Assembly: GCA_030710605.1 (NCBI GenBank)
Contig: CP092868.1
Coordinates: forward strand, 25,574,115-25,638,114
Direction: 5' to 3'
Length of the DNA stretch: 64,000 bases
Source of the DNA: Cordylochernes scorpioides
Taxonomy: Eukaryota; Arthropoda; Arachnida; Pseudoscorpiones; Chernetidae
In this document: piece after piece, positions 1 to 64,000 of the stretch
Position numbering within the stretch: position 1 is the stretch's first letter
Layout: each line of letters begins with the position of its first letter
Notes under the pieces: generated by a model
Told to the model about the DNA's origin: nothing
What the model saw: only the letters and a program-made list of their open reading frames with translations
Database searches by the model: none
Made by a program: the position numbers and the translations under genes

Positions 1-283
1 TGATAATCATGGTGGGTAGTTAGCAACTGCTTTTATTGTAAGCGCACCACATGTCTAAACATGTGAAAAGCAGTTCGACTTTACACCGACAATGTGCCCC
101 GTTTGAGCCCCGTTTGGTTACTTGCACTCGCTGGTGGGGTTGGACTTTTGCAAGAATCGGGGGCCATTGGAACATTTTATTATTATTTTTTTTAAACAGA
201 AAAAAGTGTCCAATGCGGGAATCGAACCCGGGTCGTAGGGGTCGAAAACCGAACGGTTTAACCAGCCTTCCACCGACCCCCTT
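1..283 (-). repeat. tRNA-derived SINE, nearly full copy
   Basis: The element reads on the minus strand. Its tRNA-like head lies at about 283-205, with an A-box-like stretch and a clear B box (GGGTTCGATTCCC) near 222-234. An A/T-rich linker follows, then a conserved body containing the palindrome-like block around 47-65 (ACATGTCTA/TAGACATGT). The same head and body recur at 35751, 48122, 51675, 52715, 54098 and 54625, which defines a dispersed family of about 300 bp. The 3' end runs off the window. The family name is not recognised. Confidence 0.8.
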
Positions 284-302
284 ACAATATAATATAATGC
301 GG

Positions 303-1303
303 CCTGTGATTGTAAAACGACATTTGAAAATTATCCCGCATGTGTTTCTTTTCAACGAAAAATCAAAATTTTATTCCAAGGAGAAACAACGACCATTTCT
401 AACCTTAGGGATGAAGTGTAGACCTGTGGTGTACTTACAGTACAGGCTGTCGTAACCCGCTGTCTACACATGTAGACGTGTGGTGTACTTACAGTACAGG
501 CTGTCGTAACCCGCTGTCTACACGTGTAGACGTGTGGTGTACTTACAGTACAGGCTGTCGTAACCCGCTGTCTACACGTGTAGACGTGTGGTGTACTTAC
601 AGTACAGGCTGTCGTAACCCGCTGTCTACACGTGTAGACGTGTGGTGTACTTACAGTACAGGCTGTCGTAACCCGCTGTCTACACGTGTAGACGTGTGGT
701 GTACTTACAGTACAGGCTGTCGTAACCCGCTGTCTACACATGTAGACGTGTGGTGTACTTACAGTACAGGCTGTCGTAACCCGCTGTCTACACGTGTAGA
801 CGTGTGGTGTACTTACAGTACAGGCTGTCGTAACCCGCTGTCTACACGTGTAGACGTGTGGTGTACTTACAGTACAGGCTGTCGTAACCCGCTGTCTACA
901 CGTGTAGACGTGTGGTGTACTTACAGTACAGGCTGTCGTAACCCGCTGTCTACACGTGTAGACGTGTGGTGTACTTACAGTACAGGCTGTCGTAACCCGC
1001 TGTCTACACGTGTAGACGTGTGGTGTACTTACAGTACAGGCTGTCGTAACCCGCTGTCTACACATGTAGACGTGTGGTGTACTTACAGTACAGGCTGTCG
1101 TAACCCGCTGTCTACACGTGTAGATTCCCATCCCTGGACACTTTTATTTTTCCATTTATCATTACTCTTCACAATTCATCCTTTCATACCTCATCCCTAA
1201 GGTTAGAATTAGTCGTTATTTCTCCTTGAAATAGAATTTTGATTTTTCATTCAAAAGAAACACATGCGGGATAATTTTCAAATGTCGTTTTACAGTTTGT
1301 AAT
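303..1303. mobile_element. Fold-back (terminal inverted repeat) element containing a 54-bp satellite
   Basis: The left arm at about 307-413 and the right arm at about 1190-1303 are inverted copies of one another; both contain the block that includes ACATGCGGGATAATTTTCAA. A copy of the same element without a satellite lies at 2594-2893, and a rearranged one at 26200-26395. The arms end in a motif like TTGTAAAACGACATT, as in a MITE. No coding capacity is seen. The right arm ends about 24 bp from the donor site of PEDS1 exon 2, in intron 2. Confidence 0.75.
414..1126. repeat. 54-bp minisatellite, about 13 units
   Basis: The unit is 54 bp and almost invariant; the only frequent change is CACGTG versus CACATG inside the palindrome CTACACGTGTAG. 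Because 54 is a multiple of three and the unit lacks stops in some frames, both strands show long spurious open frames built from an 18-residue repeat (for example WCTYSTGCRNPLSTRVDV). The unit resembles the SINE body segment TGTAGACATGTGGTGCACTT plus TACAGTAAAAGCAGTCG, so it probably arose from a SINE fragment inside the fold-back element. Confidence 0.95.
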
Positions 1304-1326
1304 TTAAAAAACGACCAATGTGATAC

Positions 1327-1532
1327 CTTGCCGATGAGAAAGAGGTCGACAGAGCCCCAGGTATCAGCTGCCCAGTGAGCCAGGCCACTGAGGAAGTCTG
1401 CAGTCAACATGCCGCCAAGAGCCGAGAGCAACATCCCGGCAGATGGCTGGAAGTGGATCATCATCAGACAAGAGTTGGCCACCAGCAGGGCCACACAGAT
1501 ACTGATACTGATCACCTCTTGGACTCTCTTTC
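1327..1532 (-). CDS. PEDS1: PEDS1 (TMEM189/Kua) coding exon 2, plasmanylethanolamine desaturase
   Basis: PEDS1 is the ER-membrane desaturase that makes the vinyl-ether bond of plasmalogens from plasmanyl lipids. This 206-bp exon starts after a TTTTTGCAG acceptor (AG at 1534-1533) and ends at AAG|GTATCA (GT at 1326-1325). It supplies residues 59-127 of the joined product. It reads GKRVQEV at the junction, then a hydrophobic segment (about 65-86), a second hydrophobic segment (about 90-106), and the family signature around TADFLSGLAHWAADTWGS, with H111 and D115 as candidate metal-site residues. The human protein has GALIADFLSGLVHWGADTWG at this place (recalled, not searched). The entry phase is 1 and matches exon 1 exactly; the exit phase is 0. 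The remaining His-rich catalytic exons lie beyond the window's left edge. The donor GTATCA is not the strongest consensus. Identity is very likely because exons 1 and 2 independently match consecutive parts of one protein. Confidence 0.93.
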
Positions 1533-1854
1533 CTGCAAAAATCCCGGGACTTAGAACAGAGACTACAGCATGAGATTGAGAGATTGAAACTAATTTATTA
1601 CAATGCTCATATAAGATTATATATGGTTAATTACAAAATTGAATAAATATTGTCACGGATTCCCCTGTAAATAAGTATTAGGAATCACGCGAACGGTAGT
1701 TTTCTATTGAAAGTTTATTCTACCTACATGCCAAAACAAGCTTCTTTTATATCGACAATTTTGGCTACTATTTACATAATAGTTATTATAGGATAATTTA
1801 CATGATGAATTGAAAATATATATGCAAATATTATACAGTGACATTATGAATAAA

Positions 1855-2100
1855 TAAGAATATGAAAAAATAGTACAAATGTGATATTGTACTGGGATAA
1901 GGTGCATAAATTAAGAAAAAGGATTCTCATTATGGGCCAACAGCCCGAAACGCGTCCGTGGTTAGCTTTTCTTGATTAATCAAGAATGGGTATTTGGTCA
2001 ATTCTGGAATAATTAAAAATCAACGAGAATAGTTGATATTTATTCCGATAGATGCCATCAGCAACTTTCAGTTGCACGATAATGAGATGCCTTTTTCTTA
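1855..2100 (+). mobile_element. Hammerhead family A element, ribozyme 5' half lost
   Basis: The block GTACTGGGATAAGGTGCATA at about 1888-1907 and the inverted end AGCAACTTTCAGTTGCACGA near 2060 are shared with copies at 36655, 45735 and 50355. At about 1934-1968 the 3' half of the ribozyme is kept (CAACAGCCC, GAAACGCGTC, CGTGG), but the CTGATGA box is missing. Self-cleavage is therefore not expected. It lies in PEDS1 intron 1, antisense to the gene. Confidence 0.65.
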
Positions 2101-2314
2101 AATAAGATTATATAATGATAAATATAGGAAAAATAGATATAAATAGATAAAGATAATTGATAAATATACATATATATAATATATATATACAAGTCTTCAT
2201 TGGTGGCGCCCACCTCGAGAAAGACTCCGCCACCGGTGGACTGCAAGAGTTCTTTCCCACAGAGTGGGCAGGTCGATAAGACTACAGCATGAAAGATATG
2301 GCTAAACATTTTAG

Positions 2315-2575
2315 AAGACTATAAAACCCTTGATTGGCTTGATGGCTGATAGTACCCTGTAAGGGCTCCTAATCCAAGGATACCGGATGAGCAGCGTTTG
2401 TACTCCATGTTAGGAGCGGCTGCACATGGCATCTGTTCCTCATGTCAGAGGCAGCCATTTCTTTTGGAGCTAAATCAGCCTGCCACTGAGTAGTGCTCCC
2501 AGTCTTAATGAGAAAGGCAGACGCATTCTACTTCACCCAGTGTGGAGATAAGAAATAATATAAAACCCTTGAGGT
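2315..2575 (+). repeat. Dispersed repeat (LINE-tail-associated family), fragment
   Basis: The stretch contains GATAGTACCCTGTAAGGGCT and the segment with CTCCATGTTAGGAGCGGCTG, then GGAGCTAAATCAGCCTGCCA. It is a degraded copy of the repeat at 24310-24660 (minus), 33665-33990 (minus), 41525-41910, 46790-47130 and 53220-53575. It is non-coding, and its ends are not sharply defined here. Confidence 0.6.
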
Positions 2576-2593
2576 ATAGAGTTGGAGAACGCG

Positions 2594-2893
2594 CGACATT
2601 TGAAAAGTATCTGGCATGTGTTTCTTTTGAACGAAAAATCGAAATTTATTTTAAGGAGAAATAACGATGATTTTTAACCTTAGGGATGAAGTATGAAAGG
2701 ATGAATTGTGAAGTGTAATGATAAACGGAAAAATAAAGTGTCCAGGGATGGGAATTTATCATTGCTCTTCACAATTCATCCTTTCATACTTCATCCCTAA
2801 GGTTAAAAATCATCGTTATTTCTCTTTAAAATAAATTTCGATTTTTTCGTTCAAAAGAAACACATGCGGGATAATTTTCAAATGTCGTTCTAC
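2594..2893. mobile_element. Fold-back element, copy without satellite
   Basis: Two inverted arms of about 140 bp flank a short centre. They are the same arms as in the 303-1303 element, but here the 54-bp array is absent. This copy shows the state before the satellite grew or was inserted. Confidence 0.75.
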
Positions 2894-2962
2894 AATAATA
2901 AGCCACATTATATTGTATTATAGAGTTTGGACTTAACAAGAATAGTTTCAGAAGATGAAACA

Positions 2963-3165
2963 CAAGGTAATAAAACCAAATCCATATAAATAGTGTGGGA
3001 CCTTACAGTAACAGCGTTGTTACCATCATCAGGCAAAAGTACTGAATGAGAAAAAAAGATCACAGCATTATAAAAACGCTGTTACCGAAAGGTAACACAC
3101 TATTTATTTGGATTTGGTCTTATTACCTTGTGTTTCTAATCTATAATTCAAATTGTACCTAATCA
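2963..3165. mobile_element. Hammerhead family B inverted dimer, degraded
   Basis: The left arm (minus sense) has CTGATGATGG with its stem II sequence but no GAAAC box. The right arm (plus) keeps GCTGTTACCGAAA but lacks the CTGANGA box. The outer flanks AATAAGACCAAATCC-like and GGATTTGGTCTTATTACC are inverted copies. It is recognisable but cannot form a ribozyme. Confidence 0.6.
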
Positions 3166-3234
3166 TTTCAGAAGAAGAGTTAATCTATCTGCACAAGTAT
3201 CCTTTCTCATCAGCAGGTGCAAAGACAAGGAAGG

Positions 3235-3535
3235 AAAGATCTACAAGAGATTGAGAAAGTTGTCACAGTATTGCGACACGGTCGAATTTGGTGGATTTAT
3301 ACATTTGGAGAACAGATCTTACAAGTAGCTTATAGATGAGTCAGAATTTCGACTTAGGATGACAAAGTATGGGTCAAACACAGAGAAAGAGGCTTCAAAG
3401 ATGTGGAGATAGACACATTCGAAGAATCTGTCCTTGGTGACAGAGAATTTCGAATTTTGCCAACTTTTGGTAAATACGGGATTTTTAAGGTAATTGAGCG
3501 AAGAACTAGACATACTGTAGTGATCTACATGATTG
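3235..3535. repeat. Direct duplication, copy 1
   Basis: This segment, which includes ACACGGTCGAATTTGGTGGA near 3277, recurs in the same orientation at 4258-4475 with an internal deletion. No gene family was recognised in any frame. The two copies flank a 111-bp-family MITE at 3914-4141, so this is either a local duplication or a low-copy element. Confidence 0.6.
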
Positions 3536-3913
3536 GATGGATGTCTACATATTAAGAAATTCCTATTGAAATATTAGGCAAAGAATGTATAAGGATAAAA
3601 ATGTATTTATAGAAGATGCTTGAAGAATAGTGATTTAGCTCACGTTTTGATTGGAGGTATAGGCTTTAAAAAAAAAAAAAGAGACAACTTTGCTGTATGT
3701 AATATCCTTTTCTTCAATACAGCAAAACAATCTTAACTTTGGTCGATTCTAGAGAGATTATCAAGCGCTTAAAGTCGAGCCGAAGAAAAGAGAAAAAACG
3801 TGTTCAATGCGTATTGTTACAGCACGAGAGAAAATACGAAAATACTCTGAACGTTAAGAATTTCGTCAACTCCCGATAGATAGTACGTATGTTCGGGGGA
3901 AATATCAATTATA

Positions 3914-4141
3914 CAATCATAGACAAAACTTAAGGAAGTTGTACCTTTTAGTATGTATATCGGGATTCAGACAATAACTATAAAGATATTTGATACACAG
4001 TGACCTTTATTGAAAACACACGAGATAACTAATTGTGAAAAAAAAAAACTATTCTGTCTACTTAAAAAAATAAAAAATAGTCGACCTGGAAAATCAAAGA
4101 CTTTCAGTCTTGACATCCACTTAAGTTTTGATCATGACTGT
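3914..4141. mobile_element. MITE of the 111-bp family, single-unit copy
   Basis: The ends are inverted versions of a motif like ACAATCATAGACAAAACTT and AAGTTTTGATCATGACTGTA. Exactly one internal unit (TATCGGGATTCAGACAATAA, then CAGTGACCTTTATTGAA) is present. This appears to be the ancestral short form of the elements at 17186, 20050, 43406 and 61763, which carry 2, 9, 5 and 1 units. Confidence 0.7.
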
Positions 4142-4257
4142 AGTTGGAATTGGAAAAAAAAGGACATGAGAGAGAGAGAGTAAACAAACCTGGGCAGAAA
4201 CCCGACTAACTGTTACTTGATCGAAAGAAGATAAAAATATTTTTAGAATGCAAAGAA

Positions 4258-4475
4258 GGAACGCTCTACAAGAGATTGAGAGAGAGAAAGTAGTCGACAG
4301 TATTGTGACACGGTCGAATTTGGTGGATTTATACATTTGGAGAACAGATCTTGCAAGTAGCTTATAGATGAGTCGGAATTTCGAATTTTGCCAACTTTTG
4401 GTACATGCGGGATTTTTAAGGGAACGATGGAAGAAATAGACATACTGTAGCGATCTACGTGATTGGATGGCAAAC
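4258..4475. repeat. Direct duplication, copy 2
   Basis: This is the partner of 3235-3535 in direct orientation. It lacks the segment around 3355-3440 of the first copy. Open frames here are short and share no recognised motif. Confidence 0.6.
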
Positions 4476-4689
4476 AGAACTAGTGTCATTTCCATCTATT
4501 TACTAGGATGCCATCTCCAAAAATAAACCTACACAAGCCAAAACAAATATTTACAGAACAGTTCCATATGTTTGTTCGATCCATAAACACCTGTAGATAG
4601 ACCAAGAGAGAAGGTCCGTGTTTAGCCCTGTTGAGTCGTGCTCCCCCTGAGCAATAAGGATAGATAGATGTATTGTAGACGGGCCGAAT

Positions 4690-4894
4690 CAACAACGTGA
4701 CCCAGATGTCTGCGCCGTCGGAGGTCGATTGCCAGCAGCAGCAGTCTTGGCGCCGATCGCTCGCGTTCTAATTAATAATCGCGTGAAGTCTTGAAGCCAC
4801 GCGAGCTAATAATGTACACGTGGGTGGGTGGGGCAGCCTGGCGGGCGGGCTTCAAGGTCGGTACCGTAGCCCGGCCCGCATCCCATCATCCTGA
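4690..4894. other. GC- and CpG-rich stretch next to a minisatellite
   Basis: Roughly 200 bp are visibly richer in G, C and CpG than all surrounding intron sequence (for example GCGCCGTCGGAGGTCG and GGCAGCCTGGCGGGCGGGCT). No coding frame or promoter motif was recognised. It may be part of an unrecognised element or a small CpG island. It sits directly against the first unit of the 87-bp array. Confidence 0.4.
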
Positions 4895-6107
4895 GGTCGG
4901 GAAACTACCCCGATCTCATGGTTGTACTATGGAGGAGGACTCTACCCAGATGTATCTATAGATACTTCCTGATGTTGGAGCTGGGGTAGGGAAACTACCC
5001 CGATCTCATGGTACTATGGAGGAGGACTCTACCCAGATGTATCTATAGATACTTCCTTATGTTAGAGCTGAGGTCGGGAAACTACCCCGATCTCATGGTA
5101 CTATGGAGGAGGACTCTACCCAGATGTATCTATAGATACTTCCTGATGTTAGAGCTGAGGTCGGGAAACTACCCCGATCTCATGGTACTATGGAGGAGGA
5201 CTCTACCCAGATGTATCTATAGATACTTCCTGATGTTAGAGCTGGGGTCGGGAAACTACCCCGATCTCATGGTACTATGGAGGAGGACTCTACCCAGATG
5301 TATCTATAGATACTTCTTGATGTTAGAGCTGGGGTCGGGAAACTACCCCGATCTCATGGTACTATGGAGGAGGACGCTACCCAGATGTATCTATAGATAC
5401 TTCCTGGTGTTAGAGCTGGGGTCGGAAAACTACCCCGATCTCATGGTACTATAGAGGAGGACTCTACCCAGATGTATCTATAGATACTTCCTGATGTTAG
5501 AGCTGGGGTCGGATAACTACCCCGATCTCATGGTACTATGGAGGAGGACTCTACCCAGATGTATCTATAGATACTTTCTGGTGTTAGAACTGGGGTCGGG
5601 AAACTACCCCGATCTCATGGTACTATGGAGGAGAACTCTACCCAGATGTATCTATAGATACTTCTTGATGTTAGAGCTGGGGTCGGAAAACTACCCCGAT
5701 CTCATGGTACTATAGAGGAGGACTCTACCCAGATGTATCTATAGATACTTCCTGATGTTAGAGCTGGGGTCGGATAACTACCCCGATCTCATGGTACTAT
5801 GGAGGAGGACGCTACCCAGATGTATCTATAGATACTTTCTGGTGTTAGAACTGGGGTCGGGAAACTACCCCGATCTCATGGTACTATGGAGGAGCACTCT
5901 ACCCAGATGTATCTATAGATACTTCCTGGTGTTAGAGCTGGGGTCGGGAAACTACCCCGATCTCATGGTACTATGGAGGAGCACTCTACCCAGATGTATC
6001 TATAGATACTTCCTGGTGTTAGAGCTGGGGTCGGGAAACTACCCCGATCTCATGGTACTATGGAGGAGGACTCTACCCAGATGTATCTATAGATACTTCC
6101 TGATGTT
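4895..6107. repeat. 87-bp minisatellite, about 14 units
   Basis: The unit begins GGTCGGGAAACTACCCCGAT and contains the palindrome TATCTATAGATA. Variation is limited to a few point changes (TCCTGATG/TTCTGGTG, GGACTC/GCACTC). The 29-residue open repeat on the plus strand (starting MVLWRRTLPRCIYRYF) is a consequence of unit length 3 x 29, and is broken wherever TATGG becomes TATAG. No protein function is proposed. Confidence 0.95.
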
Positions 6108-6382
6108 ATTGGTACTATGAAGTTGATGACTTAACGCAGAAAAAATGTAAAAGAGACCGCACACAAAAAGTGACCTTAGCTCGAGCTAATTTTGCCGTGT
6201 CACATGAATACCAATAAACAGTCTTTGCTAAGTTTAAAATGAACCTACCTCTACAAACCTCCTATTGCGGTGACAGACATTATTAGATGGTAAGAGTTGG
6301 CTCATCAGTGGTGAACCCTCTCAGCGGTTTCGCCTAATTATTCTTCAGAGAGCTCTACCATTGATTTGGATTGTTTTTCTTA

Positions 6383-7203
6383 TACAGGCTGTCCCAAAAT
6401 AACGGAGTTAATATTCAATTTATCCTAAAACACATAAAAAGTATGGGACCGTAATAATTTAATTTATGTTTTGTCAGATTCTCCATGTTTTTATCAACCA
6501 TTTTCTTAAGTTTCGAATTTGTGTTACTTATTTTAGGGTGTTAAACAAACGTAGTGCAATTATTGACCTTTTCGTCAAGGAAAACGTCAATGTGAAGTTG
6601 TTGGGCTGCTCAAAGTGCCTCAACAAACTGTATCCAAGGTCATTCATCGCTTCAATGAGCTTGGCCATGAAGGTGACTGTGACAGATGAGGAAGAACGCG
6701 CAACGCAAACACATCCGTCAACCGTAAGATCATCGAAAAGCAACTTCAACGAAATTCGAGGGCGTCCATGAGAAAAATCGCTGTGAGACAGGCATAAGCA
6801 AGTTGTCGGTACATCGAATAGCGAAAAAGGAATTCAATCTCAAGGCGTACAAGTTCCAGAAAGTTCAGCTTCTCACGGATGAGAACAAGCGCGTACGGCT
6901 GGAGAGATATCGCCAACACAAGCATTGGGCCACTGGTCAGCGATGAGAGCGCATCCTCTTCACGGACGAGAAGCTGTTCACCCTCGACCTGTTCACCAAC
7001 CACCAAAACGACAGGAGCTGGTCCTCTGAGACTCCCGGCACGTCGGCCATCGTCGAACACCGCCAAAATCCGCAGTCGGTTATGGTATGGGCCAGAATTG
7101 GTGCCAGTGTCAAGACTCCTCATTTTCGTAAATCAGGGGTCAAAATCACAACCAAGAAATCTATCACCACGACATTCTTGAGGCCGTCGTACTCCCGTGG
7201 GTT
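6383..7203 (+). pseudogene. Tc1/mariner-superfamily transposase, frameshifted and 3'-truncated
   Basis: A terminal repeat-like start (ACAGGCTGTCCCAAAATAAC at 6384) follows TATA. Read across frames, the DNA gives a DNA-binding half (VPQQTVSKVIHRFNELGHEG near 6615-6675, RKIAV near 6770, LSVHRIAKKEFNLKAYKFQ near 6805-6855). A catalytic half follows, with ILFTDEKLFTLD (first Asp of the triad, about 6952-6990), then NPQSVMVWARIGA near 7068-7105 and VKINQEIYHHDILE near 7140-7178. The sequence stops after VVLPWV at about 7203, before the second and third acidic residues. At least three frameshifts and stops are needed to read it. It is therefore an inactive fossil lying antisense to PEDS1. Confidence 0.8.
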
Positions 7204-8344
7204 TTCACTAACTACTCTGACGATTTGTTTTTAGTATTTTTTACTATTTTGTTTATACAACAAATATTGTATTGATAGAGATTTGTTTTTTCTATATTCT
7301 CTTATCTTCCCTGGCCTGGGGAATCTAACCTTTTTGAACAACCTTGGTGGCGAGCAGTACCTTGGTACTTTGCTATAGTGTATTGCGGCTTGTTTGCTTG
7401 CTACATTCATTTTTGGGCTCGAATATCATACATTTTGGTTAGTAGCCTATAAAACTATATTCTCTATCTTTGTTCGTTATATACAATAATTTTTTATTTT
7501 GTTGTTTTTATCTTGAAGATAGAGGTTGTCTGGTCGGCATTCATATTTCTTAAAATTAAGAAACACTTCGGTCAGTAAATCTTTTAATTTTATCGATGTT
7601 TCAACAAAAATAAAAACATTTAAACTAGCCGAAGTATCTCTTAAATTCAAGAACTATTTTGTAGTTTTTATTTTCTCTTATTATTTTTATTTTATCTCAT
7701 ATATATATATATTAATTTTAAGGAATTCTCTGTTCTTCTTCTTTTTTTAAAATATGATATTTTCATTTGCACTCTTATTCGCTTTATTTGCGCTTTTATC
7801 TTTTTATTCTTTGTTTTAGATTTTATATTATTTGATCATACGGGTGATTTGCTTTTAGGCCTTCAATTAAAAAAAAAAATCTTCTAAATATTTTAAACTT
7901 AAAAATTATACACACAGGCCTCAATACTTTATATAAAAAAAAAACTTTGTCTATAAAGAGTTCTGGGAAATTCTATACAATGCCAATAACTTATTCTCTA
8001 GATAAAAGTTAGCATGACATGACAAAAAAGGAGTCCATAGGTCGTGCTTAGAACCTGGGGAAGAAGAAAAGGAAGCGTGATAAGTGTCTCCAAGGAGGGC
8101 GGAATGATAATGATGATGAGACGTGGGCATTCATCATCAGCGGGCCAACACCTTTTCTAATGAAGGCAGACGCCAAGGACGTTTTGTCGTCGTCTGTTTG
8201 TCTAACCTTTCTCTCTCTCTCACCCGCGTGTCCTTCGTACATCTTCCCTCTATCTCTACAAGTCTCTTCCTCGAGCTCTCTGTTTCCTTTTAGTACTTCT
8301 ATAGTGAGACGCTTCTTTAACGATCATGCCATGTTAACGACCAT
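7204..8344. other. AT-rich intronic stretch, nothing recognised
   Basis: The sequence is rich in A and T, with several poly-A runs. The segment 7290-7460 (CTTATCTTCCCTGGCCTGGG) has the look of a retroelement end but no partner in the window. No gene, RNA or clear repeat is supported. Confidence 0.5.
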
Positions 8345-8830
8345 TTAAAAAATAATTCTTGGTAGCATCCATCCATTTATCTCGGGATTTTTTTTTTTTT
8401 AACCTTTCAATTTGTCTCAAATAGCGAATAACTGTAGAGTGTTCGACGTATATAAACACACGTGATCGAATTGACCCTGCTTACTACCACGGCGATGCTG
8501 AAGCTTTCTTTCGGACATTGCCGTAACAATACGTTCTAGAAACGGATTCTTCTTGTTGCGTAGAAGAAATAATTCTTGGTAGCATCCATACATTTATCTC
8601 GGGATTTTTTTTTTTAACCTTTCAATTTGTCTCAAATAGCGAATAACTGCAGGGTGTTAGACGTTGAGTTTATTAGACAACCTCTAGTGTAGTTTTTGTA
8701 TGTTTCGCTTATATCGCCTTAAATCTTGTCCAACTCAGAGGGCCGGGCGTTCACGAGAGACACTGTTGGGATCGCTGAATTTTACGAAACAACTTCTTCT
8801 CTGTAGGGCATTCCTCGTCTTGTATCCTTA
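8345..8830. repeat. Left arm of a large inverted repeat, with an internal direct duplication
   Basis: The block starting AATTCTTGGTAGCATCCAT occurs twice in direct orientation (about 8352-8440 and 8568-8655). The segments 8425-8585 and 8660-8775 reappear inverted at about 9860-10030 and 9720-9830. This suggests the termini or LTR-like parts of one element in opposite orientations. The family is unknown. Confidence 0.65.
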
Positions 8831-8866
8831 ATTACGACCAACCTTCAAATACGACAAGCGACCATT

Positions 8867-8895
8867 AAAAAAAAAAAAAAAGGGGGGGGGGGGGG
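8867..8895. repeat. Homopolymer junction, poly-A then poly-G
   Basis: A run of A is followed immediately by a run of G. The exact length is not reliable in most assemblies. No function is implied. Confidence 0.8.
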
Positions 8896-9256
8896 AATGT
8901 ATGTTACCAAAAGGGGAAATTTATATTAATGTGGGTGAACAAAACGAATGACCAATTTGGGATATTAATGCGTTAATATTTGCATATATGACATATTATT
9001 TAATCATGTTATATACATGCTTATAAATGGCTATACTTATTCTGATATTACCATATTTAATGCTATATATGAATTTATACTAATAATTTATAATAAGTTA
9101 AAAAAAAAAACAGGACAAATTCATATTATATGCATCTATCTGCTATAAAAAAAAATTAAAATTATTTTTGACGTGTTTGTTTCTTTTTAAAATAATTTTC
9201 TACTGTCCTTACTGCAATGATACAATAATGTAACATTATCATTGCAAGAAGAAATA

Positions 9257-9581
9257 CTAGCCGAATGACCCGGGCAACGCCCGGGTTTTACCCGATTAAA
9301 TGCTTTTATTCAAATACTATTCGTTACAATTATAAATTGGCGCCGTGGATGTCATTCTTGTATAATATATAAATGAGTTTTAAAAATTGTAAAAAAAAAA
9401 AAAAATGCATCGGCCGGGAATCGAACCCGGGCCGCCCGCGTGGCAGGCGAGCATTTTACCCCTGAACTACCGATGCTTATAAGAAATGGCCATATTTGGG
9501 TATTTATTCCATTCACAAAGGCACACAAACGGTGACAGAATTAAGAATTGATTGATGACTCTGATACTTGTATATTATAGA
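9257..9581 (-). mobile_element. Non-autonomous Helitron carrying a tRNA-Gly-like gene
   Basis: On the minus strand the element begins TCTATAATATACAAG (5' TC) and ends GGCTAG, preceded by the hairpin CCCGGGCGTTGCCCGGG. The flanks are A and T, as expected for Helitron insertion between A and T. It is 325 bp long and has no protein. It carries a complete tRNA-Gly(GCC)-like sequence followed on the same strand by a long T run. Relatives are at 26638, 26995, 30718 and 59890. Confidence 0.8.
9406..9476 (-). tRNA. tRNA-Gly(GCC)-like gene inside a Helitron
   Basis: The acceptor stem GCATCGG/CCGATGC pairs perfectly and is followed by discriminator A. The anticodon loop CTGCCAC gives anticodon GCC. 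The T arm GGGTTCGATTCCC (B box) is perfect. One mismatch is visible in the D stem (GTTC against AAAT, where glycine tRNAs normally have GAAT). A run of T follows, suitable as a Pol III terminator. It may be a transcribable tRNA or only the promoter of a mobile element. Because it is repeated within the same transposon, it should be counted as element-borne. Confidence 0.7.
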
Positions 9582-9684
9582 TAGATGGTACTAATAAATG
9601 ATTTTAAAACAAGACATCTTCACAATTTAGTTTTCCGAGTTCACAAAACTCGGGTATAACACCATGTTATCAGAACCTGGAAGC

Positions 9685-10040
9685 CACTTCGGAATGCCCT
9701 ATGTGTCGCAAAATCCACGATACCAACTGTGTCTCTCGTGAACGGCCGGGTGTTGGACAAGATTGAGGCGATATAAGGCGAAACACAACTAAAACTACAC
9801 TAAAGGTTGTTTAATAAACACAACCTCAGCCACTTCACAGTTATTCGTTATCTTAGACAAATTGAAAGATGGAAAAAAAAAATTTCGGAGATAAATGGAT
9901 ATTCTACCAAGAATTACTTCTTCTACGCAACAATGGGAATCCATTTCTCGAACAAATTGTTACGACAATGCCTGAAAGAAAGCTTCAGCATCGCCGTGGT
10001 AGTAAGCAGGGTCAGTTCAACCACGTGTGTTTACCACCAA
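9685..10040. repeat. Right arm of the large inverted repeat
   Basis: The arm carries inverted counterparts of 8425-8775, including ACGGCCGGGTGTTGGACAAG (about 9744-9763) and AAAGCTTCAGCATCGCCGTG (about 9978). The Helitron at 9257-9581 lies between the arms. The short open frames over this arm show no known domain. Confidence 0.65.
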
Positions 10041-10444
10041 CAATAGCTGAGGAGACGCGCGGGAGTGATGGCAGTCTGTAATGATGTCCCCGTCGAGACC
10101 AATGACTGCCCGCTGTTTACGTTGTGGTCCTATAAGGATAAACCGAGTTGATAGCTCGATAATATCGATCCTTATCAAACCTGTGTGCTAATTTGATCTC
10201 ATCCTGATACAAGAACGACACAACAGTATTGTAACTTGCGACTAGAAATAGATTCTGTATGGCAATTTGCGTCGTTAAGCTGAACCACGACGTAACTCCA
10301 AAACACTTCCCGAAACGCGCACACACAAAAGTCTTTATTAAGACAGTTTTTATACATGGATTCACCATGAAATCTGCAATGTAAAAAAAGAAAGAAAAAG
10401 TAAACGCTATATAAATTTAATGATAATAATTCAAATGCTATGTA

Positions 10445-10622
10445 CAGTAGAACCTCCCTGTAAAGGACAACACCTAATTGCAGAGCCAAAGTGTCCTTTA
10501 GGGAGAGGTGTCCTCTTATCAGAGAGTTGCTAAATAGTAATAATTGTAATTTTGCAAGTGAAAACTTTCCTTTATAGAGAGGTGTCCTCTAGCGTGAGTG
10601 TCCTCTCATGGAGGTTCTATTG
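10445..10622. mobile_element. MITE with CAGTAGAACCTCC ends, full length
   Basis: The terminal inverted repeats are CAGTAGAACCTCCCTGTAAA and the inverse of GGAGGTTCTATTG. TA flanks both ends (10443-10444 and 10623-10624), as in Tc1/mariner-type MITEs. Related copies or fragments are at 23652-23967, 24700, 29152-29520, 29760-29910 and 47160-47400. Confidence 0.8.
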
Positions 10623-10633
10623 TATAGGCAAAA

Positions 10634-10780
10634 ATATAATTAAGACATTCAAGACGAAGATTTCATCAACCTTTTTAAAAACGTTTTTTTTTTTGTCCTT
10701 TTGACGTTTCTGGACGACCTATCGCCAAAGAACAATAAACGTTTAAAAAGATTGATGAAATCTTCATCTTGAATTAATCA
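10634..10780. repeat. Short inverted repeat
   Basis: The segment containing AAGACGAAGATTTCATCAAC returns inverted near 10753-10775 (TTGATGAAATCTTCATCTT) around a centre of about 70 bp, so it could form a stem-loop. It may be a MITE remnant. Confidence 0.5.
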
Positions 10781-11297
10781 GAATCCAACACCTCTAAAAT
10801 TAAGGTATTCTCTAATTAAGAAAGGTAGTCTCATAATAGGATTTTAATCGGAAATCACAAAGATAATAAACAAAAGAATAAAGACACGATTATTCACACA
10901 TCACTTCCCGAAGCCAAAATTGCATCAGAAGATGGTAACGGTGATTGTTTGGTGTTCTGGGATTGGTCTCATCTATTACAGCTTCCAGACGAAATCATCG
11001 CAGCAACAAGATAGTGACAGAAAATCGGGGAATGCAACAAGAACTTCAGTGAAGGAATGCGGGGTGCGTTACAAGATTTATCTTGTAAAGTGAACGGTAG
11101 ACCGAAAAAAAAAGTTTAATTAACCTCTGTTGTTGTTGTTGTTGTCGTGTCCAATCAAGAGCCTCAGATGTCTCCATGCATCTCCAGGTTAGTGTAAAAG
11201 CTATCCACGCCAGATGAAGAACCATGCAGGTTCGAAAGCTAGCGAGAATAAATTATGTATCAAGATGCTCCTCTTTTTACTTTATTTCATACTAATA

Positions 11298-12350
11298 CTG
11301 TATTGTTGTTGTTGTCGTGTCCAATGAAGAGACTCAGATGTCTCCATGCATCTCTATCACAGCAATGTCCTCTATCTTGGGTGTGTATACTGTATTGTTG
11401 TTGTTGTCGTGTCCAATGAAGAGCCTCAGATGTCTCCATGCATCTCTATCACAGCAGTCGCAATGTCCACTATCTTGGGTGTGTATACTGTATTGTTGTT
11501 GTTGTCGTGTCCAATGAAGAGCCTCAGATATCTCCATGCATCTCTATCACAGCAGAAGCAATGTCCACTACCTTGGGTGTGTATACTGTATTGTTGTCGT
11601 GTCCAATGAAGAGCCTCAGATGTCTCAATGCATCTCTATCACAGCAGTCGCAATGTCCACTATCTTGGGTGTGTATACTGTATTGTTGTTGTCGTCGTGT
11701 CCAATGAAGAGCCTCAGATGTCTCAATGCATCTCTATCACAGCAGCAGCAATGTCCACTATCTTGGGTGTGTATACTGTATTGTTGTTGTTGTCGTGTCC
11801 AATGAAGAGCCTCAGATGTCTCAATGCATCTCTAACACAGCAGCAGCAATGTCCACTATCTTGGGTGTGTATACTGTATTGTTGTTGTTGTCGTGTCCAA
11901 TGAAGAGCCTCAGATGTCTCAATGCATCTCTATCACAGCAGTCGCAATGTCCACTATCTTGGGTGTGTATACTGTATTGTTGTTGTTGTCGTGTCCAATG
12001 AAGAGCCTCAGATGTCTCCATGCATCTCTATCACAGCAGCAGCAATGTCCACTATCTTGGGTGTGTATACTGTATTGTTGTCGTGTCCAATGAAGAGCCT
12101 CAGATGTCTCCATGCATCTCTATCACAGCAGAAGCAATGTCCACTATCTTGGGTGTGTATATTGTATTGTTGTCGTGTCCAATGAAGAGCCTCAGATGTC
12201 TCCATGCATCTCTATCACAGCAGCAGCAATGTCCACTATCTTGGGTGTGTATACTGTATTGTTGTTGTTGTCGTGTCCAATGAAGAGCCTCAGATGTCTC
12301 CATACATCTCTATCACAGCAGCAGCAATATCCACTATCTTGGGTGTGTAA
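11298..12350. repeat. 92/98-bp minisatellite, 11 units, triplet-rich
   Basis: The unit contains a variable (TTG)n run, GTCGTGTCCAATGAAGAGCC, a CATCTCTATCACAGCAG block with a variable (CAG) run, and CTATCTTGGGTGTGTATACT. Unit lengths differ by multiples of three (mostly 92 or 98 bp), from slippage at both triplet runs. On the minus strand the unit reads DRDAWRHLRLFIGHDNNN, which looks like the C-terminal end of a LINE ORF2 plus its repeat tail (inference). The same family in inverted orientation is at 31610-32660. Confidence 0.9.
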
Positions 12351-14745
12351 AGACTTCCCATGACCTCCAGGTAAAACTGGGTTTATCCACGTTTGTAGGC
12401 TGTGATCTCTCATCATAGAATCAGATTTGGTTTAAAGACTCCTCATGACTTGGCATGATAGGTCAAGATAAGAGACCAGACCTCCAGGTTAAAACAGGGT
12501 TTATCCATGTTTTTAGGCTGATCTCTCACCATAGATTCTGTTTAGGTTGAAAGACTCCTCATGACTTGGCATGATAGGTCAAGATAAGAGACCAGAGCTC
12601 CAGGTAAAACAGGGTTTATCCATGTTTTTAGGCTGATCTCTCACCATAGATTCTGTTTAGGTTGAAAGACTCCTCATGACTTGGCATGATAGGTCAAGAT
12701 AAGAGACCAGAACTCTAGGTAAAACAGGGTTTATCCATGTTTTTAGGCTGATCTATCATCATAGATTCTGTTTAGGTTGAAAGACTCCTCATGACTTGGC
12801 ATGATAGGTCAAGATAAGAGACCAGAGCTCCAGGTAAAACAGGGTTTATCCATGTTTTTAGGCTGATCTCTCACCATAGATTCTGTTTAGGTTGAAAGAC
12901 TCCTCATGACTTGGCATGATAGGTCAAGATAAGAGACCAGAGCTCCAGGTAAAACAGGGTTTATCCATGTTTTTTAGGCTGATCTATCATCATAGATTCT
13001 GTTTAGGTTGAAAGACTCCTCATGACTTGGCATGATAGGTCAAGATAAGAGACCAGACCTCTAGGTAAAACAGGGTTTATCCATGTTTTTAGGCTGATCT
13101 ATCATCATAGATTCTGTTTAGGTTGAAAGACTCCTCATGACTTGGCATGATAGGTCAAGATAAGAGACCAGAACTCTAGGTAAAACAGGGTTTATCCATG
13201 TTTTTAGGCTGATCTATCATCATAGATTCTGTTTAGGTTGAAAGACTCCTCATGACTTGGCATGATAGGTCAAGATAAGAGACCAGACCTCCAGATAAAA
13301 CAGGGTTTATCCATGTTTTTAGGCTGATCTATCATCATAGATTCTGTTTAGGTTGAAAGACTCCTCATGACTTGGCATGATAGGTCAAGATAAGAGACCA
13401 GAACTCCAGGTAAAACAGGGTTTATCCATGTTTTTAGGCTGATCTCTCACCATAGATTCTGTTTAGGTTGAAAGACTCCTCATGACTTGGCATGATAGGT
13501 CAAGATAAGAGACCAGAACTCTAGGTAAAACAGGGTTTATCCATGTTTTTAGGCTGATCTATCATCATAGATTCTGTTTAGGTTGAAAGACTCCTCATGA
13601 CTTGGCATGATAGGTCAAGATAAGAGACCAGACCTCCAGATAAAACAGGGTTTATCCATGTTTTTAGGCTGATCTATCATCATAGATTCTGTTTAGGTTG
13701 AAAGACTCCTCATGACTTGGCATGATAGGTCAAGATAAGAGACCAGAACTCTAGGTAAAACAGGGTTTATCCATGTTTTTTAGGCTGATCTATCATCATA
13801 GATTCTGTTTAGGTTGAAAGACTCCTCATGACTTGGCATGATAGGTCAAGATAAGAGACCAGAACTCTAGGTAAAACAGGGTTTATCCATGTTTTTAGGC
13901 TGATCTATCATCATAGATTCTGTTTAGGTTGAAAGACTCCTCATGACTTGGCATGATAGGTCAAGATAAGAAACCAGACCTCCAGATAAAACAGGGTTTA
14001 TCCATGTTTTTAGGCTGATCTATCATCATAGATTCTGTTTAGGTTGAAAGACTCCTCATGACTTGGCATGATAGGTCAAGATAAGAGACCAGAACTCTAG
14101 GTAAAACAGGGTTTATCCATGTTTTTAGGCTGATCTATCATCATAGATTCTGTTTAGGTTGAAAGACTCCTCATGACTTGGCATGATAGGTCAAGATAAG
14201 AGACCAGAACTCTAGGTAAAACAGGGTTTATCCATGTTTTTAGGCTGATCTATCATCATAGATTCTGTTTAGGTTGAAAGACTCCTCATGACTTGGCATG
14301 ATAGGTCAAGATAAGAGACCAGAACTCTAGGTAAAACAGGGTTTATCCATGTTTTTAGGCTGATCTATCATCATAGAATCAGTTTCGGCTTAAAGACTCC
14401 TCATAACTTGGCATGATAGATTAAAGTCTTTGATTAGAGATCATCTCCAGTTGAGACAAGAATTTAGCCATGTTTTTAGGTTATGGTTTTCTCATGGGAG
14501 ATGCTGTGTCAATTTAAACTCTCTACATTTCAGTATGCCTGCCATTTCAGTATCTCTAATAAGACACCATCTCCATGTGATATTTGGTTTAGCCACGTTT
14601 TAAAGCTATGGTCTCACATCGGACTCAATTTCTATTGAAAGACTCATTGGACTTGGTCTAATATGACAGGTATCTCTTATAAGAGACCATACCTCCAGGA
14701 AAGACCGGATTTAACTATGTTTTAAAGCTATGGTCTATCATGAGG
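12351..14745. repeat. 115-bp minisatellite, about 17 units with decayed edge
   Basis: The unit is 115 bp and includes AAGACTCCTCATGACTTGGC, AAAACAGGGTTTATCCATG and GGCTGATCTATCATCATAG. Units between about 12434 and 14390 are nearly identical. From 14390 to 14745 successive units become progressively more divergent and shorter, the usual edge of an array homogenised in its middle. No coding potential. Confidence 0.92.
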
Positions 14746-15328
14746 GAGTACTGTAGTTTACAATACGGGCGTATGTCGATGATGCTATAAACCACGCAGC
14801 ACCAATAAGTGGACCTACTTCACGTAAGGAAAGAGCACGAAACCAATAAAAATATCTACGAGAGTGGCTATAGAGATAAGACGATGGCTTTATTACTACG
14901 ACATCGACTGGATTACGTCACAATTTGGTCGTTTAATTTGTCACAGCTCCACCATTCTACCCGACATGGTATCAACAAATTTAGTACGCTGGTGTTTAGA
15001 ATTTAAAAATAAAATGTGTATTACACATACCACAAACGGTATGATTTAAATCAGTTAATAGAAATCCCTAATTTTTCTTATACATAAAAGTCAATGTCTG
15101 TTTTGCGATAAGCTCAAAATCTACTGAACCAATTGGCCCGAGGAAAATTTTCGGCTACATTTTGTGTGTGATTAGTATTTTTCTCTATTTATTTTTTTCA
15201 TTTGAAGAACTTTTTTTTTTTTTTACGCGGAGTAAATACGAGGTGAAGTGACAACTTCTACTATTTATTATTGATGTACTTTCAGTATGAAGGAAATTGC
15301 ACTCGGGGTATTTCTCGGGTATAATATA
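14746..15328. other. Unique intronic sequence, nothing recognised
   Basis: A 65-residue open frame at 14809-15006 has no recognisable motif. The rest is AT-rich. No feature is supported. Confidence 0.4.
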
Positions 15329-15506
15329 CAGTTAAACCTGTCTATAGCGCCCCCCTCTTGGGACTCGCCAAAATAGGGTGATATAGAGAGGGGGTGCTAT
15401 AGACAGGTCACTTTTAATGTAAATCGCATCGTACTACGTATTTAAAATTGGGCGCTATAGAGAGGAAGGCGTTATTTAGAGGGGGCGCTATAGACAGGTT
15501 TAACTG
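15329..15506. mobile_element. MITE with CAGTTAAACCTGTC ends, single-unit copy
   Basis: The inverted ends CAGTTAAACCTGTCTATAGC and GGCGCTATAGACAGGTTTAA plus CTG are flanked by TA. The inside holds one copy each of the segments that are tandemly amplified at 27591-28172 and 54938-55915. It is a full-length, ancestral-size copy. Confidence 0.85.
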
Positions 15507-15715
15507 TATATACAAATTAAATAACACAATAGGTTTCTAAATATGAGTTTCTTTTCATATTAATTAATACCATCTCAAGATTTCGGGGATCTCTGCCCTT
15601 TCTACAGGAGAACATAAAAACGAATAATAATAAACACCGTCTTAGAGAATCCACCTAATCTGTTCCCAAGTTTCTCATCAACATTCAAGTTCGGGAAGGA
15701 ACCCCTGACAAATAC

Positions 15716-16020
15716 AAAACAACAACAACAAGCCTTTATTTAGGGCCTCTCGCCCTATACAGGATTCGCCAGTTCACAAGGGATGGGGAGAACACTGTGT
15801 GGTCCGGGATATAATCCTGTGGAATCCAAATATCGCCACCGCTATATACCTATTCTTTGATATTTCATTAATTAGTGCCGGAAATGAAGGACAAAGTTGC
15901 CCCGTTTTATCATTTAGTTTTCGTCTTTCCTCAGACAGAGAAACACAATCAAATAAGTAGTGCAACATCTCCATTGTTATTCCTGATCCACAGAAAGTGC
16001 ATGACAAATACAAAACAAGT
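15716..16020 (-). pseudogene. LINE ORF2 C-terminus and 3' end, 5'-truncated
   Basis: The minus strand encodes a C-terminal segment CTFCGSGITMEMLHYLFDC (C-x2-C-x8-H-x4-C knuckle near 15950-16008), then EERRKL. After the stop comes a 3' UTR with a short stem (CCTGTATAGGGC...GCCCT), ending in AAATAAAGGCTTG and a (TTG)n tail at 15716-15730. This pattern is typical of a non-LTR retrotransposon 3' end. Related 3' ends occur at 30196-30416, 56243-56300 and 61075-61105. Confidence 0.7.
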
Positions 16021-16089
16021 TGTTTACAATAAAGACCAATACATCAAGTTTAATAGATTCTGCAAGCTGTATATTTTAAGGCGAAAGTA

Positions 16090-16535
16090 TTGACTGTACA
16101 TATTTCAAGCTACTATTTATAATTACTATATGCAAAATTTTACATCAAATGTGTAATTTGCATGCTTCCCAATTATGTTAATTTCACGATGATTTGATTT
16201 GTATATAATTTCAGATTTACACGCAATTATCCTAATTGTGAATATGGCGTGTCTTTGCAACTGTTAAATAAATAAAAAATATATATAAAAAGTTCCAGGA
16301 AGGTGCCATCATTAAGTATCTAATGACCTTCATTAGAAGCTCATTGATCCACTCTGTCATTAAAGTACCATTGGGTAATTAAGAGCACTCTTCCAGTTTC
16401 ACAGCTCCTTCCATCATCATTGGTTAGAATTAATTCGCTACTGTTACTAAATAACTTTATTTAGGTACCACTCACACATAAACATAGCTTATGTTATTTA
16501 TAATGAAAAATATGAACAGGTTCTTCACATATTAA
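16090..16535. other. AT-rich intronic sequence
   Basis: No feature beyond A/T richness was recognised. Confidence 0.4.
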
Positions 16536-16605
16536 AAAAGAAGTGTCCAATACGGGATTCGATCCTGTTTCATGGCTGTCGGAAACTGATGGTTTATACT
16601 GCCGG
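16536..16605 (-). repeat. SINE head fragment
   Basis: On the minus strand this matches the tRNA-like head of the SINE family, including a degraded B box (GGATTCGATCC region). The body is absent. Confidence 0.5.
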
Positions 16606-16627
16606 CTACATACTTTTTTTTTTCAAT

Positions 16628-16897
16628 TACACCCATAACTCGCTTTGCGTCGTGGTTACGTTCCAAAAAAAAAAACACGACGCAAAGTGAAATATATGTG
16701 AAGGCGCAATCAAAAACATATTTGTTATAAAAACATTGTATTATAACACACATTGTGTTATAACATTGTTATAACAACATTGTATATAAAAACATATTTC
16801 CATATTTTAGGAAAAAAAAATTTAAAAAAAAAAATTAAAAACTCGAATCCAAAACAACGCAACTTCGAAAAAAACGCAAAGCGAGGTATTGGTGTAT
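16628..16897. mobile_element. MITE with CACCAATACCTCGC ends
   Basis: The ends ACACCCATAACTCGCTTTGC and the inverse of GCAAAGCGAGGTATTGGTG are inverted repeats. The inside repeats GACGCAAAGTGAAA-type motifs. Intact relatives are at 32855-33132 and 61945-62215. TA-rich flanks suggest a Tc1/mariner-type MITE. Confidence 0.7.
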
Positions 16898-17185
16898 AAT
16901 AAGTTATTCTCAATCCGCAATGATCCGCAGAAAATTTCAACCAATTCTTGGAGATTTTTAACTGTCTACGAAAAAAAAAAAATCCGTATTAAAAAAAAAA
17001 TAATAAATTCAAACGCACACAATGATAATAAACTTTTGAAAATATATTTTATACGTCAATACCTTAATTTTTTTAGAATTTATATCTATATATTTTTTTA
17101 AATATGAATTTTTAAACTAATGAAGTAGTTTTCTTTATGAAGCATTTGTTCATATAGATTTCACCGGTCCGGAAGCCAAAAATAC

Positions 17186-17480
17186 ACTCATGGACAAAAC
17201 TTGAGGAAATTATACCTTTTACCATGTATATCGGGATTTAGACAATAACTCTGAAAGATATTACAGTGACCTTTGAAGACATACGAGATAACCAAGTGTG
17301 AACAAAACTTAAGGAAGTTGTACCTTTTAGCATGTATATCGGGATTCAGACAATAACTCTGAAAGATATTACAGTGACCTTTATTGAAGACACACAAGAT
17401 AACCAAGTGTTGCCTCTGTCTCCTTCAAAAAAAAAAAAAAAAAGACGATGACGTCAGACTTTCCACTTCCTTAAGTTTTG
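17186..17480. mobile_element. MITE of the 111-bp family, two-unit copy
   Basis: It starts ACACTCATGGACAAAACTTG and ends in an eroded inverse (CTTCCTTAAGTTTTG followed by a TG run). Two tandem 111-bp units lie inside. Confidence 0.7.
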
Positions 17481-17814
17481 TGTGTGTGTGGAAGAGTAGA
17501 TGATATACCTCTCTAAACAAGGTTGAGTTTGTTTCCAGCGCAGAATAAATTGATTTGTTATCCTGAAGTTTGTCATTATAAACTGATTGCCAACAGAGGC
17601 TACTTTTAAACTATCGAGTCTCTTAAAGGGGAAAGGAACAATGAACGAGGTGAGGGGAAGAAATTCAGGTCTGGGATGACGGTATAAAGATAAACGTAGG
17701 ATGATGGTCCCATACAAACATGGCGTCCAAGGCACGGGACACGCCTGAGTCACCATGACATCAGCTGACAACACATAGGATGGAGTTTCACTGTCTCCTT
17801 GGGTTCCATGGTGA

Positions 17815-17990
17815 ATCATTTATTCCTTTTACACCGTTTTTTTTCGTCGTTTTACATTTTAGATTCCTTTTACATCGTTTTTTCTTTTCTCTTTTACATC
17901 GTTTTACATTTTAGATTCCTTTTACATCGCTTTTTCTTCTCTTTTTCATCGTTTTACATTTTAGATTCCTTTTACATTGTTTTTAAAAAC
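17815..17990. repeat. Short degenerate tandem repeat
   Basis: Units of about 30-60 bp are built around TTTTACATCGTTTT and TTTTAGATTCC, repeated three to four times. No coding role. Confidence 0.6.
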
Positions 17991-18544
17991 AAATCAAAAC
18001 AATATATGTGATTTTCCTGGATGTTATTCAAAATAAGGCAACAGGTTCCTGGAGATGAGTTTATTTTTTATCTTATTATTGAATTCTCAAGCTTTCAGGA
18101 AATTTCCGCCCTCCTACAGTAGTACAAAATAAGCAATAATGAACGCCGTTTTTTATTGTTCATTTTATACTCCTGTAGTTAAGAACGGAAATGCCCGAAT
18201 GTTTGAGAATGTAAAAATAAAATGTAAAGAAACTCATCTATCCAGAAATCTGTTGCATTATTTTAGAACAGATCAAAACAAAGTATTTTTTTACATGTTC
18301 TCAGAGTAAATGGTGTGTTAGGTTAAATGGTTTGCTATTCTGAGAATTAACTTGTCGCCGTTAGCTTTTATTTATTCTCTCTTAGCAAATTATTATTATT
18401 TTCACCCTTTAAAATCAGTTAGATAATTATTTGATTATAATCAATCAGAATTAAGTGCTCTAAGGGATTTTCACCGCTTCCCCCTTACATAAACCAACTA
18501 ACAGAAAAAAGGACATTTTGTATTAGGGCACCATTGGGAAGATA

Positions 18545-18630
18545 AATAAGTCGGTGGATGAGAGGGTAACACGCTCGATTCCCGACAGTCATGAACCGGG
18601 ATTGAATCCCGTGTTAAAATTTGTTTAATA
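18545..18630 (+). repeat. Possible tRNA-like SINE head, different family
   Basis: The stretch has an A-box-like GTCGGTGGATGAGAGGG and a B-box-like GGGATTGAATCCC, and is followed by A/T-rich sequence. It shares the head layout of the main SINE but not its body. Confidence 0.4.
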
Positions 18631-19019
18631 TGTGAATAATTCACATATATTATTCACTGTTTCAATTATCATGAACTAGGTTGCTCTTGCTGAGCGGCAC
18701 CTATTAATGTGATTTGAACCAGGCACCATTGGATAGCTAGCTACTTAGACCGAATTCTGTACGTCTGAAATGTATTAGGACAATAGAGAGTCGACACTCG
18801 TGTATGGCGACCACGAACTCAGGCCCTTACAAAGGATCAATACAAGACACGAACAACTCACGCCACAAGTTGGCTCCATTCAATGTTAAGAGAACTAAAG
18901 TAAAAAAAACTCTCCCCACCACGAGATTCCATTAATATTATTGGCAGGACGTTTCAATCTTCAAACTGGGCGGGGTGACGGCTGGCACTAAATATAGCGA
19001 CGGCCGGCCTCCTGAGAAT

Positions 19020-19320
19020 AGAATGGCTGTGGTGCTACGGTGGTCGTTGGAATACACAACCCCCTTTTTTACTATCTTCTTTAAGTTGACAATTGACATT
19101 ATGATATTGTAACAAAGTATTTATTATTTTATTATCAGAGTATCATTTTGTATGTTTATATTTTGCTATACTCTGTACACTTCCCTCCTTTGCTTATCTT
19201 TTGTTTATATTGCATAGTTTGTTCTTGCCTGAAATAAATTGCTGTCTCATCCCGAAGTTTGTCTTCCCTAATTTTCCACGTGGCAATACATTAGCGTGCC
19301 ATCTGTTATGAGAATTCAAA
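19020..19320. repeat. Possible LTR end
   Basis: A polyadenylation-type signal (GAAATAAATTGC near 19231) is followed by CCACGTGGCAATACA and then TAGCGTGCCATC, which resembles an LTR 3' end followed by a primer-binding region. No second LTR or gag/pol is seen, so this is only suggestive. Confidence 0.3.
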
Positions 19321-19374
19321 GCTATTATAGACGCATATTATAGACAACAGTCTTTGATTTCCAGACTTAAGTCT

Positions 19375-19600
19375 GGTCATCTACAGACAATGACTTTCCA
19401 GAATGGTTGCAAGGTTTTCCCACTATGTACTAAGTGCAATTCTCAGCCTGAAACCCCAAGACATATTATTGACTGTATTGACTCATCCATTGATGAGCTC
19501 TACTCTTCCACGGCAGACACCATCTAAAGTCTCAAGCTTTACAAGCTTGATACCTTAGTGTGATTGAGTGGAGATAAGAAGAAGACTCTATTGTATGATA
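19375..19600 (+). pseudogene. LINE ORF C-terminus and 3' tail, 5'-truncated
   Basis: The plus frame reads GCKVFPLCTKCNSQPETPRH, then IIDCIDSSIDELYSSTADTI and a stop: a C-x2-C...H-x4-C knuckle at the end of a non-LTR reverse transcriptase ORF. The 3' UTR ends TGATTGAGTGGAGATAAG with an (AAG)n tail. A clean minus-strand copy with target duplications is at 50985-51161; a further degraded copy is at 29945-30060. Confidence 0.65.
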
Positions 19601-20044
19601 TTTTAGTGCGTCGTAATTTGGACAGGAGATAAGTGGAGGTTATAGATCGTTTAACGAGAGTATCTCAGCGGATACGTATGGCATGGTTGATAAGGAATTG
19701 TTTGGGAAGAGATATTGATGTCGTTACAAGAGGCTTATAACACGCAGATGGTTGAAGCTAGGAACGCGGAGGACGTGTTGTGACAAAGTGACTTCTAAAT
19801 ATTGCTCTGCGCTGGTTGTCCTTTCGATAGAGAGGCCCTAGTCCGTCCTCATTGTTTCAAAGATGGAAGACTTGATTCTTTTTCTCTCAAAAATGTATAC
19901 AAGAATAGTGTAGAAAAATGGAAGGAAGACGTTATGAATGATAAGAAGGATATTTTGATCCAAACATAAAATTCCCAACTTATTAACCTCAAATAATAGA
20001 GACAAAAATATGTAGAAATATGCTGAGTAACAAACGATCAAAAT

Positions 20045-21148
20045 TTATTATCTGTTGATTACTACATAGACAAAACTGAAGGAAGTGGTACCTTTCAGCA
20101 TGTATATCGGGATTCAGACAATAACTATGAAAGATATTACAGTGACGTTTATTGAAGACACACGAGATAACCAAGTGTGTATACAATCATGAACAAAACT
20201 TAAGGAATTTCTACCTTTTACCATGTATATAGGGATTCAGACAATAACTCTAAAAAATATTACAGTGACCTTTATTGAAGACACACGAGATAACCAAGTG
20301 TGAACAAAACTTAAGGAAGTTGTAACTTTTAGCATGTATATCGGGATTCAGACAATAACTCTAAAAGATATTACAGTGACCTTTATTGAAGACACACGAG
20401 ATAACCAAGTGTGAACAAAACTTAAGGAAGTTGTAACGTTTGGCATGCATTTTGGGATTCAGACAATAACTCTGAAAGATATTACAGTGACCTTTATTGA
20501 ATACACACGAGATAACCAAGTGTGAACAAAACTTAAGGAAGTTGTAACTTTTAGCATGTATATCGGGATTCAGACAATAACTCTGAAAGATATTACAGTG
20601 ACCTTTATTGAAGACACACGAGATAACCAAGTGTGAACAAAACTTAAGGAAGTTGTAACTTTTAGCATGTATATCGGGATTCAGACAATAACTCTAAAAG
20701 ATATTACAGTGACCTTTATTGAAGACACACGAGATAACCAAGTGTGAACAAAACTTAAGGAAGTTGTAACTTTTAGCATGTATATCGGGATTCAGACAAT
20801 AACTCTAAAAGATATTACAGTGACCTTTATTGAAGACACACGAGATAACCAAGTGTGAACAAAACTTAAGGAAGTTGTAACGTTTGGCATGCATTTTGGG
20901 ATTCAGACAATAACTCTGAAAGATATTACAGTGACCTTTATTGAATACACACGAGATAACCAAGTGTGAACAAAACTTAAGGAAGTTGTAACTTTTAGCA
21001 TGTATATCGGGTTTCAGACAATAACTCTGAAAGATATTACAGTGACCTTTATTGAAGACACACGAGATAACCAAGTGTGAACAAAATTGCCTCTGTCTCC
21101 CATAAAAAAAAAAAAACAACCAGTAACATCAAATTGACCATGAGTGTA
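20045..21148. mobile_element. MITE of the 111-bp family with nine internal units
   Basis: The left end (ACATAGACAAAACTGAAGG) and the right end (CCATGAGTGTA) are inverted and eroded. Between them are nine 111-bp units in head-to-tail order, several with paired variants (TTTGGCATGCATTTTGGG at two positions 444 bp apart). The repeated open frames on the minus strand are by-products of 111 being 3 x 37. Confidence 0.85.
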
Positions 21149-21599
21149 GATCGGGCAAAGAATGTTGGAATCAAGATTCTTCTATATTCTTGCTTCGAAA
21201 TTGTACGTGGGCGGCATGGTGTTAGCGCTTATACTGTTAAGTGGTGGTGGTGGTACTTATCTCCATGGTTAAACCAATTCCTGAAGTCCACTCCTCTCCA
21301 ATTTTGCGAATACTGTTAAGTGCTCGGTATGACGGTTAAGTAAGACATTCTAGTTTGATTTTATACATGAACAAAATGTGTTGGTGACTTGGGACTCTAG
21401 TTGAACTTATGGAAGAAATGGGAGGCGTACAGGGTGTACTTTAAAGACTTTTCGCAGAGTATTGGCTATCCAGTTGTCTCAGGTAGCTGGCGAATGGACC
21501 AACTCTTTTCGAATTAGAAAAAGAGTAAAATTCTTAAACTCAAGTGAACTTATGACTAAATACCTCGCGTTGCCATTTAATAGAGATTCAAGCACACTT

Positions 21600-21940
21600 A
21601 CTAGGAAACTATGGGCAACGAGATTTTGGATGCAAACCTCATGGTTATCCCATAAGAAAAGTATTGTCAAGGCATTCCTCAATATTTATTTGGAAAAAAA
21701 AAGGGGCGAAGAGAAAAATTGAAGGAAACTATGAGATCATAAGATTTTGGATGCATACCTCATGGTTATCCCATAAGACAGGTATTGTCGAGGCATTCCT
21801 CAAAATATGTTGATGAAGAAAAAAAGGTTAAGATAAAAATTGAAGGAAACTATGAGACCATAAGATTTTGGGGGCATACCTAATGGTTATCCCATTAAAC
21901 AATTTTGTCGAAGTATTCCTCAAAATATTTATATAAAATG
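21600..21940. repeat. Degenerate tandem repeat of about 115-120 bp, three units
   Basis: The unit includes GGAAACTATGAGA, AGATTTTGGATGCATACC and TCATGGTTATCCCATAAGA. Units diverge by point changes and small indels. An 86-residue open frame across the first unit (21462-21722) has no recognised domain. Confidence 0.6.
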
Positions 21941-22119
21941 GGTAAATGGTAAATAAGAATTGAAAAGAGGTCTGTTTCTCGCTATCGTAAAGTTTTAAGA
22001 AGAATTCTAATCTAGTTGGCAACAACCATATTGGAACAATCGGCTCGACACGTGTGTTGACAGTTTCCCATCACCTTTCAACTAAACATGTTTTCCTCTG
22101 TTATATCATCGATCAAAAC

Positions 22120-22500
22120 AATCAATTTGGTGAGAGAGAGAGAAAAAAAGGTTATTCTTTCATAACATCGATCTAGCCATGTTCATAACAAGGATTTCTG
22201 AAGAGAAACTATCCGATTATACGACATTATCTATTCTAAGGCTCGTCTATGGAAGGAGAGAGAGAAATTTCGATACATCGATCTAACCATGTGCATAACA
22301 GGGATTTCTGAAGAAAATATCCGATTATACGACATTATCTATTCTAGGGCTCGTCTATGGAAGGAGAGAGAGAAAAAAGGTTATTCTTTCGGTACAGCGA
22401 TCTAACCATGTACATAACAGGGGTTGTTGAAGAAAATATCCGATTATACGACATTCTCTTATTCTAAGGCTCGTCTATTGCAGGAATATGGCTATCTTAC
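22120..22500. repeat. Degenerate tandem repeat of about 115 bp at a gap edge
   Basis: Three units contain CGATCTAACCATG, CCGATTATACGACATTATC and GGCTCGTCTATGGAAGGAGA, plus (GA)n. The array runs nearly up to the N gap, so the gap probably reflects collapse of the same array. Confidence 0.7.
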
Positions 22501-22522
22501 ATAACCTATGGCTCCAGTGATC

Positions 22523-22622
22523 NNNNNNNNNNNNNNNNNNNNNNNNNNNNNNNNNNNNNNNNNNNNNNNNNNNNNNNNNNNNNNNNNNNNNNNNNNNNNN
22601 NNNNNNNNNNNNNNNNNNNNNN
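22523..22622. other. Assembly gap (100 N)
   Basis: Exactly 100 N, a placeholder size, so the true gap length is unknown. Confidence 1.
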
Positions 22623-22737
22623 ATGATAAAAGTAAAAATATAAAAATAATTGGCAAGCTTTCTAGTGTGAACTATTCCTTCGGTATCTATAGGTCTGTGA
22701 TCTAGAGCTCCAAGTTCATACTTGAAATCTTGTCAAA

Positions 22738-23601
22738 TCTATATATATAAAAATGAATGTATGTCTGTTTGTTTGTCCTTTATGCCTGACCAAACCACTC
22801 ATTGGATCGCCATGAAACTTTGGGAAGTTATTTAGTATAGTACTGGGAAGGTTTCTAGCAAATAAAATTTTTGAAATAACTTTTCGCCTAGAAATAATCA
22901 AGATAATTATTCTAATTTATCTGTTATAATTCAACAATCTGCTCTAAATATTATCATGATGATACGATGATTTTGTAATGTAGAAAATTAGGAAAGACAA
23001 AATTCAGGATGACACAGCAATTTATTTGAGACAAGAATAATGATACAATTCAAAGGCAAGATACTATTCCTTTAACTTCCAATTACCGAGGGAACCAATT
23101 AATATTGATTTTATTCTACTTATCGAGTATTTTTTCAAGGGACCGGGAAAAAATGTTCACTTTATCGAGAGATTCGTTAAACAAACCTTTACTCGGGTAA
23201 AACCCGGGCGAATAATGATACAATTCCAAGGCAAGATACTATTCCTTTAACTTCCAATTACCGAGGGAACCAATTAATATTGATTTTATTCAACTTATCG
23301 AGTATTTTTCAAGGGACCGGGAAAAAATGTTCACTTTATCGAGATATTCGTTAAACAAACCTTTACTCGGGTAAAACCCGGGCGAAGCCGGGTACATCCA
23401 TACAAGAATAATGATACAATTCCAAGGCAAGATACTATTCCTTTAACTTCCAATTACCGAGGGAACCAATTAATATTGATTTTATTCAACTTATCGAGTA
23501 TTTTTCAAGGGACCGGGAAAAAAATGTTCACTTTATCGAGAGATTCGTTAGACAAACTTTTACTCGGGTAAAACCCGGGCGAAGCCGGGCGGGTCCGCTA
23601 G
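22738..23601 (+). mobile_element. Non-autonomous Helitron with tripled 3' region
   Basis: It starts TCTATATATATAAAAATGAA after A, and ends GGGTCCGCTAG before T, with a GC-rich hairpin (CCCGGGCGAAGCCGGG) just upstream of the end. These are Helitron hallmarks (5' TC, 3' CTRR with hairpin, A|T target). The last roughly 190 bp are present three times in tandem (near 23039, 23213 and 23407). Only the last copy has the terminal CTAG. No Rep/helicase is encoded. Confidence 0.85.
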
Positions 23602-23651
23602 TATTTAATAAAGATGAACAATATTAATTTAATCATTTTTATTCTATCATG

Positions 23652-23967
23652 TACAATAGAATCTCCCTGTAAAGTACAAAACCTATTTACAGAGACAAAA
23701 TGTCCTTTAGAGAGAGGTATCCTCTCACCAGAGAGTTGCTAAATAGTAAAAATAAGGTAATAAGACCAAATCCAAATAAATAAATAGTGTGTGATGTTTC
23801 AGTAATAACGTTGTTCTTGAATTTGGATTTGGTCTTATTATTTGGTTTATAATCTATAATTCAAATTGTGTTTTATCAGTAAAAATGGTAATTTTTGACT
23901 AGGAAAAATGTCCTTTATAGAGATGTGTCTTCTAACGAGAGTGTCCACTCATGAAAGTTCCACTGTA
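23652..23967. mobile_element. CAGTAGAACCTCC-type MITE split by a family B hammerhead fragment
   Basis: The MITE halves at about 23652-23745 and 23885-23967 carry inverted ends. Between them lies a family B fragment (AATAAGACCAAATCC to its inverted flank) with only a partial ribozyme. This is a nested insertion, so this MITE copy predates that family B copy. Confidence 0.6.
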
Positions 23968-24309
23968 TTTACAAAAATCTTTAGATTAAATGTACCCATT
24001 ATGATTGGGTGTACACAAATGTATAACTATCATGGTTTGTGCCCAACCTTACATGGGTTAAAATTGATATAAAGCATCAACAATGGGGCAACACTCCAAA
24101 CATTACATTTAAAAAATAAGGAATAGATTTCATTAGAAATATTTAGAAACAAAATAACTGCTATTTTTTCTAAAAGTCAATCTTTATAGAAATCCTCTTC
24201 TTAAAGCAGCAGTCATATGTAATTTGCAGATAAGAAAGAGCTTGGCAAAGAACAAATCTTTTTAATCCAACTCCTTGATTCAAATACTCAACAACAACAA
24301 AAATCTTTA

Positions 24310-24660
24310 TTAAGACCTTCTTCTTCTTTCTTATCTCCACACTGGATGAAGTAAAAATGCGTCTGCCTTTGTCATTAAGACTGGGAGCACTACTCAGTGG
24401 CAGGCCGACTTAGCTCCAAAAGAAATGGCCGCCTCTGACATGAGGAACAGATGCCATGTGCAGCCGCTCCTAACATGGAGTACAGACTCATCCTGTATCC
24501 CTGGATTAGGAGCCCTTACAGGGTACTATCAGCCAGGCCAGCTGAACCCAGGTTTGTTAGTGAACTTGTTACTGCTCCCCCTCCTCCTTTTTCATCCGGG
24601 CTTGGGACCGCTTGATACCCTAATATGATTGAGTGATAATGATAAGAGAAAGAAGAACCT
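24310..24660 (-). repeat. Dispersed repeat of the GGAGCGGCTG family, near full
   Basis: On the minus strand it runs from GGTCCCAAGCCCGGATGAAA through CTGGCCTGGCTGATAGTACC and GGAGCGGCTGCACATGGCAT to GACAAAGGCAGACGC. The plus-strand copy at 41525-41910 is the most complete. The uninterrupted junction here (CCTCCTTTTTCATCCGGGC) provides the empty-site reference for the insertion at 33991-35658. Confidence 0.75.
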
Positions 24661-25549
24661 CCTATCATACCATTAGGTTTATATTATTAATACAGTAGAA
24701 CTACCTCTTTCTAAAGATTTCTAAAGAAGATTAGTATGGCCCCATCTCAAGGATGACACCTAAAATCATAAAGCGTTCTTTCTAAACAACAAAACCTAGT
24801 TTCAAAGCCAAAGTGTCCTTTGGGGAGAAGTGACTTGGGACCGGCAAAGTCTTTAGTCTTATACAGATTCTCTGAGCCCCAAACTTGATTCAAATACTCT
24901 TTATTTGGTTCAATCTATGAAGTACTTGTCTATATTTAGAAGCTGAACAAGTCTGATATTAAAGTTGGAGGAAGGATTTGATACAAGAAACAAACTATGA
25001 AGAACTACCCAATATCTTTTTAAAAACTTTAAAGAACACAAAGGTATTTTGCTTGATATTGTTTTACCAATTACTCACTAGTAACATAAATAATGTGTTA
25101 TATTTCGATAACCGTGTTGTTACCATGATCAAACAAAATTAATGAATAACAAAAGAATTCACAAGTATCTTTGCTGATTGGATAAAAAAATAACAACAGG
25201 AAAAGTTATGTATAGATACAAAATGGATCTAGAAAAAAAAAGTTGCACTACAATAATTCAACAGATCTTGAAATTTATTTGTGTCTTAAGATATTTTGAA
25301 TTAATTTCAATTGGGAACCATTTACTATTTTTCTGTTTAATTCACTTATGAAATGTGTTCCTATCTCTATTCTCATAAAATACCAAAATGGCTGAAAATT
25401 GAAATGAATCTTTCTCTTAGGAGAGGGGAGGGTGATTTTTTTCCTTTTAAATGATAAGGTACAATTTGGATTATATGATAAAGCACAATTTGGATTATAG
25501 ATTATAATACAAGTAAATAAGACTTAATCCAAATAATTTATTAGTGTGT

Positions 25550-25586
25550 GACATTTCGGCAACAACAGAATTGTCACCATCATCAG
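25550..25586 (-). ncRNA. Hammerhead ribozyme motif, family B
   Basis: The minus strand has CTGATGA, a stem II of GGTGAC paired with GTTGCC, and GAAATGTC. It lies in PEDS1 intron 1 in the sense orientation. The core agrees with CUGANGA/GAAA/NUH; activity is untested. Confidence 0.5.
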
Positions 25587-25614
25587 ACAAAAGAATTCTT
25601 CTGTCTAATTCATT

Positions 25615-25672
25615 CTTTTGTCTGATGATGGTGACAATGTTGTTGCCGAAACGTCACACACAAATAAATTAT
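25615..25672 (+). ncRNA. Hammerhead ribozyme motif, family B, complete core
   Basis: CTGATGA is at 25622-25628. Stem II is GGTGAC/GTTGCC with loop AATGTT, followed by GAAACGTC at 25648-25655. Stem III would be the palindrome ACGT, which is too short alone but can pair between two molecules. The proximal stem I is TGT/ACA. Cleavage is predicted after C25655. Confidence 0.6.
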
Positions 25673-26195
25673 TTGGATTAGGTCTTATTTTCTTGTATTA
25701 CAATTTGGATTATAGATTATAAACACATGATAATAAGACCAAATCCAATATTTATTTGGATTTGGTCTTATTACCTTGTGTTTCCCTTTAAAAATTATTT
25801 TAAATTATGATTCTACAGAGGAAATTGGTAGACACTGTCGTTTTTTCGACAACCAAGACCTATAATTGAATTCTGCATTGAGCACCTTTTTTTCCCTGCT
25901 TCAACAACCCTCTCTTTTTACACAAGTTCCAACACATCAGTGCTAGTAACCAAATGTAGTTTGGAATGTACCTTGGAAGTGATAACAGCCAAATTTCTTT
26001 CCCCATGTATAGACATGAGGTGCACTTAGAGTAAAAGGATAACTATCTACCATTTTTTTTTTTCCTTATCCTCTTATTAGTCTAAATTAGACAAGATCTT
26101 GGAGGTCGTGCTCATAAAGAAGTTCAAGAACTCTACTTGGTTCTCTGTACAGGGATCCTTTATCCTTTCCAATACAATTTAGTATATAATACACT

Positions 26196-26395
26196 ACAGC
26201 TTGTGATTGTAAAACAACACTTCCCATCCCTGGACACTTTTATTTTTCCGTTCATCATTACTCTTCATAATTCACCCTTTCATACCTCATCCAAAAAGGT
26301 TAGAAATAGTCAATATTTTACCTTGAAATAAATTTTGATTTTTCATTGAAACTCAGGCGGTGTAACTTCAAGTGTTGTTTTACAATTTAGTATAT
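26196..26395. mobile_element. Fold-back element, rearranged short copy
   Basis: The ends GATTGTAAAACAACA and TGTTGTTTTACAA are inverted. ACAATTTAGTATAT occurs on both sides (about 26174 and 26381), possibly a duplication linked to insertion. The left arm is largely deleted compared with 2594-2893. Confidence 0.6.
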
Positions 26396-26637
26396 GTTGG
26401 GGAGTGGCCTCTTCGGTTTTGCACCTAGTGTACATGGGGAAGCTTTTACTTCCTGTTTATAGACTAGAGGGCGCAGGTGACCAGATTTCCATCTGGCCAA
26501 CTGTGTCGACTTCCTTCTGTTTAGTTGGAGGGTCTGTTTTTTGGGGTTTTCTATTTTGGTACCAAGAATGAACTATCTACCATGATTATCATATGATCTG
26601 TACTTCAAGGAAATAAGACCTAATCCATATAAACATA

Positions 26638-26915
26638 CTAGCCGAATGACCCGGGCAACGCCCGGGGTTTACCCGATTAAATGCTTTTATTCAAATACTA
26701 TTCGTTATAATTATAAATTGGCGCCGTGGATGTCATTCTTGTATAATATATAAATGAGTTTTAAAATTTGTAAAAAAAAAAAAAATGCATTGGCAGGGAA
26801 TCGAACCCGGGGCGCCCGCGTGGCAGGCGAGCATTCTACCACTGAACCAAAAGCAAACAGTGACAGAATTAAGAAAGAATTGGGCATGACGCTGATAACT
26901 GTATATATTAATAAT
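26638..26915 (-). mobile_element. Helitron with tRNA-Gly-like insert, 5' end lost
   Basis: The 3' end (CTAG as 26641-26638 on minus) and hairpin match the 9257 copy. The tRNA-Gly-like segment (about 26785-26850) keeps anticodon GCC and the B box but loses the 5' acceptor strand. The left-hand TC terminus is replaced by a family B flank (AATCCAAATTGTACC). Confidence 0.7.
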
Positions 26916-26994
26916 CCAAATTGTACCTTATCATTGGATTTGGTCTTATTACCTTTTTTTATAATCTCTTATATATAATCTCCTTTATACATAG

Positions 26995-27174
26995 ACAGGA
27001 AAAGCACATATATTTTAATAATATAAATGAGTTTTAAAAATTGTAAAAAAAAAAAAATGCATCGGCCGGGAATCGAACCCGGGGCGCCCGCGTGGCAGGC
27101 GAGCATTCTAACACTGAACCAAAAGCAAACGGTGACAGAATTAAGAACGCATGACGATGATAACTGTATATAGA
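26995..27174 (-). mobile_element. Helitron with tRNA-Gly-like insert, 3' end lost
   Basis: The TC end (TCTATATACAGTTATC) is at 27174 on the minus strand. The tRNA-like part at about 27057-27122 has intact anticodon and T arms but no 5' acceptor strand. The GC hairpin end is missing. It abuts a family B hammerhead element. Confidence 0.65.
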
Positions 27175-27450
27175 ATAGTGTGTGTCATTTCGGTAACAGT
27201 GCTGTTACCATCATCAGACAAAAGAATAAATGAGAAAAAAATATCACAGCATGTTCTTAAATAGTTACTGTTATCAAGTATGTAAACAAGAACATGCTGT
27301 TTTTATATATTTTTTCTCATTTATTCTTTTATCTGATGATGGTAACAACGCTGTTACAGAAACATCAGAAACTATTGATTGATTTGGATTAGGTCTTATT
27401 TTCTTGTAGTTCTAATCTATAATCCAAATTGTGCTTTATCAGTATTGGAA
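27175..27450. mobile_element. Hammerhead family B inverted dimer
   Basis: The left core (minus, about 27186-27218) has CTGATGA, but its GAAATGAC box is damaged. The right core (plus, CTGATGA at 27333-27339, then GAAACATC at 27359-27366) is complete in its conserved bases, with one lost base pair at the end of stem II. The arms share AGTTACTGTTATCAAG-type sequence. Confidence 0.65.
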
Positions 27451-27590
27451 CTCTAAGAAACGGTCTGGTAGATTAAACTGTCGAAACTGCTGAGAAGGTT
27501 CACCACTGATGAGCCCAAGCTCTCTCATTATTTTTATCACAGTAAATACAGTAGAAAGTTTATTTGTTGAAGAAACATGCTTGCTTGGTA

Positions 27591-28172
27591 CAGTTAAACC
27601 TGTCTATAGCGCCCTCTCTAAATAGCGCCTTCCTCTCCCATTTTAAACACAAAAATGTAAACATTTTACATTAAAAGTGACCTGTCTATAGCACCCTATT
27701 TTGGTTAGTCCCAAGAGGGGGCGCTATAGACAGGTTTAACTGTAGTACGATGTGATTTACATTAAAAGTGACCTGTCTATAGCACCCCCTCTCTATAACA
27801 CCCTATTTTGGTGAGTCCCAAGAGGGGGCGGTATAGAAAGGTTTAACTGTAGTACGATGCGATTTACATTAAAAGTGACCTGTCTATAGCACCCCCTCTC
27901 TATAGCACCCTATTTTGGTGAGTCCCAAGAGGGGGGCGCTATAGACAGGTTTAACTGTAGTACGATGCGATTTACATTAAAAGTGACCTGTCTATAGCAC
28001 CCCCTCTCTATAGCACCCTATTTTGGTGAGTCCCAAGAGGGGGGCGCTATAGACAGGTTTAACTGTAGTACGATGCGATTTACATTAAAAGTGACCTGTC
28101 TATAGCACCCCCTCTCTATAGCACCCTATTTTGGTGAGTCCCAAGAGGGGGCGTTATAGACAGGTTTAACTG
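27591..28172. mobile_element. CAGTTAAACCTGTC MITE expanded to five internal units
   Basis: TA flanks the element, and the two ends match those of the 15329 copy. The inside carries five tandem units of about 108 bp running from GTAGTACGATGCGATTTACA to GGTTTAACT. The repeated unit includes a copy of the terminal sequence itself, so the array contains multiple potential ends. Confidence 0.85.
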
Positions 28173-28337
28173 TATTTTTATATCTTATTTTGTGCATTAT
28201 TGCTGCATGAGGAACATTGGAACCATTAAACAACAGCATAGCTTTTGAATTCATGTGTAAGGCAGGTATTACTGTTTTAGATAGGTATTAACAATGACTA
28301 TAAAAGTTGAATGTTCATAACAATCTAAAAAATACAT

Positions 28338-28735
28338 TTGCTAAGTAAGATGTTTATCAAAATTCAAAACTATTTTAAAGGCGTAAGATTCTTTTTGATA
28401 TTAAACAATTTCTACTGCCCTTACTGCAATGGAAAAATTAATGAGAGGGCCTGGCTCATCAGTGGTGAACCCTCTCAGCGGTTTCGCCAGTTTAATCTAC
28501 CATACCGCTGTTATATTGCATTTTTGGAACATTCTTTTATAGTGATACTGTTGGTAGCCTCTTTGAATGGGTATTTTAGAAGAACTATGGACATAAGCTT
28601 TGAGGACAGTAGAATTACATACATGAGCCAGGCCCTCTCATTAATTTTTCCATTGCAGTAAGGGCAGTAGAAATTATTTAATATCAAAAAAGAATCTTAT
28701 GCCTTTAAAATAGTTTTGAATTTTGATAACAGATG
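28338..28735. repeat. Long palindrome (inverted repeat, arms about 120 bp)
   Basis: The arm with TTTCTACTGCCCTTACTGCA (about 28408) returns inverted near 28655 (GCAGTAAGGGCAGTAGAAAT). The arms are nearly identical and flank about 150 bp. The centre holds the motif discussed as a permuted hammerhead core (28453-28488). The 107-residue open frame across it has no known domain. Confidence 0.75.
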
Positions 28736-28832
28736 GCGCGCTAGTGCATCATATTATAAGATGTTTATATACAGTATAAATTAGTCGATTAAATATATAA
28801 ATAATTAGATAAATAATTAGTTGAATAAATAG

Positions 28833-28962
28833 TCGAACTGTTTTTCACATGTGTAGATATGTGGTGCACTTACAGTAAAAGCAGTCGCCTACTTCTACCC
28901 ACCATGATTATAATGACCTGTACCACGTGTACTAGAGATAATTTAAAAAATAATAATAATAA
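28833..28962 (+). repeat. SINE 3' body fragment
   Basis: Contains CACATGTGTAGATATGTGG, TTACAGTAAAAGCAGTCG and ACCACGTGTACTAG, followed by an (AAT)n tail. The tRNA head is missing. Confidence 0.7.
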
Positions 28963-29151
28963 AAAATAAATAAATTCCATATATTGTCCCAGAAATAAAT
29001 AAACAGCTGCCCTCCTGTAAGGTCTGGGGGGGACCACCTCTACTCCACCAACTCACCTTGTGTAAATAGCCAGGACAAGGTGACTCACAAGTGAAATAAA
29101 TAAATAAATAGATAAATAAGGGAGGTGTGCAAATAAGAGATAGTTAATATA

Positions 29152-29520
29152 CAGTAGAACCTCCATGAGAGGACACTCCCACTAGCAGACACCTCTCTAC
29201 AAAGGACAGTTTTGATTGACAAAATTACCTTTTTTACTATTTAACAACTCTTCAGTAATAGGAGGACTACTTTGCATGTATATATTTGGTTTTGAAATTA
29301 TGTAAATGAGTTAGTTATGAAAGGAAATTAAAAGTATTAATTTCTTACAGATGTTGGTGATTACTCTGCTCGATGGTAGAATAGGAAAGTATTAGCTCCC
29401 AACACAGTAGAACCTCCATGAGAGGACACTCCCACAAGCGGACACCTCTCTCCCTAAAGGACACTTTGGCTCTGAAATTAGATTTCTTTTACAGGAAGGT
29501 TCTACTCTACTCAAATACTT
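29152..29520. mobile_element. CAGTAGAACCTCC-type MITE, two partial copies
   Basis: Ends with GTAGAACCTCCATGAGAGGA occur near 29155 and 29406 in the same orientation. Inverse ends (GGAAGGTTCTACT) lie near 29493. A third fragment lies at 29760-29905. Confidence 0.6.
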
Positions 29521-30195
29521 ATAGGAAACAATTTTAAATATTGTATAGAACTTCCTTCTAAATTGACAATTTAAACAAATTTATTGATTCTTTTAATCAA
29601 ATTTTACAAAGGTGAAAAAATAAAAGAGTAAAAGGGCATATAAAGTGTAGGGGAATATATATACAAATATCTTCAGCAAGGAAGGCTTCCCCACCTTGAG
29701 AGAGTCCTCCTCCAGACAAGGTCTTCTTGTACACTCCTCAGTTCACTTCTAAAGGAGACCTAATTGCAAAGAGCCAAAGTGTGTCCTTTAGAAAGAGGTT
29801 TCCTCTTACCAGAGAGTTACTAAATAGTAAAAATATTAATCTTTGTGATGAAAAATGTCCTTTGTACAGAGGGAGCGTCCTCTCATGGAGGTTCTACTGT
29901 ATTGAAGGGCTATTTATATTAAAATTAAAACGATTATAAACCTCAAACCACATCATTGACTATATTGGCTCATCCATTGATGAGCTCTACTCATCCCCAG
30001 CAGACACCATCAACAAGCTCTACAAGTTTGATATCCTGATATGATTGAGTGCCTTGAGGGACTCTCTTTGGAGCTCCTGTTGAATGAGGTGGTGAGAAAC
30101 AGAGCTGGAGCGTTTGCGTTGTTCAAATTTTGGAAGACGGCTGAAGAGAAGGGGAAGCTATATACATAATCTAATTGATGTAAATAATTATATGT

Positions 30196-30440
30196 AAATA
30201 ATCTTTGTCAGGATTAGAATGACGAATCCTGTATGGGACTTTGATTCCAGTAAAAGGCTTGTTGCTGCTGTTGTATATAGTCATAGTGTAGAAAATACTA
30301 TACTATACCTACTACATATATCTCTGTATTCTTAGTTCTCTTCTCTTCAATTACTCTGTAAACTGGCGAATCCTATATAGGACGAGAGGTCCTCAATAAA
30401 GGCTTTTGTTGTTGTTGATATGATTGAGTGGAGATAAGAA
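30196..30440 (+). repeat. Two LINE 3' ends with TTG/CTG tails
   Basis: Both carry the stem-like GAATCCTGTATGGGAC or GAATCCTATATAGGACGAGA, then AATAAAGGCTTTTG and a (TTG)n tail. They match the 3' UTR of the LINE fragment at 15716-16020 but in opposite orientation. They contain no coding sequence. Confidence 0.6.
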
Positions 30441-30717
30441 AGAAGAAGAAACTATTTTAAGCTTAAAGTTTTCCCTATTTGAAATTTTTACTTTCCTTAT
30501 ATTAGTCCTTATAATGCAATAAGATAAAATATGAGAAATCAGTGGTTAAATTATGAGGAAATGTCCACTAGAGGTTCGACTGTAATTACAAAGACTTCTG
30601 AAGAAAGTGTCTTGATTTTCTGAAGGTCAACAAAAACAGACATTGGAATCTATATATAATGCTTATATTGCAATAAGATAAAATATGTGAAATCAGTGGT
30701 TAAATTATAAGGAAACT

Positions 30718-31165
30718 AGAAGAATGACCCGGCTTCACCTGAGAAATCCCCCGAGTGAAGTATCCTTCATACTGAAAGTACATCAATAATAAATAGTAGA
30801 AGTGCCATAGAATAGCAATACAGAAGAAACACATAAACTACAGGAAAAAAAGTGTGTAATGGCAAAAATTGTATTATATTAGTGTTTAGGTATTTGATTT
30901 AATTATTTTTTGCAATCCATTTAGTTGTTTCAAAATTAATATAGTTTAAATAAATGAGTTTTAAAAATTGTAAAAAAAAAAAAATCCATCGGCCGGGAAT
31001 CGAACCCGGGCCGCCCACGTGGCAGGAGAGCATTCTTGCCATTGAACTACCGATGCTTATAAGAAATGGCCATATTTGGGTATTTATTCCATTCACAAAA
31101 GCAAACGGTGACAGAATTGATTAAGAATTGATTGATGACTCTGATACTTGTATATTTTTATGTCC
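30718..31165 (-). mobile_element. Composite Helitron with tRNA-Gly-like gene
   Basis: The 3' terminus on minus is a variant (CCGGGTCATTCTTCTAGT reading outward), and the inner body differs from the 9257 element until about 30940. From there the two match through the tRNA-like gene and the 5' segment AATTCTTAATCAATTC. It looks like a chimera of two Helitron lineages. Confidence 0.55.
30986..31056 (-). tRNA. tRNA-Gly(GCC)-like sequence, likely pseudogene
   Basis: The anticodon loop CTGCCAC and the T arm GGGTTCGATTCCC are kept, and here the D stem GTTC/GAAT is correct. The last acceptor pair is broken (G against G) and one anticodon-stem pair is a T-T mismatch. It lies inside a Helitron. Confidence 0.55.
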
Positions 31166-31609
31166 ACTGGAGATTTTACTGTAATTACAAAGACTTCTGA
31201 AGAAAGTGTCTTGATTTCCTGAAGGCCAACAACAGCCATTGTTGGATGGTTTCTACCCAGCGGATGTTCCAAGTTGTATCTAACTCGCTGGCTAAGTATT
31301 GTAAAGCTACTTGACAATGTAAAAAAAAAAGTGATGAATGCAGATTTTGCAGGTTGCAGGAATACAGGTTGATGCAACATGCTGGTAGTTAAATCTATTT
31401 ATTCGAATAAGGAAAACTAGTTTTTGGACAAAAAGTTTATTTATATTTGAGGTGTTGCAATGTTTCGAGCAAATTTTACTCTTCGACAGGTAAATCTAAA
31501 AATAAAAGAATCCACGCGCAGGTATAGATCATATTATATTCCAGCTAAATACAAAATATATTAGAAAATAGAATGAACAAAAAAAAATTATACATATTTA
31601 CATAGCTAT

Positions 31610-32660
31610 TGGACATGGTCATGGACCCAGAGCAGCAGCTTTACACACCCAAGATAGTGGATATTGCTGGGATAGAGATGCACGGAGATATCTGAGGATC
31701 TTCATTGGACATGACAACAACAAGAAGTCATTATAATTGACATGGACCCAGAACAGCAGCTTTACACACCCAAGATAGTGGACATTGCTGTGATAGAGAT
31801 GCACGGAGATATCTGAGGCTCTTCATTGGACATGACAACAACAAGAAGTCATTATAATTGACATGGACCCAGAACAGCAGTTTTACACACCCAAGATAGA
31901 GAACATTGCTGTGATAGAGATGTACGGAGATATCTGAGGATCTTCATTGGACATGACAACAACAAGAAGTCATTATAATTGACATGGACCCAGAACAGCA
32001 GCTTTACACACCCAAGATAATGGACATTGCTGTGATAGAGATGTACGGAGACATCTGAGGCTCTTCATTGGACACGACAACAAGAAGTCATTATAATTGA
32101 CCTGGACCCAGAACAGCAGCTTTACACACCCAAGATAGTGGACATTGCTGGGATAGAGATGCACGGAGATATCTGAGGCTCTTCATTGGACACGACAACA
32201 AGAAGTCATTATAATTGACCTGGACCCAGAACAGCAGCTTTACACACCCAAGATAGTGGACATTGCTGGGATAGAGATGCACGGAGATATCTGAGGCTCT
32301 TCATTGGACACGACAACAACAACAGAAAATTGACATAGACCCAGAGCAGCAGCTTTACACACCCAAGATAGTGGACATTGCTGTGATAGAGATGTACGGA
32401 GATATCTGAGGCTCTTCATTGGACACGACAACAACAATAAGTCATTATAATTGACATGGACTCAGAGCAGCAGCTTTACACACCAAAGATAGTGGACATT
32501 GCTGCTGCTGTGATAGAGATGTACGGAGACATCTGAGGCTCTTCATTGGACACGACAACAACAACAATACAGTATACACACTCAAGATAGTGGACATTGC
32601 GACTGCTGTGATAGAGATGTACGGAGACATCTGAGGCTCTTCATTGGACACGACAATAAC
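31610..32660. repeat. 118-bp minisatellite, inverted relative of the 98-bp array
   Basis: Units of 112-121 bp contain CATGGACCCAGAACAGCAGC, TTTACACACCCAAGATAGTG, GACATTGCTGTGATAGAGAT and GACACGACAACAACAA. The core is the reverse complement of the 11298-12350 unit. The extra segment (AAGTCATTATAATTGACATG) is specific to this array. The last units (32560-32660) revert to the 98-bp form with ACAGTATACACACTC. Confidence 0.88.
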
Positions 32661-32854
32661 AACAACATAGCTATTATATTCAAGACAGTTTATACTTCCA
32701 ACTCCTTCACTCTAATTCTCTTTTGGAATCACAGATCTTATGCACTTAAAATATATGATTCCAACTACTAAGAAAAATTCTGCTATGACAACCTTCCCTA
32801 TTGTTTGATTTTAGTAAAAAATATAAAAAGAGCACACTGTAATTTGATAACATT

Positions 32855-33132
32855 ACACCAATACCTCGCTTTGCGTCGGGGTTACGTTCCAAAAAAACAC
32901 GACGCAAATTGAAACGACGCAAAGTGAAAATATGTGAAGGCGCAATCAAAAACAAAGGTGTTGCTATATTTTAGGAAAAAAAATTCAAAAAAAAAAAAAT
33001 TAAAGACTCGAATCCAAAACAATGCAACTTCAAAAATCTAACGACGCACAGTGAAAATCTGTAAAAATTAAGCACCGACGCAACTTCGAAAAAAACGCAA
33101 AACGAAATGACGCAAAGCGAGGTATTGGTGTA
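32855..33132. mobile_element. MITE with CACCAATACCTCGC ends
   Basis: TA-flanked inverted ends ACACCAATACCTCGCTTTGC and GCAAAGCGAGGTATTGGTGT. The inside is AT-rich with repeated ACGACGCAAA-type boxes. Intact full-length copy. Confidence 0.8.
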
Positions 33133-33287
33133 TATAGTAAAAATCTCTATCTAAAGGACTTCACCTAGTTGTAGAGCCAATGTCCTTTAGAGAGAAGTGT
33201 CCTTACACCAGAGTACGTCACTAATTAGTAAAAAATGGTCATTTTGGTGATGAGAGCTATTCTTTGTAGAGAAGACTACTGTATTAT

Positions 33288-33478
33288 AATACCATCCAAC
33301 CCCACCAGCGAGTGCAAGTAACCAAACGGGGCTCTGGCACATTTGTAAGTGCAAAGTCGAACTGCTTTTCACATGTGTAGACATGTGGTGCGCTTACAGT
33401 AAAAGCAGTCGCTAACTTCCTACCATGATTATAATGGCCTGTACCATGTATACTAGGGATAAGCAAAAAAAAAAAAAT
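33288..33478 (+). repeat. SINE body copy, head missing
   Basis: Starts CCAACCCCACCAGCGAGTGC and ends at an A run plus (AAT)n. It matches the common SINE body. Confidence 0.75.
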
Positions 33479-33664
33479 AATAATAATACCATGGTAATAC
33501 CAGTATGATATCAAGACCTTCCCAAAATGCATAATCTACAGGACCAAAGAGACCTCACCAAATCACTCCTTGGAATGTATAGGAACCTCAAGACAGGTCC
33601 TATATACCAACCTTACCAAAATTAAAAATTTGATCCATGAATTCAGTATCTATGACCTTGTATA

Positions 33665-33990
33665 ACTGTCTTCTTCTTTCTTATCTCCATCAATCATATT
33701 AGGGTATCAAGTTTGTAAAGCTTCAAACCATCATGACTGGGTGAAGTATAATGCAACTGCCTTTGTCATTAAGACTGGGAGCACTACTTAGTGGCAGGCC
33801 GACTTGGCTCCAAAAGAAATGGCCACCTCTGACATGAGGAATAGACGCCATATGCAGCCGCTCCTAACATGGAGTACAAACACTGCTCATCCTGTATCCC
33901 TGGATTAGGAGCCCTTACAGGGTACTATCAGCCAGGCCAGCTGAGCCCAGGTTTTTTAGTGAGCTTGTTACTGCTCCCCCTCCTTCTTTT
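33665..33990 (-). repeat. Dispersed repeat of the GGAGCGGCTG family, interrupted by a Helitron-like insertion
   Basis: It matches 24310-24600 in the same orientation up to CTGCTCCCCCTCCTTCTTTT at 33990. The remaining end (CATCCGGGCT) resumes at about 35669 after the inserted element. Confidence 0.75.
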
Positions 33991-35658
33991 GACGTGACAA
34001 CGTCTTAAATTAGGTTGCGGCTGGGAGTCACTTATGAAAAAGTGTAACGCCCGGTAACGTTACGATGAGTCATCGAACGAGAGTGCTGCGCGCGCAGCGC
34101 TAGAGAATTAGGCGCATTGAATCGGCGCATGCTTGTCTCTGTCTTTGTCTTTCTCGAACGTTCTTGGCGTTGGAAAAACAAGAAAGCGTCATAATACAAG
34201 TTCACACGTGTGGTTAAAGTATCGTCAGCTGTGTCTGTAGTGAAAATGTGGAGTGCTTAGATTCGTCATTTACAACAACTACAACAATAAAGGTAAATAA
34301 TTGTACACTGATATTTCATTATCGTAAACTATGATTGATTGATTAATTGTTAGATTGACACAAAAGTTGAGAAACTGAGTTTATAGGTTATGTCATACTA
34401 TTGATAAATGTTGATAGTGTTAAGTAAATTATTAGTTTAAAATTAATTAATTAATTAATTATTATTTTACAAATTTTAAATAGTTTCAAATTTATTTAGC
34501 AAAAATTTGAACCTTCGATCTGAATAAGTGTTTTGATTTTCAAATTGATTCTTTAAAATTAAAAATTCATCCATTCAATTTCAAATGTTCAACAGGAATC
34601 ACCACTCTCAAAACAATGGAAACGGTGCCTTCAACTTCCAGTACTTCAATGGAGACGGAGGATATCGTGCCGTCAACGTCTGCAGTACCTTTCGTTGTTC
34701 CACACACCACCTTTACCGCCAGAACGAATGCTCAGCGACAACGTGAGTACAGACTACGAAAAGCATTGACCAGAACTCCTGAACAAGTAAGAGCCTTTGC
34801 AAAAGCGGCTGCGGAGAGGCAACGCAGGTTCAAGCTACGTAAATCTGCTAACATAGCCCTCACCAGCGGTACGTCAGAGTCACCTGCTTCAACGTCTTGT
34901 TCTGTGGTGGAGAGAACAAGCGTTCCTGTCGTGGCGGAGAGAACGAGCGTTCCCCTAACTAACGCTCAACGGCAACGTGCATTCCGACAACGTAGAGCAG
35001 CATCTTCTCGGACTGATGTACAACCGACTACTTCTTCAAGCCAAACAGCAATACAACTGGAACAATCCACCTGATATACCAAATGGTCATCGTCAATACG
35101 GAGATTTCAATCTACTTTCCTGGACAACGATTTTGGCCATGCTTGCTCGGTTTGTGACAGATTGTGGTTCAAGAATGACCTTAAAACCATCACTGCACTA
35201 CAACTGAAGGTAATCTCGGATTGGTACGTTAAGGAAAATCGGCAGCTACGCAAGGAGGATTATACAAAGTCTTGCAACACCTGTAGACAATCACTGAATA
35301 AGCGTAAGCTTCCTACTCTCGCAAAGGTCAACGGCTTCTCATATCCTGACATACCTCCAGGTCTACCGCCTCTGGATCCTATCAGTGAACGTTTGGTCTC
35401 ACCGCGCCTTCCATTTATGCAAGTCCTATCATCGTCCTATCCTCAACAAAATCACTCAAATAGGAATTAGTTAAGTTTAAGTTTACATGTACAATGTTTT
35501 AGTAAACAAAATATATTTCTATAGTTAAAATTTGTGCAATTCTTATTTTCATTCAATTCCTTGTTCCTATTGTGCAATTTAATTATATTCATATCAATAA
35601 ATATTCTACCGTTGTCACGTAAAATCTTCGCCCGTAAAACCGACTTTACAGGCAACCA
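33991..35658 (+). mobile_element. Helitron/Helentron-type insertion of 1.67 kb encoding only a DUF6570-like protein
   Basis: The uninterrupted paralogue at 24570-24600 fixes the boundaries: the host repeat is cut inside its T run. The inserted block begins GACGTGACAACGTCTTAAAT and ends GACTTTACAGGCAACCA next to T residues. A 620-bp AT-rich leader precedes the ORF; a 190-bp AT-rich trailer follows it. T-run targeting is more like Helentrons than classic A|T Helitrons. No Rep or helicase domain is present, so it is a deletion derivative. Confidence 0.65.
34616..35470 (+). pseudogene. Helitron-associated N-terminal protein with DUF6570-like domain, one in-frame stop
   Basis: One frame is open for 152 residues from ATG at 34616, meets TGA at 35072-35074, and continues in the same frame to TAG at about 35470. 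The first part is Ser/Thr-rich, with three basic repeats of the type NAQRQREYRLRKA, RQRRFKLRK and NAQRQRAFRQRR that are common at the N-terminus of Helitron proteins. After the stop come FGHACSVCDRLWFKNDLK (two Cys), a C-x2-C at CNTCRQ, and the signature ISERLVSPRLPFMQV, typical of the DUF6570 region that precedes Rep in Helitron polyproteins. The downstream helitron_like_N, Rep and PIF1-type helicase regions are absent. Family assignment is from memory of motifs. The single stop could be a mutation or a sequencing error. Confidence 0.75.
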
Positions 35659-35750
35659 TTTTTTTTTTCATCCGGGCTACATGTACAATGGGATAATAAT
35701 AATGCTGTGAAACTCCTTCCATAAGACATCCTAAAACAAGGATACTCCTT

Positions 35751-36045
35751 GTAAGGGGGTCGGTGGAAGGATGATTTAAACCATTGGTTTTCGACCGCTA
35801 CGACCTGGGTTCCATTCCCATATTGGTCACTTTTTCTGATTTAAAAAAAAAATGCTTCAGTAGACCCCAGCGAGTGCAAGTAACCAAACGGGGCTATGGC
35901 ACATTTGTAAGTGCAAAGTCGAACTGCTTTTCACATGTGTAGACATGTGGTGCACTTACAGTAAAAGCAGTCGCCTACTTCTACCTAGCATGATTATCAT
36001 GGCCTGTACCACGTGTACTAGGGATAAGTAAAAAAAAAAGGATAC
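35751..36045 (+). repeat. tRNA-derived SINE, full copy
   Basis: Head GGGGGTCGGTGGAAGGATGA with a mutated B box (GGGTTCCATTCCC); body through GTAGACATGTGGTGCACTTA; ends GTACTAGGGATAAG plus an A run. Sense opposite to PEDS1. Confidence 0.8.
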
Positions 36046-36295
36046 TCCTACCTGGCGATGCTTATCCACCATTGTTGGATTAGGACTGATGAGACCACTC
36101 ATCAGATGGATTGTTTATGGGAAATTTTACCACAGCCCATAATGTTTGTTGTTGCTAGGGTTGTTAAACCCATAGGACATCCTAGGTGACTCACTATGGC
36201 TGGAATTGTGAAAGGAATGACCCATATCCTTGGTGGAACCTGATATGAAACTGCAACATTGCTTCTACATTGTTATCTCTTTATTTTTCTTTGTG

Positions 36296-36525
36296 TCTCC
36301 ATAACAATGCTGTTACCGAAATGTTACACACTATTTATTTATTTGGATTTGGTATTATTACCTACCTTGTGTTTACAACTTCCATAAGTTTTGATAAGGC
36401 ACAATTTGGATTATAGATTATAAACACAAGGTAATAAGACCAAATCCAAATAAATAGTGTGTGACGTTTCAGTAACAGCGTTGTTACCATCTTCAGACAA
36501 AAGTACTTAATCTTCCATAAGTTTT
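36296..36525. mobile_element. Hammerhead family B fragments
   Basis: A plus-strand 3' half (GCTGTTACCGAAATGTTAC) lies at about 36309-36328. A nearly complete minus-strand arm lies at 36400-36520, with GAAACGTC (36470-36463) and CTGAAGA (36496-36490). The two arms are back-to-back rather than facing each other. Confidence 0.65.
36456..36503 (-). ncRNA. Hammerhead ribozyme motif, family B, in PEDS1 sense
   Basis: CTGAAGA (position 7 may be any base in CUGANGA), stem II GGTAAC/GTTACT with loop AACGCT, then GAAACGTC. Proximal stem I TGT/ACA. It lies about 1.4 kb downstream of PEDS1 exon 1 on the transcribed strand, so it would be present in the primary transcript. Confidence 0.5.
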
Positions 36526-36654
36526 GTTCATGAGTGTATATATGGATTAGTGGGATTTATAATGAATGGCAAAATTTCTCAAAAAAAAATAATTTAAAGG
36601 AACAAATGATGTTATACAAAATTGTTTTGACTTTTTTTTTTTTTAACTTTTAAT

Positions 36655-36868
36655 ATATTGTGAAAAAATAGTACAAATGTGATATTGTACTGGGATAAGT
36701 TGCATATATTAAGAAAAAGGCATCTCCTTATCGTGCAACTGAAAGTTGCTGATGGCTTGCGCCATCTATCGGAATAATTAAAAATCAACGAGAATAGTTG
36801 ATATTTATTCCGATAGATGGCGCAAGCCATCAGCAACTTTCAGTTGCACGATAAGGAGATGCCTTTTT
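36655..36868. mobile_element. Family A palindrome without ribozyme
   Basis: Perfect or near-perfect inverted arms of about 75 bp (GGCATCTCCTTATCGTGCAA ... TTGCACGATAAGGAGATGCC) meet at TGATATTTATTCCGATAG. The outer block GTACTGGGATAAGTTGCATA is shared with the hammerhead-bearing copies, but the ribozyme segment is absent. Confidence 0.75.
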
Positions 36869-36869
36869 T

Positions 36870-37894
36870 TTATATATTGCGCAATTGAATGAATAGAGGT
36901 ACACAGAGCTATTTCAGCAGGTTTTATTATTAAATTAAGGCTCGAAAATTGAGTGATATCTTTCCTACACCTTATCAAAAGAAAAAAAAAATATATATAT
37001 GTAGTTACAAAATTTACATAACATCGAACTATTAAATATATTTACATATATTTAATAACTAAACAATTACTTTGATTTCACTCTAAACAAATTTCACAAC
37101 AATAGTAATTAATTTTGTTTGATTTTTGGAATCTATTTTGATGAAGATCCCTTCTCCTCACCAATTTAAAAATGCCTTTTTCGTCTGCTTTTTAAATGAA
37201 GCAAGTGCAAGACATCTTATTATTCACATTTATCTGAAAATAAGCTCTATGAATGATTCCCTTAGTTTAGAAAAATATTCTTAAATTCAATACATAATTA
37301 TTTGTTTATATATGTATATTGTTTAATATTAAAGCTACCATATTAGAAAATGTATGCACAAAATTGATAGTACTAACTACAAAGAAAAACAATTTTTTGT
37401 TAAGTGTCAACAAACTTTAAATCCTCATCATATTTTTTTTTTATCATTATTTTAAATAAAATGAATAAATTTAAAAGTATAAAATGTTAATTCTGTAATA
37501 TAGTAGTAACTTTTCATTTTATATAGGATGCATTTATTTGTTTAACAAAACAAACATTCGTTTGACAGTTTGCAAGAAAAATATTGTTCCAAACTATTTA
37601 ATTAACAAGTGAATATGTAGCTTTCTGGTTTGTTTTCATTCATCTTCTAATAAATAATTACAATAGAAATAAGTGTCCTGCAAACTTCTCTCAATATTAA
37701 CCGTAAAACTTATAAAAATTTAAAGTTTTTTTTTAATGCAATATAATTGTCATATATACTTGAGCTTTATTTATATTGAATATATTATTAGATCTAAATG
37801 TTATTTTAAAAACAGTATCGCTTTACTTAAAAAGTGTTCTTATTTTAATATAAAAATATATTTTTAAAATAGTGTATCGAAAACAAGAACTTAC
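36870..37894. other. AT-rich start of PEDS1 intron 1
   Basis: About 1 kb of unique, very AT-rich sequence follows the donor site. No repeats of the families seen elsewhere are recognised here, so this is probably the oldest, least disturbed part of the intron. Confidence 0.5.
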
Positions 37895-38069
37895 CTCTTG
37901 TATAAAGACTGGCTAATTCTCTTGCACCAGCGTGATTTGGTCCCCATCTTGGTGTTAAAAGATCCTCCTCTTTTATCACCTCTGAATTGCAATTAGGGTC
38001 ATCTTCTGTCATTGAATTTTCATGAATTTGCTTTTCTGTTTTGACCGGGGAAAGGAGACCCGATGACAT
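37895..38069 (-). CDS. PEDS1: PEDS1 (TMEM189/Kua) coding exon 1
   Basis: Start ATG at 38069-38067 opens a 58-residue segment plus one base and ends at CAAGAG|GTAAGT, a strong donor. Residues 1-38 are acidic and variable, with VKTE and IKEE (both fit the sumoylation pattern, which may be chance). Residues 40-58 are PRWGPNHAGARELASLYTR, matching human CRWGAQHAGARELAALYSPG (recalled), the conserved cytosolic N-terminal motif of PEDS1. Joined to exon 2 it restores GKRVQE in frame, equivalent to human GKRLQE. A longer frame upstream has no ATG. The sequence TTTTGTGTGTAG just before the ATG could be a splice acceptor, so a separate 5' UTR exon is possible. Length before the motif (39 residues) is longer than the human protein's short acidic lead. 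Confidence 0.93.
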
Positions 38070-39815
38070 GATAGCTACACACAAAACCAAAGGGTGGAAA
38101 TCGCAAGCTCACGCATGCGCCGATCTAAAACCAGGTTAGGATAGGCCATAAACAAACCAACTTTAAAATTAGCTCTTATCCTACAAGTGTTTTTGTGTGT
38201 TTCATTTATTAAAAATAAAACTCTCTTCTCTTTCGTTCTTTTATTTTATTATCAATATACTGTTAATTAAATAAGAATAAAAATCATACTGTACACACAT
38301 ATATTTAAAACAAAATAACATTTAAAAATATACAATATTCATTAATAAATTTAAAATATTTTTTTATAAAAGCTGAGAGAAAGAGGCATAAAAATAAATC
38401 TTAAAAAAAAAAGAATAAATGAATTACATCTCTTCATCTTAGATAATAAAACGAATTTTGTTTAATTAAAATTTATTCAAAGCTTGTTTGAAGGGTTTAC
38501 TTAATAAATCGATCTCATCAATATGACTTTTGACATTTTTCAGAATTAGTATATTATATTGAACCGAATTTTTGGAAATAATATAACTTAAAGAGATCAC
38601 TCAATAATTTGCAAATTACGCTTAAAGTGTGTTTCATTCACTGACTTTATTAAAGAATAAATGATTTTAAAAATATATATTTATTTTAAAAATGGACTGG
38701 TAGACCTAGCAACTAAAAGCCTCCATTGTCATGATAAATTCTTAAATTTATCAATTTTTGATTTATTTATTTAAAAAAATTAAATCTCTTTATCTCAAGG
38801 AATATGCTGTTTCTCAGAGAAAAAATAAAAAAATGGTAGAGGACAACTGAAAGAAGGGGAGAGGCTTAATATTTAAGAAATGAATGAAGAGACACCACAC
38901 ACATTGTGTGTAATTGTGTGTATTTGTTAGTTGACGTTAATCAGCAAGAAGTATCTGGAAGTTTAAAAAGAAAAGTCTTTATTTCTTTTAGGCTGACATT
39001 AGACATAAGTTTTCATGTGGATATATATTACAATAAGTCAAAAAGGCAGCTCCACAGAGTACCATCAGTGATAATGTGCTCACTGATAATTTACTATACA
39101 AGAATATCCTGTAGGCATGCCAGCTGCCGTTACATTGTGTATGTAGAAGAGGGCTAACTTACTGCTCTTTAGTTCATGGTGTTTTTAGTTGAAATATTTC
39201 TCATTTGTTCTTCTTTTTTCGGTTCACACTCATATCGTTGCACTTGTTTTTTACGAGCCAGTCCTAAAAAAAAAAAACTCGTTCGCGCCTGTCGCAGCAC
39301 TCTCCTTCACTGCTCTCCTTTGTTCCTTAACCTTCATGTTAACATCTCTATTCCAACTGACATGTGCAAGCTATTATTCTGGAGCTTGTTTTTATTGGGC
39401 AACTTCAATACTGAGATAAGATTTTACCATTTTGTTTACCTGATCATTTGTGAACTCTAGCATGTGGATCTTCATGTGTATATCCTGATTAATCTGATAA
39501 GTGTTATTGCAATAATATTTAAATAATAAAATGAAATTTGGAACAAGTTTTATCAATAGATGGCATTTCAATTTATAAAAATAATTTCAAAATTCAAATA
39601 TATCTCTGTGTAGGGGGTGTACAAGATAAAATAAAATGGCAACAAAGTAACATACTCAATGTAGAAGTTCACTATGAACAAACTAAAAATAGCAGCTGGT
39701 ACATGCAATTGATAAGAGATGCTAACGGGAAAAATAATGGAATAGTTGGCAGACTGGTTTAAGATTCAGAAGCAAGCGATCAGAGAATAGGTGCTGTTTC
39801 TTTTACGACCAAATA
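38070..39815. other. Sequence upstream of PEDS1 start, no second gene seen
   Basis: It contains a few CpGs near 38100-38130 (CGCATGCGCCGATCT) but no obvious TATA or CpG island. The rest is AT-rich with short open frames lacking motifs (38906-39157, 39176-39460, 39538-39762). The promoter and any 5' UTR exon of PEDS1 should lie in this direction. Confidence 0.4.
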
Positions 39816-40119
39816 CAGTTAACATATATGTGTTATGAATGCTGTCGCCAATGCTTTCTGGTACAAGAAGGAACATTTTGTGGCCAATTGGCTGTGAATG
39901 TGTGGCTGGGTGATTCTGTGGCTGCATTCTATGACATCTAATCGTAGTTTGAAATTTGAGAATTTGAAAGATCGAGTTTTCCCCAAGAAGTGCCTGGCCA
40001 CCCTCACCATGGACTATGGGGAACTTCTTGTGAACTAAGTTCCCTTATCCACACCACGATGTCTTTCTCCCTTACATTTAAAATTGAATCTATAAACAGA
40101 ATAAATACTTTAGGAATCA

Positions 40120-40370
40120 GTGATGGATATGATGGATATTTCTCCTAAACATGGTGCAGACCCATATCGCTTCTCACAGTACAGATCGGCGTCAACGCAT
40201 CATTCATTTGGGACAATGGAGGACATCCTCGAAGTTTCACCATACCAATATCATCACCTTCTTGGCAAAGCGATCTTTCCAGGCGTTTGTTACATTTGTA
40301 GTTGACAAGGTAGACCCATTTCTCGTTCATCATCACGATAAGTTTCCAAAAACGATCGTCTAGGAATAAT
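40120..40370 (-). pseudogene. Mariner-like transposase fragment (central region)
   Basis: The minus strand reads NEKWVYLVNYKCNKRLERSL and, after a frameshift, AKKVMILVW and NFEDVLHC. This resembles the block around the first catalytic Asp (DEKWV...) of mariner transposases, followed by the KKVMLCVWW-type strand. The catalytic D is N here. No terminal repeats were assigned. Confidence 0.5.
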
Positions 40371-40479
40371 AGAAATCGTTTAACACGCTATTATTATTAC
40401 CATCATTATTTTATGAGAATCCTAATAATTAATTTCGTTTTTGAGTTATTTGTATATGTTTTGAAAAGCCTATATTACA

Positions 40480-41433
40480 ATGTGCGTTCATTTATTTCCA
40501 GGACTGTTCTGTATTTAAAAAAAAGATAATTTAATACTTTCAAAATATGTCCCTTCTACCTCAATAAACCTGTGCGATTTTTTTCCAATTGTCGAAGAAG
40601 GAGATGAAATCATCTTTTGAGAGGTTCCTTAAGGTTGCCTTTGATTCAGCTTGTATCATATCAACATTGTAAAATTTCCTTCCTTTTAACATAATTTTCA
40701 TTTTAGGATAGAGGTAAAAGTCATTGAGGACTAAGGGGAATACATTGGATGGATTGATGTTTGGTGTTCCTGGTTCATACTGATACATTACTCATCCCCA
40801 GTAATGATTGTTGTCTCCACTCTGAAACAATCTGAGTCATTTCGATCATTTTTTGGCAGACTTCCATTTTAACCTCTTTTTATTCCTCAGTTAGAATCTG
40901 GGAACAAATTTTGAAGACATATAGATCATGTCCAAATCTTTTGTTACTATTTGATGACACAGTCCTACAGATAATCTGTGAAGTCTTTAATTAAAGAAAT
41001 GCTTCTGTTAGCTTCAATTAATTCCTTTATTCTGAGCTTGTTTTAATCGCAACGTAATGTTCTTGGACGCCCAGTATGTTGATCATCTGTTTACCTCTTC
41101 TCGACCTTTTTGGAAGCGAGAAAACCATTCAAAAGTTCATGAATGGGATAAAGCAGCATTGCCAAGAGATTCTTTAACCAATTCATGCGTCTCAGTAACA
41201 CTTTTTTTCCAATTTAAAACAAAACTTAATCCAGATTCTCTGCTCTTCGAAAACGGCTATTTTAAGAATAGAAATACGAACCAAATAAGTTTTGTTCGTT
41301 TTTAGATTGGCGCGTGTGCTACGAGACTTGTGCTTTCAATCAGGTGTGGTCAAATGCCCAGTATTTAACTGTATACAATTTTTTCCATTCGATTTTTTAA
41401 CCAGTCCTGGAATTTTTAATGAACACACCTTGT
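40480..41433 (-). mobile_element. Mariner element, internally deleted, with terminal inverted repeats
   Basis: The right end, read inward on minus, is CAAGGTGTGTTCATTAAAAA then TTCCAGGACTGG. The left end (AATGTGCGTTCATTTATTTC then CAGGACTG at about 40480-40508) is its inverted counterpart. The interior carries a decayed transposase on the minus strand. At about 0.95 kb it is shorter than typical 1.3-kb mariners. Confidence 0.7.
40520..41300 (-). pseudogene. Mariner transposase pseudogene
   Basis: Reading down the minus strand: an N-terminal segment EQRIWIKFCFKLEKK (about 41250-41205), FEWFSRFQKG (about 41130-41100), SSKFVPRF (about 40915-40890), and GDNNHYWG near 40810 where GDETWVYGY is expected. 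A C-terminal part follows: VLNDFYLYPKMKIMLKGRKF and FFDNWKKIAQVY (about 40735-40561), ending near GTYFE. The catalytic Asp residues are lost or deleted and many stops occur. The order and motifs fit the SETMAR-type mariner family (recalled). Confidence 0.7.
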
Positions 41434-41524
41434 ATCGTAGCTACTTGCATTTTCTTATTTTATCTATACATGTTCATATTAGCTTAAAAAACTCAAAATT
41501 TTGTTGGTAAAGACATCCCCTTTT

Positions 41525-41910
41525 CATAAAATTTCACAACTCTGCCTTTGCCTGTCCCAAGCCCAGATGAAAAAGGAGGAGGGGGAGCAGTAACAAGCTC
41601 ACTAAAAAACCTGGGCTCAGCTGGCCAGGCTGATAGTACCCTGTATGGGCTTCTGATCCAGGGATACAGGATGAGTCTGTACTCCATGTTAGGAGCGGCT
41701 GCACATGGTGTCTGTTCTTCATGTCAGGGGCGGCCATTTCTTTTGGAGCTAAGTCGGCTTGCCACTGAGTAGTGCTCCCAGTCTTAATGACAAAGGCAGA
41801 CGCATTCTACTTTACCCAGACATGATGGTTGTCAAACAGACACCATCAAGGGTCACAACTTGATACCCTAATATGATTGAGTGGAGATAAGAAAGAAGAA
41901 GACTTTAACG
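41525..41910 (+). repeat. Dispersed repeat of the GGAGCGGCTG family, most complete copy
   Basis: It runs from TGCCTGTCCCAAGCCCAGAT to ATATGATTGAGTGGAGATAA plus (AAG)n. The end is the same tail as the LINE copies at 19375-19600 and 50985-51161, so this may be a non-autonomous element using the same LINE machinery. Open frames across it have no known domain. Confidence 0.75.
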
Positions 41911-41914
41911 TTCA

Positions 41915-43400
41915 AAATCTAAATTTGTTATTTTGCTAATTTCCATATTCCGAAGTTGAAACTCTAATAGGGACAGACTCCTTCCTGACTTATTGTATTT
42001 CCAAGTTGATTATCATCCACATGAAACTAGGATGTCTCCAACCCAAATGAAATTGTGAAACAGCTTCTAATATACCTCCCCAAGTCTTGTTAACTGTCTC
42101 AGCCTGGATGACCCTGAGCATGACAGTCGAAGTATGTCTCTTAAGCAAGTGGAAAGTCTTCAATGTAGTTTGTTATATGTTTCTATTATAGGCTGAAGAT
42201 TAATAGTGAGTTATTTTATAAGAAATTGCACTGTAATAATATATCACTAATATATAATCTTTAAACAAAACAGATCAGTTGTGATGTATATAGTTGTTTG
42301 TTTTGCATATTTTTCATTTATAAATTAATCTCATAATTTAGTATGTGAAAATAAAAATATTGGACCAGTGACAAAAACAAAAATAGTTGGCTTAATGTTA
42401 TGTAGTTATGATATATAATTAACTGTGATGTTTATGTAATTTTGATCTTCATTGAATAAAATATATAAAGTTTAAATGTTTTAAACTTTAATAACAACGA
42501 TTGGTATCTTGTGTGTCTTTAATAAAGGTTATTGTTTATCAAATATCTTTAAAAGTTATTGTCTGAATCCCCATTACTAATCCCGAGTACTTTTGTCTGA
42601 ACAAAGTAACAATGCTATTACAAAACATCCCCATTCATTTTTTATATGTGGTCTTGTTACCTTATGTTTAAAATCTAAAATGCACTTTATCACTAAATGT
42701 CTAACAAATGTGATAAGGTATAATTTGGATTATAGATTAGAGAGCAGGACTAAATCTTCAATCCAAATTATATCTTATCATTTTTTAAAGACTTCAATGG
42801 ACCTATGAACTTATTCTTTTTATAAGCTGAAGAAAACAGAATTCCAAAGTAAATGGTGCAAGGTTGATGATAAGACATCAACACATGAGGATTCTATTTT
42901 AAAGAGCTCAGGAAGTACTATTCTACTTATTTATTTCAATGTGGTTTTGTTATCTTATGTTTCTAAATCTAAAGTTCACCATATCACTAAATGTCTTAAT
43001 AAAGGTGATAAGTTACAAATTGGATTATACATTAGAAACAACAAAATCAGGTTTCTAAATCTTTCATCCAAATTGGACCTTATCATTTTTGATAGACTTC
43101 AATGGACCTAAGAAGTTTATTCTTTTTATGAGCCGAAGAAAATGAATTCCAAAGTGAATAGCAATGTTGATGCTACTTGAAGATTCTACTTTGAAGAGTT
43201 CAGGATCTGAAGCTCTCCTATATTTCAAGAAGTTGAGAAAGTACAGCATTAAAAGGGTAAGTTATCAACATCTATTTACATAATTTTGGAATTGATCTTG
43301 CTACCTTATTGTCTTAAATTCTTTTGTGCGATGTTCTACAGTACTGTTACCATAGACAAGTTCTTCAATAAAACCTACAACAGCAGTCAACACACTAACA
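41915..43400. other. AT-rich region with family B remnants
   Basis: Fragments such as TAATTTGGATTATAGATTAG (about 42722), ACTTTTGTCTGAACAAAGTA (about 42590) and an internal direct duplication (42780-42850 versus 43075-43150) show eroded family B arms. No intact ribozyme core and no gene were recognised. Confidence 0.5.
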
Positions 43401-43405
43401 CAGTA

Positions 43406-44064
43406 CACTCATGGACAAAACTTATGAAAGTGGAAAGTCTTTGATGTCGCCTTTCATCCATTTTTTAAAGCCCCAATTTAGGAGACAATAGGGAGGAAAT
43501 TTTGTTCACACTTGGTTATCTCGTGTGTTTTCAATAAAGGTCACTGTAATATATTTCAGAGTTATTGTCTGAATCCCGATATACATGCTAAAAGGTACAA
43601 CTTTCTTAAGTTTTGTTCACACTTGGTTGTCTCATGTGTCTTCAATAAAGGTCACTGTAATATCTTTCAGAGTTATTGTCTGAATCCCGATATACATGCT
43701 AAAAGGTACAACTTCCTTAAGTTTTGTCCACACTTGGTTATCTCATGTGTCTTCAATAAAGGTCACTGTAATATCTTCCAGAGTTATTGTCTGAATCCCG
43801 ATATACATGGTAAAAGGTACAACTTCCTTAAGTTTTGTTCATACTTGGTTATCTCGTGTGTCTTCAATAAAGGTCACTGTAATATCTTTCAGAATTATTG
43901 TCTGAATCTCGATAAACATGCTAAAAGGTACAACTTCCTTAAGTTTTGTCCACACTTGGTTATCTCATGTGTCTTCAATAAAGGTCACTGTAATATCTTT
44001 CAGAGTTATTGTCTGAATCCCGATATACATGCTGAAATGTACAACTTTCTTTTGTCCATGAGTA
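43406..44064. mobile_element. MITE of the 111-bp family with five internal units, intact ends
   Basis: The left end CACTCATGGACAAAACTTAT and the right end TTTTGTCCATGAGT are inverted, with TA on each side. Five 111-bp units lie in tandem in the opposite orientation to those at 20045-21148. The 187-residue open frame (43512-44075) is made of repeated 37-residue units and is not considered a gene. Confidence 0.9.
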
Positions 44065-44069
44065 TATGT

Positions 44070-45190
44070 AAATGAAGTTTCCCCATACTACACACACAAA
44101 AAAAGGAAACTAGAGAAGAATTTGAGGAGACGACTAGAAGTTTTATTTACAGACACTAGCTAGTTAGTCCTGTACAGACATCCCAGTATAGAGGTTTTGG
44201 TAGCAAAAAATGCCATACAAAATGTCCACACACACATACGTAGTAGATATAGTCACTTCATATATATATATACAGTTTTGGAACAGCTAGTCACGTTCCC
44301 AAGCTATATCTGCCACGAGTGAGAAAAAGGAGGAGGGTTGGTGGTGGTGGTGCATTCACAAAAAAAAATTTTTTTTTTTCAAAAACAAAACAAAAAAAAA
44401 AATTATATATATTCTAAGCTCGGCAACTAAAAAAAAAAAAAAACAACATTTGATACGGAGAGGCAAGATAATAAGATAGAGGGATTGAGGATAAAGGCAA
44501 GGGTAGAAGGAATACAATATATTAAAGGAGAAGCGGGGGGAAGTTATATATATATATATAACATTTGGGTGTTTTCTTTTTAAAAAGGACGTATTTGCAT
44601 CTTGTTACACATATGTAATTAAGTGTGCAGTTAGGTGAGAGATTTAAAAAAAAAAAAAGTTTCTTTCCAGCCACAAAAATTACACACAAAAAAAAAATGC
44701 AAGAGAAATGGCGATATATATATATAAAATTAAAAAGAGAACCACATTTAGTAGAAAGGGGAGTTTTATGCGGAAGTAGGAGAGAGGATAGAAAAAAAAA
44801 ATCATATATAAGAATATATCATATATATTATGACTAGTTATATATATATTTTTTTGTTTCACGCAAAAAGTCAACAATGACTTTTTTAATATATATATAA
44901 TTTTTTAAAATTATTATTTTCTTCTTTAAAATTGAAAAAAAAAAAAAATTTTTTTTTTTCAATATGGTCAAATTTCCAAGAATTTTTTTTTTAAGAACAA
45001 AAATTTTTTTGTAGAGAGATGTACTAGAAATTTCTTGGTTAAATTGTGCAATAAATTATGTTTCTATATATATTATTAGATGCTTGGGATCAAAATTATT
45101 TATTAATATTAAAAAGTAATAAACAATCAAGAAAAAAAAAAAAAGGTAATGAAATCAAATTGAGGAGGAAAAAAAAAAAAGGCATCTCCG
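44070..45190. repeat. Low-complexity AT-rich region
   Basis: Dense poly-A/poly-T runs and (TA)n, with (GGT)n near 44336. A minus-strand AATAAA (44147-44142) precedes 44100, so a 3' UTR of an upstream minus-strand transcript is conceivable, but no coding sequence supports it. Confidence 0.6.
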
Positions 45191-45399
45191 GGTTATATGC
45201 AAATGAAATTTGTAAATTTCATGCAGAATTTCAGTAACCGTATGGTCAGCCTTATCAGATTTAAGGGTAATTTAGTCTCAACCAGCTTCAACATACCCAT
45301 CCAATGTCTTTTTATTTTTAATTAATTTCACACATTCATAGGAGCTTCATTCAGACTTAATAAACAAGAAGTCTGTATATCGAAGAGTCAAGGAGTTGA

Positions 45400-45570
45400 C
45401 AATATTAGTTAACGGGGCTTCTGTCACATTTATAAGTGCAAAGTCAAACTGCTTTTAACATGTGTAGACATGTGGTGCACCTACAGTAAAAGCAGTCGCC
45501 AACTTCTACCCACCATGATTATCATGGCCTGTACCACATGTACTAGGGATAATAAAAATAAAAAATAATA
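45400..45570 (+). repeat. SINE body copy, head missing
   Basis: Contains AACATGTGTAGACATGTGGT and TACCACATGTACTAGGGATA, with an (A/T)-rich tail. Confidence 0.75.
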
Positions 45571-45734
45571 TTAGTACGGTAACGTTACCTAGAACATTTT
45601 TAGATTGTATTGTTACTCTATGAACCCACTGTAATGAATAAAAAATACCCCTAAATAGAAAAATTATATATTAATTTGAAAAAAACAAACAAACTAAAAG
45701 CCTTCATTTTTGAAAAAAAATTGCATATATATAT

Positions 45735-46100
45735 ATATGTGAAAAAATAGCACAAATGTAACATTGTACTGGGATAAGGTGCATAAATTAAGTAAAAGGC
45801 ATCTCCTTATCGTGCAACTGAAAGTTGCTGATGGCTGGCGCCATCCATTCATGATTTTTCAGGATGCCTTAATGACCAATTTTTTGGTCGTTGAGGTACA
45901 GCTTGCACCACGCTGATGAGGGCCAACAGCCCGAAACGCGTCCGTGGTTAGCTTTTCTTGATTAATCAAGAATGGGTATTTGGCCAATTCTGGAATAATT
46001 AAAAATCAACGAGAATAGTTTATATTTATTCCGATAGATGGCGCCAGCCATCAGCAACTTTCAGTTGCATGATAAGGAGATGCCTTTTACTTAATATATA
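45735..46100 (+). mobile_element. Hammerhead family A element with an intact ribozyme
   Basis: The left end has GTACTGGGATAAGGTGCATA and GGCATCTCCTTATCGTGCAA. The right end is the inverted AACTTTCAGTTGCATGATAA plus GGAGATGCC. Between them are a short unique part, the ribozyme (45907-45948), and a downstream tail (GATTAATCAAGAATGGGTAT, ATCAACGAGAATAG). It has no ORF. The layout is a ribozyme followed by a conserved tail, repeated as partial inverted copies, reminiscent of Penelope-like element termini. Confidence 0.75.
45907..45948 (+). ncRNA. Hammerhead ribozyme, family A, type I with minimal stem III
   Basis: Stem I ACCACG (45907-45912) pairs with CGTGGT (45943-45948), extended by AGCT/AGCT outside a small internal loop. 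CTGATGA is at 45913-45919. Stem II GGGC/GCCC with loop CAACA spans 45920-45932. GAA is at 45933-45935. Stem III is A-C/G-T with loop GC (45936-45941), and the cleavage base is C45942. All universally conserved core bases are present. The ACGCGT palindrome would allow a six-pair dimeric stem III. Confidence 0.8.
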
Positions 46101-46494
46101 TATATATAAACTAATCTATTCTTTAAAAAAAACACACACACAAAAAAAAAGACTACTCAAAAAATGACTTGGGGGGAAAAAAAAAACTTTTTTTACATTC
46201 TTTCCTCTTAAAATGCTTGTCCAGACACCTATAAAAAAATTAAGTCAATTTAAAAATTTCAATAATCAAAAAGAATAATAAATTGAAAAGTAGGCAGCTA
46301 GGATAAATTATTAGAAAATCTGTCTCAAGCTTTACAAGCTTGATACCTTAGTCTGATTTGAGTGTAGATAAGAAAGAAGAAGATTAGAAAATCTTATTTG
46401 AATTTTAACAGAATCTGAAAAAGAGAGAAATATAATGTATATATAAGAAATTGATAAAGAGGTAAGATTAATCTCTTCGGAATATTTGTAAAAA
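46100..46494. other. AT-rich sequence before the gap
   Basis: Poly-A and (TA) runs. A LINE-tail fragment (CTCAAGCTTTACAAGCTTGA, 46324-46343) is present. Nothing else recognised. Confidence 0.4.
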
Positions 46495-46594
46495 NNNNNN
46501 NNNNNNNNNNNNNNNNNNNNNNNNNNNNNNNNNNNNNNNNNNNNNNNNNNNNNNNNNNNNNNNNNNNNNNNNNNNNNNNNNNNNNNNNNNNNNN
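46495..46594. other. Assembly gap (100 N)
   Basis: Exactly 100 N; unknown true length. Confidence 1.
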
Positions 46595-46789
46595 TAGAAT
46601 ATTCAGTGTAAAGGGTCTCCATGATGGTACTGTTGCCGTTGGCTGATTATCCTGGATGCTCCCGGCCTTAGACCTTCTAGGAGGTCAGATTTGGCTCCCC
46701 AAATGATGTTACAGCTGTTTCCCTTAACCTTTAAAGTTGTACCCTATGGTCTGTTCTTGAACCAATTGGAAGCAATCATAAGCCTGTAT

Positions 46790-47130
46790 GAAAGCCCGGA
46801 TGAAAAAGGAGGAAGGGGAGCAGTAACAAGCTCACTAAAAAACCTGGGCTCAGCTGGCCCAACTGATAGTACCATGTAAGGGCTCCTGATCCAGGGATAC
46901 AGGATGAGCAGTGTTTGTACTCCATGTTAGGAGCGACTGTACAAAGCACCTGTTCCTCATGTCAGATGCGGCCATTTCATATTGGAGCTAAGTCGGCCTG
47001 CCACTCAGTAGTGCTCCCAGTCTTAATGACAAAGGCAGATGCATTCTACTTCATCCAATCATTATGGAGCTCTACAAGCTTGATACCTTAATATGATTGA
47101 GTGATAATGATAAGAGAAATAAGAACCTCC
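46790..47130 (+). repeat. Dispersed repeat of the GGAGCGGCTG family
   Basis: It matches 41525-41910 from AAGCCCGGATGAAAAAGGAG to the end at TGATTGAGTG, and is followed at 47160-47400 by a CAGTAGAAC-type MITE remnant, an arrangement also seen at 24660-24840. Confidence 0.7.
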
Positions 47131-47404
47131 TATCATACCATTAGGTTTATATTATTAATACAGTAGAACTACGTCTTTCTAAAGATTTCTAAAGAAGATT
47201 AGCATGGCCCTATCTCAAGGATGACACCTAAAATCATAAAGCATTCTTTCTAAATGACAGCACCTAATTGCAAATCCAAAGTGTCCTTTGGGTAGAAGTG
47301 TCCTCTACCCAGAGAGCATCTAAATAGTAATATGATAATATCAACAATGAAAACTATCCTTTGTAGAGAGGTGTCTTCTAGTGGGAGTGACCTTTCATAG
47401 AGTA

Positions 47405-47915
47405 TGTTCTAATAAAAGAAAATAAGACCTAATCCAAATAATTTATTAGTGTGTGACGTTTCGGCAACAACATTGTCACCATTATCAGACAAAAGAATAA
47501 ATGAGAAAAAATATTACAGCAAGTTCTTATATAGTCCTGTTATCAAGTGTTTAAACAAGATAACAGATAAGGAAAATAGTTTTTTAAGTCAACTTGAAAT
47601 ATTCTTCTTAGAATTAAAAGTGGATTTTTTAAAAAAATATAATTAAAGGCATATCTGTAAATATCATTTATATTTCCCCTTTCTTCCATTCTATTAATTG
47701 AAGCACATGTCTTTTGGATGAAAAAGGCTTCTTTGAACTGTGTTTAAACACTTGATAACAGTACTATATAAGAACTTGCCGTAATATTTTTTCTCATTTA
47801 TTCTTTTGTCTGATGATGGTGACAATGTTGTTGCCGAAAGGTCACACACTAATAAATTATTTGGATTAGGTCTTATTTTCTTTTATTTTAATCTATAATC
47901 CAAATTGTGCTTTAT
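47405..47915. mobile_element. Hammerhead family B inverted dimer
   Basis: Long arms (TAAGACCTAATCCAAATAAT ... ATTATTTGGATTAGGTCTTA) enclose about 400 bp. The left core (minus) has CTGATAA, in which the essential G8 is replaced by A. The right core (plus) has CTGATGA (47810-47816) and GAAAGGTC (47836-47843). One arm is therefore likely dead and the other possibly active. Confidence 0.7.
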
Positions 47916-48121
47916 CAAAATGCTGCGATGGAAAAATAATAGTATCACAGTAAGGACAGTAGAAGTTTGATTTATTTGTGAAAGAAACGCTCACGTTTTA
48001 TAATGTTTTCATTTATTATAGACAGCACATTATTGCTTTGTATTAATTGCATATATGTCTTAAATGACTCCCTTACATACTGTCTTTCCCTTTTTCCATA
48101 TTACTCAATTCAGAAATCTTC

Positions 48122-48430
48122 GATGGGGGTCGGTGGAAGGATGGTCTAAACCGTGGGTTTTCGACCGATACAACCCTGATTCGATTCCCTCATTGGGCAC
48201 TTTTTTTCTTGTTAAAAAAAAAAATGCTCCAATGGCTCCCGATTCTTGCAAAAGTTCAACCCCACCAGCGAGTGCAAGTAACCAAACGGGGGCTCTGGCA
48301 TATTTTGTAAGTGCAAAGTCGAACTGCTTTTCACATGTGTAGACATGTGGTGCACTTACAGTATAAGCAGTCGCCTACTTCACCATGATTATCATGGCCT
48401 ATACCACGTGTACTAGGGATAAGCAAAAAA
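48122..48430 (+). repeat. tRNA-derived SINE, full copy
   Basis: Head GATGGGGGTCGGTGGAAGGA, B box GATTCGATTCCC, body and (A)n end as in the consensus. One of the best preserved copies. Confidence 0.85.
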
Positions 48431-48856
48431 GAAATCTTCGACGTAACAACAAAAAAAGAGAAGAAATCTTTTATCTAATCTTCCAGCTCCTAAAAAAAGA
48501 AAGGTATCACATAGATAGTGTTAACAGATCGTTGCAGAGACACGAGTAAGTGCCACACTATCGGAGTGTGGTGTCGCTAAGGGATCGAAACCTTCCATTT
48601 ACAAATCAATCATTTCCCCACCAATCAATTCAAGGCTGCCGATATTGACAAATTTATGTCCCATTGGTGTCCCCCCCTCAAACTGTTTCCTTTCTTTCTT
48701 CTATCTAATTGACAGTTTATAGAAATATTAAACTAATTTAGAAACTAAGTGCTATTGATTTATTGGGGTATTTTTTTTTTTTTTTGATAAGGCACAATTT
48801 GGATTATAGATTATAAACACAGGGTAATAAGACCAAATCCAAATAAATAAATAGTG

Positions 48857-48897
48857 TGTGACGTTTCGGTAACAGCGTTGTTACCATCTTCAGACAA
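48857..48897 (-). ncRNA. Hammerhead ribozyme motif, family B
   Basis: CTGAAGA, stem II GGTAAC/GTTACC (six pairs), GAAACGTC, stem I TGT/ACA. The core is complete. Confidence 0.6.
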
Positions 48898-49171
48898 AAG
48901 TACTGAATGATCAAGTTTACCACAGCATGTTTTTAAATAGTTACTGTTATCAAGTGTGTAAACAAGATATCTTACAAAATTATCTTGTTTACACACTTGT
49001 TACCATCTTCAGACAAAAGTACTGAATGAGAAATTTTACCACAGCATTTTTTAAATAGTTACTGTTATAAAGTGTGTAAAAAAGATAATTTTGTAAGATA
49101 TCTTGTTTACACACTTGATAACAGTAACTATTTAAAAACATGCTGTGATAAAATTTCTCATTCAGTACTTT

Positions 49172-49212
49172 TGTCTGAAGATGGTAACAACGCTGTTACC
49201 GAAACGTCACAC
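49172..49212 (+). ncRNA. Hammerhead ribozyme motif, family B
   Basis: CTGAAGA at 49175-49181, GGTAAC/GTTACC stem II, GAAACGTC at 49201-49208, then ACA. The same sequence as the opposite arm, so the whole element could fold back on itself. Confidence 0.6.
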
Positions 49213-49292
49213 ACTATTTATTTATTTGGATTTGGTCTTATTACCTTGTGTTTATAATCTATAATCCAAATTGGGCCTTATCAATGTTTCTT

Positions 49293-49550
49293 TTTTTTGT
49301 ATTTAATAACATATTGATGAGACAAAGGCGGGGATATGATACTCAGATGGTTTATTTGGTGCAGTGCTGGACTTGTGGTCCGGTTCAGGAAGGTCATGAT
49401 GTTCGGGGTCTCGCCGGGCCGGTTGTAGGAGGGGATGGAGCTGTAGCTAAGGCAGGACATGTTAAACAATTCCGTCACGATGTATTCCGATCGAGAGACT
49501 AAAGATAACGGCACGTTGTATTTAAAGCATTGCCGCAAAACGGTGGTCAA
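49293..49550 (-). CDS. Unexplained open frame of about 86-89 residues, GC-richer than surroundings
   Basis: This minus-strand frame opens with ATG at 49550 and contains VSRSEYIVTELFNMSCLSYS, then SYNRPGETPNIMTFLNRTT. Codons are visibly GC-rich at third positions compared with all neighbours, and the interval lies between two inverted-repeat elements without belonging to either. There are possible N-glycosylation sites at NMS and NRT. No family was recognised, and no splice sites are clear. It could be a host exon, a captured exon fragment, or chance. Confidence 0.3.
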
Positions 49551-49671
49551 TGGTCAAATACAATTTATACCAGTCATCTCTGTGGTGCCGTTTCTCTGAT
49601 TAATAAAAATAAACAAAAATGATAATAATTTGTACTGACCCTGTGGTCGGCTACTTGTTGACACACAACAA

Positions 49672-49965
49672 TATATAGATTTATATTGGATCAAAATATT
49701 ATTTATTTTACCAATATTTCAGTTGGCTGAATGCCAACCTTTATCAAGGTGTTATAACATTTTAAAGTGTGTCAACAACAAACTCAGCGCCACATAATGT
49801 CAACAGCATTAAGTTTTTAAAAATATTTTTAAAACTTAATGCTGTTGACGTTATGTGGCGCTGAGTTTGTTGTTGACACACTTTAAAATGTTATAACACC
49901 TTGGCGTTCAGCCAACTGAAATATTGGTAAAATAAATGTTTTTTTGATCCAATATATGCCTTTTT
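49672..49965. mobile_element. Fold-back element with hammerhead-like stem II remnant
   Basis: Near-perfect inverted arms of about 135 bp meet at TTTTTAAAAATATTTTTAAA near 49825. On the minus strand of the left arm, TTGATAA, a seven-pair stem (GGTTGGC/GCCAACT) and GAAATATTGG mimic the order of a hammerhead core with mutated boxes. The right arm has a deletion in the same place. Confidence 0.7.
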
Positions 49966-50079
49966 ATTTAAAGATTTATCTATGGATTGCTCTATTTTCA
50001 ATATAGATTTATAATTATGAAAGTATAATTAAAAGAAAATTTGATGAAGGAAGAGTTTCATTTTTTTAATCATGATAAA

Positions 50080-50165
50080 AAGTTTTCAGGTGTAACAACC
50101 TTTTGACAGGTATTTATAGTATCATAGTGTTATACCTGTTGAAGGGTTGTTACCCCTGGAAGTTT
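50080..50165. repeat. Short inverted repeat
   Basis: GGTGTAACAACC and its partner GGGTTGTTACCCC flank a short centre with TATTTATAGTATCATAG. It may be a small fold-back element. Confidence 0.5.
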
Positions 50166-50354
50166 GTATTGTTGTGATTAAAAAATAAACTTGTTTCCCT
50201 CAGTGTGTTCATGTTCAACAATTTAAATAATTCTAAGAGAACTATAAGAATATAAAAGAAAATAAGACCTAATCCAAATAATTTATTAGTGTGTTATAGA
50301 CAAATGTGTTTTTGACAAATTGTGTTACACACAAACACACTAATTAACTATAAG

Positions 50355-50822
50355 GATATGAAAAAAAAAAATAGCACAAATGTGATATTATACTGGGATA
50401 AGGTGCATAAATTATGAAAAAGCTATCTCCTTATCGTGAAACTGAAAGCTGCTGATGGCTTGTACTATTTATCGGAATAAATATCAACTATTCTCGTTTA
50501 TTTTTAATTATTCCAGAATTGGCCAAATACCCATTCTTGATTAATCAAGAAAAGCTAACCACATACGCGTTTCGGGCTGTTAGCCCTATTTTTTAAGATG
50601 TCTGAATGTCCAGTTTTTTTGGTCGTTGAGGTACAGCTTGCACCACGCTGATGAGGGCTAACAGCCTGAAACGCGTACGTGGTTAGCTTTTCTTGATTAA
50701 TCAAGAATGGGTATTTGGCCAATTCTGGAATAATTAAAAATCAACGAGAATAGTTGATATTTATTCCGATAGATGGTGCAAGCCATCAGCAACTTTCAGT
50801 TGCATGATAAGGAGATGCCTTT
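50355..50822. mobile_element. Hammerhead family A inverted dimer
   Basis: The left half on the minus strand (50530-50600) contains the ribozyme 3' half (CTAACAGCCC, GAAACGCGTA) but no CTGATGA. The right half on the plus strand contains a complete core (50642-50683) and the tail to 50822. The outer ends are inverted (CTATCTCCTTATCGTGAAAC ... CATGATAAGGAGATGCC). Confidence 0.8.
50642..50683 (+). ncRNA. Hammerhead ribozyme, family A
   Basis: Stem I ACCACG/CGTGGT is perfect. CTGATGA is at 50648-50654. Stem II GGGC/GCCT has one G-U pair, with loop TAACA. GAA is at 50668-50670, stem III AC/GT with loop GC, and the cleavage base is A50677 (GUA triplet, usually slower than GUC). The changes from the 45907 copy preserve pairing. 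Confidence 0.75.
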
Positions 50823-50847
50823 TTTTATTAGAACTAGAAGAGTCGTG

Positions 50848-51205
50848 ATAAGGTGTACAATTTGGATTATAGATTATACACAAGGTAATAAGACCAAATA
50901 AATAAATAGTTTGTACTTCATTCACTACTTTCGTCTGAAGATGGTTACACCGAAACGTCACACTATTTATTTGGATTTGGTCTTCTTCTTTCTATCTCCA
51001 CTCAATCACACTAAGGTATCAAGCTTGTAAAGCTTGTTGATGGTGTCTGCCGGGGAAGAGTAGAGCTCATCAATGAATGAGTCAATACAGTCAATAATGT
51101 GTTTTGGGGTTGCAGGTTGAGAATTACACTTAGTACATAGTGGGAAAACCTTGCAACCATTGGATTTGGTCTTATTACCTTGTGTTTATAATCCAAATTG
51201 TGTCT
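50848..51205. mobile_element. Hammerhead family B element interrupted by a LINE copy
   Basis: The plus-strand core has CTGAAGA (50935-50941) and GAAACGTC (50952-50959), with an unusually short stem II (GGT/ACC). The right flank is split: TTGGATTTGGTCTT occurs at 50971-50984 and again at 51162-51175 around an inserted LINE end. Confidence 0.75.
50985..51161 (-). mobile_element. 5'-truncated LINE insertion with 14-bp target duplication
   Basis: It is flanked by the duplicated TTGGATTTGGTCTT. On minus it runs from GGTTGCAAGGTTTTCCCACT through the knuckle region and GACTGTATTGACTCATTCAT to the 3' end TGATTGAGTGGAGATAGAAA plus GAAG. This fixes the 3' boundary of the LINE family also seen at 19375 and 29945. 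Confidence 0.85.
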
Positions 51206-51314
51206 TACAGTTCTAATTAAAGAGAACTAAAAGAGTCAAAAACCTTCTCTAATTTAACAACCCAAAGAAATGGGGTTTCCTATTAAATTAAGGTGCATTT
51301 TTTAAATTGTAATC

Positions 51315-51660
51315 TGATAAAGCACAATTTGGATTATAGATTATAATAAAGGATATAAGACCTAATCCAAATAATTTATTAGCGTGTGACGTTTCGGCAA
51401 CAACATTGTCACCATCATCAGACAAAAGAATAAATGAGAAAAAATATTACAGCAAGTTCTTATATAGTCCTGTTATCAAGTGTTTATACAAGATAACAGA
51501 TAAGGAAAATAGTTTTTTAAGTCAACTTGGACTATATAAGAACTTGCTGTAATATTTTTCTCATTTATTCTTTTGTCTGATGATGGTGACAATGTTGTTG
51601 GCGAAATGTCACACACTAAAAAATTATTTGGATTAGGTCTTATTTTCTTTTATTATAATT
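51315..51660. mobile_element. Hammerhead family B inverted dimer
   Basis: The left core (minus) has CTGATGA (51421-51415) and GAAACGTC (51395-51388), both intact. The right core (plus) has CTGATGA (51577-51583) and GAAATGTC (51603-51610). The stem II arms are GGTGAC/GTTGCC on the left and GGTGAC/GTTGGC on the right. Ends as in 47405-47915, but the centre is shorter. Confidence 0.75.
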
Positions 51661-51674
51661 GTAATCTGTTAAAG

Positions 51675-51972
51675 AAGGTAACAATAGGGTCAGTGGAAGG
51701 GTGGTCTAAACCGTTGGTTTTCGATCGTTAAAACCCGGGATCAAATCCTGTATTGGACACTTTTTTTCAAATTAAAAAAATGCTTCAATGGGGCCCCTTC
51801 ACCAGTGATGCAAGTAACCAAACGGGGCTATGGCACATTTGTAAGTTAAAAAATCGAACTGCCTTTCACATGTGTAGACATGTGGTGCACTTACAGTAAA
51901 AGCAGTCGCTAACTACCCACCATGATTAACATAGACTTTACTACATGTACTAGGGATAATAATAAAAAAAAA
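51675..51972 (+). repeat. tRNA-derived SINE, full copy
   Basis: Head GGGTCAGTGGAAGGGTGGTC with a degraded B box (GGGATCAAATCCT); body and tail as in the family. Confidence 0.8.
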
Positions 51973-52316
51973 AGTAGGTAACTTGTTTGATTCAGTTGGA
52001 TAATAGAAAGTATTGAGGTATAGCTGGTTAATTTTTATTTCATTTTATTTCGACTTGAAGTGCTATGACAATTGACAATTAAAAACGGTTTATTGAAATC
52101 TAGTCAATGGTCAAGAGAGAGTTTACAGAGTTTAAATAGTAGATAAAATATATACACCAGAAGAAGCCTTCTCCGAAGGTACGTATCAGGAGCTTAGAAC
52201 CATCTTGAGTTCAGACAGGCCCTCGCGAGTTATGCAATCCTTGTCCCGAGCATGCTTAGAGCACTATGTCCCACTAGGGACACTTGCACTTTAAAGGTAA
52301 ACTAAACATAGAAAGT

Positions 52317-52520
52317 GATAAAGCACAATTTGGATTATAGATTATAAACACAAGGTAATAAGACCAAATCTAAATAAATAAATAGTGTGTGATGTTTCAG
52401 CGTTGTTACCATCTTCAGATTCAGTACTTTTGTCTGAAGATGGTAACAATGCTGTTACCGAAATATCATACATTATTTATTTATTTGGATTTGGTCTTAA
52501 TACCCAGTGTTTATAAACAT
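52317..52520. mobile_element. Hammerhead family B inverted dimer, compact
   Basis: The left core (minus) has lost the 3' strand of stem II. The right core (plus) has CTGAAGA (52434-52440), GGTAAC/GTTACC and GAAATATC (52460-52467). The flanks are inverted. Confidence 0.65.
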
Positions 52521-52714
52521 AGAAAGTAAAAGAAAGAAATATATTTGAAATATGTACAAGAATTGGTATGCAAGTTAGTTAGATGAAAAGAGAAAAAACA
52601 TCAACACAATTGAAATATGTACAAAGGGTCGGTATGCAAATTTAATTAAATGAAATCAATTGTAGTGTATTGTGTGTATTCGAGGAAAATAATTTACAGA
52701 TTGAAAAAAGCTTT

Positions 52715-52995
52715 AAAAAGTGTCGGTGGAAGGATGGTCTAAACCATTGGTTTTCGACTGCTACGATCCGGGTTCGATTCCCGTATTGGGCACTTTTTTC
52801 TGATTATAAAAAAAAATGCTCCAATGGCCCCCGATTCTTGCAAAAGTCCAACCCCACCAGCGAGTGCAAGTAACCAAATGGGGCTCTGGTACATTTGTAA
52901 GTGCAAAGTCGAACTGCTTTTCACATGTGTAGACATGTGGTGCACTTACAGTAAAAAGCAGTCGCTAACTACTCAGAGATAAGAAGAAGAAGAAT
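52715..52995 (+). repeat. tRNA-derived SINE, full copy
   Basis: Well preserved: GTCGGTGGAAGGATGGTCTA head, perfect B box GGGTTCGATTCCC, standard body, ends GATAAGAAGAAGAAG. Good candidate for a recently active copy. Confidence 0.85.
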
Positions 52996-53219
52996 TGTAA
53001 AGTAGGATATTCAAGTAAAATAATTTACAGATTGAAGAAAGTTTTAAGGATTTAATCAGGTCTCTCTGATTTCTCACCATGTATTGATGTAAAGAAATCT
53101 GCCCAGGTAACAATGGCCTTCAAGTGTTTTCCATTGTCATGGGTGGGTCTTACTCAGCCAGCATTATTGCCTGCCACAACCAGTTTTTTAAAGGAGTGGG
53201 CGAAAGCTTTCTACCTGTT

Positions 53220-53575
53220 TAAATATTCCATATCTCCGCCTTTGCCGGTCCCAAGCCCGAATGAAAAAGGAGCAGTAACAAGCTCACTAAAATACCTGGG
53301 CTCAGCTGGCTTGGCTTATAGTACCCTGTAAGGGCTCCTAATCCAGGGATACAGGATGAGCAGTGTTTGTACTCCATGTTAGGAGCGGCTGCACATGGCG
53401 TCTGTTCCTCATGTCAGAGGCGGCCATTTCTTCTGGAGCTAAGTCAGCCTGCCACTGAGTAGTGCTCCCAGTCTTAATGACAAAGGCAGACACATTCTAC
53501 TCACCCAGTTATGATATCAAACTTTACAAGCTTGATACCCTAATGTGGTTGAGTGGAGATAAGAAAGAAGAAGAC
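53220..53575 (+). repeat. Dispersed repeat of the GGAGCGGCTG family
   Basis: From CGCCTTTGCCGGTCCCAAGC to GGTTGAGTGGAGATAAGAAA plus (AAG)n. Same 3' tail as the LINE copies. Confidence 0.75.
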
Positions 53576-53659
53576 ATATTCCATACCATATTGCCGCCAT
53601 TCAGCAGCGCAGTAACCTGTTTATTACAGTATCTGTTTAAGATACCTGTTGTATATGGT

Positions 53660-53755
53660 TGCTTAATACAAGAAAATAAGAACTAATCTAAATAATTTAT
53701 TAGTATGTGACATATTTCGGCAACAGCATTGTCACCATCATCAGACAGAAGAATA
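53660..53755 (-). mobile_element. Hammerhead family B single arm
   Basis: Minus-strand CTGATGA (53744-53738), GGTGAC/GTTGCC stem II, then GAAATATGTC with a longer stem III loop. There is no opposite arm. Confidence 0.6.
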
Positions 53756-54097
53756 AAAAAATGATCATTGAATCACACACACACACACATTTATTAAGAC
53801 GTTAGTCTTATACAGATTCTCCGTACAAGGTGCAATATCAGGAAAAGAGCAGCACAGGAAACCAGTAGTTCCGCAACTATATAGAATTATTAGTAATAAG
53901 GAAAAGTAAGATTTAATATGAAAGGTTGACGCCATCGCCCCAAGTCTTCAATTCCATAAGCGCGGAGCAGAAATAGGGACTAAGTTATTTAGTTTCATTG
54001 AATCAATGAAGCAATTAATGAAATGTTTTCTGTCAAGAGGATGTGTGATATTAATAGATAGAGTTCAGGTGTCATGGAAGTCTTCCAATTTACTCTT

Positions 54098-54420
54098 ACT
54101 GGGTCGGTGGATAAGCTGTTGGTTTTTGACAGCTACTACCCAGGATTGAATCCCGCATTGGACACTTTCTTCTTTAAAAAAAAAAAAAAAAAATGCTCAA
54201 TGGCCCCCGATTCTTGAAAAAGTCCAACTCCACCAGAGAGTGTAAGTAATCCAACGGGGCTCTGGCACATTTGTAAGTGAAAAAGTCGAACTGCTTTTCA
54301 TATGTGTAGACATGTGGTGCACTTACAGTAAAAGCAGACACTATAACTACCTACCATGATTATCGTGGCCTGTACCAAGTGTACTAGGGATAATAATAAA
54401 AATATATAATAATAATAACT
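54098..54420 (+). repeat. tRNA-derived SINE, variant subfamily
   Basis: The head is altered (GGGTCGGTGGATAAGCTGTT), B box GGATTGAATCCC. The body is standard. It shares its head type with the neighbour at 54625; the preceding 80 bp are also duplicated (AATTAATGAAATGTTTTCTG against AATTAATGAAATAGTTTCCG), so this is a local segmental duplication. Confidence 0.8.
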
Positions 54421-54624
54421 CTAAACTTCAAAATTTTTAAGGATTCTCCCTACAGCTAAGTTTATTATCTTTCAATTGATAATATATTTTATTTTATGGC
54501 ACAAAAAGATGCATTGACCATTTACAAAATACTAATGAAGCAATTAATGAAATAGTTTCCGTCAAGAGAGAGGATGTGTGATATTTATAGAGGGAGTTCA
54601 GGTGTCATGGAAGTCTTCCAATTT

Positions 54625-54930
54625 ACCCTTACTGGGTTGATGGACAAGCTGTTGGTTTTTGACAGCTACGACACGGGATTGAATCCTGAATTGGGGGCAC
54701 TTTTTCCTAATAAAAAATAAAATTGTACCAATGTGGTTCCTGATTCTTGGAAAAGTTCAACCCCACCAGAGAGTGCAAGTAACCAAACCAGTCTCTTTGG
54801 CCCACTTGTAAGTACAAAAGTCAAATTTGCTTTTCACATATGTAGATATGTGGTACACTTGCAGTAAAAGCAGAAGCCAACTACTGACCACCATGATTAT
54901 CATGGTCTCACATGTACTAGGGATAGTAAT
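54625..54930 (+). repeat. tRNA-derived SINE, variant subfamily, duplicate
   Basis: Same variant head and body as 54098-54420, about 530 bp downstream, with matching upstream sequence. It is followed directly by the MITE array. Confidence 0.8.
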
Positions 54931-54937
54931 GATAATA

Positions 54938-55915
54938 CAGTTAAACCTGTCTATAGCACCCCTCTTGGGACTCACCAAAATAGGGTGCTATAGAGAGGGG
55001 GTGCTATAAACAGGTCACTTTTAATGTAAATCACATCGTACTATGTATATAAAATCGGGCACTATACAGAGGAAGGCGCTATTTAGAGGGGGTGCTATAG
55101 ACAGGTCACTTTTAATGTAAATCGCATCATACTACGTATTTAAAATCAGGCGCTATAGAGAGGAAGGCGATATTTAGAGGGGGCGCTATAGACATGTCAC
55201 TTTTAATGTAAATCGCATCATACTACGTATTTAAAATCGGCCGCTATAGAGAGGAAGGCGATATTTAGAGGGGGCGCTATAGACAGGTCACTTTCAATGT
55301 AAATCACATCGTACTACGTATTTAAAATCGGGCGCTATAGAGAGGGAGGTGCTATTTAGAGGGGGCGCTATAGACAGGTCACTTTTAATGTAAATCGCAT
55401 CATACTACGTATTTAAAATCGGGCGCTATAGAGAGGAAGGCGATATTTAGATGGGGCGCTATAGACAGGTCACTTTTAATGTAAATCGCATCCTACTACG
55501 TATTTAAAATCGGGCGCTATAGAGAGGAAGGCGATATTTAGATAAGGCGCTATAGACAGGTCACTTTTAATGTAAATCACATCGTACTATGTATTTAAAA
55601 TCGGGCGCTATAGAGAGGGAGACGCTATTTAGATGGGGCGCTATAGACAGGTCACTTTTAATGTAAATCGCATCATACTACGTATTTAAAATCGGGCGCT
55701 ATAGAGAGGAAGGCGATATTTAGAGGGGGCGCTATAGATAGGTCACTTTTAATGTAAATCGCATCATACTACGTATTTAAAATCGGGCGCTATAGAAAGG
55801 AAGGCGATATTTAGATGGGGCGCTATAGACAGGTCACTTTTAATGTAAATCGCATCATACTACGTATTTAAAATCGGGCGCTATTTAGATGGGGCGCTAT
55901 AGACAGGTTTAACTG
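54938..55915. mobile_element. CAGTTAAACCTGTC MITE expanded to ten internal units
   Basis: TA-flanked, with intact inverted ends (CAGTTAAACCTGTCTATAGC ... GACAGGTTTAACTG). Ten 91-bp units contain TCACTTTTAATGTAAATCGC, TACTACGTATTTAAAATCGG and GCGCTATAGAGAGGAAGGCG. The amplified part differs from the 108-bp unit amplified at 27591-28172. Confidence 0.9.
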
Positions 55916-57300
55916 TAATTAAAAACTGAAAAAGTTGCTGTCAGTAAGTTGATAACACTGTAACAGATTGAACAAGGAGAAGCGTTTTTTATCACTCTTG
56001 TGAAAGATAAAAGATAGCAGGACAAATAGAACAATGGTTTCGTTTTAATGGGTTTAACCACACAATGATATAATACTATAGAAGATATCTACCACGCCTA
56101 CGTAAGTCTTACCTCAGTAGACGAAATAAACTTAGTATCTACCTTATACAATAGAAGGACTTACACCAGATATCAATGGTAAGAAGAGGAAAAAAATCTA
56201 ACAGCGACAATATTCTTCATTAGAAATATGGACAATAATACACACACAAGCCTTTTTATTGGGGCATCCAGCCCTATACATGATTCCCCTCTACAGGATT
56301 TAGCGAGGGAAGATGTTTCAAAAGTAAAAACTAGAATACAAGAGGTAATAAGGAAAAAGAAAAGAGAGAAGAAAGAAAAAAAAAACCAAACAAAAAGAAA
56401 TATAACCATATATACAAAAAATAAGAAATATGGACAATAATGTCCTTCAACAAGCTGTAATACGAATACAAGAAACTAGAGGAAAACGAAACAATATATA
56501 TATATATGTAGTAATTTGGATAAGTGGAAATATAACAACAGGAGGAATCTCCGCATGCCATTGCTAAGAAGAGAAAAAAATCTAACAGCGACGAGGTTCT
56601 TTATTGAAGAGGTATGTGCTTGGCAAATTTTTGGACAATAATGTCCTTCAACAGTCTGTAATATGAATACAAGAAACTAGAGGAAAACGAAGCAATATAT
56701 ATATGTGGCAATATAATAAGGTGGGGAAAGAGAAATAATCACACCACAAGTTGGTAGAGGAACCCAGGCAACCAGAGAGAGTGAGAGAGAGCCGGGCGTC
56801 CGTTCGTGTCGCACACAATCCCCAACTGTCTTCAAAGTCCCGAGGTTCCAAGTAACGGGCCCCAGTAGTCGCCCCTTGGAATATCGCTGAGGTCTAAAAT
56901 GACCGGTCCTTACCCGCCCGTCTCTCTCTGGGTTTACCCTAGGTTGGCTTTATTATTCCTGGAAGAGCATATATTATGACATATATGTAGTAATTTGCAT
57001 AAGTGGAAATATTACAACAGGAGGAATCTCCGGATACCATTGCTAAGAAAAGACAGAAGCTAACGGACGAGATTCTTTATTGAAAAGATATGTTTGGCGA
57101 AGTTTTCAGACAATTATGTCCTTCAACAGTCTGTAATACGTCTGTAATATTTCCACATATGCAAACATATACTCTACACTGTAGAGTAATTCGTTATTAA
57201 GGACACACAAGTAGAAATATAAACACGTGTATTGAACAATGCTCTTCTCTAAATAATTCACAGAAGGCCAGCCAGTTATACATATATTAAACACAAGGCA
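55916..57300. other. Retroelement-derived region with repeated segments
   Basis: A LINE 3' end lies at 56243-56300 (minus; CCAGCCCTATACATGATTCC). A segment starting CAACAGGAGGAATCTCCG with ATGTCCTTCAACAGTCTGTA recurs three times (56430-56560, 56545-56660 and 57015-57135). A distinct block at 56700-56950 is described separately. No coding gene is recognised. Confidence 0.5.
56700..56950. repeat. Dispersed repeat, partner of 60650-60900 (inverted)
   Basis: CCGTTCGTGTCGCACACAAT and CCCCAACTGTCTT are found inverted near 60770-60800. The block is GC-richer than its surroundings and has a (GA)n tract. It may be a solo LTR or similar end. Confidence 0.6.
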
Positions 57301-57429
57301 TTAGCGGCGCCATGTATAGTTGCGAGCAGTCGAAGTGGAAGGTGACAAAGACGTACATAAGGAATCAAGAACTCGTCAAGAGTCAACCAGAGAGAAAAGA
57401 GAAATTCCGAGGTCCACCAAGAGTCCGAC

Positions 57430-59345
57430 TGACGTAGAGATGGCGTCAGAGATCTGTCCCAACATGGAGACGGCGTCAGAGATCTGCCCCAATGTGGATC
57501 TGTCCCAACATGGAGACGGCGTCAGAGATCTGCCCCAATGTGGATCTGTCCCAACGTGGAGACGGCGTCAGAGATCTGTCCCAACGTGGAGATGGCGTCA
57601 GAGATCTGTCCCAACATGGAGACGGCGTCAGAGATCTGTCCCAACGTGGAGTCGGCGTCAGAGATCTGTCCCCGTGGCGGCGGCGTCAAAGATCTGTCCC
57701 AACGTGGAGACGGCGTCAGAGATCTGTCCCAACGTGGAGATGGCGTCAGAGATCTGTCCCAACATGGAGACGGCGTCAGAGATCTGTCCCAACGTGGAGA
57801 CGGCGTCAGAGATCTGTCCCAACGTGGAGACGGCGTCAGAGATCTGTCCCAACGTGGAGACGGCGTCAGAGATCTGTCCCAACGTAGAGACGGCGTCAGA
57901 GATCTGTCCCAACGTGGAGACGGCGTCAGAGATCTGTCCCAACGTGGAGACGGCGTCAGAGATCTGTCCCAACGTAGAGACGGCGTCAGAGATCTGTCCC
58001 AACGTGGAGACGGCGTCAGAGATCTGTCCCAACGTGGAGACGGCGTCAGAGATCTGTCCCAACGTAGAGACGGCGTCAGAGATCTGTCCCAACGTGGAGA
58101 CGGCGTCAGAGATCTGTCCCAACGTGGAGACGGCGTCAGAGATCTGTCCCAACGTGGAGACGGCGTCAGAGATCTGTCCCAACGTAGAGACGGCGTCAGA
58201 GATCTGTCCCAACGTGGAGACGGCGTCAGAGATCTGTCCCAACGTGGAGACGGCGTCAGAGATCTGTCCCAACGTAGAGACGGCGTCAGAGATCTGTCCC
58301 AACGTGGAGACGGCGTCAGAGATCTGTCCCAACGTGGAGACGGCGTCAGAGATCTGTCCCAACGTGGAGACGGCGTCAGAGATCTGTCCCAACGTTGAGA
58401 CGGCGTCAGAGATCTGTCCCAACGTGGAAACGGCGTCAGAGATCTGTCCCAACGTTGAGACGGCGTCAGAGATCTGTCCCAACGTTGAGACGGCGTCAGA
58501 AATCTGTCCCAACGTGGAGACGGCGTCAGAGATCTGTCCCAACGTGGAGACGGCGTCAGAGATCTGTCCCAACGTTGAGACGGCGTCAGAGATCTGTCCC
58601 AACGTGGAGACGGCGTCAGAGATCTGTCCCAACGTGGAGACGGCGTCAGAGATCTGTCCCAACGTTGAGACGGCGTCAGAGATCTGTCCCAACGTGGAGA
58701 CGGCGTCAGAGATCTGTCCCAACGTGGAGACGGCGTCAGAGATCTGTCCCAACGTTGAGACGGCGTCAGAGATCTGTCCCAACGTGGAAACGGCGTCAGA
58801 GATCTGTCCCAACGTGGAGACGGCGTCAGAGATCTGTCCCAACGTGGAGTCGGCGTCAGAGATCTGTCCCAACGTGGAAACGGCGTCAGAGATCTGTCCC
58901 AACGTGGAGTCGGCGTCAGAGATCTGTCCCCGTGGCGGCGGCGTCAAAGATCTGTCCCAACGTGGAGACGGCGTCAGAGATCTGTCCCAACGTGGAGACG
59001 GCGTCAGAGATCTGTCCCAACGTGGAGACGGCGTCAGAGATCTGTCCCAACGTGGAGACGGCGTCAGAGATCTGTCCCCGTGGCGGCGGCGTCAGAGATC
59101 TGTCCCAACGTGGAGATGGCGTCAGAGATCTGTCCCCGTGGCGGCGGCGTCAAAGATCTGTCCCAACGTGGAGACGGCGTCAGAGATCTGTCCCAACGTG
59201 GAGACGGCGTCAGAGATCTGTCCCAACGTGGAGACGGCGTCAGAGATCTGTCCCAACGTAGAGACGGCGTCAGAGATCTGCTCTAACGTGGAGACTGCGT
59301 CAGAGATCTGTCCCAACGTGGAGCTTGCGTCAGAGATCTGCCCCA
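57430..59345. repeat. 30-bp minisatellite, about 64 units, with higher-order structure
   Basis: The unit is GATCTGTCCC AACGTGGAGA CGGCGTCAGA. Variants AACGTAGAGA and then AACGTTGAGA recur mostly every third unit (90 bp). A few units are replaced by CCGTGGCGGCGGCGTC. Since 30 is a multiple of three and the unit lacks stops in several frames, four or more frames on both strands stay open, the longest 691 codons (57320-59395, first ATG at 57440, repeat ETASEICPNV). The lead-in (57320-57440) and the C-terminal tail are short and unremarkable. Treated as a satellite, not a gene. Confidence 0.9.
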
Positions 59346-59395
59346 ATTATAGTCGAATCCAGGGGATGATACTCTTCGTCCCGAGCGGGCAGTGA

Positions 59396-59889
59396 CTCCT
59401 GAATTCCTATAATTTAACAACCATTATGTAAGAAGATAAGACAACGTGGTTGAAAAAGCCTAATCTTACTGACTAACTTTTTTCTCTTTTTACCACCTCA
59501 CAGATTCTTTTTTTATTTAAAATATCTTTTAATAGGATACATTTTTTATATGTGGCTCTTCATTATATGACAATATAGCAAAGGTCGCATCTTAATTTCT
59601 ATCTATATTTTGCCCATAGATTTGGCCTTCCCACTCAACCAGCTAAACACCTCTTTGGTGGATTGTGAAGATGCGATTTAATCTCGTTGTGGATCTCGTG
59701 GAATAAAGCCCACCCTGGACTGATAAGAGCCATAGCCCGAAGCCATGGTCTCTAGGTGGACGCTTCTCAATTTGCCAAAGCTGGTGTTGTGGCTTTGTCA
59801 ATCGACCCGAGGCCGGTAGTTTGTGGCGATGGTCAATAGATGTTGTCTAGTTTTGACGGAAGGGGTGACCTTTATATTTTATAGATCAA
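59396..59889. other. Unique sequence after the 30-bp array
   Basis: At 59715-59760 the order CTGATAAGAGCC, AGCCCGAAGCC and GGTCTC weakly recalls a family A hammerhead, but the boxes are not conserved. Nothing else recognised. Confidence 0.35.
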
Positions 59890-60288
59890 CTAGCTGAATG
59901 ACCCGGGCAACGCCCGTGTTTTACCCGCTTGAATGTTTTGATTCAAATACTATTTGTTACAATTATAAATTGGCGCCTTATATAAATGCATATGTTAGTT
60001 CATAACTATAGCCTATGTGCTTTATCTGTCTATGTACTGTTGGCTTCCGTAGGCGTCTCTTACTGGGAAAAAGAAAGAGAGGATTCCATTTTGTTATTAA
60101 CTAATATATGCATTTATTTAAGGAGCGACCCGCTCCAACACAATGGTTACAAAAACGTAAAAGCGAGTGGGGGGGGGCAAAGGTGGCGTGATCGTAGCCG
60201 ATCAATAGGAGGGCGCCATTCCAAAAAAAAAAAAAAAAAAAGCAAACGGTGACAGAGATGAAGAATGACACTCGTAACTGTATATAGA
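59890..60288 (-). mobile_element. Helitron of the tRNA-Gly family, tRNA segment absent
   Basis: On minus it begins TCTATATACAGTTACGAG and ends with a degraded hairpin (CACGGGCGTTGCCCGGG) and CTAG at 59893-59890. Both termini match the tRNA-carrying copies, but the middle is an A run with unrelated sequence, so the tRNA was lost or never gained. Confidence 0.65.
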
Positions 60289-60529
60289 ATTATCTCCTGC
60301 GCGCCGCGCAGCAAAATTTCCACATATATATTAAAAACAAACTCCAGGAGCCTGGGTTTTACCTTTATGTTACTACTAGTATTAAAAACAAAATAGGCAT
60401 TTCCTGATCTCTCACATGAGCTTTCTAGATGGTAGAGCGCCATCTAGTGAAACAAAAATCAACTCAACGTTGATTTAGCTTGTTCCAAAGATATTTGGCT
60501 AACCCAATTTCTTGACAAATCAAGAAAAT

Positions 60530-60580
60530 CCAACCACATACGCTTTTCGGGCTGTTGACACTCGTCTATATATATACCCT
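60530..60580 (-). repeat. Degraded family A hammerhead
   Basis: Minus strand: CAACAGCCCGAAAAGCGTAT then GTGGTTGGATT. The first box is damaged (GACGAG without CT) and GAAAC has become GAAAA. Confidence 0.6.
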
Positions 60581-60649
60581 GACTTGTGTTTATATTCTAT
60601 TAACAATACTTAATTTGTATAGTTATGTTGAATACTTTGATTTCTTTTT

Positions 60650-60900
60650 CATTTTCCCTTTAGCCAGCCCAGAGAGAGACGGGATGTAAAGTCCGTTCAC
60701 TTGAGACAGCAGTGACATTCCAAGGGGCGGCAAATGGGACCCGTCCGTTAACACCTTGGGACTTTTAAGACAGTTGGGGATTGTGTGCGACACGAACGGG
60801 CGCCCGGCTCTCTCCCTCTCTCTCTCTGGTTGCCTGGATTCCTTCTCCAACTTGTAGTGTCTTTATTTCTCTTCCCACCTTATATTGTCACATGTATATA
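60650..60900. repeat. Dispersed repeat, inverted partner of 56700-56950
   Basis: Carries the inverse blocks GATTGTGTGCGACACGAACG and CTCTCTCTGGTTGCCTGGAT. Followed by TATATATATACCCTGCCTTG, which is also present at 60571, suggesting a local duplication. Confidence 0.6.
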
Positions 60901-61944
60901 TATATACCCTGCCTTGTGTTTATATTCTATTAACAATACCAACAGGAAGAGTAGATAAAATGTTACAGAGAGCTGGGGAATGTCTATTTCCTTTTCATTT
61001 TCCCTTCTCTCCTTTGGTCATGTTTTTTTCCCCTTTTCTCCATGAAAATGATGTATTGCGAGTCCTTACAGGATGGAAATGTCCTAATAAAGCTGTTGTT
61101 GTTGCTATTAACAATACCAACAGAAGGAGTAGATCAAATGTCACAGATAGCCGGGAAATGTCCCCATCGCTATGCCCGACAAGCTGTTGAGTCCACAGCC
61201 CACACGGACGGACTCTGTAGTCCATAATGACTTCCCATAACGACGTTGGTAGAACCGCCAACGGCTTTCCAATTTACCCCCCGCTGGTAGAAAAAAACAA
61301 AGTGTGTAAATTAGCTAAATGACTTTTTGATTGACTTTTTGTTTTCTTGTTGTTGTCGTGTCTCCAATATTGATTGGTTGATGGTGGTACTACATCATCT
61401 TTTTTCTATCCTCTTTCGGATATCTTCAGTTTAGCTCTTTGTTCATATAGATGGTACTCTCCTTAGAGACATCTAGATAACTCAGGTGACACTGGAACGC
61501 CAACTACCCAATGACAGAGACTGTAATGATTTCTTAGTTACATGGTTTAGGAAATATGCTTTTGTCATCGTCATTCATTACTCAGATATTTTTTATATAT
61601 TAGTAAATTAAATTTAATTGCCATCTATCGTTAATAATTTACACATATAAATTTACTGGCAATGCCGAAAAAGAAGCGCATCTTTATGCGCCCTCTCATT
61701 CAATAACTCATATCATTGCAGTAAGGTCTGTAGAGATAATATTTGATCAGATATTTTTACTTTACACTCCTCTCATGGACAAAACTTGAGGAAGTTTCAT
61801 ATTTCGGTGTCGCTTATCCTCCTTTTTTTTTTTGAAGGAGACAGAGGCAATTTTGTTCATACTTGGTTATCTCGTATGTCTTCAATAAAGATCACTGTGT
61901 ATCAAATATCTTTCAGAGTTATTGTTTGAATCCCGATATATATA

Positions 61945-62215
61945 CACCCATACCTCGTTTTGCGTCGGGGTTACGTTCCAAAAAAACACGACGCAAATTG
62001 AAACGATGCAAAGTGAAAATAAAATTTTGATGGCATGGCGCAATCAAAAACAAAGGTGTTGCCATATTTTAGGGAAAAAAAAAATTAAAGACTCGAATCC
62101 AAAACAACGCAACTTTGAAAATCTAACGACGCACAGTGAAAATCAGTAAAAATTAAGTAGCGACGCAACTTCGAAAAAAACGCAAAACGAAACGACGCAA
62201 AGAGAGGTATTGGTG
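61945..62215. mobile_element. MITE with CACCAATACCTCGC ends, nested
   Basis: TA-flanked ends CACCCATACCTCGTTTTGCG and GCAAAGAGAGGTATTGGTG. Inserted in the 111-bp-family MITE, so it is younger than that copy. Confidence 0.8.
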
Positions 62216-62221
62216 TATATT

Positions 62222-62312
62222 TATATTTATTATTATCCCTATTACACGTGGTACAGTCCATGATAATCATGGTGGGTAGAAGTTGGCGATTGCTTTTTAC
62301 TGTAAATGCACC
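62222..62312 (-). repeat. SINE 3' fragment, nested
   Basis: Minus-strand SINE tail (CATGATTATCATGGACTGTA, ACCACGTGTAATAGGGATAA) sits next to the nested MITE. The head and most of the body are missing. Confidence 0.7.
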
Positions 62313-62364
62313 GAATCCCGACATACATTCTAAAAGGTACAACTTCCTTAAGTTTTGTCCACGA

Positions 62365-62504
62365 GTGTGTTAGGATGCCAACTTGGGGAGTCAACGGTTG
62401 TTCTGGTGTATTCTGTTTTGTGCCATTCGCTATTTACAATGTTTCTCTTGCTTGGTTAGATAGAGAGAACTAGAGTTTGTTCACTGTGCTTATATACTTA
62501 TATA
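62365..62504. repeat. Outlying unit of the 186-bp repeat
   Basis: GGAGTCAACGGTTGTTCTGG and GTTTCTCTTGCTTGGTTAGA match the units at 63195-63900. The unit is cut by a MITE at 62505. Confidence 0.65.
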
Positions 62505-62787
62505 CACCTATCCCCCGATTTACACGGTAGATACGTTCCTGAGAAAAACGTGTAAATCGATAAATTAAAAATTTTCGCGAAATTTTTATGCGAAGAAATA
62601 CAGACACAGTGTGCGTGTGCAGCAAGTCAGCACATAAGCTCGGGATTCCTCGTGAGATGTGTACACAGCGCATGTGTTCAATCACAGTAGCATTTAGTAT
62701 AGCGCGATAAAAAAAAAACCTTTTTTAGAAAACAGTGTAAAAGCGAAAACGTGTAAAACAAGTACCGTGTAAATCGGGGGATAGGTG
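62505..62787. mobile_element. MITE with CACCTATCCCCCGATT ends
   Basis: TA-flanked, with inverted ends CACCTATCCCCCGATTTACA and TGTAAATCGGGGGATAGGTG. The interior is not coding. No other copy lies in the window. Confidence 0.85.
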
Positions 62788-63194
62788 TACTATTAAATCT
62801 TCTCCAAGCTTCTTTATTTGCCATATCTATTCATTTGATTCTAAGGAATCTTCTTGCATACCAGAAATCTCGACAGAGTTCATTTATTCTCTCCACTCAT
62901 TTAGTAAATTGGCAATCATAGAAGAATTCATCTTTATAATAAGAAGTATCGACTTTCCTGTCAAAATGGACGTAAAGACGTATGCCAAGTGACGATCGCC
63001 TATCTATCTCTACACTAATTCCAATCGGTGTCAAGTCCACCTCGCAGTTTGACACATTCGTGTGACTCTGGAGTTAATTGGACATCTTCCAGATGTTTGG
63101 AGACGTCGAGGGAGGTGAAACAAGTTGATTTAATTACTTCTTGTCACAGAAGCTACTCCCATCTGACAAACTTCTTCTCTCTCTCTGTGTTGCT

Positions 63195-63900
63195 CTTCCA
63201 TATTATGGATTTCTGTTTTGTGCTGTTCGCTATTTACACAGTTTCTTTTGCTTGGTTATCTAGAGTTTGTGAATAGGTGTGTACTTATATACTTTGAAGT
63301 CATCAACTTGTCGTCACAGATGCATCCATATACTTCCATATAATGGCTTTCTGTGTTAGGATGATAATTCGGGAAGTCAACGGTTGTCCTGGTGCATTCT
63401 GTTTTGTGCTGTTCGCTATTTACACTCTTTCTTTTGCTTGGTTATCTAGAGTTTGTGAATAGGTGTGTACTTATATACTTTGAAGTCATCAACTTGTCGT
63501 CACAGATGCATCCATATACTTCCATATAATGGCTTTCTGTGTTAGGATGATAATTCGGGAAGTCAACGGTTGTCCTGGTGCATTCTGTTTTGTGCTGTTC
63601 GCTATTTACACTCTTTCTTTTGCTTGGTTATCTAGAGTTTGTGAATATGTGTGTACTTATACTTTGAAGTCATCAACTTGTCGTCACAGATGCTTCCATA
63701 TATTCCATATAATGGCTTTCTGTGTTAGGATGATAATTCGGGAAGTCAACGGTTGTTCTGGTGCATTCTGTTTTGTGCCCCGGTGCAATTAACAATGTCT
63801 CTCTTTTTTCGGTTAGCTAGAGTTTGTTACTGTGTGTGCTTATACTTTGAACTCACCACCTTTCTATATACGTATAAATACGTTTTGCTTCTGTACTTTG
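63195..63900. repeat. 186-bp tandem repeat, about four units
   Basis: ATGGCTTTCTGTGTTAGGAT occurs at 63343, 63529 and 63712 (spacing 186 and 183). The unit includes GGGAAGTCAACGGTTGTCCT, TTTTGTGCTGTTCGCTATTT and CATCAACTTGTCGTCACAGA. The open frame repeats (VLFAIYT...AWLSRVCE) are not thought to be genes. Confidence 0.85.
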
Positions 63901-64000
63901 AAAGATGCTAAAGCTCTGTTTAGTTATTTGTGCTCTACTGATGGGTTGAAGTTGTGCAAGATGAAGAAATTTATCGTTGTTTTTTTTTTGCTCTTATGTG

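Follow-up and report, generated by a model that had tools for sequence, protein, structure and literature searches.

A short non-coding repeat with a minimal type I hammerhead and probable Penelope-like insertion

Hammerheads are already known from Penelope-type elements, and the repeat analysed here is a new example of that kind. In the portion of PMC3846280 available to us, the Penelope layout consists of a direct and an inverted pLTR, with an optional 31-bp tail on one inverted pLTR; the cases it presents have target duplications of 8-10 bp, some other inserts lack them, and the pLTR contains palindromes. According to the accessible part of a study of Anolis Penelope (PMC11167929), the purified element protein cuts and extends both strands, with a preference for an ATT motif within AT-rich DNA, while synthesis starts from two adjacent internal sites, the interval between which corresponds to the tail, on an RNA that carries a hammerhead. 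The same text reports that this hammerhead cuts only when element protein is added. A review, as far as its available text goes, describes most minimal Penelope-type hammerheads as dispersed in non-coding regions, adds that cleavage of the minimal type I forms in these elements may take place in dimers, and treats the function of the Penelope hammerhead as unknown (PMC7761336). The other described relatives are the retrozymes, small non-coding units of ~170-400 nt and low GC which in metazoans occur as tandem dimers to multimers (available part of PMC7229834).

To describe the locus we use "the window" for the whole stretch of DNA that was analysed, 64 kb in length. BLAST and profile searches detect five copies of one dispersed repeat in it (Table 1). 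Four of them share a common layout, in which a tail of ~50 nt, present at the left only, is followed by an inverted 3' end of variable length and then by a forward unit. The inverted part measures ~20 nt in copy 1863, 60 nt in copy A and ~175 nt in copy B, and in copy 36661 it makes up a single large hairpin together with the forward part. At the right ends of these four copies the tail profile matches only the first 38-48 of its 91 positions, that is, the shared 3' end. In copy A the two arms (45783-45848 and 46034-46099) make up an inverted repeat of 66 nt with 95% complementarity, whose outermost A/T bases lie outside the 3' end. A weak match to the 3' end of the element (E 0.035) was also observed on the minus strand at 45172-45242, perhaps an older relative.

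Table 1. Coordinates of the repeat copies, of the hammerhead motif and of the associated features in the window
Feature	Position	Strand	Basis or remark
Copy A: complete hammerhead; tail, inverted 3' end, forward unit	~45740-46093	+	
Copy A, left target-duplication candidate, (AT)6, low complexity	45727-45738	.	GC-matched control: 8 of 1000 random flanks score at least as high
Copy A, tail, 49 nt, on left inverted piece only	45740-45788	-	common to four of five copies
Copy A, inverted 3' end	45789-45848	-	inverted repeat search
Copy A, forward unit, 244 nt, 41% GC (5' part, hammerhead, structured 3' region)	45849-46092	+	repeat comparison
Copy A, right target-duplication candidate, (AT)6	46094-46105	.	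flank comparison
Minimal type I hammerhead with outer AGCU/AGCU helix	45900-45953	+	letters, descriptor scan, Rfam HH9; predicted cut after C45942
Outer helix strands, AGCT and AGCT	45900-45903, 45950-45953	+	letters
Stem I, ACCACG (5' strand) and CGTGGT (3' strand)	45907-45912, 45943-45948	+	letters
Hammerhead core, CTGATGA, GAA and C17	45913-45919, 45933-45935, 45942	+	letters
Stem II, GGGC and GCCC	45920-45923, 45929-45932	+	letters
Self-complementary ACGCGT at stem III position	45936-45941	+	letters; ACGCGU self-duplex computed at -7.5 kcal/mol
Perfect 18-bp palindrome TTCTTGATTAATCAAGAA, directly 3' of hammerhead	45955-45972	+	alignment, letters
Copy B: tail, inverted unit of ~175 nt broken at stem II start, forward unit with hammerhead	50364-50825	+	no target duplication found
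Copy B, second complete hammerhead, in forward unit	50635-50688	+	base 17 is A; predicted cut after A50677
Copy 1863: tail, inverted end of ~20 nt, forward unit from stem II base G10.1 (1934)	1863-2101	+	hammerhead without 5' half; exact 9-bp duplication TAAATAAGA
Copy 36661: short; tail and hairpin of two inverted 3' ends	36661-36872	+	hammerhead absent; duplication of 8 bp, ATATATTG
Diverged copy, 70% over 180 columns; match starts at or near stem II	60390-60561	-	BLAST, profile; no tail match

Reading of the letters and the descriptor described below identify in copy A the core of a type I hammerhead (CUGAUGA, GAA, A15.1-U16.1 and H17), with six plus four outer pairs, four pairs in stem II, and stem I as the open end. 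The preliminary description of this DNA had placed the core bases and the GUC triplet, the six-pair stem I, the outer AGCT/AGCT helix, the four-pair stem II and the cut after C45942 correctly. Its interval, 45907-45948, contains the motif bases but falls short in extent, as the motif reaches from 45900 to 45953 and the element covers the whole of copy A. Forward units A and B agree in 223 of the 236 positions aligned. Within the motif their core is the same, and the three changes found (C to U in loop II, G-C to G-U in a stem II pair, C to A at base 17) are all tolerated under hammerhead rules. The hammerhead is complete in these two copies, the other three lacking either its 5' half or all of it. 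In the alignment, palindrome TTCTTGATTAATCAAGAA is identical in the four close units that contain it, and the diverged copy keeps its 7-base arms.

The descriptor required the full core, five pairs in stem I and four in stem II with G-U allowed, A15.1/U16.1 and H17, and was run on both strands of the window and, as a control, on 3162 dinucleotide-preserving shuffles of it from which Ns had been removed. Two matches were found in the 64-kb window (45913 and 50648) versus six in all 3162 shuffled windows together, and a looser descriptor returned the same two matches in the window and 15 in the 3162 shuffles. The preliminary description had proposed a search with Infernal and the Rfam models, the outcome of which is weakly favourable. 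At gathering thresholds no hammerhead family was detected in the whole window, the sole matches being four to tRNA; under permissive settings RF02275 (Hammerhead_HH9) scored 26.5 bits (gathering score 52), with an E value of 1.7e-4 for the 451 bases searched and 0.024 for 64 kb. The match covers positions 1-77 of this model and takes in the core, stems I and II and, beyond a small internal loop, the outer helix, but the score is well under the threshold and stem III is shorter here.

Other RNA-like matches were observed in the window. Among the tRNA-Gly matches, those at 9406-9476 and 30985-31056 are better than a tRNA-Gly(GCC)-like pair with damaged acceptor stems (26786-26854 and 27058-27126). 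U6 snRNA-like sequences at 24684-24783 (37.0 bits) and 47152-47255 (39.8 bits; gathering 44) are possibly U6-derived retroposed repeats. Sub-threshold matches to the type-P1 twister ribozyme (gathering 67.2) were found at 41533-41587 (32.6 bits, E 0.0038) and 53227-53278 (22.9 bits, E 2.3), and further partial copies of the twister-like repeat at 24547-24610, 33946-33977 and 46792-46848. These may be degenerate twisters from RTE-type elements, an association that the available text of PMC7761336 mentions. A separate dispersed repeat with CTGATGATGGTGACAATGTTGTTGCCGAAACGTCACAC-like boxes (25586, 25622, 27333, 47810, 51421, 51577 and 53744) contains CTGATGA and GAAA, and none of its copies passes the hammerhead descriptor.

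Beyond the window, four pattern scans returned no match in viral contigs, and no phage record matched the pattern. A generic hammerhead pattern matched 10 prokaryote contigs. Since reading of all 10 flanks by eye showed at most three stem I pairs in a row in any of them, we take these matches to be due to chance; the ~20 chance matches expected in the prokaryote collection are a rough, uncomputed estimate. These scans of viral, prokaryote and phage sequences thus recovered no relatives in other genomes, a result that counts against our preferred explanation.

The point at which the motif departs from a canonical hammerhead is stem III. Two pairs within ACGCGT would leave a hairpin loop of 2 nt and the usual minimum is three, so that the monomer is in effect without this stem. 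The preliminary description had proposed a two-pair stem III too short to be stable alone: the shortness stands, the feasibility of the two pairs does not, because of the loop that they would need. In the fold prediction, the energy goes up from -17.6 to -11.7 kcal/mol when A15.1-U16.1 is closed, and stem III in its canonical form is not found in the monomer. The predicted minimum of the monomer also differs from the catalytic fold without stem III, which lies 1.2 kcal/mol above it in copy A (-17.6 vs -18.8) and 1.3 kcal/mol above it in copy B (-15.7 vs -17.0). Judged from its letters, the motif is a genuine type I hammerhead, which we call minimal and not canonical, the label first given to it, because the monomer has no workable stem III and the score is under the Rfam cut-off.

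Since ACGCGU pairs with itself, stem III could come from a second copy. The dimer contact that had been suggested for this hexamer is thus possible, given its self-complementarity and the computed energy of the duplex (Table 1). The cofold of two copies has a predicted energy of -43.4 kcal/mol, compared with twice -18.8 for the monomers, an optimum that is not necessarily the active double hammerhead and is no proof of dimerisation. On these models, cleavage probably needs either a second copy or a protein.

It is possible, if somewhat short of an even chance, that the hammerhead is a catalytic relic, inherited in truncated copies and no longer cleaving, a state that is compatible with our preferred explanation. 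The small number of complete motifs and a score under every Rfam cut-off point in this direction, as do, in the accessible text of PMC11167929, the Anolis hammerhead mutants, which were without effect on insertion in vitro, and the lack of RNA ends found at the cut. The core, however, is unchanged between the two complete copies, two being too few for a selection test.

We consider it likely that a short non-coding retroelement with the insertion mode of Penelope-like elements carries the motif as a minimal type I hammerhead. Most of the argument is carried by the other copies, the inverted structure, the tail and the target duplications, none of which figured in the preliminary description, and it is this layout that supports the Penelope link proposed there. 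Inverted pLTR-like pieces with a tail on one of them are found in four of the five copies, and the hammerhead lies within the repeat. The features that the repeat shares with Penelope-like elements are the minimal hammerhead of type I, the inverted pLTR-like pieces, a one-sided tail, short AT-rich duplications and palindromes. It differs from them in its tail, of 49 nt as against the 30-40 nt given in the published text available to us, and in that no reverse transcriptase ORF was found among the ORFs searched here. Further, in the corresponding part of PMC11167929, Anolis synthesis starts 111-118 nt into an ORF that begins at stem II, whereas in our repeat stem II lies ~174 nt from the proximal end.

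The inverted arms raise the alternative of a MITE-like DNA transposon that acquired a hammerhead by chance or through a nested insertion, in which case the 66-nt inverted repeats flanking the unit in copy A would be its ends. These repeats, however, are not terminal, as the left one is flanked externally by the tail in the four copies with the layout; arm length ranges from ~20 to 175 nt, and duplication length is not fixed (8, 9 and 12 bp). Neither inverted repeats at the very ends of all copies nor a target duplication of constant size was therefore found, and we rejected a DNA transposon, which we regard as highly improbable, on the position of the tail and the variable arms.

AT-rich target duplications of 8-12 bp were detected in three of the four copies tested (1863, 36661 and A, but not B), as in Penelope-like elements. 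The strongest single case is copy 1863, with the exact 9-bp TAAATAAGA. When 1000 GC-matched random flanks were generated per copy, the observed scores were reached by 9, 28 and 8 of them for the three copies. In the cross control, one mismatched pair, the left flank of 36661 with the right flank of A, did as well as a true pair and even surpassed it, scoring 9 against 8 for the true 36661 pair; other cross pairs scored 0-7. Because of this mismatched pair, the AT-rich duplications are weak evidence when taken alone. The absence of a duplication from copy B and the nature of that of copy A, an (AT)6 within AT-rich DNA, speak against the Penelope reading.

Retrozymes, also brought up in the preliminary description, offer a second alternative, namely an animal non-LTR retrozyme whose small unit is bounded by hammerhead cuts and spreads through circular RNA. 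The repeat resembles metazoan retrozymes, as presented in the available part of PMC7229834, in being non-coding, in its type I hammerhead and in the length and GC content of its unit (Table 1), but it differs from them in arrangement and in helix III. Tandem copies were looked for in the window, and in a separate check of 44000-52000, and none were found, on which ground the retrozyme was rejected; a stable helix III is reported for most invertebrate retrozyme hammerheads in the portion of PMC7761336 available to us, and the monomer here is without one. In addition, by BLAST and reading of the letters, none of the five copies ends at the predicted cut, 45943. We therefore hold a retrozyme to be unlikely.

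Between 45913 and 46090 the forward unit has stops in all three forward frames, which bears out the earlier statement that no protein is encoded, and the element can be at most a non-autonomous derivative. No Penelope reverse transcriptase or GIY-YIG endonuclease was detected by Pfam in the 8 ORFs searched among the 25 of at least 110 aa in the window, and we do not class the element as an autonomous Penelope element. The coding-like sequences observed elsewhere in the window are an ORF at 35075-35470 with a match to DUF6570, a domain of Helitron proteins, preceded by an ORF (34511-35074) without a Pfam match; a Lipid_desat match at 1216-1626 (gene name PEDS1); and a long repetitive stretch at 57320-59395, open in several frames on both strands, a coding-like minisatellite. 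With its Lipid_desat match, U6-like sequences and tRNA-Gly genes, the window has an animal-like appearance.

If the repeat inserts like Penelope-like elements, its copies could have arisen as follows. The element would be transcribed, and its RNA would fold into the hammerhead and be cut after C45942, with stem III most likely supplied by pairing of ACGCGU with a second copy, or with help from an element protein. A Penelope-type reverse transcriptase/endonuclease encoded elsewhere would cut AT-rich DNA on both strands, and one RNA would be copied inwards from both ends, on one side from the distal site, including the tail, and on the other from the proximal site, without it. Where the two cDNAs met, a tail, an inverted 3' end and a forward unit would result. 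Priming of both strands on a single RNA would be expected to leave a one-sided tail and an inverted end of variable length.

The inner limits of the forward and inverted units bear on which part of the RNA is copied. In copy 1863 the first base of the forward unit is also the first of stem II, and in copy B the inverted unit ends at the same base, G10.1, or one base further, as base 50587 fits both sides of the junction. The BLAST match of the diverged copy begins ~5 nt upstream of the stem II start, the forward units of A and B begin near 45849-45854, and that of 36661 begins within the 3' hairpin. These positions rest on BLAST and on reading of the letters, the profile, which starts at 45919, being unable to place the breaks itself. 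With so few copies, the breaks at stem II may be a coincidence. According to the accessible text of PMC11167929, the Anolis Penelope ORF starts at the same place. It is conceivable, although quite improbable in our estimation, that the RNA which is reverse-transcribed has a fixed 5' boundary where stem II starts.

The compact family described here makes a Penelope insertion signature readable from several copies in one window. If the boundary at stem II were true, the template RNA would start, or the enzyme would stop, at a point 23 nt upstream of where the hammerhead cuts. The RNA copied would then lack the catalytic strand, and the hammerhead, instead of defining the template, would have read-through RNA as its substrate. 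Should the break at stem II hold genome-wide, the question of which RNA is copied would become directly testable.
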